From Bacteroidia bacterium (lineage in GTDB: Bacteria; Bacteroidota; Bacteroidia; UBA4408), in the NCBI GenBank assembly GCA_020845635.1, contig JADLFI010000024.1, forward strand, positions 1-48,593: a DNA stretch of 48,593 bases. Reading direction: 5' to 3'. Both the position numbers and the translations under genes were made by a program. The notes beneath the pieces are model-generated. The model was not told the DNA's origin and made no database searches. It was given only the letters and a program-made list of their open reading frames with translations. How positions within the stretch are numbered: the first letter of the stretch is position 1; each line of letters begins with the position of its first letter. Shown in pieces: positions 1 to 48,593 of the stretch.

Positions 1-216
1 AGGAATAACCAACAGAGGTTGATGGAAGCCTTGAGTAAGGGTAAAGTTCCCGTCAGTAGCAGTATTAATTACTGCTTCTCCAACAGTCCATTCCAACGAG
101 CCCATGGCACTGCTGCCTGCACCACCGACACTTGAAACAACCTGTGGTACCAGTGATTGGGCGCTACACATACCAAAAGCTCCCAAAGCAACAAGAGTTA
201 ATAGGTTTTTTTTCAT
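1..216 (-). CDS. Secreted T9SS-type protein, 3' part outside window
   Basis: The reading frame starts with ATG at 216 and runs off the left edge after 72 codons. The N-terminus (MKKNLLTLVALGAFGMCSAQ) is a clear type I signal peptide with likely cleavage after CSA. It is followed by a Gly/Ser-rich stretch and the pattern SLEWTVGEAVI...LTQGFHQP. That pattern is common just after the signal peptide in Bacteroidota proteins of roughly 150-250 residues that end in a type IX secretion sorting domain. The sorting domain itself would lie outside the window, so T9SS export is inferred. The 276 bases between this start and the next gene hold its leader; no convincing TAnnTTTG promoter was found there. 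The substrate or role cannot be told from this fragment. Confidence 0.72.
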   Translation of the reverse strand, partial: MKKNLLTLVALGAFGMCSAQSLVPQVVSSVGGAGSSAMGSLEWTVGEAVINTATDGNFTLTQGFHQPLLVIP

Positions 217-492
217 TTTTTATTTTGCATTAGTATTAAAGTGCAAATAATAAAAAATTTACCTATAAAAAAAAGCCTTAACCCCACTGATATTGGTAAA
301 AAATGTTATTCTATACAGAAAATTAAAATATTCGATTGCTTAACCTGATAATAGTAAAAATGAAAATAAAGATTTTCTGTAATCGAAATTATTAAGTAAA
401 AATTTCGGGGTGTGGTTAATTGTATATTAATTCAGCGATAGTTAGAATAATGTGCGAATATGTAGATACTTAATAAAACCACTATTTACTTT

Positions 493-984
493 TTAGGCAG
501 TTACACTAAACATACGTTTATGCCAACTCTTGCCGAATGCAACCTTCCAGTTATTTTCTAATTCATTTTTTGTACGAACCATATTGTTAAATACAATGGT
601 TTCATCATTTACCTTTCCTTGATCTAATAAGGTCTGAAAATCATCAAAAGAGCAGACTTCCACTTCATTATTTTGGTTTATAAAGGCTATGGTTCTTCGA
701 TCAAAAAAGTCGATGTTGAAAGATTTTCCCAACTTTTTCAGAAATGATTCGGACTTATCTATGGAACAACCGCCCACATGTGTAATATCATCATCAGCCA
801 TTGTTACAATAAATAAATGATGAAAAATAGAAATATTTGCGGTTAATATTTTTCCATGAGAGTCCCACTCTTTTTCAAATTCATCGGTTTGGGCTTTTAT
901 TTTCTCTACTTCTGTAGGAGTTAATTTTCTATTGCTTTGATATACCCACACTTTACTTGTGGGAGTCATTTTATTATATTCCAT
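493..984 (-). CDS. Conserved Bacteroidota protein of unknown function (163 aa)
   Basis: The product is a soluble protein with no signal peptide or membrane segment. It has the pattern W-x-YQSxR-x-LT near residues 13-23, then a helix ending in W-DSHG (about 40-44) and GCSIDKS near 87-93. From memory, relatives in Flavobacteriia and related classes are often labelled 'ABC transporter ATPase', but no Walker A, Walker B or signature motif is present here, so that label is not supported. The gene lies 59 bases downstream of the methylmalonyl-CoA mutase gene on the same strand and may be co-transcribed with it. The start could be Met1 (984) or Met6 (969); Met6 fits the conserved region as well. Function unknown. 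Confidence 0.75.
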   Translation of the reverse strand: MEYNKMTPTSKVWVYQSNRKLTPTEVEKIKAQTDEFEKEWDSHGKILTANISIFHHLFIVTMADDDITHVGGCSIDKSESFLKKLGKSFNIDFFDRRTIAFINQNNEVEVCSFDDFQTLLDQGKVNDETIVFNNMVRTKNELENNWKVAFGKSWHKRMFSVTA

Positions 985-1043
985 AATTGATTAAATATAA
1001 ATGATGAGACTTAAATATTTTAAAAATTGAGATAACTCTGTGA

Positions 1044-2621
1044 TTATGCCTTAAATTCTCCAAATACATGACGTAAGCAATTTGCAATTTCCCCAAGTGT
1101 AGCATAGCTTTCACTACATTTTAAGATAATTGGCATCAAATTGTTTCCATCTTTAGCAGCTTGTTCAAGTTCTTGTAAATGCTTATGTACATCATTATTG
1201 TTTCTTTCAGATTTCAGTTGCTTAATGCTTTCAATTTGTTTTGCCCTAATAGAATCATCAACTGTAAACAAGTTTTCTACAGGTTTTTCTTCTATCAAAA
1301 ATTTATTAACTCCAACAATAATCTTTTCGCCCGATTGAATTTGTTCCTGATATTTATAAGAGGAGCGGGCAATTTCATCTTGCATAAAACCTTGCTCTAT
1401 GGCTTCTACAGAGCCACCCATACTGTCAATTTTATGAATATATTCCCAAGCTTTTTCTTCAATTTCGTTAGTTAAAGCCTCAACAAAGTACGAACCTGCC
1501 AATGGATCAACCGTATCGGCTACACCACTTTCATAGGCAATTATTTGTTGGGTTCGCAATGCAATACGTGCCGATTCTTCTGTTGGCAAAGCCAAAGCTT
1601 CGTCATAGCCATTGGTGTGTAGCGATTGTGTTCCACCCAAAACAGCGCTTAAAGCCTGGGTAGTTACACGTACTATATTATTCTGGGGCTGCTGGGCTGT
1701 TAGTGTCGATCCGCCTGTTTGGGTATGAAATCTCAACATCATTGCTCTTGGGTCGGTTGCTCCTAATTCTTGGGTAATTTTGGCCCACATCCGTCTGGCG
1801 GCTCTGAATTTAGCTACTTCCTCAAACAAGTTATTGTGCGCATTGAAAAAAAATGATAGTCTTTTGGCAAAAACATTAATGTCTAAACCCTTATCTATTG
1901 CCGATTTTACATAGGCTTTACCATTTGCCAGTGTAAAAGCTAACTCTTGAACAGCAGTGGAGCCTGCTTCTCTTATATGATAACCGCTAATTGAAATGGT
2001 GTTCCACTTAGGCACTTCTTTACTGCAATACTCAAAAATATCTGTAATAATACGCATGCTTGGCTTGGGCGGATAAATATAGGTTCCGCGTGCAGCATAT
2101 TCTTTCAATATGTCATTTTGTATCGTTCCAGATATTTTACTTAGGTCGGCTCCTTGTTTTTTTGCTAAAGCAATATACATACTCAACAAAATTGAGGCTG
2201 TAGAGTTAATAGTCATACTGGTTGATACTTGTTCCAGTTGAATACCTTTAAACAATATTTCTATATCACGCAAGGAGTCAATAGCAACTCCGGCTTTTCC
2301 AACCTCGCCATCAGCAAAATCATGGTCTGAGTCGTAACCTATTTGTGTTGGCAAATCGAAAGCAACCGATAAGCCCGTTGTACCGTTTTTTAGCAAATAA
2401 TGATAACGTTCGTTGGAGGCTTCGGCAGTACTAAAGCCGGCATATTGACGCATAGTCCATAATTTTGAACGATACATGTCTTCCTGCACACCACGTGTAA
2501 AAGGAAATTTACCAGGCTGCTCATTGGCCACCGGAATTTGATGGTAGCTATTTTTTATTTCTATGCCACTATCGGTCTCAAACTTTTCTTTACGTTGACT
2601 GTAAGATGTTTTACTGCTCAA
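1044..2621 (-). CDS. Methylmalonyl-CoA mutase large (catalytic) subunit, no B12 domain
   Basis: This is the catalytic barrel of an adenosylcobalamin-dependent acyl-CoA mutase, which interconverts (R)-methylmalonyl-CoA and succinyl-CoA in propionate metabolism. [13 protein letters not shown] lies at 58-70 and [11 protein letters not shown] at 89-99. The residues that in the Propionibacterium enzyme are Tyr89, Arg207 and His244 align with Tyr60, Arg178 (ARGTYIYPP) and His215 (SGYH). Isobutyryl-CoA mutases carry Phe and Gln at the first two places, so the methylmalonyl substrate is favoured. At 525 residues the protein ends before any cobalamin-binding domain (no DxHxxG), as in two-subunit mutases, so a separate small subunit is needed and is not in this window. 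It lies 12 bases downstream of the DUF7935-like gene, in a likely operon. Confidence 0.93.
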
Positions 2622-2633
2622 AATATATCAAAA

Positions 2634-3155
2634 TTAAAAGGTTTGTTTTGCTTCTATTTTCAGGCGTTCAAGCGCCATATCGGTGGGGAGTTTTTCAACC
2701 TTGGTAATAAGTTCTAAAATAACATTAATCAAATCCATACCTGAGGCATCATCTGTTACCTTGGTAGCAGCAATATTAATGGCTCTAATACTCTCTTCTT
2801 TGGCTGTTTTTATGGCATTCCAACTTTCCTGGGTAATGTATATTTGTTGAGATAAGTTATGATCAAATTCGGCCCTTATGGTTTTTATCATTTCGTTTTG
2901 TAACAATCGGGCGCTCATTCCGTTTTTATGAACGCGGGTAATAAGCTGAGCCAACGAAATTCTTTCCAAAAATATAGTCATTCGCTCGTATGCTTGCAGC
3001 CGCAAAGGGGTAATCAGATTTGAATTTTGCATCCTTAAATCCATTAATCTGTTTTTATACTCTTTGTCTAAAAACTTTTGCAATATAAAATAAGCCACTA
3101 AAAACGTAACTACCGAGGGTAGTATGTATTTTAATATTTCAAGAATTTCTTCCAT
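2634..3155 (-). CDS. Membrane-anchored helical protein, DUF7935-like
   Basis: The 173-residue protein has one N-terminal membrane segment (about 8-27, ending FLVAYFILQKF), then a charged, mostly alpha-helical cytoplasmic region. The pattern ITPLRLQAYERMTIFLERI near 48-66 is typical of a small Bacteroidota family (DUF7935, recalled from memory). It has no catalytic motif that I recognise. It is the first gene of a minus-strand set with the mutase (12-base gap) and the unknown 163-residue protein. Co-transcription is likely, but a functional link to propionate metabolism is only a guess. The 233 bases upstream separate it from the divergent gene starting at 3389. Confidence 0.75.
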   Translation of the reverse strand: MEEILEILKYILPSVVTFLVAYFILQKFLDKEYKNRLMDLRMQNSNLITPLRLQAYERMTIFLERISLAQLITRVHKNGMSARLLQNEMIKTIRAEFDHNLSQQIYITQESWNAIKTAKEESIRAINIAATKVTDDASGMDLINVILELITKVEKLPTDMALERLKIEAKQTF

Positions 3156-3388
3156 AAATTGTCTTTAAAGTACAAATATCAATAAAATATTCAATTATTG
3201 AACGTTTAATTTGCTATAAATTGTTTAAATTTTATTTTCGTTAATGAAAAATATGAATGATTTGTTTCTTTTTTTATGCTCCTTTTTTTAGTGATTTTAA
3301 ATATTTAAGAAGCTACTTTTAAAAGTGCAAATAATAATATAATAGCACTGTCATTTTTTTTGGAATAATTATTGTGTTTTATTTGATT

Positions 3389-4183
3389 ATGAAAAGTTTG
3401 GGATCTTTAATAATAGCTTTGTTATTTTCAGTACATGTTTTGGCTCAGCTAAACTGTAAAAGCACCGGCAATGCTAATGGTGAAAAGATAAAGACCTGTT
3501 ATCATGCAAACAATATAATATCAACCAGGGAAACTTGGGATAAAGATAATCGTTTTGGTAAATTTGTAGGGTATAATAACCAAGGGAAAGAGATTTTTAA
3601 TTATTCGTTGCGAAATTATGGAGGTCATTCCTCTGTAAGTGTTAATTATTATGATAACGGACAGGTATCTAAAGTTTATCATAGCGATGCACCTGATGGA
3701 GGAATACAATTTTATAATTCTACCATAAGTTTTGACAAGCAGGGCAAAATGACAGGCTTTGACGAAACTAAAAACCCTGACATACTAACCTTGCCATCCA
3801 CGGTTAAACCACAAGTACAATTATCCCCCAATGATAGTGCAAAAGCCAAACCCGAATCAATAGAAATGGAATGCGCTTCTTTAAAGATTGATTATTTTGA
3901 GATACAAAATGGGAGTACATCAAAATTAAAAGTAATTATTAACTCTGTACCTAATATTAACTACCCTAAAAAATCATTTAGTCTAACATTAAAACCATCG
4001 CAAAAAGTGCGCTTTGATTCTATTTTAAGTGCACAAAATCATTTATCCAAAGCTCTTTATAAACCTGAGGTTATTAGTATTGGAAAGAAACAAAAGAAGA
4101 AAAAATACAAATTGGTAGCCACTACCGAAGAAAACAAAACGCTTAATACCAAAAATTGGTATTGGGTTATTGTGAATGATTAA
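3389..4183 (+). CDS. Secreted protein with MORN-like N-terminal repeats
   Basis: I take ATG at 3389 as the start because it places a signal peptide (MKSLGSLIIALLFSVHVLAQ) at the N-terminus; a GTG start 15 bases upstream would add five residues in front of it. The mature part to about residue 120 has repeats of the GKxxxGYNNQGKEIFNY / NYYDNGQVSKVYH type, resembling MORN_2 (YwqK-like) repeats. The C-terminal half (about 160-264) looks like a beta-rich domain with a Lys-rich patch (KKQKKKKYK). No catalytic residues are recognised. It stands alone on the plus strand, convergent with the lipoprotein gene ending at 4210. Probably periplasmic or outer-membrane associated; role unknown. Confidence 0.7.
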   Translation: MKSLGSLIIALLFSVHVLAQLNCKSTGNANGEKIKTCYHANNIISTRETWDKDNRFGKFVGYNNQGKEIFNYSLRNYGGHSSVSVNYYDNGQVSKVYHSDAPDGGIQFYNSTISFDKQGKMTGFDETKNPDILTLPSTVKPQVQLSPNDSAKAKPESIEMECASLKIDYFEIQNGSTSKLKVIINSVPNINYPKKSFSLTLKPSQKVRFDSILSAQNHLSKALYKPEVISIGKKQKKKKYKLVATTEENKTLNTKNWYWVIVND

Positions 4184-4209
4184 TCTGTAATAAAAAGTTA
4201 TCTATAATT

Positions 4210-4935
4210 TTATTCAACCCCCGATGAAATGGCTTTGTAGGTTAAATCGAAGCCGCTGTTAGCCCTTTCTTCAAATGGAAGGGTATAATTAACTACCGTA
4301 TCGCGGTCGGCCAATTGAAGGTTTTTCTTATAAACAAGTCCTACATTCCGTGCATAAATTTCATACGAAATATTTTTTTCTATCAAATTGCTGTCGGCTG
4401 CATGGCGTATGGTAATAGTACTGTCAAAAGATAATAATCCCAGGCTAAAAAATTCATGTATTTTGAGGAGTTTATAGTTTTGCTCACCTAGGTTGTTGTA
4501 TCTGTTGCCATTCCATTGGTTATCCTTTTTAAGTGGAAAAACAATTTTTACGAAACGCATATTTTCTTCTACTCTTTCGGCAGTATTGGCTGTTTTGTTG
4601 CTATACCATACATCTTTTATTACCCAGTTGTCATTGCTGTTTTCTCGGTAAAAACGTTCAATTCGCTGTGTTATTCTGTTTTCTAAATCAACAAAGGTGT
4701 CGGTAATTTTTTCTTTAACCTGAAACTTAAAAGTATCAATTGTTGAAGTAAAATCGTTATAAAACAAAGAGTCCACATCATAAATAACATAGTGTCCTTT
4801 TTGGCTAGGAAAATAGTCGTACCCTATATCCGGTACCTTTATCTTTTCAATCTCTTTCCTGCACGAATTAGTGCCTGTAGAAAGTGCAAATAATAAAATA
4901 ATAATAACGTAATATGGATATTTTATGCGTTTCAT
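4210..4935 (-). CDS. Putative lipoprotein of unknown function (241 aa)
   Basis: The N-terminus (positive residues, hydrophobic stretch 8-19, then STGTNSC) forms a lipobox with Cys25 as the likely lipidated residue. The rest is a beta-rich secreted domain with no motif that I recognise. Phrases such as YDYFPSQKGHYVIYDVDS recur in Bacteroidota lipoproteins of unknown role. It begins 6 bases after mnmA, so it is probably the last gene of a MORN protein-mnmA-lipoprotein transcript. Confidence 0.7.
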   Translation of the reverse strand: MKRIKYPYYVIIILLFALSTGTNSCRKEIEKIKVPDIGYDYFPSQKGHYVIYDVDSLFYNDFTSTIDTFKFQVKEKITDTFVDLENRITQRIERFYRENSNDNWVIKDVWYSNKTANTAERVEENMRFVKIVFPLKKDNQWNGNRYNNLGEQNYKLLKIHEFFSLGLLSFDSTITIRHAADSNLIEKNISYEIYARNVGLVYKKNLQLADRDTVVNYTLPFEERANSGFDLTYKAISSGVE

Positions 4936-4941
4936 ACAAAT

Positions 4942-6039
4942 TTACACTCTTGTTCTTTCAATAAAACCTCCTCCAACAATATCATCATCTTCATAAAACA
5001 CGGCAGATTGTCCGGGGGCTACACCCTTCACCCTTTTTGAAAAAAGAATCTTTAGCTTATTATCCTCTTGCCTAACAGATGCCATAGTGCCCGGATCTTT
5101 GTACCGTATTTTGGTCAAAAAATTATTTCCCTGATTTAAGTCTGCATATTTAATGAGGTTAAAATTAATAACTGTCATTTCTTGTTTTTCTAAATCTTCT
5201 TTTGAACCTAACACAACGGTATTGGTTTCAGGAATAATTTCGGTAACGTATAAGGGTTTGCCTAATGCTATTTCCAAACCTTTGCGCTGACCTACGGTGT
5301 AAAACGGATAGCCTTTGTGTTTACCCAATATTGTTCCATTGGTATGCACAAAATTGCCGCCATTTACTTTTTCTTCTAATCCTTCAACTTTATTTTTCAA
5401 AAATGCACGGTAATCATTATCGGGAATAAAACAAATATCATAACTCTCGCTTTTTTTAGCAAGTTCGCTGTAGCCCGATTTTAGGGCTATGTCGCGTATA
5501 TCACTTTTTTTATAAGACCCAAGCGGAAAAATGGTACGGCTTAAACTTTCTTGGGTAAGACCCCACAAAACATAACTCTGGTCTTTGGTATCGTCAATAC
5601 CTTTAGACACTACGTAACGATTATTTTCTTGACGTATTTTAGCATAATGCCCGGTGGCTATATACTCACAACCTAATTGATCGGCACGCTTTAATAAAGA
5701 TTCCCATTTAATATGGGTATTACATAACACACAAGGGTTAGGCGTTCGCCCCGATAAATACTCATCAACAAAATTATTGATAATATGTTCTTTAAATTCG
5801 CCTCTTATATCGAGTATATAATGCGGAAACCCGGCATTAACGGCAAGCATGCGTGCATCATTTATTGAGTCAAGGCTACAACAACCCGTTTCGCGCTTTG
5901 AACTCCCACTGCTTTGGTAATCCCATGTTTTCATGGTCATTCCTATCACTTCATATCCTTCTTCGTGAAGCATAAGAGCGGCAATAGAGCTGTCAATCCC
6001 TCCACTCATAGCTACTAATATTTTTCCTTTCTTACTCAA
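4942..6039 (-). CDS. mnmA: tRNA-uridine 2-sulfurtransferase MnmA
   Basis: MnmA puts the 2-thio group on uridine 34 of Lys, Glu and Gln tRNAs in an ATP-dependent reaction. The PP-loop SGGIDSS is at 12-18. The active-site cysteine region GRTPNPCVLCN (98-107) gives Cys103 and Cys106, and SYDICFIPD (199-207) gives Cys203. ATGHY at 128-132 and TVGQRKGL in the middle are family marks. The length (365) is normal. The E. coli enzyme has Asp at the place of Cys103, so this is a C-x-x-C variant; some thiouridylases with three such cysteines are reported to bind a [4Fe-4S] cluster. The gene lies between a MORN protein (16 bases upstream) and a lipoprotein (6 bases downstream), both probably in the same transcript. 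Confidence 0.96.
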   Translation of the reverse strand: MSKKGKILVAMSGGIDSSIAALMLHEEGYEVIGMTMKTWDYQSSGSSKRETGCCSLDSINDARMLAVNAGFPHYILDIRGEFKEHIINNFVDEYLSGRTPNPCVLCNTHIKWESLLKRADQLGCEYIATGHYAKIRQENNRYVVSKGIDDTKDQSYVLWGLTQESLSRTIFPLGSYKKSDIRDIALKSGYSELAKKSESYDICFIPDNDYRAFLKNKVEGLEEKVNGGNFVHTNGTILGKHKGYPFYTVGQRKGLEIALGKPLYVTEIIPETNTVVLGSKEDLEKQEMTVINFNLIKYADLNQGNNFLTKIRYKDPGTMASVRQEDNKLKILFSKRVKGVAPGQSAVFYEDDDIVGGGFIERTRV

Positions 6040-6055
6040 TTTATTTTACATTTAT

Positions 6056-7057
6056 TTATTTAACTAAAACTCCTTTATTGTATTTCTCCTTCTTTTCAAT
6101 TTTACCTTCCGGAGTATAGAATATGATTATTCCATCGTATTTATCTTCAAAATAATTACCTTCAACTCTTTTCTGTGTATCGGTTAATACCCTTTCAAAT
6201 TCATTAGGAGAACCATCAGTATTTTGTTTAGGTACTAATTTAAATTTTCCTTTGTTATAGTATTCTATAAAAGGACCGTTCTTTTTACCGTTCTTATAGC
6301 TGATATGTAATTTGGGTATTCCGTTTTCAAATTGTTCGTCAAAGGTACCATTATAATACTGAAAATTTATTATCTCTCCTTTTTTTATAATTTCCATAAA
6401 GGTAGGAATACCGTTTTCATCATAATAATACCATTTACCCACACGTAACCCGTTTTGATAATTCCCTGAGGCACTTTTTTCGCCAGTATCGTGATAACGC
6501 GTTATTTTTCCATCATAATATCCTGCTTTATAAACTCCTTCTTCTTTTTTCTTACCATTCTCGTAATATTGAATAACGGGTCCATTCTTAACATCATTTT
6601 CCCATTCACTTTCCTCAAAAATTTGCCCGTTCAGGTAAAATATTTGTGATTTTCCATTTTTTTTATTGTCCTTGTAATTTTCCTTAGAGGTTAAGCGTCC
6701 TTTGTCATCATAAAAATTCCAGATACTATCTTTCTTTTCGTTAACATATTTTCCATCGGCTTTTATCGCGCCTGTTTCGTAAAATAATTGTGCAAAGGCG
6801 GCACTGCCGTTATGATTATATTTTAAGATAGCTTTTTTACTTCCGTTAGGGTAATAATGGGTAAAATCTCCGGTAGGCTTATTATCCTTAAAAAAACCCT
6901 CATATTTAACTTGCCCCAACTCATTGTTTTTTTTCCAATAACCCTGTTTTAGGCCAGCCTTATCGGTATAGTTCACCGTTTTTTCACCCGGTTGTGCTAT
7001 TATTAAAGCATGATAAGCCAAAAATAAATAGAATAAGAAATATTTCAGTTTCATCAT
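6056..7057 (-). CDS. Secreted MORN-repeat (YwqK-like) protein
   Basis: A signal peptide (about 1-21, ending LIIAQ) is followed by at least nine MORN_2-type repeats of 20-25 residues. Examples are KQGYWKKNNELGQVKYEGFF, NGSKKAILKYNHNG, KNGPVIQYYENGKKKEEGVY and NGLRVGKWYYYDENGIP. Such proteins are often annotated 'toxin-antitoxin system YwqK family antitoxin' in Bacteroidota; no toxin gene is beside this one, so that label should not be read as function. Likely periplasmic or surface located. A match to the Bacteroidota -7 element lies 11 bases upstream. It is the first gene before mnmA (16-base gap). The start may be Met1 or Met2. Confidence 0.83.
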   Translation of the reverse strand: MMKLKYFLFYLFLAYHALIIAQPGEKTVNYTDKAGLKQGYWKKNNELGQVKYEGFFKDNKPTGDFTHYYPNGSKKAILKYNHNGSAAFAQLFYETGAIKADGKYVNEKKDSIWNFYDDKGRLTSKENYKDNKKNGKSQIFYLNGQIFEESEWENDVKNGPVIQYYENGKKKEEGVYKAGYYDGKITRYHDTGEKSASGNYQNGLRVGKWYYYDENGIPTFMEIIKKGEIINFQYYNGTFDEQFENGIPKLHISYKNGKKNGPFIEYYNKGKFKLVPKQNTDGSPNEFERVLTDTQKRVEGNYFEDKYDGIIIFYTPEGKIEKKEKYNKGVLVK

Positions 7058-7067
7058 TAAATAATTA

Positions 7068-7075
7068 CAAAGGTA
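7068..7075 (-). promoter_or_regulatory. Possible -7 element of the MORN-mnmA transcript
   Basis: On the minus strand this reads TACCTTTG, a full match to the Bacteroidota -7 consensus TAnnTTTG. No good -33 TTTG was seen at 17-21 bases. The leader would be only a few bases, which makes this tentative. Confidence 0.3.
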
Positions 7076-7238
7076 TTAACAAAATAAGTTATATCGTAAA
7101 TTTTAAACATTCAATACTGTGCCAAAAAAATATAAACTATAAGAAAAACGAAAAAAATGATTTTATTCAATCGAAATATTATTCATATTTGCAATACATA
7201 CAAAACAAAGTAGGAGTTATTAATTACCAATTAAATAT

Positions 7239-7886
7239 ATGACGAATATTATAGGCAGCAATAATTCAATTTTTAATCAGTTTGTAGCTGAAATAAGAGA
7301 TGTTAATGTTCAGAACGATAGCATGCGTTTTAGAAGAAATCTTGAAAGAATGGGTGAAATTATGGCTTATGAGTTAAGTAAAAAATTAAGTTATAAAACT
7401 AAAGAGGTTACCACCCCGCTTGGCGAGACTGAAATAGGGATTATTGAAGATGAGATAGTAATAGGTACTATTTTACGTGCCGGTTTACCTTTGCATCAAG
7501 GGGTTTTAAATTATTTCGATAAAGCGCAAAATGCCTTTATTTCGGCTTACCGCAAACATCATAAAGATAACTCGTTTGAAATAGCTATTGAATATTTATC
7601 CAGTCCCTCTCTTGATGGAAAAATTTTAATTCTTACCGATCCTATGTTGGCTACCGGTTCATCAATGGTCTTGGCTTATAAAGGTATGCTCAGTAAAGGC
7701 ACACCCAAACATACCCATATTATTTCTGCTATAGCCAGTAAAGAAGGGTTGAGTTATGTTGAAAAACATATTCCTTCAAATATGACCATTTGGGTAGGTG
7801 CTGTTGATGATGAATTAACTGTTCAGTCATATATTGTTCCGGGATTAGGCGATGCCGGTGATTTGGCTTACGGTACAAAACTATAA
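7239..7886 (+). CDS. upp: Uracil phosphoribosyltransferase
   Basis: The enzyme makes UMP from uracil and PRPP in pyrimidine salvage. The PRPP-binding loop TDPMLATGSS is at 133-142. GTILRAGLPLHQGV at 76-89 is the conserved N-terminal motif, and YIVPGLGDAGDLAYGTK at 198-214 is the C-terminal uracil-binding motif. The length (215) is that of the family. ATG at 7239 begins right after an AT-rich leader. The gene is divergent from the MORN-mnmA set and is followed after 9 bases by a small membrane protein gene, probably co-transcribed. Confidence 0.96.
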   Translation: MTNIIGSNNSIFNQFVAEIRDVNVQNDSMRFRRNLERMGEIMAYELSKKLSYKTKEVTTPLGETEIGIIEDEIVIGTILRAGLPLHQGVLNYFDKAQNAFISAYRKHHKDNSFEIAIEYLSSPSLDGKILILTDPMLATGSSMVLAYKGMLSKGTPKHTHIISAIASKEGLSYVEKHIPSNMTIWVGAVDDELTVQSYIVPGLGDAGDLAYGTKL

Positions 7887-7895
7887 GTAAGCAAT

Positions 7896-8372
7896 TTGAT
7901 AGCGATTATTTCAAAAATATTAGGCTTGGCTTTACTTTGTGCTGTAAAGCCTGTTGTTGTTATACCATCAAGTATTTTTGCCGGAGTAAGTCCTTATCAG
8001 GTTATCATTGCAGGTATTCTCGGAGGCTGTACGGGCATCGTTGTTTATATGTATGGTATGGATTTCATCATTCATAATATTCAACGACTTTGGAAGAAAA
8101 GAAAAAAGAAAAATACACAAGCAGAAACTAAGAAAAAGGCTATATTTACGCCACGCAATAGAATGATTGTAAGAATGATGCTGAAGTACGGATTGAAAGG
8201 AATAGTTATTATAACCCCTTTGCTAACTTTACCTTTAGGCGTTTTTATTGCCGAGCGCATTAACGATAAGTTTATACATAACCGAAAAAAGGTGCTGTTT
8301 TATTTGTGTAGTTCCATGACAATCTGGACCTTTATTTTAACCGGTATATCTATACTGATAAAATTGTTTTAG
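7896..8372 (+). CDS. Small integral membrane protein, unknown function (158 aa)
   Basis: There are three or four hydrophobic segments: about 5-25, 32-54, 96-116 and 135-156. A very basic cytoplasmic loop (WKKRKKKN, residues 65-72) lies between the second and third. The repeated Gly/Pro-rich halves (VIPSSIFAGVSP and ITPLLTLPLGVF) recall small two-halved membrane proteins such as the Sm_multidrug_ex or DedA-like groups, but I cannot assign a family with confidence. The start is TTG at 7896: there is no in-frame ATG before the first membrane segment, and an in-frame TAA lies at 7884. It follows upp by 9 bases and precedes the interrupted TerB/DnaJ gene. Confidence 0.68.
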   Translation: MIAIISKILGLALLCAVKPVVVIPSSIFAGVSPYQVIIAGILGGCTGIVVYMYGMDFIIHNIQRLWKKRKKKNTQAETKKKAIFTPRNRMIVRMMLKYGLKGIVIITPLLTLPLGVFIAERINDKFIHNRKKVLFYLCSSMTIWTFILTGISILIKLF

Positions 8373-8407
8373 TAGGAGGGTTGATTAATAGTTTAAAATA
8401 TTATATT

Positions 8408-9133
8408 ATGTCAATATTTGGAAAACTGCTTGGAGGTGGATTAGGGTGGGCATTAGGTGGTCCAATTGGGGCTATTATTGGGTTTGCTTTAGGTGCGGTG
8501 CTTGATGATTCAGGAAACGTAATGAAAGTTACTAACACAAAGCAAAGAACGAGTAAAGGTGATTTTAGCGCCAGTTTAATGATTCTTATTGCTGCCGTAC
8601 TTAAGGTTGATGGCAAAATAATGAAGAATGAACTGGATTATGTTAAAGCCTTTTTTGTGAAACACTTTGGAGTTGAAACCGCCAAAGAACAGTTGTTGTT
8701 TTTACGTGAAATTTTAAAACAAGACATTCCGCTTGAGGGCGTTTGTAATCAAATTAGCGCCAATATGGAGTATGCCTCCAGACTTCAACTAATTCACTTT
8801 TTGTTTGGCATGAGTAAGGCCGATGGTGAAGTGGTAAAAGCCGAAGTTGATATGATTGGGCATATTGCAACTCTACTGGGTATTAGTTCAGGTGATTTTC
8901 ATAGCATTAAAGCTATGTTTTATAATGATACCGATAGAGATTACAAAATATTGGAAATTGAAAAATCAGCCACTAACGAGGAAGTTAAACAAGCCTATAA
9001 GAAAATGGCCATTAAGTTTCATCCTGATAAAGTAAGTTATTTGGGCGAGGCGTATTAATTAGATGCCAAAGAAAAATTCCAAAAAGTACAGCAGGCTTTT
9101 GAAAATATTAAGAAAGAAAGAGGTTTTAAGTAA
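8408..9133 (+). pseudogene. TerB/DnaJ-domain protein interrupted by in-frame TAA in the J domain
   Basis: The frame opens with ATG at 8408 (MSIFGKLLGGGLGWALGGP). A TTG 27 bases upstream is less likely. A glycine-zipper hydrophobic stretch (7-35) is followed by a TerB-like helical domain (about 55-170) with acidic DGKIMKNE and DGEVVKAE turns. A C-terminal J domain (about 179-241) has YKKMAIKFHPDK, so the HPD motif is intact. A TAA at 9056-9058 stops translation after 216 residues (…SYLGEAY). The same frame then continues LDAKEKFQKVQQAFENIKKE to a TAA at 9131-9133, exactly the helix III end and helix IV expected of a J domain. Relatives have Gln or a similar residue at the stop, so one CAA-to-TAA change explains it. 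The truncated product may still fold in its TerB part. Confidence 0.8.
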
Positions 9134-9276
9134 TAAATAAAATATTTTATTGACTGTAAAGGTTGTAAACAATAACTAATAGGTTGAAATAATTTCTTTA
9201 CCTAATAATTAAATTATTGACAATCAAGTATATATACGAAATAAGTTTAATACATAGTTTTATTTATGAATTTTAC

Positions 9277-9307
9277 TTTTTTGATAAGAAAATAAATTGT
9301 ATCTTTG
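9277..9307 (+). promoter_or_regulatory. Bacteroidota-type promoter of rplU-rpmA
   Basis: A -33 element TTTTTTG (9277-9283) and a -7 element TATCTTTG (9300-9307, a perfect TAnnTTTG) are separated by 16 bases. This puts the transcription start near 9313 and leaves a leader of about 25 bases before rplU. It is the best promoter match in the window and suits a highly expressed ribosomal operon. Confidence 0.65.
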
Positions 9308-9339
9308 CAGCCCTAATAAATAATTAAAAAATAAACAAA

Positions 9340-9651
9340 ATGTACGCAATTGTAGAAATAGCAGGGCAGCAGTTTAAAGTGCAAAAAGACCAAAAACTAT
9401 ACGTACATCGTTTAGAAGGTGCAGTAGATTCAAAAGTTGAATTTGATAAAGTACTTCTAATTGACAACGATGGTAAAGTAAAAGTAGGCGCCCCGGTTAT
9501 TAGTGGAGCAGTAGTTTCCGCTAAAATTATTAAACATCTTAAAGACGATAAAGTTATTGTATTTAAGAAAAAACGTAGAAAAGGGTATCAGAAATCTAAC
9601 GGTCATCGTCAGTACTTAACCCAACTACAGGTTGAAAACATTAAAGGTTAA
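9340..9651 (+). CDS. rplU: 50S ribosomal protein L21
   Basis: The 103-residue protein begins [18 protein letters not shown] and has the L21 signature [20 protein letters not shown] at 74-93. L21 binds 23S rRNA domain V in the large subunit. The length is normal. It has a strong promoter upstream and rpmA 44 bases downstream, the classic L21-L27 pair. The A-rich leader AAAAAATAAACAAA before ATG, without a Shine-Dalgarno sequence, is typical of the phylum. Confidence 0.98.
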
Positions 9652-9695
9652 TACCAAAGTAATTATCATTAGTAATCAATTAAAATTTATAAACC

Positions 9696-9959
9696 ATGGC
9701 TCATAAAAAAGGTGCGGGTAGTTCAAAAAACGGTCGCGAAAGTCATAGCAAAAGATTAGGTGTTAAAATTTATGGCGGACAGGCTGCTATTGCCGGTAAT
9801 ATTATTGTTCGTCAGCGTGGTACTAAACATAACCCTGGAGAAAACGTAGGTATTGGTAAAGACCATACTTTGTTTGCTTTAACCGATGGTATTGTTGAGT
9901 TTAAACGCAAAAAAGATAACCGTTCTTATGTTTCGGTACAACCTATTGCACAAGCTTAA
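9696..9959 (+). CDS. rpmA: 50S ribosomal protein L27
   Basis: The 87-residue protein starts [20 protein letters not shown], with the mature N-terminal tail that reaches towards the peptidyl transferase centre. There is no cleaved leader of the kind seen in Firmicutes. It continues with [20 protein letters not shown], the conserved core. It follows rplU and ends just before a strong intrinsic terminator. Confidence 0.98.
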
Positions 9960-9980
9960 TCAATATTGACTCATTATCTT

Positions 9981-10013
9981 AAAAATCTTTCTCCGCAAGA
10001 GAAAGATTTTTTT
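9981..10013 (+). terminator. Intrinsic terminator of rplU-rpmA
   Basis: The arms AAAAATCTTTCTC (9981-9993) and GAGAAAGATTTTT (9999-10011) form a perfect 13-bp stem with the 5-base loop CGCAA, followed by more T. It lies 21 bases after the rpmA stop. Confidence 0.85.
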
Positions 10014-10039
10014 GTTTAATATCAAACCATACCTCTGTT

Positions 10040-10861
10040 ATGATTCAATTAGCCAATTGCAAAATTAACCTTGGACTGCGCATTCTAAACAAACGTCCTG
10101 ATGGCTATCATAATATTGAAAGTGTTTTTTATCCTGTTCCTTGGTACGATATTATTGAGGTACAACAAGATTTTTCTGGAAATAGCGAAAAAATACGAAT
10201 AAAGATTACAGGAATTGAAATTCCGGATAAGCCTGAGAATAATATCTGCGTTAAGGCCTATCAATTATTGGCTGCAGATTATAACTTACCTGCACTGTCA
10301 GTTCATATACATAAACAAATACCCGTAGGAGCCGGTTTAGGAGGAGGTTCGGCAGATGCCGCATTTTTTATTAAAGCCGTAAATAAATTAGCAAATTTGA
10401 ATTTAAAGCAGGAGCAGATGATAGCTTATGCAGCCGATCTGGGGAGCGACTGTGCTTTTTTTATAAATAACACTCCTGCTTTAGCCATAGAGAAGGGACA
10501 AATACTAAAAAACATTGATATTAATCTTTCAGGTTTATATATTGTAATTATATACCCACACCTACATATAAGCACTGCAGAGGCCTACTCAGGTGTTGTA
10601 CCAAGCAGTATAGGTTACAGTTTGGAACAATTAATAAAAGAACCTACCTATAGCTGGAAAAACTCAATAGCCAATTCTTTTGAAGCTACCATTATCAATA
10701 AATACCCCGAAATTGGCAATATTAAAAACAGGCTGTACCAATCAGGTGCGGTATATGCTTCAATGTCGGGCAGTGGCTCGTCTGTTTATGGTTTATTTTC
10801 ATCTAAACCCAATAATTTAAATTACTTTAATAATTTTACGGTTTTTACAACTCAACTCTAA
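10040..10861 (+). CDS. ispE: 4-diphosphocytidyl-2-C-methyl-D-erythritol kinase IspE
   Basis: IspE phosphorylates CDP-methylerythritol in the MEP route to isoprenoids. The N-terminus has CKINLGLRILNKRPDGYH with catalytic Lys8. The GHMP-kinase ATP loop PVGAGLGGGSADAA spans 95-108. YAADLGSDCAFF at 130-141 provides the catalytic Asp137. YASMSGSGSSVYGLF near 240 is the third GHMP motif. The length is 273, slightly short of the E. coli enzyme but normal for Bacteroidota. It begins 27 bases after the rpmA terminator and is followed after 9 bases by a methyltransferase gene, so a new operon starts here. Confidence 0.96.
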   Translation: MIQLANCKINLGLRILNKRPDGYHNIESVFYPVPWYDIIEVQQDFSGNSEKIRIKITGIEIPDKPENNICVKAYQLLAADYNLPALSVHIHKQIPVGAGLGGGSADAAFFIKAVNKLANLNLKQEQMIAYAADLGSDCAFFINNTPALAIEKGQILKNIDINLSGLYIVIIYPHLHISTAEAYSGVVPSSIGYSLEQLIKEPTYSWKNSIANSFEATIINKYPEIGNIKNRLYQSGAVYASMSGSGSSVYGLFSSKPNNLNYFNNFTVFTTQL

Positions 10862-10870
10862 TATATTATT

Positions 10871-11599
10871 ATGAATTGGTTTGAAGATTGGTTTGACTCG
10901 CCATACTATCATTTATTATACAGCCATCGCAATGATGAAGAAGCATACTTGTTTATGCAAAATTTACTTGATAACTTAAAGCCGGCACCACACAGTCGTA
11001 TTCTTGACTTGGCATGCGGCAAAGGGCGCCATGCTCAATTTATTGCCCAAATGGGGCATTATGTAACGGGTATTGATTTGTCTGATAATAGTATTGAAGA
11101 GGCAAAATTAAAGAACAACGCTAATTTGGAATTTTTTAAGCATGATATGCGTTTTCCATTTCGTATAGGATATTACGATTATGTTTTTAATTTGTTTACC
11201 AGCTTTGGATATTTCAATAATTCCAGAGCAGAGTTTAACACTATCAGATCGGCTGTTTTTAATCTGAAACCCAAAGGAATATTGGTAATTGATTTTTTTA
11301 ATGTGCAAAAAGTAAAACAAAATATACAAACCCACCAGCAGTTTAAAACTATTGGAAATGTGCATTTTTCATGGGTTAAGAAAATTGAGAATAACAGTGT
11401 AATAAAAGAAATTACGGTAAATGATAATCAACAATTACATTATTACCGTGAGCAGGTGCACTTATTAAGTTTAGCCAATTTTAAAGCTTATTTCCATAAA
11501 GCAGGTTTAACTTTAACAACTTGTTTTGGCGATTATAAACTTTCGCCCTTTCATGAAGAAAAATCGGATAGACTCATTATGATTGCTCAAAAAGATTAG
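10871..11599 (+). CDS. Class I SAM-dependent methyltransferase, substrate unknown
   Basis: The SAM-binding motif I is DLACGKGRH (46-54), followed by VTGIDLS (motif II, Asp near 69). A motif-IV-like stretch, NLFTSFGYF, replaces the acidic motif. The 242-residue fold is the Methyltransf_25/Ubie-like type. The conserved start MNWFEDWFDSPYYHLLY recurs in Bacteroidota proteins of this class. No target-specifying domain is visible. It sits between ispE (9 bases) and a ZIP transporter (3 bases), so it is co-transcribed, but the context does not reveal a substrate. Confidence 0.85.
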   Translation: MNWFEDWFDSPYYHLLYSHRNDEEAYLFMQNLLDNLKPAPHSRILDLACGKGRHAQFIAQMGHYVTGIDLSDNSIEEAKLKNNANLEFFKHDMRFPFRIGYYDYVFNLFTSFGYFNNSRAEFNTIRSAVFNLKPKGILVIDFFNVQKVKQNIQTHQQFKTIGNVHFSWVKKIENNSVIKEITVNDNQQLHYYREQVHLLSLANFKAYFHKAGLTLTTCFGDYKLSPFHEEKSDRLIMIAQKD

Positions 11600-11602
11600 C
11601 CT

Positions 11603-12331
11603 ATGAACCTAATGGAAGCCTTATTAATTTTTGGGACAGCTATGGTTAGTGGGTTGTTATTCTTTATGTTGAAATGGAATAGCACAAAACTAAAATTACT
11701 ATTATCGTTTAGTGGTGCTTATTTGTTTGCAATTACAGTTTTACACCTTATTCCTGAAATTTACACCCATCACAATCATTTAATAGGAATTTATTTGTTA
11801 GGTGGATTTTTTCTGCAACTAATACTCGATTATTTATCGCATGGCATTGAACACGGACATATTCACCCTCATCATCAACACGGACACAAGGCATCAATCC
11901 CTTTTTCTATGATGCTGGGTTTATGTATTCATGCATTTTTTGAAGGAATGCCTATAGGCGGCACACATAACGAACATGTTTCAGAAATGTTGGTTTTTGG
12001 AATTATTATACATAATATTCCAATTGCTTTGGCACTTATGAGCTTGTTGATTGAAAGTGGAAATAACAAATTTAGAAGTATGATTATGCTTGGTATTTTT
12101 GCCCTTATGACACCACTGGGCATGATGCTGAGCATGTACCTGAATCATTCCCAAATGGTTGATTTGAATGATTATTATCAAAAAATAATGGCCGTTGTGA
12201 TAGGTATATTCCTGCATATTTCAACTACTATTTTGTTTGAATCATCAGAGAACCATAAATTTAATTTTCAAAAGTTTGGAGCTATTATTGCCGGTACTTT
12301 GTTAGCTCTAGGAATGGTTTTTTTATATTAA
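11603..12331 (+). CDS. ZIP-family metal cation transporter
   Basis: The 242-residue inner-membrane protein has about eight hydrophobic segments. The ZIP metal site is visible: HLIPE in segment 2, a His-rich loop (SHGIEHGHIHPHHQHGHK, about 92-109), HAFFEGMPIG in segment 4 and HNIPIALAL in segment 5. In family members these His/Glu pairs form the binuclear Zn or Fe site. Asp or Glu is often found after HNxP; here Ile-Ala replaces Glu-Gly, a known variant in part of the family. It likely imports Zn(II) or other divalent metal. It starts 3 bases after the methyltransferase stop. Confidence 0.87.
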   Translation: MNLMEALLIFGTAMVSGLLFFMLKWNSTKLKLLLSFSGAYLFAITVLHLIPEIYTHHNHLIGIYLLGGFFLQLILDYLSHGIEHGHIHPHHQHGHKASIPFSMMLGLCIHAFFEGMPIGGTHNEHVSEMLVFGIIIHNIPIALALMSLLIESGNNKFRSMIMLGIFALMTPLGMMLSMYLNHSQMVDLNDYYQKIMAVVIGIFLHISTTILFESSENHKFNFQKFGAIIAGTLLALGMVFLY

Positions 12332-12373
12332 AAAAAATAAGTAATTTTACTTTTATTAGAACTAAAACAGCAT

Positions 12374-13246
12374 TTGTTGGAAGTTAATATTACAAAACCC
12401 GTATTAAGTGTTATTGATGATAATTATGATAAATCATTATCATTAAGTTATCATTTAGTAATTAATATTAGTAGAAATAGCGCAAGTTGTTGCATCACTG
12501 ATATAAATAAAAGTTTGTTCTATGCAGTTGAACATGTTGACTTTATGAATAATGCTGAAATTTCTGAGAGTGTGGAATTGTTTGAAGATTATTTTAATAG
12601 CTCTTTTTTTGCAAAACAAAAGTACAAAGCGGTTGATATTATTATAAGTTCAGAGTATTATACTATTGTGCCAAGTGCCTTGTATCATAAAGAAGCAGCC
12701 AAGCTTTATCTGGAGTTCAGCACCTCCTTGAAGTTTGAAGCTGAGATACACTCTTTTTTCGTTCAAAGCATTGAGAGCTATGTGATATATGCCGTTCCAA
12801 CTGCTTTATGCCAAGGGATGAAGGAAATTTTCTCAGATTATAAATTGTTGCCTCATGCAGGGGTATTAATAACCGAAAGTATGGGTCGTTATAAAAACAG
12901 CAAAGAAAGAATACTTTTGGCTCATGTTCAAAACGCAAGGCTTGATTTGATGGTAATTGAAAATCATAAAATGATATTTTTTAATTCTTTCAACTACAAC
13001 ACTACCGAAGATGTTGTGTATTACACCTTGTTGGTTTGCGATACGCTTAAGCTTAATCCCGAAGAAATTTCTTTTAAAATTTGTGGCGAAATTGAGAAAA
13101 AATCTTCGGTGTATGTACTATTGTACAAGTATATTCGGAATATTGATTTCATTAACAGCAATCAGCGCTTTAAGTACAGTGGTGGTTATAGCCATATTCC
13201 GTCACACTTCTTTTTTAATATTATAAATGCCGCAGCTTGCGTATAA
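12374..13246 (+). CDS. DUF3822 family protein
   Basis: The 290-residue protein matches, from memory, the Bacteroidota DUF3822 family, which is predicted to have an actin/ASKHA-like fold of unknown activity. KICGEIEKKSSVYVLLYKYI near 235-254 and SHIPSHFFFNI at the end are family-like. The start is TTG (12374 or 12377): no in-frame ATG exists before residue 55, and an in-frame TAA lies at 12338. The gene overlaps rsmD by 10 bases and is followed by coaD, an order I recall as conserved in the phylum, which suggests a role near rRNA modification. That is inference only. Confidence 0.82.
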   Translation: MLEVNITKPVLSVIDDNYDKSLSLSYHLVINISRNSASCCITDINKSLFYAVEHVDFMNNAEISESVELFEDYFNSSFFAKQKYKAVDIIISSEYYTIVPSALYHKEAAKLYLEFSTSLKFEAEIHSFFVQSIESYVIYAVPTALCQGMKEIFSDYKLLPHAGVLITESMGRYKNSKERILLAHVQNARLDLMVIENHKMIFFNSFNYNTTEDVVYYTLLVCDTLKLNPEEISFKICGEIEKKSSVYVLLYKYIRNIDFINSNQRFKYSGGYSHIPSHFFFNIINAAACV

Positions 13247-13773
13247 TTGGTGGTTTACATAGCGGAAGGATAATTCAAGCACCGGCCAATTTGCCGGTAA
13301 GGCCAACCACTGACTTTGCTAAAACCGGACTATTTAATATTTTACAGCACCGCTACCGGTTTGAAGATTTGCAGGTGTTAGATATTTTCTGTGGAACAGG
13401 CAATATTAGCTACGAGTTTGCCTCGCGTGGTGCAGCCTCGGTAATTAGTGTTGATAAAGAGTTTAAGTGTTCTGACTTTGTAAAAAAACAAACAGCGCTT
13501 TTAAAGTTTAGCCAAGTTAAAGTGTTAAATGTAGATGTTTTTCAGTTTTTAAAACGTTTAAATGGACAGTTTGATATAGTTTTTGCCGATCCGCCATTTG
13601 ATAATAAAAGGGATTTTGAGTTGATTGATTTAATATTTGAAAGCAATGCTTTAAAAGAAGATGGTGTTTTTATATTAGAGCATGAAAGCAGCAGAAACTA
13701 TGCACAACATTGCAACATAAAAGAATCAAGAAACTATGGTAAAGTCGCATTTAGCTTTTTTGCCAGTCATTAA
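13237..13773 (+). CDS. rsmD: 16S rRNA (guanine966-N2)-methyltransferase RsmD
   Basis: RsmD methylates G966 of 16S rRNA in the small subunit. RPTTDFAKTGLFNIL (22-36) is the typical N-terminal motif. Motif I is LDIFCGTGNIS (48-58). The catalytic motif IV is ADPPF (117-121). The length of 178 is usual. The start is TTG at 13237, giving MRIIGG, which matches the family N-terminus; there is no ATG alternative. It overlaps the DUF3822 gene by 10 bases and precedes coaD by 17 bases. Confidence 0.93.
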   Translation: MRIIGGLHSGRIIQAPANLPVRPTTDFAKTGLFNILQHRYRFEDLQVLDIFCGTGNISYEFASRGAASVISVDKEFKCSDFVKKQTALLKFSQVKVLNVDVFQFLKRLNGQFDIVFADPPFDNKRDFELIDLIFESNALKEDGVFILEHESSRNYAQHCNIKESRNYGKVAFSFFASH

Positions 13774-13790
13774 TTATTAATTTATTGAGT

Positions 13791-14261
13791 ATGAGTACTA
13801 TTAAAATTGCAGTATTTCCGGGTTCTTTTGATCCTGTAACCAAAGGACATGAAGCTATTGTAAAAAGAGCCTTGCCACTATTTGATAAAATTATTATAGC
13901 TATTGGTCATAATAGTCAAAAGGACAAATATTTTAGTTTAGAGCAACGGAAAAGATTTCTGGAAAAAACATTCTCGCACCTACCTAATGTTGAAATTGCT
14001 ATATTTGAAGGCTTAACTGTAGATTTTTGCAAAAGAGTTTCGGCTCAGTTTATTTTGCGGGGCTTACGGTCGGTGTCCGATTTTGAATTTGAAAAAAACA
14101 TAGCTCAAAACAACAGAATGTTAAAGCCTGAAATAGAAACAGTCTTCTTATTGACCGATTTAGAGTACAATGCAATTACATCAACCATAGTGCGTGATAT
14201 ACATAAACATGGCGGAGATATCAAAAAACTAGTTCCTGATGCCATAGCTTCCGAAATATAA
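13791..14261 (+). CDS. coaD: Phosphopantetheine adenylyltransferase
   Basis: CoaD makes dephospho-CoA from 4'-phosphopantetheine and ATP. The nucleotidyltransferase motif is FPGSFDPVTKGH (9-20), RGLRSVSDFEFE lies in the middle, and ITSTIVRDI near the end is the ISSTxxR motif. I chose ATG at 13791 over a TTG six bases upstream. The length is 156. The rsmD-coaD pairing is widespread in bacteria. Confidence 0.96.
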   Translation: MSTIKIAVFPGSFDPVTKGHEAIVKRALPLFDKIIIAIGHNSQKDKYFSLEQRKRFLEKTFSHLPNVEIAIFEGLTVDFCKRVSAQFILRGLRSVSDFEFEKNIAQNNRMLKPEIETVFLLTDLEYNAITSTIVRDIHKHGGDIKKLVPDAIASEI

Positions 14262-14342
14262 ATAAATTAATGCTATATCTGATAAAAGTATGGCACTTAC
14301 TTTGTATTGATATATTTACGTTTAAACCAAATTATAAAAGAC

Positions 14343-14915
14343 ATGAATTTTTATTATAAAATAATTGCCGCGTTTGTTTTTTGTTTCTCGCTCGTAGGGG
14401 TTTTGGAAGCTAATGCTCAAATATTTAAATCTAAGAAAGATGAGGTCAAGATTAGTTTTTTCTCCGAAACTCCACTTGAGAACATATCTGCTGTTAATAG
14501 TAATTCTACATCATTTATTATGAGTGATTCTGTCAGGTTTTCGTTAGCCAACACAGGGTTTAAATTTAAGAAACCGTTAATGCAGGAGCATTTTAACGAA
14601 AACTATATGGAGAGTCATAAGTATCCAAAATCTACATTCAGAGGGAAAATTAACGAAATAGTTGATTTAAGTAAAGATGGTACATACAAGGTTACCTGCA
14701 CCGGAGTATTATATATGCACGGTGTTGAAAAATTAATTACAGTGCCCGGAGTGTTTACGGTAAAAAACAAGGTAGTAAATTTAAAAGCTAATTTTTTTGT
14801 GAAGTTAGACGACTACAAAATTGAACGACCTAAAGTTGTTATGGCAAATATTGCCGAAAGTATAGAAATTAAGATTGATGCTAATTATTTGCCCTTTGAA
14901 TCATCAAAAAAATAG
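14343..14915 (+). CDS. YceI-like secreted protein
   Basis: A signal peptide (MNFYYKIIAAFVFCFSLVGV, cleavage likely after EANA) is followed by a lipocalin-like YceI domain. The stretch FKFKKPLMQEHFNENYMESH and then KYPKSTFRGKI at about 84-115 is typical of Bacteroidota YceI proteins. YceI proteins bind isoprenoid-like or other hydrophobic ligands in the periplasm; the ligand here is unknown. ATG at 14343 is preferred because longer starts would put charged residues before the signal peptide. It stands after coaD and is convergent with the minus-strand block ending near 14960. Confidence 0.8.
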   Translation: MNFYYKIIAAFVFCFSLVGVLEANAQIFKSKKDEVKISFFSETPLENISAVNSNSTSFIMSDSVRFSLANTGFKFKKPLMQEHFNENYMESHKYPKSTFRGKINEIVDLSKDGTYKVTCTGVLYMHGVEKLITVPGVFTVKNKVVNLKANFFVKLDDYKIERPKVVMANIAESIEIKIDANYLPFESSKK

Positions 14916-15070
14916 AGCCTAATACATCAATAAACTGGTAAGAGAGTATTATACCCTATTTACCATATATGAAGATAAACAATTCCGTTTTTTGTTATTT
15001 TTTTTTTGGCATAAAACGTAATTTCATAGGGGTAATAATTAGCCTTATAGTACCCCAAAGCGTTATCTGC

Positions 15071-15427
15071 TCAACCTTCCCATATCTTGTTTGAGTCATA
15101 TATAACCTTACTTTTTTCAGGATTCCATATTTTATAATTTACTTCTGTAATACTACACTTTTCATTATAAGTGACATCCCATGAGGAGTTTGTACAAGTA
15201 TCCATGTGGCAAAGAGGTGCAAACCATGTTTCAATAAAAATTCCGCAAGAATCATCTGTTGGGTTTATCATTGATATTTCGTTATTTCCAATTAGGAAAC
15301 CTTTTCCTAGCGTCAATATTGGATTGCAATAATTTATTATATTTTCATTAATAGGCACAGTGGTAAATTGAACAAAAGAATCAAAGTTAAAGATTAACAG
15401 TATGTTTAATAAGTATCTCAAATTCAA
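15071..15427 (-). CDS. Small secreted protein, apparently cut short by TGA
   Basis: ATG at 15427 opens a 118-residue frame with a hydrophobic N-terminus (LLNILLIFNF) that could be a signal peptide. Six cysteines lie in the mature part (such as CHMDTC near 73-78), which suggests disulfides in an exported protein. The frame stops at TGA 15071-15073 after KIWEG but continues in the same phase for 37 codons (ADNALGYYKANYYPYEITFY…) to a TAA at 14960. That tail has protein-like composition, so the gene may be a nonsense mutant of a 155-residue protein. It starts 12 bases after the 602-residue gene, probably in one transcript. No family recognised. Confidence 0.5.
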   Translation of the reverse strand: MNLRYLLNILLIFNFDSFVQFTTVPINENIINYCNPILTLGKGFLIGNNEISMINPTDDSCGIFIETWFAPLCHMDTCTNSSWDVTYNEKCSITEVNYKIWNPEKSKVIYDSNKIWEG

Positions 15428-15439
15428 TTTTTACTGTTT

Positions 15440-17248
15440 TTATGTCGTCACTATTTTAATTTTTTTTACGTCTAATAATTGCAACTCATTAGCTAATAAA
15501 TCAAGAGTGGCTTTTGAATTATTTAATACCAATTGCTGATTGTTTCTATAATAATCAATACCCGATTGAAGGTTTTCTTTAAATTTAGTATAGAATTTTT
15601 CTTGTTTTTCATCCATAGAGTCCCAACAGTCGGATAACTTCTTTTTTAAATAATCAATATATAACTTTAGTTCGTTTACAAACATGTGAGGCCTTTCGAG
15701 TTTATAATTTATTTTTTCAATACCATAAATATGATTTACCATGTTTTTGAGTGTGTAAATCCCTGAGAAGAAAGCGGTATTTGGTCCGGGACAAATTGTA
15801 ACGGCTTTAATATTGTGTGGTATATTCATATTATTATTAATGCGTACCGAGCTGCTTAAACCTTCACACAAACAATCTTTTTCTTCTACTTTAGTAATGC
15901 GTTTTTGTAATTCGTCTTCTGATAAATTTAAACTTCTTAATTGCTTAATTTTTAGATTCTGGTATTGTCGTGATGCGGTACATATTATATTTTCGGTAAA
16001 TTCTGTATTACTCGAAAGGTATTTTTTGTAGCAGGGGCTACCGGGTCTGTTTTTTGAAACCCTCTCATTTATCTGTATTTCGGAGCTTGTATTTCGTAAG
16101 TTATGAAATGGAACTCCCAAAGGTGAAGCATCACTTAGGTAAAAATCTTCCTTTTTTGCATTTCCCAATTTGTTTAAAGTTTCAGGGTCAACATTGGTGG
16201 CTTCCGGAACCAATAAAAAAGGGCTTCCCCATCCGGTTCCGTCTAATTGATAATAGGATATTAAAAAATCTTGTTCTTCAGCCGTTCCAATACCACCTTG
16301 AGCAGTAATTCTTTGCTCGGGTATTTGATTAAATACGTTTTTATTATTCTCGCTAAGGTAGGTATTGCATATCTTAAAAAGCTCCATTTGTAAGCTTTTT
16401 TTGTTTATCTTAAATTCCTCAAGTATGGGCCCCATCAAATGTCCTTGTGTGGCAAATGCGTGTCCACCACAGTTTAAACCCGATTCAATCCTATATTCCG
16501 AAACCCATAAGCCTTTTTTAGCAAGTACTTTTCCTTGTGTCATGGCCGAACGGAAATCACTCACTTTAAGGATAATTTTCTTTTCTAAGTTTTGCTGACT
16601 GTTGGGGTAAAACGCTTGAAAATTGCTTAAATAATTAAACAGTCTGGGGTTATAACCTGCCGATATTACAACAGATGAGCATAGGTTACTATTGGCAAAA
16701 CCGCGCAATGCACTTAAAGCTTCAGAAAACTCATCAGGCAATTGGTTTCCACTTTTGCTTAGGCCCGGATTATCAACTTTAGCCATAATATTAACATCTA
16801 TATCTCCGGCTACAATTGAATTTATTAACTTTTTTTGAAGTAATAATTGTTTGTCACTATCTTTCTCTTCAAGCATTTTAAGGTACTCAATTTTTAATGC
16901 TGATAAATTGGGCAATAAATCAAAATATTTATTCAGGTCGCTGCCTTCCTTAAAATCTAATGTTTTTAAATGTGTAATCTGCTCCTCAACTAATTGTTTT
17001 AATAGGTTAAGATAGCTTGTTATACGCTTCGCACGCGAGTCATTATCGTGTTTTTTAATAGGGATATATTCAATATTGTTTTTATGACAATAATAATTTC
17101 TTAGGTCTTCAATTATTTCATCATCAACTATGGATACAACTGATGAAATGCCATAGCGAGCCACCTTTAATGGAGTGTCAATACTGAAACTAATTCCTAA
17201 TACAGGAATGTGAAATGTATGCAGATTTTTTTGTGTCATTTGAAGCAT
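15440..17248 (-). CDS. Uncharacterised conserved protein with NMO/PfaD-like barrel and Cys cluster
   Basis: The 602-residue cytosolic protein starts with HIPVLGISFSIDTPLKVARY (12-31), like the entry of nitronate monooxygenase or PfaD-type FMN barrels. SGLNCGGHAFATQGHL (256-271) resembles their GGH segment, and AQGGIGTAEEQDF (316-328) their phosphate-binding loop. GTGWGSPFLLVPEATNVD follows at 337-354. A cysteine-rich segment comes next: Cys406 (RPGSPCYKKYL), Cys423 (CTASRQYQ), Cys459-x-Cys461 (DCLCEGL) and Cys486 (CPGPN). A helical, Lys-rich C-terminus ends the protein. An FMN oxidoreductase with an Fe-S or zinc site is my inference. I recall relatives only as hypothetical proteins in Bacteroidota. 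It lies 42 bases after the PP2C gene. The start is Met1 or Met4. Confidence 0.72.
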   Translation of the reverse strand: MLQMTQKNLHTFHIPVLGISFSIDTPLKVARYGISSVVSIVDDEIIEDLRNYYCHKNNIEYIPIKKHDNDSRAKRITSYLNLLKQLVEEQITHLKTLDFKEGSDLNKYFDLLPNLSALKIEYLKMLEEKDSDKQLLLQKKLINSIVAGDIDVNIMAKVDNPGLSKSGNQLPDEFSEALSALRGFANSNLCSSVVISAGYNPRLFNYLSNFQAFYPNSQQNLEKKIILKVSDFRSAMTQGKVLAKKGLWVSEYRIESGLNCGGHAFATQGHLMGPILEEFKINKKSLQMELFKICNTYLSENNKNVFNQIPEQRITAQGGIGTAEEQDFLISYYQLDGTGWGSPFLLVPEATNVDPETLNKLGNAKKEDFYLSDASPLGVPFHNLRNTSSEIQINERVSKNRPGSPCYKKYLSSNTEFTENIICTASRQYQNLKIKQLRSLNLSEDELQKRITKVEEKDCLCEGLSSSVRINNNMNIPHNIKAVTICPGPNTAFFSGIYTLKNMVNHIYGIEKINYKLERPHMFVNELKLYIDYLKKKLSDCWDSMDEKQEKFYTKFKENLQSGIDYYRNNQQLVLNNSKATLDLLANELQLLDVKKIKIVTT

Positions 17249-17290
17249 GGTTTTATTAATTATTTAATTAAATGTAAGTGTTGAGATTGC

Positions 17291-20200
17291 TTAAAATCTT
17301 ATTCCCATCACCAATACATCATCTAGTTGTTCTTGCGTTCCTTGCCATTGTGTAAAGAATAGCTGTATGTGTTTGTATTGTTCTTCCATACTTTTATCTT
17401 GAATGGAACCTAACATTTCTTTGAATTTTTTTGACATGAGTTTCTTCCCGTTTTCTCCACCAAATTGATCTACATACCCATCAGTATATAAATATATGGT
17501 ATCACCTTCATAAAACTGTATAACATGATTGGTAAAGGTTCTTTTTTCTTCACTCTGAATACCACCAATTGAAAATTTATCGGCTTTTATTTCTTCAATA
17601 AATGTTTCTCCCAAGTTAATCCCGAATTGTTTTTTATAATCATTACCTCTAAATATTATTAAAGGTCTTAATGCTCCTGAAAATTCAATTGTTTTATTTT
17701 TACGGTGTATATGGCACAAGGCTATGTCCATTCCATCACGGGTTTCATTTTCTTGTTGCTTTAAAGAATCTCTAATTCCAATATGTAAAAGCTCTAAAGT
17801 TTTTGAGGGTCTAAAATCATCGCTTTCCTGTATAATTTGATTGAGCAAGGAGTTTCCAATCATACACATAAATGCACCGGGTACACCATGACCTGTACAA
17901 TCAGCTACAGCCACATACACATCATTTTCATCGCTACTTGATTTTATTTTGTTTTTTATATCTACATACCAATAAAAGTCACCACTAACAATGGCCTTGG
18001 GTTTATAAAATATAAATGAGTTGCCAAATATTTTTTTAAACTGTCGGATACTTGGTAGTATGGCCTCTTGTATTCTTTTAGCATAGGTTATACTATCTGT
18101 AATTTCTTTATTTTTATTCACAATCTCTTCATTTTTTTCGAGGAGTGAAGAGTTCTTTTGCTCTATTTCAATGGTTCTGGCTTTAACTTGTTTTTCTAGC
18201 GAAATTTTCGCTTGTCTTAAATATCTGGTTCGAAAAGTAATGTAAGCTGCAATCAGCGAAATAAGAGCAACACTACATAACACAATAAACCATACTCTTT
18301 TATAAAAAGGGGGTATTATTTCAAATGAAAATTCCAGAGGTTTTTCGGTACAAACATCATCGCTGCTACATGCTTTAATAACAAACTTGTATTTGCCGGG
18401 CGGTAAATGTGAGTATGTTACTTTTTTGATACCATACTCCTCATTCCATTTTTCGTCAAGTCCTTCGAGCTGATATACATATTTTATTTTAGAAACATTT
18501 TTAAAGTTTAGCCCAATGAAGTGAAAGCTTATTTCATTCTCGTTATGATTAAATTTTGATTTTTGATTAAGTGAATAAGAGGTTGAGAATATTTCGAAGT
18601 TTAACAAGTATAGAATAGGAGGAACTACTTTCTCTTGTTGCTGATGTAGGTTTAACAATGTAGCGCCATTAACAGTTCCAAACCATAGACTACCGGATTT
18701 ATCATAATATGTAGCATTTGTTTTGGTTTCAATAGCAGTGAATCCTTCGTTAGAAGAATAATTACGAAAGGTATTTTTTTCCGGATTAAATTTTACCAAA
18801 CCCATATTGGTGCCAATCCATATATTATTTAACGAATCACAAGTAATTAAAGTTATGTAATCAGATATTAAACCTTTCTTTACATTATAATTAATAATTT
18901 TATCGCCTTCTTTTTTATAAATACCTCCCCCTTCGGTACCTATCCATAAGTTACCGTTAAAATCATTACAAAACGATGTAGGACTGTTATGATTAACATT
19001 GCCTTTATATCGATTTATAGTTTTATTGCTATAATACCAAATCCCGGACTCACGTGTCCCAATCCAAACTGTTCCTTTGGAGTCTTTGTGAATTTTAAGC
19101 ACTATTAATTTATCAAGCTCTGATTTATCTTTAAATTCTCCTGTTTTTATATTATAGGTGGTAAGTCCTGAGCTGGTCGCTATCCATAGCTCATTTTCAA
19201 TCATAGATAAATCGTTAATAAGCGAATGATTAATACTTAAAGTATGAACTAATTTTCCGCTATGAGCATCATATACTCCTATATCTCCTTTAAAGGTTGA
19301 TACATATATTTTGTTTTCATGTTTACAAAAAGCGGTTACAAGATTATTTCTTAAATCTGATTTTAAATCTAAATGTTTTACATTATTTATAAAGTAGTTA
19401 TTTTTTAAAGTTAAAATATCAATTCCGTCATTAGTTCCCAACCAATATTTGCCATTGTTGTCCTCTATTATGCAGTTGATTACTCCGTTATTTAATTTAT
19501 CTTCTAGCGTATAGTGAATAAATTTGAAGCCCATAAACTGAGCTAAACCTTTGTCCTGAATTCCGGCCCATAATATTGACTCGCGTCCTATAAACAAGCT
19601 ACGAACTTTATTGCCGCTTAATCCATTTTTATCAGTAATACTTATAACTTCCTTATCTTTAATATATACTATTCCTCCTTCCCAGGTAGCCGCCCAGATA
19701 CTGCCATTATTAGATATTAGAGCGGTTATGAAATTAGATTTTAAACCATCAGATAACCCAAATACTGTAGAAGTACTGTCTTTAATTTGATAATTTACTA
19801 TTCCCTGACTGGTTGTGCCAAACCAATAATTACCCCAACTGTCTTGTGTCATGGAGGTGTATTCAAAGAAAGGAAAGCCTTTGGGTTTAAAAAATATAAA
19901 GCTATCATTAATAGCATTGTAGTATTTAATTCCTAAGTCGGTTATAAACCATACTTTATTATCTTTATCAATGTAAGTCGAAAAAACGATATCGCTTAAT
20001 TTTTCATTGATGCTATATATTTTATACTCTTTACTTTTAGGATTGAGTTTAATTACGCCACTGCCTATGGTGCTTATCCAAAGATTACCTTCAGTGTCTT
20101 TATTGATATCGTTTATTCTGTTAGGTTTTTCTTTTAAGTCTAAATTAAAATGATGAAATATATTTCCATCGTAATAAGATATTTTGCCTAATGAATAACC

Positions 20201-20506
20201 TATCCAAATTACCCCTTGATTATCTTGGCAAATAGTATTAACAGAGGCTTCACTTAACCCATCATTAGTACTAAAATTAGTGAAATTTTGTCCGCTGAAT
20301 TTTGAAAGTCCTCCATCAGTAGCAAACCACATATAACCTTCCTTGTCTTGTAAAATATCATTTACATTCGATTGTATTAACCCGTCTTTAAGAGAATAAT
20401 TATTGAAATTAAATGTTTGTGCGTAGAGATAATTACAGCCTAAAGACTGAATTACTACCATAAACAGAAGAACAATTTTTATAAAGTTGATGCTGTTTTT
20501 TAGCAT
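17291..20506 (-). CDS. Reg_prop/Y_Y_Y sensor with SpoIIE-type (PP2C) phosphatase output
   Basis: This 1071-residue membrane receptor has a signal peptide (1-30) and then about fourteen Reg_prop propeller repeats (about 35-620; examples DKEGYMWFATDGGLSKF, NGKYWLGTNDGI, KGTVWIGTRESGI). A Y_Y_Y domain follows (about 655-732, ending PPGKYKFVIKA). One membrane segment lies at 738-759. A coiled coil at 765-805 joins it to a cytoplasmic SpoIIE phosphatase (810-1071). Metal-binding acidic residues are visible in SGDFYW (841-846), ADCTGHGVPGAF (868-879), YTDG (1007-1010) and LDDVLV (1061-1066). Relatives usually end in a histidine kinase or diguanylate cyclase; here the output is a Ser/Thr phosphatase. 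The TPR-caspase gene ends 2 bases upstream, so the two are surely co-expressed. Confidence 0.93.
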   Translation of the reverse strand: MLKNSINFIKIVLLFMVVIQSLGCNYLYAQTFNFNNYSLKDGLIQSNVNDILQDKEGYMWFATDGGLSKFSGQNFTNFSTNDGLSEASVNTICQDNQGVIWIGYSLGKISYYDGNIFHHFNLDLKEKPNRINDINKDTEGNLWISTIGSGVIKLNPKSKEYKIYSINEKLSDIVFSTYIDKDNKVWFITDLGIKYYNAINDSFIFFKPKGFPFFEYTSMTQDSWGNYWFGTTSQGIVNYQIKDSTSTVFGLSDGLKSNFITALISNNGSIWAATWEGGIVYIKDKEVISITDKNGLSGNKVRSLFIGRESILWAGIQDKGLAQFMGFKFIHYTLEDKLNNGVINCIIEDNNGKYWLGTNDGIDILTLKNNYFINNVKHLDLKSDLRNNLVTAFCKHENKIYVSTFKGDIGVYDAHSGKLVHTLSINHSLINDLSMIENELWIATSSGLTTYNIKTGEFKDKSELDKLIVLKIHKDSKGTVWIGTRESGIWYYSNKTINRYKGNVNHNSPTSFCNDFNGNLWIGTEGGGIYKKEGDKIINYNVKKGLISDYITLITCDSLNNIWIGTNMGLVKFNPEKNTFRNYSSNEGFTAIETKTNATYYDKSGSLWFGTVNGATLLNLHQQQEKVVPPILYLLNFEIFSTSYSLNQKSKFNHNENEISFHFIGLNFKNVSKIKYVYQLEGLDEKWNEEYGIKKVTYSHLPPGKYKFVIKACSSDDVCTEKPLEFSFEIIPPFYKRVWFIVLCSVALISLIAAYITFRTRYLRQAKISLEKQVKARTIEIEQKNSSLLEKNEEIVNKNKEITDSITYAKRIQEAILPSIRQFKKIFGNSFIFYKPKAIVSGDFYWYVDIKNKIKSSSDENDVYVAVADCTGHGVPGAFMCMIGNSLLNQIIQESDDFRPSKTLELLHIGIRDSLKQQENETRDGMDIALCHIHRKNKTIEFSGALRPLIIFRGNDYKKQFGINLGETFIEEIKADKFSIGGIQSEEKRTFTNHVIQFYEGDTIYLYTDGYVDQFGGENGKKLMSKKFKEMLGSIQDKSMEEQYKHIQLFFTQWQGTQEQLDDVLVMGIRF

Positions 20507-20508
20507 GT

Positions 20509-22902
20509 TTATTTTTTTATGAAAAAGAAAGTACCATTTTGATCTTCAAGTCCGCTAATGTTTCCAAATTTAGGCTTTTGTTTTTGATTTTGTTCAACTG
20601 CTGAAATAACTTTTTCGGTTATTTTATCAATAGAGATACATTTATCGGGTGTGTTGTTTAATATGGTGGCAAATGTTTTTGTAAAAATTGAATTGTCTGA
20701 TGCCTTCTCCCTGTCTGTACTGGTAAATACCTGTGCTGACTTTAATTTGGTAGATTCCCAATCATTGCAATCTTTAGGTTGGGTTTCGCCACGCATAGCT
20801 AAATAAAAAGCAGGGCCGGTTTCACAGGCATCGCTAATAACCAAAGTATGTCTAAGTTTGTATAATGACAAATAGCCCTTTAAACTGGTAATCGGAAAAT
20901 AGGTGTATTCATCTGTCTTTGAGGCATCGGTTGGCAGCCAATATCCTGTTTCGTTCAAATATCTGCCATGACCGGCAAACCAAACTAATAAAGATTGAAC
21001 ATTACCCTTATTAATTTGATCTCTTAACTCTATAGAGAAGAAACGATCCATTTGCGCCTTGGTCATGTTAGGTTTATGAATGATTTTACTAATGTTATAG
21101 TTGGCCAAAGCACTCTTCATGGTTATAATGTCTTTTTTTGAACCTTCCAAAGAAGGTAAACTTTGATAGTTGCTATTTTCAATAAAAACCACCCATGTTC
21201 GCCCCATAGGGTTTTTCTGTTCCTCTTCAGCTAATACTCTATTGATATAGTAGGCTATTCGTTTTCTATTGTCATAAATATCACTAGCCTCAATTACCAA
21301 GGAGTCAGTTTTTTCAATATTAATATTTAGTGAAAAAGTAGGATTGGTATTTTCGGAAGAAAAAGTTGCCATTTGACCATTAATGATAATTGACTCTACC
21401 AAACTTTCGTCATCAATTTTTCCTTCTACATATAGATTGTTAATATTGCTGTTTTCAGGTAGTATTTCTTTATCAAAGGTAATAAAAGGGCTTATTACTT
21501 CAATTTTAGGAGGAGTTGATTCTGTTCTTAATAACTCGTAGGTTTCCGTAGTTGTGTTAAAGTAAACATCAGTTACCGAAATGGTTACTTTATCCTTATT
21601 CTCTACAGGTATTTGTGCGCTGAATGATGGATTGTTGTCATCTTCTTTGAAGTTGGCCGGAACCCCGTCAATCACTATTGATTTAATATTACTTTCATCA
21701 CTTATTTTTCCTTTAATCGTACCTATTTGCTTATTCTTTGGAACTCTTATTACTTTCTTCCCTTCTTTATCATTGTTATAGGCAAATTCAATTTGTGGAT
21801 TATTTGATTCTTTATAATATTCATAAGCCTTTTCTTTACAAATTCCTAAAGCACTTTCTATACTTTTCTTGTTAAATCCTTCTTTCTTGGCAAGTATAAA
21901 TTCTTCCTCGGCTTCTTTAAATTTGTTTAATGATTGGTAACATAAGGCTCGATAATAATGTGCTTCCGGAAATTTATCACGAAACAAAATAGCATTGGTA
22001 AAATCACCGATAGCATCGGGGTATTTTTCTTGCTTTTTATACATTAACCCTCGTTCAAAATAGGCTAAAGAATTTTTTTCATTGATTTGAAAAGCTTTAA
22101 CAAAGTTTTCTTCGGCATTTAAAAAATCATTTTTAGCTGAGTAGGTTATGGCACGTTGGGTGTAAATATTGTCATCATTGTTGTCGTATGATAGAGCAGT
22201 GTTTAAGTTTTTTAATGATTCCTCATAACTTCCTGTTTTGCGTTGAGCAACGGCTAAATTGATAAAATAAGGTTTGTAAGCCATTTTGTCTTTAGCTTCT
22301 TTATATTCTTTGCTTAAATACATACATGAAATAGCTTTCAAATAACTTTGTATAGCTACTTGGGTATTTCTAGTACTGTCCATTACAACTCCTTTAATAA
22401 AGTGAGAATAATCGTTAGTGTTGTCATAATCAAGAGCTGTATTTATCTCCTTAATGGCTTCATCATATTCACCCAGCTTAATTTTATCAATGGCCATTTT
22501 TTGGTAAGTTTCAATCGTTTTATTTTTTATCTGCACCATAGTACTAAACATTTCGGTAGCTTGATTATAATTTTCAATCAACAAATAATCAATTAATGCT
22601 TTACGATACAAATCTATTTCTCCGGGTTTAATGTTTAAGGCCGATCGGTAATCGTTTATCGCTTCTTCATACCTATTCATCTTTTCTAAGCAGAATGCTC
22701 GTTCCAGATAGCAATCAAAATCAGAATTGTTTTGTTCAATAAGTGTGGAATATACCTGAAAAGCCTCTTCGTACCTTTGTGAATCTTTTAACTTGCGTGC
22801 TTCTTCTTTGTTAGCAGGTACATCTTGCCCATAAGCAATCATAAGATTGCTTAATACTCCAATGAGGCAAATTAAAATATGTTTGTATTTTAAATTTATC
22901 AA
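20509..22902 (-). CDS. Exported TPR protein with Ig-like domains and caspase-like (C14) peptidase
   Basis: A signal peptide (1-25, ending MIAYGQ) is followed by about eight TPR repeats (30-345), two related beta-sandwich domains (about 392-457 and 465-553; both carry the pattern SI-x-I-x-G) and a caspase-fold domain (567-797). The catalytic pair is visible: His645 in WFAGHG and Cys693 in ISDACETG. The domain start RTWVVFIENSNYQSLPSLEG is typical of bacterial C14 peptidases. The start is TTG at 22902; an in-frame TAA 12 bases upstream rules out longer forms, and the next Met would lose the signal peptide. It is predicted to act outside the cytoplasm. It is the first gene of the block with the PP2C receptor. 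Confidence 0.92.
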   Translation of the reverse strand: MINLKYKHILICLIGVLSNLMIAYGQDVPANKEEARKLKDSQRYEEAFQVYSTLIEQNNSDFDCYLERAFCLEKMNRYEEAINDYRSALNIKPGEIDLYRKALIDYLLIENYNQATEMFSTMVQIKNKTIETYQKMAIDKIKLGEYDEAIKEINTALDYDNTNDYSHFIKGVVMDSTRNTQVAIQSYLKAISCMYLSKEYKEAKDKMAYKPYFINLAVAQRKTGSYEESLKNLNTALSYDNNDDNIYTQRAITYSAKNDFLNAEENFVKAFQINEKNSLAYFERGLMYKKQEKYPDAIGDFTNAILFRDKFPEAHYYRALCYQSLNKFKEAEEEFILAKKEGFNKKSIESALGICKEKAYEYYKESNNPQIEFAYNNDKEGKKVIRVPKNKQIGTIKGKISDESNIKSIVIDGVPANFKEDDNNPSFSAQIPVENKDKVTISVTDVYFNTTTETYELLRTESTPPKIEVISPFITFDKEILPENSNINNLYVEGKIDDESLVESIIINGQMATFSSENTNPTFSLNINIEKTDSLVIEASDIYDNRKRIAYYINRVLAEEEQKNPMGRTWVVFIENSNYQSLPSLEGSKKDIITMKSALANYNISKIIHKPNMTKAQMDRFFSIELRDQINKGNVQSLLVWFAGHGRYLNETGYWLPTDASKTDEYTYFPITSLKGYLSLYKLRHTLVISDACETGPAFYLAMRGETQPKDCNDWESTKLKSAQVFTSTDREKASDNSIFTKTFATILNNTPDKCISIDKITEKVISAVEQNQKQKPKFGNISGLEDQNGTFFFIKK

Positions 22903-22939
22903 AAGCTTAATTTAAAATGAAAAAGCCCACTTTACAAAA

Positions 22940-22947
22940 CAAATGTA
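22940..22947 (-). promoter_or_regulatory. Probable -7 element of the TPR-caspase operon
   Basis: On the minus strand this reads TACATTTG, a full TAnnTTTG match. It lies about 38 bases before the TTG start, giving a leader of about 30 bases. A TTTTG at 14 bases upstream is a possible but closely spaced -33 element inside the inverted repeat at 22958-22987. Confidence 0.45.
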
Positions 22948-22957
22948 AATGCTTTTG

Positions 22958-22987
22958 AACTCAAAATATTGAGTGATTTTTTGAGTT
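22958..22987. repeat. Inverted repeat AACTCAAAA…TTTTGAGTT upstream of TPR-caspase gene
   Basis: The arms 22958-22966 and 22979-22987 are perfect 9-bp complements with a 12-base spacer. The repeat overlaps the place where the -33 element of the caspase operon should lie. It also lies about 100 bases after the end of the SpoIID-like gene on the same strand. It could be an operator or a weak terminator hairpin; it lacks a clear T run on the minus strand. Confidence 0.45.
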
Positions 22988-23089
22988 TTCAACACAAGTA
23001 ATTAACAATTTAAGGCTAATAAGTGATATTGTTGTATCAATTTAACCTATTAATTGAGCTATATGAAGCGTAATTTCAACTTTTATAGA

Positions 23090-24262
23090 TTACTCAACAT
23101 ACATGAAAAAGTCTAACTTGTCAAGATTAATAATACTTGTATTTTGGTAATAGTAATGGAGTATGGTTTTGTAACTGTAGCCCAATTTTGCCATTCGTAT
23201 AGCACCGTCCTGACAAAGCCCTGCCCCGTGCCCAAAACCTCTTCCGCTTAAGGTAATTATTCCATCTTTGTAAAAAGCATTAAAAAAGGTAGAGCGCAAA
23301 CCTAAGGCTGTCCTTATTTCTTTCAAGGGAATGGTACATGTGCCTGTAGAATAGTCTTTTTTACGCGTAAATTGTAAAAAATTATTATCCTTTCCTGAAA
23401 TTAGAGAATCGCTTCCATAATCATAATTTGGGCAGAGTTTTAACATACATTCTTTCCATTTTTCAAGGCTAATTTGTTTACTCCAAACTGCACTTTTTTC
23501 TCGGAGACAAAAAGTATCCTTAATACTTCGCAAATAACTCAAACGATTGTTCCATACATCTTCGCTATTTACGGTTTGGCCTCCGCAATTAGCATGAAAA
23601 GCTGCAGTAATTAACAAAAAATCATTATCAACCATTACCACATCAGCAGTTTTACTTACTGCTTTATTAAGCTCTTGGTTTTTATTGCTTACTCCTTTAT
23701 ACACCTGGCAGTGTTCACGGTCGCATAAGTTAATATCTTCCATTTCATGTCTTCGAAGATGACTTAAGGTATAAGTTCGGCATATTATAGCCTGAACTTT
23801 GTAATATTCAGGGGGGCGTTTTAATCCTACTTCTGCTTCTAGAACTCCGGGTAAATAATCTTCTATTTCAATATCATTTACGATAAATAAAAAACCATTT
23901 ACATTGTTAAAGATAAGACTTCCGCTATATACTTTTTCTTGTTTAAATTTTGGATGATTTAAAACACTCTCGCTATATTCAACTGCTTTTATCTGAAAAC
24001 TTTTTCCGCAAACAAAAATACTGTCACCCTTATAAGCAAAAATACTGTCATTTTGTGCCACTATTTTAAGATTAAAGTCACGACTATCTTGCTTCAATAA
24101 GACACTATCGCAATACAAAGCCGAATTTCCATTCTTATACGAAACATTTATTTCATTTAGCATTGAACCATACAAGATACCTATCTTAACTTGCGTGGCA
24201 GAGATATTTTTGAAAGTTAAGAGAAGAAACAGTAGAAATACTATACTTTTAAAACGGGGCAT
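23090..24262 (-). CDS. SpoIID/LytB-domain protein
   Basis: The 390-residue protein has a signal peptide (about 1-22). The SpoIID core starts at IEIEDYLPGVLEAEVG (131-146), where Glu144 fits the catalytic Glu of the lytic transglycosylase. CDREHCQVYKG (180-190) gives a Cys pair like the one reported to bind zinc in clostridial SpoIID. HANCGGQT follows at 223-230, and SGRGFGHGAGLCQDGA at 339-354 is the family signature. SpoIID cuts glycan strands denuded of stem peptides; in a non-sporulating Gram-negative organism it probably acts in periplasmic peptidoglycan turnover or as an amidase enhancer. Its start abuts the lpxB stop with no gap, so it is in the surE-lpxB operon. Confidence 0.9.
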   Translation of the reverse strand: MPRFKSIVFLLFLLLTFKNISATQVKIGILYGSMLNEINVSYKNGNSALYCDSVLLKQDSRDFNLKIVAQNDSIFAYKGDSIFVCGKSFQIKAVEYSESVLNHPKFKQEKVYSGSLIFNNVNGFLFIVNDIEIEDYLPGVLEAEVGLKRPPEYYKVQAIICRTYTLSHLRRHEMEDINLCDREHCQVYKGVSNKNQELNKAVSKTADVVMVDNDFLLITAAFHANCGGQTVNSEDVWNNRLSYLRSIKDTFCLREKSAVWSKQISLEKWKECMLKLCPNYDYGSDSLISGKDNNFLQFTRKKDYSTGTCTIPLKEIRTALGLRSTFFNAFYKDGIITLSGRGFGHGAGLCQDGAIRMAKLGYSYKTILHYYYQNTSIINLDKLDFFMYVE

Positions 24263-25384
24263 TTAGTTTTCTGTTAAATAATCAGTAATATATTTCGCGG
24301 CTCTTGCCGAAGCACCTTTCCCACCTAGTTTCTCTTTTAATATACTATATTCATTTTTTAGCCATTGCTGATGCTCGGGTTGTAATATTTGAATTAAATT
24401 GCTTTTGAGCATTTCCTCGTTAAAATCATACTGTATTAGCTCTTTTACAATTTCTCGATTCATAATTAAGTTAACCAGTGATATAAAATTTACTTTAATA
24501 AGTTTTTTTGCAAAAAAATATGAAATGAAATTGCCCTTATAACAAACTATTTCCGGAACATTGAATAGTGCTGTTTCAAGTGTAGCGGTTCCGGAGGTTA
24601 CCAGAGCCGCCTTAGAATGTAAAAGTAATTGATACGTTTGATCATAAACTAGTTTTACCGGATATCCTTTTACCATACTATGATAAATATCAGCCTGAAC
24701 ATTATTGCTACAAGCTACTATAAATTGATATTCCTTGAAGTGTTTTATCATTTTAAGCATTTGTGGGAGCATAACTTGTATTTCCTGTTTTCGGCTACCG
24801 GGTAATAGTGCTATAATAGGAGTATCAGCTAATAAATTTATTTTTAAAAATTCATTTTTAGTATTACTGTTGTTCAGTATATCATCTATTGCATCAAGTA
24901 AAGGATGACCTGCATAAAAAACAGGATAATGATGCTTGCGGTAAAATTCTTCTTCAAACGGCAGTATTACAATCATTCTGTCAACATAACTTTTTATGTG
25001 ATGAATTCTGTTTTCTTTCCATGCCCAGATTTGTGGCGAGATATAATAAACTACCTTTATTTTTTGCTTTTTGGCAAATTTCGCAATGCGTAAGTTAAAT
25101 CCCGGATAGTCAATTAACACTAAAACATCGGGTTTATATTTTAATATATCTTCTTTACACAACCTAATATTTTTCAAAATTGTTCCAATGTTGGCTACAA
25201 CTTCTACAAACCCCATAAATGCAAGATCTTTAATATGCTTAAACAAGGTTGCCCCTTGCTCTGACATACGGTTGCCTCCCCAAGCCCTAAAATCAGCATT
25301 TAAGTCAATATTTTTTAAATGCTTTATCAGGTTTGAACCATGTAAATCCCCCGAGGGCTCACCGGCTATGATATAGTATTTCAT
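24263..25384 (-). CDS. lpxB: Lipid-A-disaccharide synthase
   Basis: LpxB joins UDP-2,3-diacylglucosamine and lipid X to form the lipid A disaccharide at the inner face of the inner membrane. The start MKYYIIAGEPSGDLHGSNLI carries the GEPSGD motif. ISPQIWAWKENRIHHIK (about 115-131) and LLPGSRKQEI (about 210-219) are family signatures. SGTATLETALF near 263-273 is the nucleotide-sugar site. The length of 373 is normal. It overlaps the upstream small membrane gene by one base and abuts the SpoIID gene, which shows tight coupling. Its presence confirms an LPS-type outer membrane. Confidence 0.95.
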   Translation of the reverse strand: MKYYIIAGEPSGDLHGSNLIKHLKNIDLNADFRAWGGNRMSEQGATLFKHIKDLAFMGFVEVVANIGTILKNIRLCKEDILKYKPDVLVLIDYPGFNLRIAKFAKKQKIKVVYYISPQIWAWKENRIHHIKSYVDRMIVILPFEEEFYRKHHYPVFYAGHPLLDAIDDILNNSNTKNEFLKINLLADTPIIALLPGSRKQEIQVMLPQMLKMIKHFKEYQFIVACSNNVQADIYHSMVKGYPVKLVYDQTYQLLLHSKAALVTSGTATLETALFNVPEIVCYKGNFISYFFAKKLIKVNFISLVNLIMNREIVKELIQYDFNEEMLKSNLIQILQPEHQQWLKNEYSILKEKLGGKGASARAAKYITDYLTEN

Positions 25385-25701
25385 TATATCACAAACTTAG
25401 CAATTAGTACTATCAAAGCGTAAAATAAAGTAGCGCCTATAATTCCACGTGCTGCGTAATTATAGTATTTCCAATAAAACAAGTAAAATATCCCTAAATT
25501 AATGATAACACATAAACTCAACAATGGGGCAAGTATGTTTTTCAAAAATACATCGGCTATAAAGCTGTTAAGGCGTATAAAGTCAAAATTTATTTTATAA
25601 TAAATCAAAAACACAAGTAAAGGTGCAAAAACACCTGCTATAAAGCCAAACCCAAAGGTGTCTAACTTATTTCTGTTGTTATCGTTCTTAGGAAGCATCA
25701 A
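25384..25701 (-). CDS. Small membrane protein between surE and lpxB (105 aa)
   Basis: Three hydrophobic segments are visible (about 16-34, 52-74 and 82-103), joined by short loops. The N-terminus (MMLPKNDNNRNKLD) is polar and probably cytoplasmic. It overlaps surE by 4 bases and lpxB by 1 base, so it is translated with them. I recognise no family with certainty; a small hypothetical membrane protein in this place is, from memory, common in Bacteroidota. A role in envelope lipid synthesis is only suggested by position. Confidence 0.72.
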   Translation of the reverse strand: MMLPKNDNNRNKLDTFGFGFIAGVFAPLLVFLIYYKINFDFIRLNSFIADVFLKNILAPLLSLCVIINLGIFYLFYWKYYNYAARGIIGATLFYALIVLIAKFVI

Positions 25702-26468
25702 AAATTAAGTTTTTTTAAGTATGGTATGGTGTGATGAGCTGTAAAATCAATATGTACCGGAACAACACTTACCCATTGATTAGCTAATGACCATTCATCT
25801 GTATCTTCACCATTGTCATGTGATTGGAAAACCCCGGATAACCAATAATATGAGTGTCCCATCGGGTCTTTACGCTCATCTAGTTCTTCCACCCAAGTGG
25901 CTTTTGCCTGCCTACATATTTTTATCCCATTTAATTTATCATACTCAACATTAGGAATATTAACATTTAAACAAACTCCTTCAGGAAGGCCACTTTGAAG
26001 TATCTTTTCAATAACCCTTTCAGCTATTTTCTTTGAAGCATCAAAATTTGCATCAACAGAAAAATTGCATAATGAAAAACCTATTGAAGGAATGCCCTCT
26101 ATGCAACCTTCAACAGCTGCCGACATGGTACCACTGTATATCACATTTATTGATGAATTGGAGCCATGATTTATTCCGGAAATACATAAATCGGGCTTAC
26201 GTGGTAGAAGACGGCTTACGGCAACTTTTACGCAATCAACGGGAGTTCCGCTGCAACTATACTTACTGTAACCGGGTTCCTCCTTGATTTTATGAATACG
26301 TAAGGTAGAATTTATAGTTATGGCATGCCCCATACCAGATTGAGGTTTGTCGGGTGCTATTACCAATACATCGGCTTTATTCCTTACACATTCTACCAAA
26401 GCTCTGATGCCGGGAGCATACACTCCATCATCATTAGTAACTAATATTAACGGTCGTTCTTCTTTCAT
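25698..26468 (-). CDS. surE: 5'/3'-nucleotidase SurE
   Basis: SurE is a metal-dependent nucleoside monophosphate phosphatase. LVTNDDGVYAPG (9-20) supplies metal ligands Asp13 and Asp14. PDKPQSGMGHAIT has Ser44, and GINHGSN (98-104) has Asn100; these four match the metal site of Thermotoga SurE. GTPVDCVK near 74-81 and YSGTMSAAVEG at 111-121 are further family motifs. The length is 256. It is the first gene of surE - membrane protein - lpxB - spoIID-like. A possible -7 element on the minus strand lies about 35 bases upstream. Confidence 0.95.
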   Translation of the reverse strand: MKEERPLILVTNDDGVYAPGIRALVECVRNKADVLVIAPDKPQSGMGHAITINSTLRIHKIKEEPGYSKYSCSGTPVDCVKVAVSRLLPRKPDLCISGINHGSNSSINVIYSGTMSAAVEGCIEGIPSIGFSLCNFSVDANFDASKKIAERVIEKILQSGLPEGVCLNVNIPNVEYDKLNGIKICRQAKATWVEELDERKDPMGHSYYWLSGVFQSHDNGEDTDEWSLANQWVSVVPVHIDFTAHHTIPYLKKLNF

Positions 26469-26502
26469 AAACTACTTTTCAAAAAGTTTTTTTTATTCAA
26501 GC

Positions 26503-26510
26503 ACAAAAAT
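26503..26510 (-). promoter_or_regulatory. Possible -7 element for surE operon
   Basis: The minus strand reads TATTTTTG, matching TAnnTTTG, 35 bases before the surE start. No -33 TTTG was found at the usual distance. Confidence 0.3.
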
Positions 26511-26753
26511 ATGGCCTATTGACTATAGTTATTTTATTTAATCAAAGCTTTTGCCACCAATTGATTGTTTATAAAATAGGTTTACTTTGCTTTTATTTTG
26601 CATGAGTTATCTGGATATCCTTGTTGACGGTGCTTTATAACTGCACTGCCTGTTTATATATTGATGCTTTTGTAAACCTTTATATAAATACGGTAGTAAA
26701 CAAAAGTGCAAGATAAAATAATAGAAGATGTATTAAATATTGTTTGAAATGAT

Positions 26754-26761
26754 TAGCTTTG
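26754..26761 (+). promoter_or_regulatory. Possible -7 element for the M42 peptidase gene
   Basis: TAGCTTTG matches TAnnTTTG. It lies 21 bases before the ATG, so the leader would be about 15 bases. No clear -33 element was seen at 17-21 bases. Confidence 0.38.
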
Positions 26762-26782
26762 TAGGATATTTTATCAATTATT

Positions 26783-27874
26783 ATGGCAAAGAAAAATCAA
26801 TCTATATTAAATAAAAAATCGTTAGATTTTTTTGAAAACTACATTAACAATGCATCACCTACCGGATTTGAAGCTCCGGGTCAAAAACTTTGGCTTAATT
26901 ATGTAAAACCTTATGTTGATGATTATTTTACGGATCATTACGGAACAGCCGTTGCGGTTATTAATCCTAAAGCACAATTTAAAGTGATGATTGAGGCTCA
27001 TGCCGATGAAATTTCATGGTTTGTAAACTACATTACCAAAGATGGATTTATCTACGTGAAAAGAAACGGAGGGTCTGACCACATGATTGCCCCTTCAATG
27101 CGCGTAAACATTCATACTGAAAAAGGTATAGTTAAAGCTATATTTGGTTGGCCTGCCATACATACACGTGAGCCCGGAAAGGAGGAAACACCTAATTTGA
27201 AGAATATTTTTCTTGACTGTGGATGCTCCTCTAAAGAAGAAGTAGAAGCCTTAGGTGTACATGTAGGTTGTGTGGCTACTTTTGAAGACGAATTTTCGGT
27301 GCTCAATAAAAATATGTTTGTTGGTCGTGCTCTGGATAATAGAGCCGGAGGCTTTATGATTGCGGAGGTGGCTCGTTTGCTTAATGAATCTAAAACCAAG
27401 CTACCATTTGGTTTATATATTACCAATAGTGTGCAGGAAGAGGTTGGATTGCGAGGTGCAGAAATGATTGTTCAAACCATAAAACCTAATATGGCTATTG
27501 TTACTGATGTTACTCACGATACCCAAACTCCTATGCTAAGTAAAATAACTAATGGTGATATTGCCTGTGGTCAGGGGCCTGTATTAACATACGGTCCTTC
27601 AGTTCATAACAATATTTTAAAAATGATTATAAACACGGCTCAGAAAAACAAAATTCCTTTTCAACGAGCTGCAGTTTCGCGTGCAACAGGTACCGATACC
27701 GATGCCATAGCCTATGCTACAGGAGGTGTGCCTTCGGCATTAATTTCATTGCCTCTGCGCTATATGCACACCACCGTTGAAAGTGTACATAGGAACGATG
27801 TAGAAAATGTTATCAAATTAATATTTGAGTCGGTTAAAAATATTAAACCTAACATCAATCTTAGTTATTTCTAA
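26783..27874 (+). CDS. M42 family metalloaminopeptidase
   Basis: M42 enzymes are cytosolic, tetrahedral dodecameric aminopeptidases with two metal ions. Ligand residues can be placed: His73 and Asp75 in EAHADE, Asp185 in ALDNRAGG, the Glu219-Glu220 pair in VQEEVG, Asp242 in VTDVTHDT and His329 in YMHTTVE. ASPTGFE (24-30) is the family start motif. The length is 363. There is no signal peptide. Such proteins are often mislabelled endoglucanase; a peptidase is the better call. The secreted protease gene follows after 18 bases. Confidence 0.94.
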   Translation: MAKKNQSILNKKSLDFFENYINNASPTGFEAPGQKLWLNYVKPYVDDYFTDHYGTAVAVINPKAQFKVMIEAHADEISWFVNYITKDGFIYVKRNGGSDHMIAPSMRVNIHTEKGIVKAIFGWPAIHTREPGKEETPNLKNIFLDCGCSSKEEVEALGVHVGCVATFEDEFSVLNKNMFVGRALDNRAGGFMIAEVARLLNESKTKLPFGLYITNSVQEEVGLRGAEMIVQTIKPNMAIVTDVTHDTQTPMLSKITNGDIACGQGPVLTYGPSVHNNILKMIINTAQKNKIPFQRAAVSRATGTDTDAIAYATGGVPSALISLPLRYMHTTVESVHRNDVENVIKLIFESVKNIKPNINLSYF

Positions 27875-27892
27875 TAATCAATAAATATAAAA

Positions 27893-30889
27893 ATGATAAA
27901 ATTTTTCAGGTTATTACTCTCTTTGTTTGTAGTTTTTTGTTTTACTATAGCTTCGGGGCAAACCGTTGATGCAAATTATGAAGATGGAAATATTTATTTG
28001 AAAATTAAAAGCACTGCTATGTCTTCTGTTTCCAATCATAACAATGATCCAGGAAACTTCCCATTTTTGCAACAATTTACAAAAGATTATACTGTGAGCG
28101 AGTTCCGACAACTTTATACTTTTGCTAAACATCAAGGACTTGAAAATATTTTTAAAATTTCAATTTCTGAGATTTCAAATATTGATTATGCAATTGCAGC
28201 GTTAAGTAAATTAGAAGAGGTTGAATATGCAGAGAAAGTTCCGTATAAAAGATTTTTCTATACTCCCAATGACACTTCCTTTAATAACACTAATCAGTGG
28301 AATTTATTTAAAGTAAATGCACAAAGTGCCTGGAGTTATATAGGAAACCCTGCGCCTTCGCCTACCATTATTGCCATAGTAGATGATGGAATGGATATTG
28401 ACCATATTGACTTAAAAGATAATGTATGGTTTAATGAGCTTGAGAGATATGGTTTGCCTGGTGTTGATGATGATGGGAATTTTATTGTTGATGATTCATT
28501 AGGTTATGATTTCGGTGATTTTGATAATGACCCACACCCCAATGACCCTAGTTGGTATCACGGTACACATGTTTCAGGGATAGCCGGAGCTGTTACCAAT
28601 AATGTTACCGGCATTGCATCCTTGGGTTTTAACTCTAGATTAATGGCGGTTAAAGCAAGTTATTCTAATTTATTTGTAAGCAACGGATTTGAAGCTATTG
28701 CTTATGCTGCCGAGAATGGGGCGAATGTAATTAACCTTTCTTGGGGAACTCCCATATATTCAATTACCGAAAGAAATACTGTTTTATATGCCTATCTTTT
28801 AGGAGCTGTTGTAGTTGCTGCTGCCGGAAATACCAATGATGCTACGGTAAATTATCCTGCTGCTTATCCGCACGTGATAAGCGTGGCTAGTACTTCTCAT
28901 AATGATACTAAATCTATTGGCACTACCTACGGACAATGGATTGACGTTTGTGCACCGGGTACAAATATTTATAGCACAACACCGGGTAATAATTTTCTTA
29001 CCACGTCAGGTACTTCAATGGCAGCCCCAATGGTAGCGGGTTTAGCAGCACTTATGAAAAGCTATAATCCTTTATTAAGCCCCGATCAAATTATCGATTG
29101 TATTTTGAATAGTACCGATAATATTGATTTTATGAACCCTACCATGACCGGCCTGTTGGGTAAAGGCAGAATTAATGCCTATAAAGCTATGCAATGTATA
29201 AGTGGAACAAAAAATAAATTAGATGCCTCTTTGACTGAAGTAGTTAGGCCTATCAATAATGTATGCTCAGGTAACTTTGTTCCCGAAATATTATTAAAAA
29301 ATGTAGGTACTGATAATCTTCAAAGTGCAATTATAAAATACTCACTTGATAATGGGGCATATCAAACCTATCAATGGGTTGGAGATATTGCCCATGATAG
29401 TATAATTAGTATTATATTACCGTCAATGCAAGTAGGCTCCGGAACACATAGTCTAAAAGCCTATTGCACAAAACCCAATGGAGGGTTAGATTGGAATTTT
29501 CTGAATGATACAATCAACTCAGAGTTTACTTTATTTAATTCCGGTTTATCATTACCTTTTTCCGAGGATTTTGAGAATGGATTAGATTATAATAAGTGGA
29601 GCGTTAGTAACCCTGATAAAAACAAAACTTGGGAAGTAAAAAACATTACCGTTGACGGACAGCCCAATAAATCTGCCTTCATAAACCTTTTTAATTATGA
29701 TGATAAAGGGCAACGTGATGGCTTAATAACACCACCACTTAATTTTTCAGGGTATGATAGCATAAGTTTACATTTTACTTATGCCTGGCAACGAAACTTC
29801 CGCCAAGAGTTTACCGACTCATTAATTGTTTATGCTTCTACCGATTGCGGTAATACATTCCCATTTCGTATAGCGCAATATTATCAAGATTCAACCACTA
29901 TTTTCGCAACTACTGCTGATACTCTCGATTTATATTTTATACCCTCAACTTCTGCTCAGTGGTGCGGCAATTTATTAAATTGTATTGATTTAAACTTAAC
30001 TCCTTTGGCAGGCAGTAGCTCAGTAATGATAAAGTTTGAAACCTATAATAACTTTAATAATAATATGTATATTGATAATGTTTCGGTTGCAGGCGTTTCC
30101 TTTGCTACCGAGGCTCCTACCGGAAATAGTATTAGTGCAAGCGCCTCTTCGATTTGTGCCGGTGATTTTGTTACGTTTACAGCCAATAATCAATCAAACA
30201 CAGCAACGCAATGGTCTTGGACATTTTCAAATGGTGTTCCTTCCTCTTCTAATAGTCAGAGTGTAACAGTTCAGTTTAATAACCCGGGTTCAGCATCGGT
30301 TTTATTAAATATAGGGAACGCTTTAGGGAATGCAAATGTTACTTTGACTCCCCCTATTACCATTAACCCTTTACCTTCCGTAAATATTCTGCAAAACGAC
30401 ACCGTAATTTGTGTTGGTAATAGTATTACGCTTAATGCCAGCGGTGCCTCAACTTATACTTGGTCTCCGAATATTGGTTTAAGTGATACATTGGGTAATA
30501 TGGTGATTGCCGAAATCAATTTTCCTATAACCTATCAGGTTACCGGGGTCTCAGCCGCAGGCTGTACAAATTTTGATGATATTATCATTGACACGACAAT
30601 GTGTTTAGGCATCAATAGCGCCAATTACGACAAGTCCTTAAATGTTTATTATGATATAGTCAATAATCAACTATATTTAAAAACTGCCGATAAAAATTTA
30701 TCGGGTGCTAATCTTACCATTCATAATAGTTTAGGGCAAATTGTTTGGTCAAGAAACTTAAGTCAGAGTTCACATAGTATTGAACGCATTGCAGATTGTA
30801 ATTTGTGGAGCAATGGCATTTACTTTATTCAGATTAACACTTCGAACAAAGAATATATTAACGCTAAATTTATCATTCAAAAACAATAA
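27893..30889 (+). CDS. Subtilisin-like (S8) secreted protease with T9SS sorting domain
   Basis: The 998-residue exoprotein has a signal peptide (1-22, ending IASGQ) and an inhibitor-like prodomain (about 30-120). The S8 catalytic domain (about 135-435) has Asp164 (AIVDDG), His226 (HGTHVSG), oxyanion Asn313 (AAAGN) and Ser375 (SGTSMAAPM). A CARDB-like segment (about 445-555) and a jelly-roll-like domain (560-740) follow. A PKD-like domain (about 745-830) and an Ig-like domain (832-905) come before the last ~80 residues, which form a type A T9SS sorting domain (LTIHNSLGQIVWSR … NGIYFIQI). It should cross the outer membrane by type IX secretion and be surface-anchored or released. It lies 18 bases after the M42 gene and 8 before the RluA-type gene. 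Confidence 0.95.
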   Translation: MIKFFRLLLSLFVVFCFTIASGQTVDANYEDGNIYLKIKSTAMSSVSNHNNDPGNFPFLQQFTKDYTVSEFRQLYTFAKHQGLENIFKISISEISNIDYAIAALSKLEEVEYAEKVPYKRFFYTPNDTSFNNTNQWNLFKVNAQSAWSYIGNPAPSPTIIAIVDDGMDIDHIDLKDNVWFNELERYGLPGVDDDGNFIVDDSLGYDFGDFDNDPHPNDPSWYHGTHVSGIAGAVTNNVTGIASLGFNSRLMAVKASYSNLFVSNGFEAIAYAAENGANVINLSWGTPIYSITERNTVLYAYLLGAVVVAAAGNTNDATVNYPAAYPHVISVASTSHNDTKSIGTTYGQWIDVCAPGTNIYSTTPGNNFLTTSGTSMAAPMVAGLAALMKSYNPLLSPDQIIDCILNSTDNIDFMNPTMTGLLGKGRINAYKAMQCISGTKNKLDASLTEVVRPINNVCSGNFVPEILLKNVGTDNLQSAIIKYSLDNGAYQTYQWVGDIAHDSIISIILPSMQVGSGTHSLKAYCTKPNGGLDWNFLNDTINSEFTLFNSGLSLPFSEDFENGLDYNKWSVSNPDKNKTWEVKNITVDGQPNKSAFINLFNYDDKGQRDGLITPPLNFSGYDSISLHFTYAWQRNFRQEFTDSLIVYASTDCGNTFPFRIAQYYQDSTTIFATTADTLDLYFIPSTSAQWCGNLLNCIDLNLTPLAGSSSVMIKFETYNNFNNNMYIDNVSVAGVSFATEAPTGNSISASASSICAGDFVTFTANNQSNTATQWSWTFSNGVPSSSNSQSVTVQFNNPGSASVLLNIGNALGNANVTLTPPITINPLPSVNILQNDTVICVGNSITLNASGASTYTWSPNIGLSDTLGNMVIAEINFPITYQVTGVSAAGCTNFDDIIIDTTMCLGINSANYDKSLNVYYDIVNNQLYLKTADKNLSGANLTIHNSLGQIVWSRNLSQSSHSIERIADCNLWSNGIYFIQINTSNKEYINAKFIIQKQ

Positions 30890-30897
30890 AAATAAAT

Positions 30898-31590
30898 ATG
30901 TCAAATTATCCGGAAGTATTGTACCAAGACAACCATATAATAGCGGTTAATAAACTCCCGGGGCATATTGTACAAGGTGACAAAACTGGCGATAAGCCGT
31001 TAAGTGAATGGGTTAAATTGTATATCAAAGAAACAGCACATAAACCGGGAGAGGTTTTTTTAGGAACAGTACATCGGCTTGACCGTCCTGTGAGTGGGGT
31101 GGTTTTATTTGCCAAAACAAGTAAGGCCTTAACTCGCCTGAATGAATTGTTTAAGAACAGAGAAATAAAAAAAACATACTGGGCAGTAGTAAAAAATAAA
31201 CCTCCTCAAGAAAGCGGAACTCTTGAGCATTATTTGATAAAAAATGAAGCAAAGAATAAATCAAAGGCCTACGTAAATCAAATTAAAAATAGTTTGTATT
31301 GTAAGTTAGACTATAAAATCATAGCTGAATCTAATCATTATTATTTACTTGAAATTAATCCGCATACCGGTCGCCATCATCAAATTAGGGTGCAATTGTC
31401 AGCCATGGCTTGTCCCATAAAGGGCGATTTGAAATATGGTGCGGCCAGAAACAATGAGAATGGCTCATTACATTTACATGCTCGTAAAATAGAATTTATA
31501 CACCCTATAAAAAAAGAAAATATTACTATTATTGCTAAACCTCCAAAAGATATTTTGTGGGACATTTTTTTAAAACAATTAAATCAATGA
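30898..31590 (+). CDS. RluA-family pseudouridine synthase
   Basis: The 230-residue catalytic domain has the RluA signature GTVHRLDRPVSGVVLFAKT (56-74) with catalytic Asp62, and PHTGRHHQIRVQLS near 155-168. There is no S4 RNA-binding domain, which places it with the RluA/TruC/RluC-like short forms; whether the target is 23S rRNA or tRNA cannot be read from sequence. It follows the protease gene by 8 bases and overlaps the M28 peptidase gene by 4 bases (ATGA). Confidence 0.92.
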   Translation: MSNYPEVLYQDNHIIAVNKLPGHIVQGDKTGDKPLSEWVKLYIKETAHKPGEVFLGTVHRLDRPVSGVVLFAKTSKALTRLNELFKNREIKKTYWAVVKNKPPQESGTLEHYLIKNEAKNKSKAYVNQIKNSLYCKLDYKIIAESNHYYLLEINPHTGRHHQIRVQLSAMACPIKGDLKYGAARNNENGSLHLHARKIEFIHPIKKENITIIAKPPKDILWDIFLKQLNQ

Positions 31591-32969
31591 GAAAAACAGT
31601 TTTTTTTATTTTGTTATTAGCTTCCATTTCACTTGACTCGGTTAGAGCACAAAATAAAGACTCCATTATGATTCGAAAAATTTTTGATGAAGCATTAAGC
31701 AATGGCGAATGCTATCAAAACTTGGCTTATTTGTGTTCCAATGTAGGAGGACGTTTAAGTGGTTCGCCTCAGGCCGAAAAGGCTGTTAATTGGGGCAAAT
31801 CGGTAATGGAAGGTTTAAATCTTAATAAAGTTACATTACAACCTGTAATGGTACCACATTGGGAGAGAGGTGATAAGGAGCAAGCATTTATTATTAATAG
31901 TCAAACAAAAGTGCGTTATGAAACTCAAATATGCGCTCTTGGCGGCTCCATAGCTACCCCACCCGAAGGTATTGAAGCAGAAGTTATAGAAGTACACAGT
32001 TTTGAGGAACTTGATAAGTTGGGAACAGCTAAAATTAAAGGAAAGATTGTTTTTTATAATCGGCCTATGGATCCTACAGAGATTTTTACCTTTAAAGCAT
32101 ACGGTAAGGCTGTTGACCAACGCTGGGCTGGTGCTATGAAGGCAGGGCGTTATGGAGCTCTTGCAACTATAACCCGCTCTATGGGATTAAAAATAGATAA
32201 ATTTCCACATGCAGGTTCTATGAGTTATGTTGATAGTATTCCTAAAATACCTGCAGTAGCCATAAGCACTGAAGGAGCAGAAACATTAAGTACACTATTA
32301 AGAGTGGATAAATCGGCAAGAGTTTATCTGAAAACAAATTGTAAAACCTATGAAGATGCTCCCTCATTTAACGTAATTGGAGAAATAAAAGGACAAGATA
32401 ACCCAAACCAATATATTGTGGTGGGCGGACATCTCGACTCGTGGGATTTAGGTACAGGAGCTCATGATGATGGCGCAGGATGCGTACAAAGTATGGAGGT
32501 TTTACGTATTTTCAGAGCTATAGGTTATCAACCAAAACATAGCATACGTGTGGTGCTTTTTATGAATGAAGAGAATGGGTTGAGAGGCGGAAAAGAATAT
32601 GCTAAGCAAGCTAAAGAAAACAAAGAGGCACATATTGCCGCTCTTGAGTCAGATGCCGGAGGTTACAGTCCAAGAGGCTTTAGCTTTACAGCACCAGAGT
32701 GGTTTATGGCTGCAGTGCAAAGTTATAAACCATTATTGTTACCTTATGGACTATATGATTTCGAGGGAAAAGGGGGCGGTGCAGATATTTCACCATTGAT
32801 AGAGCAAGGTGTTCCTGTAATGGAGTTAATTCCCGATTCGCAACGCTATTTTGACATTCATCATACAGCCGATGATACTTTTGATAAAGTTAATAAACGT
32901 GAATTAGAGTTAGGAGCGGCATCATTAGCTGCATTAATTTATCTGATAGATAATACAATCTTCCATTAA
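31587..32969 (+). CDS. Exported M28 family metallopeptidase with PA domain
   Basis: ATG at 31587 overlaps the stop of the previous gene in ATGA and gives a signal peptide (1-21, ending SVRAQ). A GTG 30 bases upstream is rejected. An inserted PA-like domain (about 125-235) lies in the M28 fold. Zinc ligands of the co-catalytic site are visible: His282 and Asp284 (GGHLDSWD), Asp294 or Asp295 (GAHDDGAG), Glu328-Glu329 (MNEENG), Asp356 (ESDAGG) and the His425-His426 pair (DIHHTADDT). It resembles carboxypeptidase Q-type enzymes, which cleave dipeptides. It is probably periplasmic. It follows two other peptidase genes in the same direction, so this is a protein-degradation neighbourhood. Confidence 0.93.
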   Translation: MRKTVFFILLLASISLDSVRAQNKDSIMIRKIFDEALSNGECYQNLAYLCSNVGGRLSGSPQAEKAVNWGKSVMEGLNLNKVTLQPVMVPHWERGDKEQAFIINSQTKVRYETQICALGGSIATPPEGIEAEVIEVHSFEELDKLGTAKIKGKIVFYNRPMDPTEIFTFKAYGKAVDQRWAGAMKAGRYGALATITRSMGLKIDKFPHAGSMSYVDSIPKIPAVAISTEGAETLSTLLRVDKSARVYLKTNCKTYEDAPSFNVIGEIKGQDNPNQYIVVGGHLDSWDLGTGAHDDGAGCVQSMEVLRIFRAIGYQPKHSIRVVLFMNEENGLRGGKEYAKQAKENKEAHIAALESDAGGYSPRGFSFTAPEWFMAAVQSYKPLLLPYGLYDFEGKGGGADISPLIEQGVPVMELIPDSQRYFDIHHTADDTFDKVNKRELELGAASLAALIYLIDNTIFH

Positions 32970-33005
32970 TTTAATACATTTGCCATTCGTTTCTTATAAA
33001 AAAAA

Positions 33006-34013
33006 ATGAATAAATATCTTGTTATAGGCATCTTATTATTAAATACTTTATTCAGTAGTTGTAAAACTGATGTGGATGTAATTGCCCCTTACAAAGAAAC
33101 AGCCATTATTTATGGATTGCTTGATATATCACAACCCATACAGTATGTAAAAATTAATAAAGCTTTTTTAGGAACAGGTGATGCTTATGCTATGGCACAA
33201 CAGCCCGATTCGTTAAATTACAATCCGGCCGATATGTTGGTAACCATTGATCGCTTTGTAGATGAGGAGTATAAAGGAACAATAACATTACAGGATACCA
33301 TCATTGAGAATGGAAAAGATGGCGTATTCACCAAAAGCAAGAATATTATTTACTTTACACGACAGTTGCTGAGCAATGACGAAACTTATAAACTTAAAGT
33401 AGAGAATAAAAAAACCGGATATATAGCAACTTCTTCAACCCATATTATTAATAATATTGTTCTGCCTAACTCAGGAGGCTCATCATACACTTTTGTAGGT
33501 AACGATAATAAATACACACCAAATAACACTATTGAGTGGAATACTCAAAAGTATGGTAAAATATATGAGTTAACTTTTAGATTCTACTACAAAGAGTTTC
33601 AAAATGGTAACGATACCGTGATGAAATATATTGATTGGGCTTTTTCTCCTCAGTATTCACCTAATGCTGAAGGTGGTAGTGTGATGAAAAAATCCATAAA
33701 AGGCGAAGAGTTTTTTATCTTTTTACAATCGGTTAAAGACCTATATTTTTCTGATAAAACCAAGAAAAGAATAGGGTGGAGAGGACAAATATTTATTACT
33801 GCAGCAGGTGAAGATTATCAAATATATAAAGATTTGAATGCTCCTTATTCAAGTAATTTCCAGGAAAAACCCATATACACCAATATAATTAATGGAATAG
33901 GTATTTTTAGCACACGTGTTACCAATTCCGGAGTAGCTAAGCCATTTAGCCCTAATACTCTAACAGAGCTTACAACAGGGAAATATACCGAAGATTTAGG
34001 CTTTATTCGCTGA
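33006..34013 (+). CDS. DUF4249-like lipoprotein (335 aa)
   Basis: The lipobox LFSSC puts the lipidated Cys at 19. The mature start KTDVDVIAPYKETAIIYGLL and then QPIQYVKINKAFLGTGDAYA is typical of DUF4249-type Bacteroidota lipoproteins, which are often encoded near TonB-dependent receptors; no such receptor is in this window. The rest is beta-rich, without catalytic motifs. It lies 36 bases after the M28 gene and 173 bases before dnaK. Function unknown. Confidence 0.75.
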   Translation: MNKYLVIGILLLNTLFSSCKTDVDVIAPYKETAIIYGLLDISQPIQYVKINKAFLGTGDAYAMAQQPDSLNYNPADMLVTIDRFVDEEYKGTITLQDTIIENGKDGVFTKSKNIIYFTRQLLSNDETYKLKVENKKTGYIATSSTHIINNIVLPNSGGSSYTFVGNDNKYTPNNTIEWNTQKYGKIYELTFRFYYKEFQNGNDTVMKYIDWAFSPQYSPNAEGGSVMKKSIKGEEFFIFLQSVKDLYFSDKTKKRIGWRGQIFITAAGEDYQIYKDLNAPYSSNFQEKPIYTNIINGIGIFSTRVTNSGVAKPFSPNTLTELTTGKYTEDLGFIR

Positions 34014-34120
34014 TATTGTTTCTGTTGTTTTTGTCAGGCAATTTGTAATTTATGCAGATTACCTTACTTTATTATGTCATATTGACAGAAAAACTATAAA
34101 ATGGTATATACAAAAACCAC

Positions 34121-34136
34121 TTGGCATAATCATTGA
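34121..34136 (+). promoter_or_regulatory. Sigma54-like promoter upstream of dnaK
   Basis: TTGGCATAATCATTGA (34121-34136) matches the -24/-12 consensus TTGGCAC-N5-TTGC at all but two bases: T for C after GGCA, and A for C in the -12 element. The spacing is exactly right. Transcription would start near 34147 with a 40-base leader to dnaK. No TAnnTTTG promoter of comparable quality was seen between 34014 and 34186. Confidence 0.45.
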
Positions 34137-34186
34137 CTAATGAAGATTAAGATAATTTAAAGCATTAACTTAAAACAATAATAAAT

Positions 34187-36088
34187 ATGGGAAAAATTAT
34201 AGGAATAGATTTAGGAACAACAAACTCATGCGTTGCCGTAATGGAAGGCAGCGAGTCGGTTGTTATACCTAACAACGAAGGAAAAAGAACTACTCCTTCA
34301 ATTGTGGCTTTTTTGGACAATGGCGAACGTAAAGTGGGCGACCCTGCCAAACGTCAAGCTATTACTAATCCAACCAAAACAGTTTATTCAATTAAACGTT
34401 TTATGGGCGAATCTTTTGATAAAGTAGGTAATGAAATTAGTCGTGTTCCTTATAAAGTAGCTAAAGGTGATAATAATACTCCGCGTGTTGATATTGATGG
34501 AAGATTGTACACACCACAAGAAATTTCGGCTATAGTATTACAAAAAATGAAAAAAACGGCCGAAGACTATTTGGGAACTACTGTTACCGAAGCTGTTATT
34601 ACAGTACCGGCCTACTTTAACGATGCTCAAAGACAAGCTACTAAAGAAGCCGGAGAAATTGCGGGTTTGAACGTAAAACGTATTATCAACGAACCTACTG
34701 CTGCTGCTTTGGCTTATGGATTAGACAAAAAGGGCAGTGATTTGAAAATTGTAGTATTCGACTGCGGTGGTGGTACACATGATGTTTCTGTTTTGGAATT
34801 GGGTGATGGCGTATTTGAAGTAAAATCAACTGAAGGAGATACCCACTTAGGAGGCGATGACTTTGATCAAAAAATAATTGATTGGTTGGTTCAGGAATTT
34901 AAAAACGATAATGGTGGTATTGATATTAGTAAAGATGCAATGGCTTTACAACGTTTAAAAGAAGCTGCCGAAAAAGCTAAAATTGAATTGTCGAGCACTA
35001 CATCTACCGAAATTAACTTACCTTATATTATGCCTGTTGATGGCATCCCTAAACACCTGGTAAGAACCTTAAGCAGAGCTAAGTTTGAACAATTGGTTGA
35101 CGATTTAGTGAAAAGAACCATTGAACCATGCCGCTCAGCACTAAAGAATGCCGGACTAAGCACTAGCGATATCAATGAAATAATATTAGTTGGTGGCTCA
35201 ACCAGAATACCTGCTATTCAAAATGCCGTTGAAAAATTCTTCGGAAAAGTTCCTTCAAAAGGAGTTAACCCTGATGAGGTTGTTGCCTTAGGTGCTGCTA
35301 TACAAGGTGGGGTATTGACCGGAGAAGTAAAAGACGTATTGCTTCTTGATGTTACTCCGCTTAGTTTAGGGATTGAAACTATGGGTGGTGTAATGACTAA
35401 ATTAATTGAATCAAACACTACCATTCCGGCAAAAAAGAGCGAAACCTTTAGTACTGCAAGCGATAATCAACCTTCGGTTGAAATACATATCTTGCAGGGC
35501 GAACGACCAATGGCTAATCAAAACCGAACCATAGGACGTTTCCACCTAGACGGTATTCCGCCTGCACCAAGAGGTATTCCTCAAATAGAAGTAACTTTTG
35601 ATATTGATGCCAACGGTATTTTACATGTGTCGGCTAAAGATAAGGCAACAGGTAAATCGCAACAAATTCGAATTGAAGCTTCTTCGGGTCTAAGCGATGA
35701 AGAAATAAAAAGAATGAAAACCGAAGCCGAAGCCAACGCTGAAAGCGACCGTAAAGCAAAAGAAGAGGCTGATAAGGTAAATGCTGCCGATGCGTTAATC
35801 TTTCAAACCGAGAAACAATTGAAAGAGTATGGCGATAAAATTCCGGCTGAGAAAAAACAAGCAATTGAATCAGGTTTAAACCAACTTAAAGCAGCTCATG
35901 CCGAGAAAAGTATCACTAAGATTGATACAGCAATGGAGCAACTAAATAGTGCATGGCAAGCAGCTTCTGAAGATATGTATAAAGCCGGTGCCAATGAAAA
36001 TGGCTCTGCTAATCCTACCGATAACAGTACCGGAAATACGGGAGAGGCTACTGATGTTGACTTTGAAGAAGTAAAAGAAAATAAGTAA
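34187..36088 (+). CDS. dnaK: Chaperone DnaK (Hsp70)
   Basis: DnaK is the ATP-dependent chaperone that works with DnaJ and GrpE. The start is [20 protein letters not shown]. The nucleotide-binding domain includes [14 protein letters not shown] (166-179) and the phosphate-2 motif DCGGGTHD (192-199), which in E. coli is [22 protein letters not shown] marks the linker region, and the substrate domain and helical lid follow. The C-terminal tail is [15 protein letters not shown]. The length (633) is full. The Cys/His variant of the phosphate motif is, as I recall, usual in Bacteroidota; the catalytic Thr197 is kept. It stands alone, with a terminator right after. No grpE or dnaJ is adjacent. Confidence 0.98.
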
Positions 36089-36107
36089 TTAAGTGTTAGA
36101 TTAGAGT

Positions 36108-36144
36108 AAAATCCGATATCATTCAATTGGTATCGGATTTTTTT
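36108..36144 (+). terminator. Intrinsic terminator of dnaK
   Basis: The arms AAAATCCGATA (36108-36118) and TATCGGATTTT (36131-36141) pair perfectly over 11 bp with a 12-base loop and run into a T stretch. It is 20 bases after the dnaK stop. Confidence 0.8.
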
Positions 36145-36193
36145 ATTATTGCTTTATAAATAGTATTCACAATAAATTAATGAATTTTTCATA

Positions 36194-36228
36194 TATTGCT
36201 TAAGTATGGCTCAATAGAATTATATTTG
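36194..36228 (+). promoter_or_regulatory. Probable promoter of the glycan cluster
   Basis: The -7 element TATATTTG (36221-36228) is a full TAnnTTTG match. A TATTG ending at 36198 could be the -33 element, with a spacing of 22 bases. The start codon of the first glycosyltransferase is 25 bases downstream. Confidence 0.5.
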
Positions 36229-36252
36229 CAGTTTATTGGAAATATTAAAAAT

Positions 36253-37434
36253 ATGCGTATTGCGCTTGTAACCGATGGTATTTTTCCCTATGTAATTGGT
36301 GGAATGCAAAAACATTCATACTATTTATGTAAGTATTTAACTCGTTTGGGTGTTGAGGTTGACCTTTATCATACTAATATGAGTAAGTTTGACATTCAGA
36401 AGCTTGAATTATTTACAGAAGAAGAAAAATCAAAAATTAATTCAATAGTTATTAATTTCCCACAACTTAATAAAGTCCCAGGGCATTATTTACGGGCTTC
36501 GTATCGGTATTCATTAGAAATATTTAAAGTTTTTAAAAACAGACCTCCCGTTGATTTTATTTATTGTAAGGGATTTGCAGGTTGGAAATTAGCACAAGAA
36601 AAAACAGAAAACAAGCTTGATATTCCTTTGGCTATTAATTTTCATGGCTACGAAATGTTTCAACCTCCGCCAAATTTTCGTTCGCGCATAGAGCAATATT
36701 TGTTGTTCAGAGGGCCGGTAAAATATATATGCAACGCTGCCAATTATGTTATTTCTTATGGCGCAAAAATTGATGATGTAATTTTGTCTATTCCCGTTTC
36801 AAAATCTAAAATTATTTCTATTCCAACAGGTATTGAAGAGTCTTGGGTTAATCAAAAAATAAGGCCAACAGAGGCTGTCAAGCGTTTTTTATTTATTGGT
36901 CGTTATGAGCGTAGAAAAGGTATTCAAGAGTTAAGTGCTGCCATTGAGAAACTAAAGAGCAGCAATGTTGAGTTTCACTTTATTGGGCCTATTCCTAAAG
37001 AAAAGCAATTAAAAGATACCCGTGTTAAATACTATGGTTCAATCAGTAATCAGGAAGAGATAAGAAGTATTGTTCAAACAACAGATGTATTAGTTTGCCC
37101 AAGCTACAGTGAGGGAATGCCTAATGTTATAATGGAAGCTATGGCTAGTGGATTGGCTGTTATAGCAACCAATGTGGGAGCAGTTAATTTATTGGTAGGA
37201 GCCGATAACGGTTATTTAATGGAATTATCAGAACTGCATCAGTTAGAACAAATTCTGGAGCGAATTAATAACCTAGATGCACTAAGTATAGATAAAATGA
37301 AAAAGAATTCTGTGGAGAAAATAAAGCAACAATTTTTGTGGACAAATATTGCTCGAATACATCTCGATTTTTTTCAAAAGGCAATAGAAAATGGACATCA
37401 AAAAATTAACAAGTATAAGTTAAATGCTGAATAA
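36253..37434 (+). CDS. Glycosyltransferase family 4 (GT-B fold), first of cluster
   Basis: ATG at 36253 gives MRIALVTDGIFPYVIGGMQKH, the normal GT4 N-terminus with GGMQKH as the donor-side glycine loop. The 393-residue protein has the GT4 C-terminal site: FIGRYERRKGIQEL (about 211-224) and PSYSEGMPNVIMEAMASGLA (near 284-303), with the E-x7-E motif binding the nucleotide sugar. It is a cytoplasmic or membrane-peripheral enzyme. Sugar and linkage cannot be told. It overlaps the Wzy-like gene by 11 bases and heads a four-gene cluster that probably builds an exopolysaccharide or O-antigen-like glycan. Confidence 0.92.
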   Translation: MRIALVTDGIFPYVIGGMQKHSYYLCKYLTRLGVEVDLYHTNMSKFDIQKLELFTEEEKSKINSIVINFPQLNKVPGHYLRASYRYSLEIFKVFKNRPPVDFIYCKGFAGWKLAQEKTENKLDIPLAINFHGYEMFQPPPNFRSRIEQYLLFRGPVKYICNAANYVISYGAKIDDVILSIPVSKSKIISIPTGIEESWVNQKIRPTEAVKRFLFIGRYERRKGIQELSAAIEKLKSSNVEFHFIGPIPKEKQLKDTRVKYYGSISNQEEIRSIVQTTDVLVCPSYSEGMPNVIMEAMASGLAVIATNVGAVNLLVGADNGYLMELSELHQLEQILERINNLDALSIDKMKKNSVEKIKQQFLWTNIARIHLDFFQKAIENGHQKINKYKLNAE

Positions 37435-38710
37435 CGCACGAATAACATTATTGGTTTTTATTTCAGTTTTTGTAAGTTCAATAACTTTTTTTAAGAGCCC
37501 CTTCGAGGGCTACCTGCATTATTTTATTTTTCTTTTGTTGTTACCTGGTTTTGTGTCGCAATTTAAAATTGTAAAAACCCCTTTTCTTATTTTATTTATT
37601 CCCGCTGTTTGGGGTATTCTTCAAATATATGCCGGTAATAATACCTGGGCCGGATTTCTGAAAATATTTATTGGAACTTTACTTTCAGTGAGTTTCTACC
37701 AATATGTTATGTTACATTATAAATTTAATGTAGAAAAAATATTTACTTATTATTTAAAAGGGGTTTATATACTTTCTATTGTAGGTATAGTTCAGGTGGT
37801 AAGTTATTATGTTGGGTTTACTCCGGGGTATGATTACAAATGGATATTTAATAAATGGGGGGTGGTTCCCAATTCAAGTGGCGGTATTAGAATGAACTCT
37901 ATATTCTCCGAAGCATCACAATGTGCCATTATGTTTTCTCCTGCGGTATTTGTTGCCATATATAATATTATCTTCAGAAAAAATTATTTTATACACACAC
38001 AAAAAGGAATTATCATTATCATAGCCTCCATCCTTACTACATCATCAACTGGTTTTATTGGTATTTTTATGTCAGGCCTTCTTATCATAATTAACCATGC
38101 TAAAGTATCAAATATTATCATCGCTAGCTTTGTGTTTATTTCTTTAGGAACTTTTATGTACAATGCCTCTCCCGAATTTAAAAAACGTATTGACAGTGGA
38201 GTAGGTCTATGGGTTGATGAAGATTTTTCTGTTGAAAATGTGAATTCTTCAAGCTTTGTGCTTTATAATAATTATAAAATTGCAACCGAAAACTTTAAAC
38301 ATAATCCTATTGGAGGTACCGGGCTAGGCTCGCATGCCATAGCCTTTGATAAATATTCATTAACCAAACAAGCAGGGGTCTTAGATATTGAATTTAATAA
38401 GTCTGATGCTAACAGTATGTTTTTACGTTTGCTTTCTGAGACAGGTTTGCTGGGGATTGGTTTTTTTATACTTTTTATCTTTAAGTATTATGTTTCGCGA
38501 AGCCGAACAGTGAGTAACTCGCAGCATTGGATTATTGGGAGCGCCATATTGGTACTAATTATTCTATACTTATTACGCCAAGGGAATTATTTTATTAATG
38601 GATTTCCTTTTTTTATGTGGTTGTATTATTACAACGCAGTAAATTATAAAAATATGCAAACCAATACTAACCAGTTGACTGAAATAAATACCAAAATAGA
38701 AAATGCATAA
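37424..38710 (+). CDS. Wzy/O-antigen ligase-like polytopic membrane protein
   Basis: The 428-residue protein has about ten to twelve membrane segments and one long extracytoplasmic loop (about 245-325). That loop contains NPIGGTGLGSHAIAF (292-306), the G-x-G-x-G-type motif seen in the Wzy_C/O-antigen ligase family. Such proteins polymerise repeat units or ligate glycan to an acceptor on the periplasmic face. Sequence cannot separate polymerase from ligase. It overlaps the preceding glycosyltransferase by 11 bases and the next by 8, so all three are co-translated. Confidence 0.85.
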   Translation: MLNNARITLLVFISVFVSSITFFKSPFEGYLHYFIFLLLLPGFVSQFKIVKTPFLILFIPAVWGILQIYAGNNTWAGFLKIFIGTLLSVSFYQYVMLHYKFNVEKIFTYYLKGVYILSIVGIVQVVSYYVGFTPGYDYKWIFNKWGVVPNSSGGIRMNSIFSEASQCAIMFSPAVFVAIYNIIFRKNYFIHTQKGIIIIIASILTTSSTGFIGIFMSGLLIIINHAKVSNIIIASFVFISLGTFMYNASPEFKKRIDSGVGLWVDEDFSVENVNSSSFVLYNNYKIATENFKHNPIGGTGLGSHAIAFDKYSLTKQAGVLDIEFNKSDANSMFLRLLSETGLLGIGFFILFIFKYYVSRSRTVSNSQHWIIGSAILVLIILYLLRQGNYFINGFPFFMWLYYYNAVNYKNMQTNTNQLTEINTKIENA

Positions 38711-39755
38711 AATATTATTTTTATATACTGAATTAGCAGGTTACTTTTTATCTTGTATTGCTGAATTAAACAAGCAACCTAATATAGATATATATATTGT
38801 TAGATGGCCGGTAAATAAAGAAGCTCCTTTCGATTTTAATTTTAACGAAAACGTTAAAGTATATAGTCGTAACGACTATTCTGATGAACAGTTATTATCA
38901 TTAGTTCAAGAAATTAATCCATCTGTTATTTACACTAGCGGTTGGATAGATAAAGGATATTTAGAAGTTTGTAAATTATTTAAAAACAAAATTCCTGTAA
39001 TTGTTGGTTTTGATAATCAATGGCAAGGAACCATAAAGCAATATATAGCCACTTTAATTAGTTTTCGTAAAATTCATCCGTATTTTAATTATTGTTGGGT
39101 ACCCGGAAAACCACAGTTTGAGTACGCTACTCGCTTAGGCTTTAGAGCCAAACAAATATTAACCGGATTTTATGTGGCTGATTATGCTTTGTTTGATGGT
39201 TTTCATAAAAAGTTTTTAAACGAAAAGAAACAAAATTTTCCCAAACGATTTATTTTCATTGGACGATATTATAGTTTTAAAGGCATTGAAGAATTATGGC
39301 ATGCTTTTATTAATCTAGATAAAAAGTATAATACCGATTGGGAATTATGGTGTTTAGGTACAGGTGACATTGATCCTATTGAACACCCCAAGATTAAACA
39401 CTTTGGTTTTGTTCAACCTCAAATGCTTGAAGATTTTGTAAAACAAACAGGAGTTTTTATTCTTCCTAGTAGATTTGAACCTTGGGGAGTGGTAGTGCAT
39501 GAGTTTGCCGCAGCCGGATTTCCATTACTTTGCAGTAATACTGTAGGAGCTAATTCTGCTTTTTTGGTTGATGGTATTAATGGATATATCTTTGAGGCAA
39601 ACAACTCCAATTCAATAGAAGCAGCAATGACCAAAATTATTAATAAATCAAACCAGGAACTATTGGCTATGGGTGAAATTAGTACACAGAGAGCAGCTAC
39701 CATAACTCCTCAAAAATGGGTAGATAGTTTGATGAGTGTAGTAATAAAAAATTAA
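38703..39755 (+). CDS. Glycosyltransferase family 4, second of cluster
   Basis: The 350-residue GT-B protein has the C-terminal donor site FIFIGRYYSFKGIEELW (about 182-198) and PSRFEPWGVVVHEFAAAGFP (257-276), where the two glutamates of E-x7-E are Glu261 and Glu269. The acceptor-side half differs from the first GT4 of the cluster: it begins HKILFLYTELAGYFLSCI rather than with a Gly-rich loop, so the two are not a recent duplication. It overlaps the Wzy-like gene by 8 bases and precedes asnB by 9. Confidence 0.9.
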   Translation: MHKILFLYTELAGYFLSCIAELNKQPNIDIYIVRWPVNKEAPFDFNFNENVKVYSRNDYSDEQLLSLVQEINPSVIYTSGWIDKGYLEVCKLFKNKIPVIVGFDNQWQGTIKQYIATLISFRKIHPYFNYCWVPGKPQFEYATRLGFRAKQILTGFYVADYALFDGFHKKFLNEKKQNFPKRFIFIGRYYSFKGIEELWHAFINLDKKYNTDWELWCLGTGDIDPIEHPKIKHFGFVQPQMLEDFVKQTGVFILPSRFEPWGVVVHEFAAAGFPLLCSNTVGANSAFLVDGINGYIFEANNSNSIEAAMTKIINKSNQELLAMGEISTQRAATITPQKWVDSLMSVVIKN

Positions 39756-39764
39756 CTATTAATT

Positions 39765-41651
39765 ATGTGTGGAATAAACGGAATTTTTGGAATTGAAAAT
39801 AAAGAGAAGAGTGCCTCATTTTTGCATGATATGAACAAAGCTATGGCTCATCGAGGACCTGATGATGAAGGTGTTTATAGCAACTCTTATATTGCACTGA
39901 GTCAAAGAAGACTTTCTATTATTGATTTATCGTCTAATGGGCATCAACCTATGTGGAGTAATGATAATAGACTTTGCATAGTGTATAACGGTGAACTGTA
40001 TAATTACAAGGAATTAAAATTTGATTTGGAAAGAGCCAGAAATAACTCGAACGAAAAACCATATCATTTTAAAACCAATACAGATACAGAAGTTATTTTG
40101 GCGGCATTTTTAAGATGGGGAAAAGATTGCCTTCATCAATTCAATGGAATGTTTGCTTTTGCCATTTGGGATACTCAAACAGAGCACTTGTTTATTGCCC
40201 GCGACAGAATGGGGATAAAACCACTTTATTACGCACGAAACAATAATGTTCTGGCTTTTTCATCAGAAATAAGGGCTTTGTTAAAATCCCAAATAGTGTC
40301 TCCTAAACTAAATAATCTTGCATTATCTGATTATATCAGGTATCAAACAGCATTTGCACCGCATACTTTAATTAAAGATGTTTTTATGCTTTTGCCTGGG
40401 CATTATATAGAAACATCGCGCAATAACTTTAATATCAAGCAGTACTGGAACATTAACTCATTTGTAAATAAGACTGACGAAGACACTTCTTATAGTGAAG
40501 TATGCCAAAAAGTGAAAAATTTATTTGAAAAATCAGTAAAGCGAAGATTAATATCTGATGTTCCTTTTGGAGCTTTCTTATCTGGGGGTATAGACAGTAG
40601 CGCTGTAGTGGGTATGATGAGTAAAGTATCAAACACTAAAGTGAAAACTTTTAGTGTGATTTTTGATGAAGGCCAGTTCAGTGAAGCCAAGTACGCCCGA
40701 TTGATTGCTGAAAAATTTAACACTGAGCATCATGAAATAAAATTAAGCCCCAATGATTTTAAGAATGAGGTGAATGATGCATTATTGGCTACTGACCACC
40801 CGGGCGGTGATGGTCCCAATACCTATGTAGTGAGCAAGGCTACTAAAAATGCAGGTATTACTATGGCATTGTCGGGTTTAGGAGGTGATGAGCTATTTGC
40901 CGGTTACGATATTTTTAAACGCTCGTTGAAACTTGAAAAACTAAAATGGTTAGCAGCAATTCCGGGAATATCAGTAGCGGCACAAATTAATAAAATGATT
41001 AGACCAGGAATTGCAGCAGATAAAATTGCAGAGTTATTTGCTTTAAATTCATTCAATCTTAGAAATACTTATCCCTTAGCCCGGCAGGTTTTTCTTGAAG
41101 AACAAATTAATAAAATTCTGCGAAATAAAGCCGAGAAAAGTAGTATTCATGAAATTATTAAACATATTAATTTAAAGAATAAAAACATACTATCTGCCGT
41201 AAGCATTGCAGAAATTAGTACTTATATGCAAAATGTATTACTTCGTGATACCGATCAAATGAGTATGGCTCACGCATTAGAGGTTAGAGTTCCTTTTTTG
41301 GATTACGAGCTGATTGAATATGTAGTGGGATTGCCGGATAAATTTAAAATTCCGACAAGTCCTAAAAAATTGCTGGTTGACTCTTTGGGCGACATGTTAC
41401 CTCCGGAAATAGTAAATCGCCCTAAAATGGGCTTTACTTTGCCCTGGAAAGAATGGTTAAAAACCGATTTAAAACCATTGTGCGAAGATAATTTACAGAA
41501 ATTAGCACAAAACCCATATTTTGATGGTAAAGAAATTGAATCACTCTGGAAACGCTTTTTAAACAACGACCCACATATAACTTGGAGCAGGATATGGTAT
41601 TTAGTTTCATTGCAACATTGGATAAGTACTAATAATATTGAAATAGAATAA
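39765..41651 (+). CDS. asnB: Asparagine synthase (glutamine-hydrolysing) family protein
   Basis: Cys2 of MCGINGIFG is the glutaminase nucleophile, which hydrolyses Gln to ammonia. RGPDDEG (30-36) and YNGELYN (74-80) belong to the same domain. The synthetase domain has the PP-loop SGGIDSS (273-279) and later SGLGGDELFAGY. The length is 628. AsnB-type proteins in polysaccharide clusters often amidate sugar acids or glycan intermediates instead of aspartate; this gene lies 9 bases after two glycosyltransferases and a Wzy-like gene, which favours that reading. Plain asparagine synthesis is also possible. Confidence 0.93.
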   Translation: MCGINGIFGIENKEKSASFLHDMNKAMAHRGPDDEGVYSNSYIALSQRRLSIIDLSSNGHQPMWSNDNRLCIVYNGELYNYKELKFDLERARNNSNEKPYHFKTNTDTEVILAAFLRWGKDCLHQFNGMFAFAIWDTQTEHLFIARDRMGIKPLYYARNNNVLAFSSEIRALLKSQIVSPKLNNLALSDYIRYQTAFAPHTLIKDVFMLLPGHYIETSRNNFNIKQYWNINSFVNKTDEDTSYSEVCQKVKNLFEKSVKRRLISDVPFGAFLSGGIDSSAVVGMMSKVSNTKVKTFSVIFDEGQFSEAKYARLIAEKFNTEHHEIKLSPNDFKNEVNDALLATDHPGGDGPNTYVVSKATKNAGITMALSGLGGDELFAGYDIFKRSLKLEKLKWLAAIPGISVAAQINKMIRPGIAADKIAELFALNSFNLRNTYPLARQVFLEEQINKILRNKAEKSSIHEIIKHINLKNKNILSAVSIAEISTYMQNVLLRDTDQMSMAHALEVRVPFLDYELIEYVVGLPDKFKIPTSPKKLLVDSLGDMLPPEIVNRPKMGFTLPWKEWLKTDLKPLCEDNLQKLAQNPYFDGKEIESLWKRFLNNDPHITWSRIWYLVSLQHWISTNNIEIE

Positions 41652-41741
41652 GATTACCTTTATGTAAAGTTGTGGGGGGCTAATAAAGAGTAGTGACTTT
41701 TAAAATACATAGTAGTTGTGTTAATTTATAAATAATTATAG

Positions 41742-41772
41742 TTTGTCAGGTCAAGATAACTTCTTATCATTG
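41742..41772 (+). promoter_or_regulatory. Probable promoter of the cyclophilin-FKBP gene
   Basis: A -33 TTTG (41742-41745) and a -7 TATCATTG (41765-41772, one mismatch to TAnnTTTG) are 19 bases apart, the usual spacing. The leader would be about 60 bases. The gene before it ends at 41651, so this gene needs its own promoter. Confidence 0.45.
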
Positions 41773-41839
41773 CAAATTATTGTTGGTATGATTATTGATA
41801 GATTAAACCAATAATTTTTTAATATCAAACTACTAAAAA

Positions 41840-42889
41840 ATGAAATTACAACATCTTTTACTTACATGCCTTTCCCTAATAATTTATACGGCAGGAGCAC
41901 AAACAAATAATCAAAATAAGAAAATGGAAAAAGAATTTTTAGAAAAACAATCTGATGGCATTTATGCGCACATTAACACTAACAGAGGAGATATTTTTTT
42001 ACAGTTAGAAATGAAAAAAACACCTTTAACTGTAGCTAATTTTGTTGGATTAGCAGAAGGTACCATTCCTAATAATAAGAAAGCTGCAGGAGTTCCTTTT
42101 TATGATGGTTTATTGTTTCATAGAGTGATACCAAATTTTATGATTCAAGGAGGTTGTCCTTTAGGTAATGGAACAGGTGACCCCGGATATAAATTTGCCG
42201 ATGAGTTTGATTCTACTTTATTGCATACCGGTCCGGGCATTTTGTCAATGGCTAACTCAGGCCCCGGAACTAATGGAAGTCAGTTTTTTATTACTCATGT
42301 AAAAACAGATTGGCTTAATGGTAAACATACTGTTTTTGGCCACGTAGTTCAAGGCCAGGACGTGGTGAATGCCATACAAGGTAATGACACTATGCTTTCA
42401 ATAACAATTTTACGTAAAGGAGATGAAGCCAAGGCTTTCAATGCTCCAGAAGTATTCAAGAAACAGCAAGAGATTGCCAAAGAAAAAGAAGCTCAAAGAG
42501 AAAAGATAGAGAAAGAAAATATAGAACGTGCTTTAAACGAAAAATATAAAGATGCCAAAGTAACAGAAAGTGGATTACGTTACATTATGACTAAAGAAGG
42601 AACCGGCCCAAATCCTACGGCAAATAGCAAAGTAACAGTTCATTATACAGGAACATTATTATCAAACGGTCAAAAATTTGATAGCTCCTTAGATCGCGGG
42701 CAACCGGCTACTTTCGGCTTAAATCAAGTAATTAAAGGCTGGACAGAGGGTATTCAATTAATGAAAGCAGGGGGTAAATGTACTTTTATTATTCCTTATG
42801 ACTTAGCTTATGGTGAAAGAGGTTATCCGGGAGTTATACCTCCTAAAGCATGGTTGGTTTTTGACGTTGATTTAATAAGTTTTGAGTAA
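41840..42889 (+). CDS. Exported dual-family immunophilin: cyclophilin plus FKBP
   Basis: A signal peptide (MKLQHLLLTCLSLIIYTAGA) sends the 349-residue protein to the periplasm. Residues 40-192 form a cyclophilin domain with FHRVIPNFMIQGG (93-105; catalytic Arg95, plus Phe100 and Gln103) and GSQFFIT (146-152). A charged helix (204-235) links it to an FKBP domain (243-347) with VHYTG (267-271, Tyr269), FDSS (280-283, Asp281), VIKGW (297-301) and AYGERG (323-328). Both peptidyl-prolyl isomerase sites look complete. This cyclophilin-then-FKBP order is a rare architecture known from a few bacteria, including Flavobacterium and Cytophaga relatives. It probably helps fold exported proteins. It is monocistronic. 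Confidence 0.95.
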   Translation: MKLQHLLLTCLSLIIYTAGAQTNNQNKKMEKEFLEKQSDGIYAHINTNRGDIFLQLEMKKTPLTVANFVGLAEGTIPNNKKAAGVPFYDGLLFHRVIPNFMIQGGCPLGNGTGDPGYKFADEFDSTLLHTGPGILSMANSGPGTNGSQFFITHVKTDWLNGKHTVFGHVVQGQDVVNAIQGNDTMLSITILRKGDEAKAFNAPEVFKKQQEIAKEKEAQREKIEKENIERALNEKYKDAKVTESGLRYIMTKEGTGPNPTANSKVTVHYTGTLLSNGQKFDSSLDRGQPATFGLNQVIKGWTEGIQLMKAGGKCTFIIPYDLAYGERGYPGVIPPKAWLVFDVDLISFE

Positions 42890-43399
42890 TAAATAGAACC
42901 TCAATCGCTTTGATTTTTTAATCAACGTATTTTTTGTTCGAGTTTTAAAGCAAAGTAATCCATTCTCGTTGAAGGGCTTAGCACCTAACTCAAATAGTTG
43001 CCGAATGAATTTTGGCATGAAGGTTTGTTTTTGGAATCAACTTTAAAAATTTCTTTGCCCATTCAGTAGGTTATACTATTGGTGCTACCGGTATTGGGTC
43101 TTGGGGTGATTATGTATATAAAAAGGTTTACACTAGCCTTAATTGGATAGTTCAGATTATTTATTGGAACTCCAAAAATCAATATCATTCATGGCTTTGA
43201 TGGTTCATTAAATATTCCAATTTCATTTAGCCTTTTACTGTATAGTTCTGCTTGGAACTTTTTTGGAGTTATTCCCTTTTATAATGCAATGCCGCATACA
43301 ACAATAGTGACTTTAGGTAAATATTTGACTCTCCAATGAGGAAAGTACATAATTGCGGTTTATTTTTAACTCAGGTAATCTTGTAAATTCAGTAATATC
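42890..43399. other. 510-base region without intact gene, possibly decayed
   Basis: No intact gene is visible on either strand. On the minus strand one frame from about 43305 down to 43190 reads KGITPKKFQAELYSKRLNEI and then GIFNEPSKP before a stop. An adjoining frame (about 43390-43315) reads LPELKINRNYVLSSLESQIF. Both have protein-like composition and are broken by stops, so a degraded gene (perhaps a transposase-like tail) is possible. On the plus strand a 58-codon frame (about 43029-43200) contains FAHSVGYTIGATGIGSWGDY. None of these can be assigned. A near sigma54-like TTGGCATGAAGGTTTG at 43013 has no gene after it. Confidence 0.4.
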
Positions 43400-44050
43400 T
43401 TATTTATATATTATTTCAGGTCTTTTCTTTTGGAATTTTTTTATATATTTTTTACTCACATAATAACTTAAATAGGCGGTTCCTGAACCAATAATAGCAC
43501 CGGCCAATATATCGCTTGGATAATGAACCCCCAAGTATAAACGACTATATGCTACACTACCAGCCCATAAATAGGAGGGAACTATAACATACCATTTTGG
43601 GAAAAGTAATGAGAATGAGGTTGCAATATTAAAGGCTGTTGAACTATGCCCTGAAGGAAAAGAAGGAGTACTTTCTATTGTCAAAGGGATAATATCGGGA
43701 TAAGCAATATAGGGTCTTGAACGGTTAAAGCCATATTTTAAGCAATAAGTAGAACCTGTATTTAAAACAACTGCAGCGGCCATACAAATACCTGATAATA
43801 AAAGCGAGGTATCTTTCTTGATAATCCCACCGAGAAGTAGGCTGCCCGGCCCTGCAAGTGTTACAGGATATACACTAAACGAAATACTTTTATTAAAGTT
43901 TTTGTAATGTAAATTCCTTCCTGAAGTAACTTGCCTTAATATATCAATATCAGTAATTTGAGCATAAGTTTTATGACCAAAATTAAGAAAGAAAAAAATT
44001 AAAAAAACTAAATAAGTAATTATTCTTGTTCTTTTATTACCCCTCTGCAA
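43400..44050 (-). CDS. PAP2-type membrane phosphatase
   Basis: The 216-residue protein has an N-terminal hydrophobic segment (about 10-25) and a type 2 phosphatidic acid phosphatase domain. All three signature motifs are visible: K105-YGFNRSRP (motif 1), PSGH at 132-135 (motif 2) and SR-x5-H-x3-D from Ser169 to Asp180 (SRLYLGVHYPSD, motif 3). It may dephosphorylate undecaprenyl diphosphate, phosphatidylglycerol phosphate or lipid A; the substrate is not readable. The start at 44050 lies 31 bases inside the preceding lipoprotein gene in another frame. There is no later start that keeps the N-terminal segment, so the long overlap appears real. Confidence 0.9.
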   Translation of the reverse strand: MQRGNKRTRIITYLVFLIFFFLNFGHKTYAQITDIDILRQVTSGRNLHYKNFNKSISFSVYPVTLAGPGSLLLGGIIKKDTSLLLSGICMAAAVVLNTGSTYCLKYGFNRSRPYIAYPDIIPLTIESTPSFPSGHSSTAFNIATSFSLLFPKWYVIVPSYLWAGSVAYSRLYLGVHYPSDILAGAIIGSGTAYLSYYVSKKYIKKFQKKRPEIIYK

Positions 44051-44475
44051 TTGGTATTTTCTCCTATGTTAATGCGGTCAGATTCTCTAAGGACTTCTTT
44101 AGACTTTTGAATAAAATCTTCAGCAATTTTAGTATCTAAGTTGGCAAAATCAAAACAATAATCTATTTCTCCTTCTCGTCCCCAACGAGCTTCGCTAAAT
44201 GTAACTTTTGTTTTGGTACGAGTTTCATATTCTTTAATAAAGGTATTGTATTTCTCTAAAATATTATAATCAATACCGGCTCCTTTGCTAATAAAAGACA
44301 CTCTAAAACGGTACATTTTTTTATCATTCTGGGTTGTTGAAGTATTACTAACTTTTTGCTCAGTTTGAGGGCTTGAGTTTTCTTGGGTCTTTGCCATTTT
44401 CTTTTTACAAGTACAGGCAGAGGCAAGTATAACAAACGGCATGATGAAGATGAGATGGCGCAATTTCATAAACAC
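44020..44475 (-). CDS. Small lipoprotein of unknown function (151 aa)
   Basis: The lipobox LASAC gives lipidated Cys21 (Cys19 if translation starts at Met3). A Lys/Gln/Ser-rich linker (about 24-52) leads to a compact alpha-beta domain (about 54-151) with FRVSFISKGAGIDYNILEKY and WGREGEIDYCFDF. It is exported to an envelope membrane. No family recognised. It overlaps the PAP2 gene by 31 bases, so the two are co-translated and may share an envelope role. Confidence 0.72.
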   Translation of the reverse strand: MFMKLRHLIFIMPFVILASACTCKKKMAKTQENSSPQTEQKVSNTSTTQNDKKMYRFRVSFISKGAGIDYNILEKYNTFIKEYETRTKTKVTFSEARWGREGEIDYCFDFANLDTKIAEDFIQKSKEVLRESDRINIGENTNCRGVIKEQE

Positions 44476-44563
44476 TAAAATTTTAAAATATTGATGCTAA
44501 AAGTACAAAGTATAATTTGTTTTAAAAAATCTTCAACTCAATAAAAAAATAGAGGGGCAAAAT

Positions 44564-44953
44564 TTATTTATCATTAAACAACTCTTTTGCCTTAAAGCCT
44601 ATCATTAACCAAGCACTAATCAACAAAAGTCCTCCAATAGGTGTAATCGGACCTAAAAATGAGAACTTTATTCCTGTAATGGATTGAGTACTTAATAAAT
44701 ATATACTGAACGAAAAGCAGCATATTCCGGCAATTAATAAATAGGCTATTGGCTTTACAGCTTTTTCAGATTTATAGCTAACTGCCAGTGCAAATAAAAG
44801 CAGGGTGTGGTACATTTGGTATCGCACCCCTTTGTCAAATGCATCTAAAGAGCCTATCTCAAGCATACCTCTAAGTTTGTGGGCTGCCAAAGCACCTAAA
44901 GCCACCGATAAAGCCCCAAAAAGAGATGAAATTAATAAGAGTTTGTTTTTCAT
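44564..44953 (-). CDS. DUF423 (TMEM256-like) membrane protein
   Basis: The 129-residue protein has four membrane segments. The N-terminal pattern GALSVALGALAAHKLR (13-28), then VRYQMYHTLLLFALA (43-57) and GPITPIGGLLLISAW near the C-terminus are the marks of DUF423/TMEM256, a small conserved family of unknown function in the inner membrane. It lies 88 bases before the lipoprotein gene and 46 after the DUF4476 gene on the same strand. Confidence 0.9.
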   Translation of the reverse strand: MKNKLLLISSLFGALSVALGALAAHKLRGMLEIGSLDAFDKGVRYQMYHTLLLFALAVSYKSEKAVKPIAYLLIAGICCFSFSIYLLSTQSITGIKFSFLGPITPIGGLLLISAWLMIGFKAKELFNDK

Positions 44954-44999
44954 ACGAAAGCAGATGCTACCTTTTTAAAATTTACATTTGTATTCTAAA

Positions 45000-45986
45000 T
45001 TACCTTCTGTAACTGCTTATATATCTATTTAAATCAGTAATAGATGATTCAAAATCAAAAACATCATTAACCATATAATAATTACCTACATCATAAGTCC
45101 TCCCATAAGCAAATTTAGCAAAGTCAAGTTTTGTACTTTCAAAATCAAATACACCTAAAATATCTTTAACCTGGGCCGCAGTCATACAGCGCTGACCTAG
45201 TACTTGTTTAGCAATGTCAAATTTGGTACTTTCAAAACTCTTGCTCATAATAGAATTTTTTATGCCATTGTAGTCTTGGTCAGACATAGGGTAAGGACAG
45301 CCTGTTGGACCGCTGTATCCGGGAACAACATGAATATGTTCGGGTTCATGTTCATGTATAACAACTGTTGTTGTTGAGTTTGGCGGTGGTGTTTGATGTA
45401 TATGTGTTGGAGGTACTGAAGTTGTTGTGGTAGTTGAATAGGAAGTTGTAGTTTGAGTAGTTGAAGTTCCTACACCTGTACCGGTAACATTCATATTTAG
45501 CCCAACGCCACCTAATCCTATATTTAAGTTAACATTACTGTTAGGGTCGGTATAGGTAGTGGTAGTAGTAGTAGTGGTACTGGCAGCAGGAACCGGTGTA
45601 GTATGATAAATTACAACATTTTGATTAGGAACAGGTGTAGATGAAGGAGGTAATTGTGCTATTGGTGTAGAACTTATTACGCGTAAAGCCCACTCACCAT
45701 TATTTTTTCTCTTTAAATTATAAGTTACTTCGGCACCCGGTTCAAGATAGAAGTTTTTATCAACTTCACCCAATGATTTATCTTCAAAAATAATCTTTAA
45801 CTTATATTGAGGAGCTACAAGTTCGGTAAGTTTAATGTTAGTTCCCGGTTCGGTGTTTTGAATAACACCATTGAGCACTACTTGGAAACGTTCGCCATTT
45901 TCAGTAAAAATAATTGCATTTGCATTTTGAGCATACAGATTGATGCTTAGTAATATGGCAGTTAAGAGAGTAAATAAATTTTTCAT
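45000..45986 (-). CDS. Secreted DUF4476 protein with Thr-rich linker
   Basis: I chose Met at 45986 because it starts a signal peptide (MKNLFTLLTAILLSINLYAQ); a start 51 bases upstream would add a polar extension. A beta domain (about 20-110) is followed by a low-complexity region rich in Thr, Ser, Pro, Gly and His (about 120-240). The latter has runs such as STTTTTTTTYTDP and a His-rich HEHEPEHIHVV. The last ~90 residues form a DUF4476 domain with three copies of the unit FES-T-K-x-D-x-A-K (FESTKFDIAK, FDFESTKLDFAK, FDFESS). DUF4476 is a Bacteroidota domain of unknown role. Likely periplasmic or surface. Confidence 0.85.
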   Translation of the reverse strand: MKNLFTLLTAILLSINLYAQNANAIIFTENGERFQVVLNGVIQNTEPGTNIKLTELVAPQYKLKIIFEDKSLGEVDKNFYLEPGAEVTYNLKRKNNGEWALRVISSTPIAQLPPSSTPVPNQNVVIYHTTPVPAASTTTTTTTTYTDPNSNVNLNIGLGGVGLNMNVTGTGVGTSTTQTTTSYSTTTTTSVPPTHIHQTPPPNSTTTVVIHEHEPEHIHVVPGYSGPTGCPYPMSDQDYNGIKNSIMSKSFESTKFDIAKQVLGQRCMTAAQVKDILGVFDFESTKLDFAKFAYGRTYDVGNYYMVNDVFDFESSITDLNRYISSYRR

Positions 45987-46045
45987 AATATTATTAATTT
46001 TGGTTGTTATGATGGTTAATTTCAAAAATTGTGCCACTTGAGTAT

Positions 46046-47404
46046 TTAATTGAATAATACGCCATTACAATTGGTACAATTTGTTTCAGGTATTTTGGCA
46101 TTATATTTTATGTTTATGGCCTTTATAAATTCATTGGCCAGTATTCCGTATCCCTTTTGGTTGGGATGATAACCATCTAAACTCAGAAAGCCACCGCTTA
46201 CAAATTCTAAATTAAAATCAGCCCCATTCCACTTAATGCCTTTGTTTACTTTATTAAAAAATAAATTAATATCTGCTAAAGCAAAATCATATTCGTTTGC
46301 CTTTTTAATGATAATTTGGTTGTAACTGTTAATAGCTTCTTCAATAATTTTAACTTCTTTCTCTATTAATGAATACCTATTTCCCATAAAATTTATTACC
46401 AAACCGTATTTGAAGCATTTCATAGAATCTGTTGGCACGCTTAAGGTTATATATTCCCCTTCTTTCATTTTTCGGAATCCACTAGGTTCATCGGAGTCGG
46501 CAACTACAAAGCCATTGTTGCCTGGTGTAAATCGAATATGATCAAAAATAGAGCTCATAGAGTAAAAATCATTTAACGAATCGGCCTGATTTTGGGTTAA
46601 AACAGCGTTGTTCCATTTAATGAGTGTATAATATGGAAAATTTCTAAAATCGGGAATGGTAGCCATAACTCCTTTAACTCCTTGACGTGCATAATACCCA
46701 AGAATATTATCAAGATTCTGCTCAAATTCATTAGGTGTAGGGATAGTTTTGTTATCTCCTCCAACCGATGTATAGTTATAAATATCATCCATCCCCAACC
46801 AACTGATAATAAAAGTAGGACTTTTACTTTTAATATCATCTATTATTGTTGAAACTCCTGGGTTAGATGCTATTCTGTTATAAAACGGGTTTTGGTTATT
46901 TACGCCAAAAGCGAGACCTATAGCCGGATTATTATAATCATTTAATGACACAAAAGGTAAAGACAGGTTGTTATTTTGATTCTTATTTCCTGCATTCAAT
47001 AAACTATGTGCCAGTATATCGCTAATTTTGTTTTTTATAGGGGATAGGGAGGTAATTCCTTTGCAATCGGTTTTATAACCTAGCTTACTGGCATTTACAA
47101 AATTACTTTCCCAAGTTTTAGAATTAAGCCCCACACTTTGGTTTTCGGGAATTAGCATTTGAGAAAAGGTCGGACAGCCAACATACTTTAATTGTTCGGC
47201 AATTAAAGCAGGAATTGAATTTTCTTGTCCTTGGGAATATAAGGCACCATCTTGATAACCGGCCATATAACTGCCACCAATGGCAACTACGCTGTTAAAA
47301 TTTGCCTTGCCGGCATTGGGTTCAAACTCTTGTGGATGAGGAGTACATCCTAACCAAAGAAAAGGAATCAGAAAAATTGCAGATAGAAATTTATGCTTTT
47401 TCAT
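46046..47404 (-). CDS. SGNH/GDSL-type hydrolase lipoprotein
   Basis: I prefer Met at 47404 (MKKHKFLSAIFLIPFLWLGC), with the lipobox FLWLGC giving Cys20. The SGNH fold is suggested by AIGGSYMAGYQDG (block I, probable nucleophile Ser45 in GGS), SWLGMDDIYNY in the middle (block III place) and DGYHPNQKGYGILANEF near the C-terminus (block V, D-x-x-H-P with the catalytic Asp/His). Such proteins are esterases or lipases on the cell surface; the substrate is unknown. It lies 23 bases after the TPR gene stop and 59 before the DUF4476 start, in the same direction. Confidence 0.82.
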   Translation of the reverse strand: MKKHKFLSAIFLIPFLWLGCTPHPQEFEPNAGKANFNSVVAIGGSYMAGYQDGALYSQGQENSIPALIAEQLKYVGCPTFSQMLIPENQSVGLNSKTWESNFVNASKLGYKTDCKGITSLSPIKNKISDILAHSLLNAGNKNQNNNLSLPFVSLNDYNNPAIGLAFGVNNQNPFYNRIASNPGVSTIIDDIKSKSPTFIISWLGMDDIYNYTSVGGDNKTIPTPNEFEQNLDNILGYYARQGVKGVMATIPDFRNFPYYTLIKWNNAVLTQNQADSLNDFYSMSSIFDHIRFTPGNNGFVVADSDEPSGFRKMKEGEYITLSVPTDSMKCFKYGLVINFMGNRYSLIEKEVKIIEEAINSYNQIIIKKANEYDFALADINLFFNKVNKGIKWNGADFNLEFVSGGFLSLDGYHPNQKGYGILANEFIKAINIKYNAKIPETNCTNCNGVLFN

Positions 47405-47427
47405 TCCTGCTATCAAATATGAAATTA

Positions 47428-48593
47428 TTAATTGTTTTTTACTTCATTATTATAGACCGACTCAGAAATATCTCTATCATTTTTCTTATAATAAATTTGT
47501 CCAAAGTTATATTTTATTTTCTTGTATTCATCACCCACATCTCCTTTAACAATTATGGTACGATAAATAATACAGTTTGGTCCTTCTATTTCCTCGTTGG
47601 TTGTACCTTGAGGGTATTTTTTTGCCAGTTCTTTGCGTGGTCCAGTGGCAACCTGGTTGTTATTGGCACTATTGCTGAGCATGTTTTTTTGTCTTTGCTC
47701 TCTGAATTTATCAGCTTGTGACAATGAACGCTTTTGTGCTTCAATTCTTTCTTGGTATTCTAAACGTGCTTTTTCGCGAGCTAAACGTACCCTTTCTTTA
47801 AACTCTCTTTCTCTTTCTTCAGCTTCTTTTTTTCTTCGGGCTATCTCATCAAGCATTGCTTGACGCTTGGCAGCTATTTCTTCTTGTCTTCTAATTTCTT
47901 CTTCTTCAAGTTTGCGAGCATTTTCTATTTTCTGATAGGCTACCGCATTATCATACTCTGTATTTAATGCATCGGTATATAAACTAATCGCATTCGCGAA
48001 CTTCTTTTGATTTAAGGCTAAATCACCGTCAGCAATAGATTTGGTAAATTTGGCTTTCTTTTGAGCCAATTCAATCTCGTCTAATATTTTTTGTACAGCA
48101 TCAATTTTTGATTGAGCCAAAATGTTATCAATATCTAAACTAAGCGCCTCATTATATACTAGTAAGGCTTCGCGATTCCTTTTTTGATTCAGCAAATTAT
48201 CACCCTCAGCAATTTTTTCATCAAATATTTTCTTTCTAAATGCTAATTCTTCTGCTTTTCTTTTTGCCTCTTCGGCTTCTTTTAATTTCTCGGTTTCATT
48301 ATTTTTTAAATTAGCAAGTGGAATATCAGTGCCATTTGCTAAAGCACTTTTAAAATAATCCAAGGCATTGTCGTATTGTTTTGCCTCTACGGCTTTTTCT
48401 CCATTTCTGATTAACTCCTCAAACTCTTTTTTCTTTCTTGCTAATTCGGCAGCAGCCGCAGCTTCTGCCTCCGCTTTAGCTTTAGCATCAGCCTCAGCTT
48501 TTAATCTGGCTTCTTCCTCATCTTTAGCTTTTTGTGCTTGATTAATTCTTTCATTAGCAGTATTGTTATCATAATCAATATTTAATGCAACAT
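47428..48593 (-). CDS. TPR and coiled-coil protein, 5' part outside window
   Basis: The frame is open from the stop at 47428 to the right edge, so the true start lies beyond it; a TTG at 48363 inside the gene is not the start. The visible 388 residues hold at least three TPR-like units of about 75 residues: GEKAVEAKQYDNALDYFKSA, GDNLLNQKRNREALLVYNEA and GDLALNQKKFANAISLYTDA. They are separated by Lys/Glu/Ala-rich coiled coils. A long charged coiled coil (KRQ…EAEEREREFKERV) and a C-terminal domain (PNCIIYRTIIVKGDVGDEYK to the end) follow. This C-terminal domain recurs in Bacteroidota TPR proteins, often exported. The SGNH lipoprotein gene begins 23 bases later. Role unknown. Confidence 0.78.
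   Translation of the reverse strand, partial: VALNIDYDNNTANERINQAQKAKDEEEARLKAEADAKAKAEAEAAAAAELARKKKEFEELIRNGEKAVEAKQYDNALDYFKSALANGTDIPLANLKNNETEKLKEAEEAKRKAEELAFRKKIFDEKIAEGDNLLNQKRNREALLVYNEALSLDIDNILAQSKIDAVQKILDEIELAQKKAKFTKSIADGDLALNQKKFANAISLYTDALNTEYDNAVAYQKIENARKLEEEEIRRQEEIAAKRQAMLDEIARRKKEAEEREREFKERVRLAREKARLEYQERIEAQKRSLSQADKFREQRQKNMLSNSANNNQVATGPRKELAKKYPQGTTNEEIEGPNCIIYRTIIVKGDVGDEYKKIKYNFGQIYYKKNDRDISESVYNNEVKNN

Follow-up and report, generated by a model that had tools for sequence, protein, structure and literature searches.

A 602-residue protein encoded in the window, by which is meant the whole stretch of 48,593 nucleotides analysed, belongs to a common, large and unnamed family of Bacteroidota, and is best explained as a member of the nitronate monooxygenase (NMO) superfamily that stands with FabX and UfaA there. 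The chances are about even that it is an FMN and iron-sulphur acyl-ACP dehydrogenase by which unsaturated fatty acids are made when oxygen is low, its chemistry and substrate being judged from FabX. The barrel, the catalytic residues, most of the ACP-docking charges and the low-oxygen genomes and neighborhoods (33 of 80 loci) together point to this reading. A preliminary description had placed a 602-residue ORF at exactly 15440-17248, with its strand unstated; the frame is there, on the minus strand, which is open throughout, and the plus-strand reading of the same stretch is full of stops. The motifs IPVLG (residues 14-18), CGGH (260-263) and GGIGT (318-322), and cysteines at 406, 423, 459, 461 and 486 in the contexts PGSPC, CTASRQ, CLCEGL and CPGPN, are likewise where that description put them. 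The gene and its immediate surroundings are as follows.

15440-17248, minus strand: ORF of the FabX-like protein, P0001; 602 aa, ATG start, stop at 15440-15442
17291-20506, minus strand: Reg_prop/Y_Y_Y/SpoIIE-phosphatase (PP2C) protein, upstream of the FabX-like gene
20509-22902, minus strand: TPR protein with a caspase-like C-terminus, upstream of the PP2C gene
15071-15427: 118-aa ORF without a credible family, following the FabX-like gene

Members of the family occur in 30 of 100 genomes of a set of relatives and in 112 genomes of a phylum-wide sample of 296, and relatives are encoded by at least 579 stretches of the GTDB contigs (the scan used two patterns, so that a gene may have been counted twice). 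The GTDB loci analysed are the best 80 of these at least 579 matching stretches. Their titles are mostly of Bacteroidota, such as Pedobacter, Mucilaginibacter, Sphingobacterium, Pontibacter, Algoriphagus, Chitinophaga, Dyadobacter, Flavobacterium and others, and outside that phylum include Ignavibacteriae, Chlorobiota, Kryptoniota and one Omnitrophota MAG. Members in the first alignment are 46-60% identical to the window protein. Searches of Pfam, NCBIfam and PDB sequences with P0001 as a single sequence gave no match at E up to 1, the NCBIfam models for FabK (TIGR03151) and PfaD (TIGR02814) included. Scanning genome contigs with a single sequence found none of the relatives that an alignment-based scan recovered, and tblastn against phages and plasmids found no relative of the family. 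Searches of the literature by words, not by sequence, which cannot exclude a description, turned up no recognizable one. One genome has a second, broken copy, in pieces with stops, beside the intact one (G184:C1:4371161-4372862), and another (G241) has two near-full-length family matches.

FabX is the characterized NMO-superfamily member with a [4Fe-4S] cluster beside its FMN and a subdomain at residues 267-363, and it dehydrogenates decanoyl-ACP by means of His182 and FMN, producing cis-3-decenoyl-ACP for unsaturated fatty acid synthesis; one electron is parked on the cluster, 13.4 A away, and the electrons then pass to O2, which the Helicobacter pylori enzyme needs, while in FabK the place of the cluster is taken by an NAD(P)H site (PMC8626469). 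The preliminary description had taken it that nitronate monooxygenases never have such a Cys region, a premise that fails since the FabX branch has a C-terminal [4Fe-4S] Cys subdomain (PMC8626469), and the combination of barrel and cysteines is therefore a variant and not unprecedented. A second report (PMC11300592) describes a Neisseria gonorrhoeae FabX homologue as essential to the anaerobic synthesis of unsaturated fatty acids, with its acceptor unknown, and states that expressing a FabX gene from a Bacteroidales donor in B. theta raised tolerance to ceftriaxone.

The AlphaFold2 model of the 602-residue protein, made from a 20-sequence alignment (pLDDT 84.0, pTM 0.87), has both the barrel and the helical tail that had been expected of it, arranged in the following regions.

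16049-17227, minus strand: FMN-type TIM-barrel region, residues ~8-400, with a helical insertion at ~43-145 (AlphaFold2 model, FabX match)
15443-15703, minus strand: helical C-terminal tail, residues 516-602, absent from FabX (model)

Foldseek against the PDB ranks H. pylori FabX first to third (best E 2.1e-9), followed by PfaD and the enoyl reductase DfnA. VIA ranks FabX entries first to fifth, with Z of 20.5-20.9 and all others at or below 18.9: FabK and PfaD are at ~17-19, NMOs at ~16-18 and IMPDH at ~15.5. The best FabX match (Z 20.9, rmsd 3.5) aligns 337 residues between model residues 3-510 and chain residues 4-363, and given where the FabX subdomain lies at least ~74 of its 97 residues must be included. 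The NMO/PfaD-like barrel of the preliminary description is thus supported by fold, and by the profile comparison below, with FabX as its closest form. A search of PDB sequences with the family profile gave only apolipoprotein A-I helices (E 0.02-0.05), matched on the tail, and 4 of 20 family members match Pfam Apolipoprotein (best E 2.3e-4); this was set aside as generic helix similarity, the maximal helical moments of the two tail helices being reached by 21% and 27% of shuffles.

For the profile comparison a FabX/UfaA alignment of 13 sequences (A4) was assembled, two from genomes of the phylum and 11 from plasmid records. The first canonical FabX appeared among the weaker FabK matches in the genome set, and phmmer relates it to H. 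pylori FabX at E 3.1e-71. With hhalign, a 100-sequence alignment of the new family matches FabX/UfaA at 87.5% probability (E 3.6e-6), against 7.3% for FabK, 0.5% for four NMOs, 0.9% for a second NMO-like pair, 0.2% for IMPDH, 0.2% for reversed FabX and 0.1% for reversed NMO. Whole, near-whole and barrel queries against the 13 FabX/UfaA sequences gave 85.0-90.2% (E 1.5e-6 to 6.4e-6), and the controls stayed at 7.3-8.8% (FabK), 0.3-0.7% (four NMOs), 0.2% (IMPDH) and 0.2-0.3% (reversed FabX); the barrel by itself (residues 5-400) reached 86.7% (E 4.4e-6), and alignment A1 against A4 reached 89.7%. These E-values are not database E-values because each comes from a single pairwise comparison, and it is the contrast with the controls that counts, FabK and IMPDH being represented by single sequences and the NMO control by four. 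Dropping alignment columns 425-456 or 405-440 left the FabX probability at 89.3% and 85.0%, respectively, compared with 90.2%, so that the insertion cannot be placed in that way.

Correspondence at the level of residues was sought by aligning the family to FabX in three MAFFT modes, with H. pylori numbering taken through a phmmer alignment. The positions concerned are these.

16460-16471, minus strand: C260-G261-G262-H263, with H263 the counterpart of the FabX catalytic His182 (100/100, 3/3 MAFFT modes)
16484-16486, minus strand: E255, counterpart of FabX E175, which binds the phosphopantetheine/thioester (100/100, 3/3 MAFFT modes)
16511-16561, minus strand: residues 230-246, counterpart of the FabX ACP-docking helix alpha7, with S230, R233, K240, K244 and K245 (conservation, alignment)
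16283-16297, minus strand: GGIGT, residues 318-322, at the position of the loop that serves the FMN phosphate in NMO-superfamily proteins (G318, G319 and G321 100/100; alignment)

In all three modes Ser149, Glu175 and His182 of FabX fall on S230, E255 and H263; the GGI loop falls on G318-G319, the SPxGxP segment on S375-G378-P380 and the late GxN on G488-N490. Conservation was scored over 100 sequences comprising the window protein, the best 80 of the at least 579 GTDB loci and 19 relatives. H263, E255 and R233 are present in all 100 and S230 in 98, K240 is Lys in 92 and Arg in 8, K244 is kept in 99, and K245 is Lys in 99 and Arg in one, with the net charge of residues 230-246 between +2 and +4 in every member. 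The ACP-docking helix of FabX is alpha7, with K152, K159, R160 and R164 (PMC8626469). Ungapped extension from S149/S230 puts K152, K159 and R164 on R233, K240 and K245, and R160 on V241, where it is not kept, so three of the four docking positions are basic in the new family.

C260, C406, C423, C459, C461 and C486 are Cys in all 100 sequences, as G261, G262, H263, G318, G319, G321 and the PGPN after C486 are also invariant; the five cysteines pointed out beforehand are thus constant among homologs, and Cys260 joins them. Neither outcome that the preliminary description had named as refuting, a missing barrel or varying cysteines, was seen. The features of this region are listed here.

15704-16156, minus strand: Cys subdomain, residues 365-515, candidate [4Fe-4S] region (68-sequence alignment, fragment model)
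16031-16033, minus strand: C406 (100/100)
15980-15982, minus strand: C423 (100/100)
15872-15874, minus strand: C459, in C-L-C-E-G-L, to be compared with FabX C320-I-A-D-G-L (100/100)
15866-15868, minus strand: C461 (100/100)
15779-15793, minus strand: C486-P-G-P-N at the F-T-G-A-N segment of FabX (100/100; G488 and N490 on the FabX Gly and Asn)

The spacing in the new family is C-x16-C-x35-C-x-C-x24-C. All 13 FabX/UfaA rows have four invariant Cys in the motif C-x(2-5)-C-x3-C-x(7-12)-C, which the cysteines at 406, 423, 459, 461 and 486 do not match and which is absent from the family, position 410 being Cys in only one of the 100 sequences. By MAFFT, the FabX ligands C300, C304, C308 and C320 find no one-to-one counterparts: two of the three modes put C406 and C423 on the second and fourth FabX Cys, and one puts C459 on the fourth. 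The resemblance of C459-L-C-E-G-L to FabX C320-I-A-D-G-L is one judged by eye. A cluster held by four Cys would have to include new ligands. A Cys before GGH, such as Cys260, is found in no row of alignment A4. The Cys segment by itself compares with FabX at an hhalign probability of 0.5%, and segment 456-520 by itself at 0.2%. Folded alone, fragment 365-515 gave a model from 68 sequences (pLDDT 83.8, pTM 0.74) without a PDB match (best Foldseek E 1.2, best VIA Z 3.2); FabX, FabK and NMO entries are absent from the structure lists of this fragment, an absence that excludes nothing. Because the full-length match spans the FabX subdomain but the fragment alone is unmatched, the modelled Cys region would be a FabX subdomain that has changed strongly, or else a new subdomain in its place.

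The C-terminal Cys site most likely holds an iron-sulphur cluster, as judged from the relation to FabX. The suggestions in the preliminary description of an Fe-S cluster and of action on lipids gain backing, as does an acyl substrate, from the specificity of the FabX match, the cluster itself being putative. It is improbable that the invariant cysteines instead bind zinc or are structural, the enzyme then being simply an FMN reductase, for example an enoyl reductase, devoid of a cluster: their spacing is not that of FabX and the Cys fragment is without a match to a known cluster domain, but the family is specifically related to FabX, the cluster-bearing branch, and another enoyl reductase would be mostly redundant because a FabK query matches 90 of 100 relatives, the genome of the window included.

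Compared with FabX (H. pylori HP0773), then, the new family has in common the barrel fold, the catalytic His of GGH, the substrate-binding Glu and Ser, a basic ACP-docking helix kept for the most part, a C-terminal Cys region and the SPxGxP and GxN segments. In contrast, it has ~600 residues where FabX has 363, adding the helical insertion and the tail, and its five invariant Cys are differently spaced, with a sixth before GGH and a Cys segment that is unmatched when taken alone. UfaA (NGO1024) of N. gonorrhoeae is linked to the family through a gonococcal gene of this kind (L122), which is part of the matching FabX profile, and through the low-oxygen setting of other members of that profile. 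It differs in carrying a four-Cys motif like that of FabX and in having none of the extra helical regions. FabK and PfaD share the barrel superfamily, but hhalign probability for FabK is 7-9% and P0001 matches neither of the two NCBIfam models. The fold relation to NMO (PF03060) is distant, and none of 20 aligned family members matches PF03060 at E up to 1. On the best reading the new family would work like FabX, yet it is not filed as FabX because the defining Cys motif fails and the protein is ~240 residues longer than that of H. pylori.

By analogy with FabX, the acyl-carrier protein would dock on the basic helix and the acyl chain enter the barrel, where His263 would remove the C2 proton and a bound FMN would take the C3 hydrogen. 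The product would be trans-2-enoyl-ACP, which could isomerize to the cis-3 form, the enzyme probably being an isomerase as well as a dehydrogenase, and elongation of the cis-3 form by the fatty-acid cycle would lead to unsaturated fatty acids. The putative cluster would draw electrons off the flavin one at a time. An enzyme of this kind would let Bacteroidota that have neither FabA nor canonical FabX make unsaturated fatty acids when their O2-dependent desaturases are starved of O2. It is a tentative and rather unlikely extension that the family is a third class of cluster-bearing acyl-ACP dehydrogenase, alongside FabX and UfaA but with its iron-sulphur site wired in another way, that supplies much of Bacteroidota with unsaturated fatty acids at low oxygen and delivers electrons not to O2 but to the respiratory chain. 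If the acyl-ACP dehydrogenase reading is right, the FabX kind, which a single Cys motif has defined up to now, would become wider, and there would be a bearing on the electron acceptor of anaerobic acyl desaturation.

The genomic setting was assessed by clustering the ORFs of the best 80 of the at least 579 GTDB loci with those of the window and scanning 30 cluster representatives. Across the 81 loci, the commonest identified recurring neighbors are genes of low-oxygen respiration. Within six ORFs of the gene, the best 80 loci have HemN (14 loci), ccoNO or a relative (16), CcoG (8), ccoP (7), a Cu-type ATPase (10), CBB3-type cytochrome c (6), NosD (5), NosZ (4), NosL (4) and ScdA/RIC (4). At least one of these is present at that distance in 33 of the 80, and none is in the other 47 or in the window itself. 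Their frequency per ORF slot is 0.06-0.14 with no clear fall-off between 1 and 10 ORFs, so that the link is one of regional clustering and not of a fixed operon. HemN or cbb3 operon genes occur about once per genome by our estimate, and a random gene would therefore seldom be that near to them.

Across the 296 genomes, ccoN scores over the cut-off in 83 of 112 carriers, leaving 29 below it, and in 61 of 184 non-carriers, an odds ratio of 5.8 that takes no account of the kinship of the genomes. An O2-dependent desaturase (PF00487) is present in 88 of the 112 carriers and missing from 24, and is present in 85 of the 184 others, kinship again being ignored; these 88 carriers can therefore make unsaturated fatty acids by other means in air. 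FabA was detected at E 1e-30 in 3 of the 296 genomes, one of them over the cut-off, and canonical FabX in 2 of the 296 (one sequence at E up to 1e-40, and the 13-row profile at E up to 1e-60). At the thresholds used neither is found in any of the 112 carriers, and the gene described here is a concrete, testable candidate for their route to unsaturated membrane fat at low oxygen. The genome of the window carries ccoN together with two desaturase matches and a FabK-like gene.

The same data leave a fair-sized place, at distinctly less than an even chance, for an FMN/Fe-S oxidoreductase of this superfamily acting on a different substrate (some other acyl thioester, a quinone, a nitro compound or an enoyl compound) and serving metabolism at low oxygen or under nitrosative stress, not unsaturated fatty acid synthesis. 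FabK, PfaD and NMOs, with other activities, also match the fold, the neighbors include NosZ, NosD, NosL and ScdA/RIC, most carriers already have a desaturase, and the Cys site and the extra helices differ from FabX. Against this, the profile match is specific to FabX, and 92-100 of 100 members keep the Glu that serves acyl-ACP in FabX, together with most of the basic helix that does so.

Canonical FabX/UfaA genes themselves lie in islands for nitrate or N2O respiration on two of the four plasmids that were viewed with their flanks. On Cupriavidus necator pHG1 (262276-287262) the gene is between nosZ and nnrS/narK, and on a Caballeronia plasmid it comes after narGHJI and a response regulator. 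On the Pseudanabaena galeata plasmid pPg_03 a four-Cys gene of the FabX type is between psbA and heme oxygenase genes, and on an Aulosira plasmid the FabX/UfaA gene has a psbA-type gene nearby and no low-oxygen link in its flanks. The Cupriavidus gene is annotated as a nitronate monooxygenase, and two U32-peptidase genes and an SCP2 gene are in its vicinity.

In the window the gene had been assigned to a caspase/PP2C operon. The shared strand and the short gaps, 42 bp between the FabX-like and PP2C genes and 2 bp between the PP2C and caspase genes, support that assignment by position only, and this is not the usual setting of the family. A role of the FabX-like gene in serving the adjacent caspase/PP2C signalling cluster is very improbable, since for all the closeness of the three genes the neighborhood varies greatly among the 81 loci, and by ORF clustering a neighbor from the same cluster as the PP2C gene is seen in 5 of them, the window included. 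The partnership was set aside because it does not recur across loci.

Two other associations were encountered. A 338-aa NMO-superfamily protein with a GTPC motif is encoded elsewhere in the genome of the window (G000:C26, ~54540-55487), with a relative in a further genome (G035), and the long ORF beside it is presumably acyl-CoA synthetase-like. In four family loci (L027, L037, L052 and L058) the gene for NadA, quinolinate synthase, directly follows the FabX-like gene, and in three of these NadA is followed by a gene for an FAD-binding protein, which we take to be probably NadB.

Follow-up and report, generated by a model that had tools for sequence, protein, structure and literature searches.

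How might a caspase fold outside the cytoplasm be connected to a phosphatase inside it? Most bacterial caspase homologues have, to our knowledge, no known partner or substrate, and the abundant SiaA-like PP2C receptors of Bacteroidota have received little study. The two meet in a 48,593-nucleotide stretch of a Bacteroidia bacterium (contig JADLFI010000024.1, assembly GCA_020845635.1; hereafter the window), where an exported TPR-Ig-caspase gene is followed almost without a gap by a gene for a membrane-spanning receptor. A preliminary description, made from the letters alone, had proposed that proteolysis outside and phosphatase signalling inside may be linked across the inner membrane.

Architecture of the caspase-receptor gene pair

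The features of the locus are as follows.

23090 to 24262, minus strand: SpoIID/LytB-domain protein, the upstream neighbour, conserved in the genus
22940 to 22960 (approximate), minus strand: Bacteroidota-type -7 element TACATTTG, 45 bases ahead of the caspase start
20509 to 22902, minus strand: TPR-Ig-C14 caspase gene, 797 aa, TTG start, dyad His645/Cys693
20507 to 20508, minus strand: junction, 2 bases separating the stop codon of the caspase gene from the ATG of the receptor gene
17291 to 20506, minus strand: receptor gene, 1071 aa, ATG at 20506

The coordinates, strand, domains and 2-base spacing originally given for the two genes are correct. The caspase protein is predicted from the hydropathy of its N-terminus to be exported, and consists of TPR repeats (residues ~30-360; Pfam 3e-25), two Ig-like repeats (~370-560) and a C14 domain (~565-797). 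A scan of the C-terminal part by itself matches Peptidase_C14 (PF00656) at 1e-14. His645 and Cys693 are both in place, as first described, and with the C14 domain and this dyad the protein is assigned by sequence to peptidase family C14. No solved structure was found to match it by sequence. Its TTG start is shared by those congeners with a readable start. An unlinked paralogue in the same genus carries Thr in place of the catalytic Cys (DATETG).

The receptor comprises a signal peptide, a Reg_prop double propeller, a Y_Y_Y domain, a span at residues 738-756, a linker and a SpoIIE/PP2C domain (~780-1071). Pfam matches (Reg_prop, 1e-43; Y_Y_Y, 3e-12; SpoIIE, PF07228, 6e-16) and hydropathy, which gives an N-terminal signal and one further span, bear out the earlier picture of a receptor with a phosphatase instead of a kinase: after the span Pfam finds only SpoIIE, and neither histidine kinase nor receiver output in the window receptor. 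The sensor aligns with the periplasmic domains of a hybrid-type sensor (HTCS; PDB 4a2l, 1.5e-59) and the phosphatase with the PP2C domain of SiaA (6k4e, 4.5e-32). In the latter alignment the GDF, DCTGHG, TDG and DD positions, which provide metal-binding Asp/Gly, are kept, and DCTGHG is present in 64 of 65 paired receptors. The NCBIfam SiaA model reaches 1e-50, under its curated full-length cut-off. These matches assign the domain to the SiaA-type PP2C phosphatases, with SiaA as the closest relative. Several further SpoIIE receptors encoded in the same genome have no caspase, so the caspase input would be optional and not a general requirement of such receptors.

A 2-base junction leaves no room for a separate receptor promoter. 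The -7 element is also found upstream in both congeners read, and across the family TAnnTTTG precedes 74 of 112 caspases (66%) versus 269 of 824 control ORFs (33%). A further upstream element, GTTGAAAAC, was rejected as a family feature; it is confined to the genus and one other locus. The SpoIID/LytB-domain gene probably does not belong with the pair. On the other side, the gene at 15440-17248 (602 aa), downstream of the receptor, was rejected as a third member, as it is without a family match and was not found in the fetched related loci beyond the window genome's own copies. A search of a plasmid collection for signs of mobility gave no near-full-length match.

By itself, such a tight gene pair shows co-expression only. 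Both proteins could belong to one envelope-stress programme, with the operon serving dosage and no direct signal passing from caspase to receptor. This would also suit the company that the receptor family keeps elsewhere, where it follows other secreted proteins (CarboxypepD_reg, beta-barrel and PorP/SprF-like). On the evidence that follows, we regard co-expression alone as unlikely.

Distribution and conservation of the pair

The adjacency count proposed in the preliminary description was run across 395 genomes of the class Bacteroidia and one genome-contig collection, with the neighbours of each caspase gene then read. The contig-collection scan covers the best 80 of 263 matches and is biased to close relatives of the query alignment; neighbour calls are based on longest ORFs and not on curated annotation. 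Among the matches listed and with duplicates merged, a propeller receptor lies directly downstream of 87 of 114 distinct TPR-Ig-C14 genes. These comprise 66 complete propeller-SpoIIE receptors, 11 propeller genes cut at the end of the stretch and 10 receptors with another output; the adjacency class "short" takes in receptors cut before the SpoIIE domain. The remaining genes are not adjacent (24) or stand at a contig end (3). In the class sample, adjacent pairs come from at least nine families (f1, f6, f9, f19, f21, f29, f33, f41 and f44), and they also occur in many named Bacteroidales and Flavobacteriales MAGs and in Plebeiobacterium marinum. The pair is thus neither limited to close relatives nor replaced equally often by unrelated neighbours, the two outcomes that had been named in advance as telling against a link.

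With ~5-20 such receptors among the few thousand genes of a genome, chance adjacency is estimated at <1%, and the observed adjacency is far above it. Mapping adjacency onto a tree of 111 caspases takes only 7-9 changes of state, versus 22-30 in shuffles. The caspase precedes the receptor on one strand in all adjacent cases; the gap is <=60 bases in 71 of 75 pairs, and the median ORF gap ~12 bases after the stop (75 pairs). This fixed gene order, together with the retention of both proteins where they are unlinked (in families f3 and f1), is more than co-expression for dosage would lead one to expect. A general association of C14 proteases with these receptors was rejected: in 40 relatives, other C14 genes adjoin such receptors at only ~4 loci, a minority. 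Receptors of the same family also follow genes for CarboxypepD_reg, outer-membrane beta-barrel and PorP/SprF-like proteins.

Co-divergence of caspase and receptor

The distance matrices of the two proteins correlate strongly over 65 SpoIIE pairs (r=0.91; maximum of the null 0.13 in 1000 permutations), a mirror-tree signal that mostly reflects common vertical descent. Partial correlations separate the two faces of the receptor. Divergence of the C14 domain follows that of the propeller when SpoIIE is controlled (partial r 0.76) and does not follow that of SpoIIE when the propeller is controlled (partial r -0.16). This pattern fits a periplasmic interface between the C14 domain and the propeller, without amounting to proof of one. 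It also runs counter to co-expression alone.

Output swaps, catalytic loss and split pairs

Among the matches listed, all 77 caspases paired with a SpoIIE receptor retain both His and Cys, which argues for catalysis being used in these pairs. A different state is found in family f9 (genus g13), where a class III nucleotidyl cyclase (PF00211, Guanylate_cyc, 3e-56) takes the place of SpoIIE as the receptor output. Here the genes are adjacent in 10 of 10 cases and the catalytic Cys is lost, to Ala or Ser, in 10 of 10 caspases. Proteolysis is therefore not essential to the pairing in f9, and the original suggestion that the caspase processes the sensor by proteolysis finds no support as it was worded. 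A pair that survives both an output swap and loss of the Cys likewise speaks against co-expression as the whole explanation.

The caspase and receptor genes are split in family f3. Three of its genomes (G009, G055 and G091) carry a high-scoring SpoIIE receptor elsewhere (E ~1e-190 to 1e-217), and in a fourth (G284) the receptor match is partial; all four have an intact caspase dyad and a match to SiaC, a cytoplasmic partner considered below (the G091 copy is broken by stops). In genus g88 of the same family, the catalytic residues are lost in 5 of 5 genomes, and neither such a SpoIIE receptor nor SiaC was found in these five. Their best propeller matches end before a phosphatase, and a histidine kinase and receiver were identified in the single match that was scanned. 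The catalytic losses taken together represent about three clade-level events and not 18 independent ones.

A strict rule that the catalytic Cys is kept only with SpoIIE was rejected on account of family f62. Its caspases keep the catalytic residues, and searches of these genomes for SiaC and a SpoIIE receptor found none. One genome (G276) has a cyclase receptor, and a partner receptor was looked for and not detected in the others. The dyad is thus not strictly dependent on the phosphatase. Downstream of the G276 cyclase receptor lies a gene with MFS, HEAT and cNMP-binding domains, and in G298 and G144 it is the caspase gene that directly precedes a gene of the same type (for G144, judged from a similar N-terminus only). 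This suggests that f62 may carry a cyclic-nucleotide version of the caspase-receptor system.

An alternative arrangement would make the caspase the effector: the periplasmic part of the receptor would restrain or trigger the protease, and the phosphatase output would report on it or reset it. The dyad conserved in all SpoIIE-paired genes and the tracking of the propeller by the C14 domain are both compatible with this. The Cys-less caspases of f9 are nonetheless still paired, and an inactive effector would be useless unless it had turned into a pure binding subunit. We consider this arrangement improbable. A caspase-based cell-death or phage-defence module is more improbable by far: although C14 proteases are described in bacterial conflict systems (PMC7159879, PMC8195603), PADLOC matched none of the three proteins queried, caspase and receptor are both predicted to be exported, and the pair shows vertical co-divergence and occupies whole clades, with no patchy distribution.

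SiaB, SiaC and a candidate target

No partner kinase or STAS protein lies in the window, in agreement with the preliminary description. The cytoplasmic partners found elsewhere in the genome are SiaB and SiaC, and not a classical anti-sigma/STAS set. The genome encodes exactly one SiaC (1e-44), preceded by a DUF6272 SiaB-type gene (8e-42), on another contig (G000:C37). Its SiaC aligns to 6kko and 6k4f across the NTSS phosphosite, which is conserved. In Pseudomonas aeruginosa, phosphorylation of SiaC at Thr68 is set by SiaA and SiaB (PMC7647112). Apparent receptor-SiaB-SiaC operons with homologous receptors occur in five relatives (G042, G184, G297, G025 and G012; loci L291, L293, L297, L233 and L234).

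A search for GGDEF proteins in the window genome gave no match, which makes a SiaD-type (c-di-GMP) output unlikely. A TerB-ABC-ABC2 exporter is present in 27 of 28 genomes with SiaC versus 1 of 12 without (Fisher 6e-8; 7e-7 with one genome per family), and by coordinates 15 copies lie within ~1.5 kb of a SiaC gene. From this co-occurrence, the exporter is the leading candidate for the SiaC target here.

A proposed route from the envelope to the cytoplasm

We propose that the operon encodes a two-part transmembrane signalling unit, in which a periplasmic caspase provides the input to the receptor and, through it, to PP2C and SiaC. We put the prospects of this reading at about even. The TPR-Ig-caspase would be secreted to the periplasm and act as an accessory input subunit of the propeller receptor, its TPR/Ig part presumably binding an envelope cue or client. 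The C14 domain would then act on, or dock to, the propeller/Y_Y_Y sensor; it may cut the receptor, cut a client that acts on the receptor, or merely bind. This input would alter the activity of the cytoplasmic SiaA-type PP2C phosphatase, which would dephosphorylate SiaC against the opposing SiaB kinase and so cause SiaC to switch partners. The target of SiaC would not be a diguanylate cyclase, and the TerB-ABC exporter is its leading candidate.

Several comparisons place the coupling in the periplasm: the topology, the persistence of the pairing when the output is swapped and the C14-propeller co-divergence, together with the f9 cyclase swap accompanied by Cys loss and the dead caspases of g88, where receptor and SiaC were not found. 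The pairing, domains, catalytic residues, conservation, co-divergence, output swaps and presence of SiaB/SiaC come from sequence comparison. Physical contact, signal direction, the caspase substrate and SiaC as phosphatase substrate are what we infer from them. The originally proposed link between the protein outside and the phosphatase inside has accordingly gained deep conservation, co-divergence and the cases of receptor loss and output swap in its favour, while its direction stays at the level of a proposal. Tentatively, and with somewhat less assurance than for the signalling unit proposed here, the caspase fold, active or dead, may serve in much of Bacteroidia as a secreted co-receptor that gates phosphatase or cyclase output via the propeller.

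The locus offers a caspase with a genetically fixed partner, which makes its substrate or binding site directly testable. The combination of a dead caspase with a swapped output domain is a natural experiment that separates binding from proteolysis. If the proposed unit is real, it would supply SiaA-like PP2C receptors with an input from the periplasm, and envelope signals with an undescribed route inward.

Comparison with known systems

The closest relative on the cytoplasmic side is SiaABCD of P. aeruginosa. The PP2C domain is a SiaA homologue that retains the active-site residues (PMC7647112), and the window genome has SiaB (DUF6272) and SiaC with a conserved NTSS. Unlike in SiaABCD, the sensor is a Reg_prop/Y_Y_Y propeller and not that of SiaA, a caspase partner is added, siaB and siaC are unlinked to the receptor (they are linked in some relatives), and GGDEF/SiaD is absent. 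The system is not classed as a member of SiaABCD, since searches for a SiaD output and a single operon found neither.

On the periplasmic side, the receptor resembles HTCS proteins (sensor, e.g., 4a2l) in its Reg_prop propeller, Y_Y_Y domain and single span, whereas their histidine kinase and receiver are replaced by PP2C or by a nucleotide cyclase, the latter in f9 and in a single genome of f62. Its propeller repeats are also similar to those of PorZ (9e-20, under the curated cut-off). PorZ itself is no transmembrane phosphatase receptor; the window receptor has a span and PP2C and is not PorZ. The caspase shares with orthocaspases and metacaspases a C14 domain with a His/Cys dyad, as judged by sequence, and inactive variants are known there too as pseudo-orthocaspases (PMC6426788). 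It differs from them as a secreted TPR-Ig fusion in an operon with a transmembrane receptor.

The preliminary description did not recognize the pairing as a described system, and no description of a caspase with a SpoIIE/propeller receptor was found in the open literature searched. The parts are known singly (the HTCS sensor, the SiaA-type PP2C and the C14 fold), and the system is filed as new in joining SiaA-type PP2C signalling to a caspase partner.

Receptor partners and caspase paralogues

Propeller-SpoIIE receptors other than that of the window pair are preceded by different secreted or outer-membrane proteins in related loci L274-L278, L075, L079, L080 and L296, the partner types being CarboxypepD_reg proteins, a beta-barrel, YceI and PorP/SprF-like proteins. 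These varied partners hint that the receptors form one family with exchangeable periplasmic partners. Differently built caspases (WD40-C14, WG-repeat-C14 and others) also lie upstream of such receptors, with a cluster of three caspase genes in L072:

L071:10350-12896, caspase of other build
L072:4348-10202, the same
L073:6310-8403, the same
L074:195-1517, the same
L294:3433-5493, the same

Tandem caspase genes occur in L159, L167, L168, L172 and L188, where a second, shorter C14-containing ORF lies directly 5′ of the TPR-Ig-caspase gene. In the window's genus, full-length caspase paralogues with no adjoining receptor carry Thr in place of the catalytic Cys (DATETG):

L061:6125-8509, Cys-to-Thr paralogue
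L063:6232-8613, Cys-to-Thr paralogue
L076:5888-8260, Cys-to-Thr paralogue

Flanks of the window pair

15440-17248, immediately 3′ of the pair, gene for a 602-aa product
22985-22993, minus strand, GTTGAAAAC, ~90 bases 5′ of the caspase start, conserved element resembling TGTTGAAAACTC

The 602-aa gene has no match in Pfam or NCBIfam searches, and among the related loci compared, none from beyond the window's genome carries a counterpart. The TGTTGAAAACTC-like element was seen only in the window's genus and one other locus.

Cytoplasmic outputs

A class III nucleotidyl cyclase replaces SpoIIE in similar propeller receptors of family-level groups f9 (L119-L129) and f62 (L279:4282-7323). An MFS-HEAT-cNMP-binding protein, possibly a cyclic-nucleotide effector, occurs in three loci:

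L279:7380-10706, beside the cyclase receptor
L113:2924-6220, directly following a caspase
L115:1866-5204, directly following a caspase (assigned by its N-terminus)

The window's own genome (G000) encodes SiaC, the proposed phosphatase substrate, and a TerB-ABC exporter:

G000:C37:176163-176519, SiaC gene
G000:C26:24105-26558, TerB-ABC exporter gene

Across 40 Bacteroidia genomes, SiaC and the TerB-ABC-ABC2 protein (~1000 aa) co-occur near-perfectly (both in 27, SiaC only in 1, exporter only in 1, neither in 11), and their genes often adjoin, as noted in L229, L232, L233, L291 and L298. The TerB-ABC-ABC2 protein may be a SiaC target in bacteria that lack c-di-GMP.
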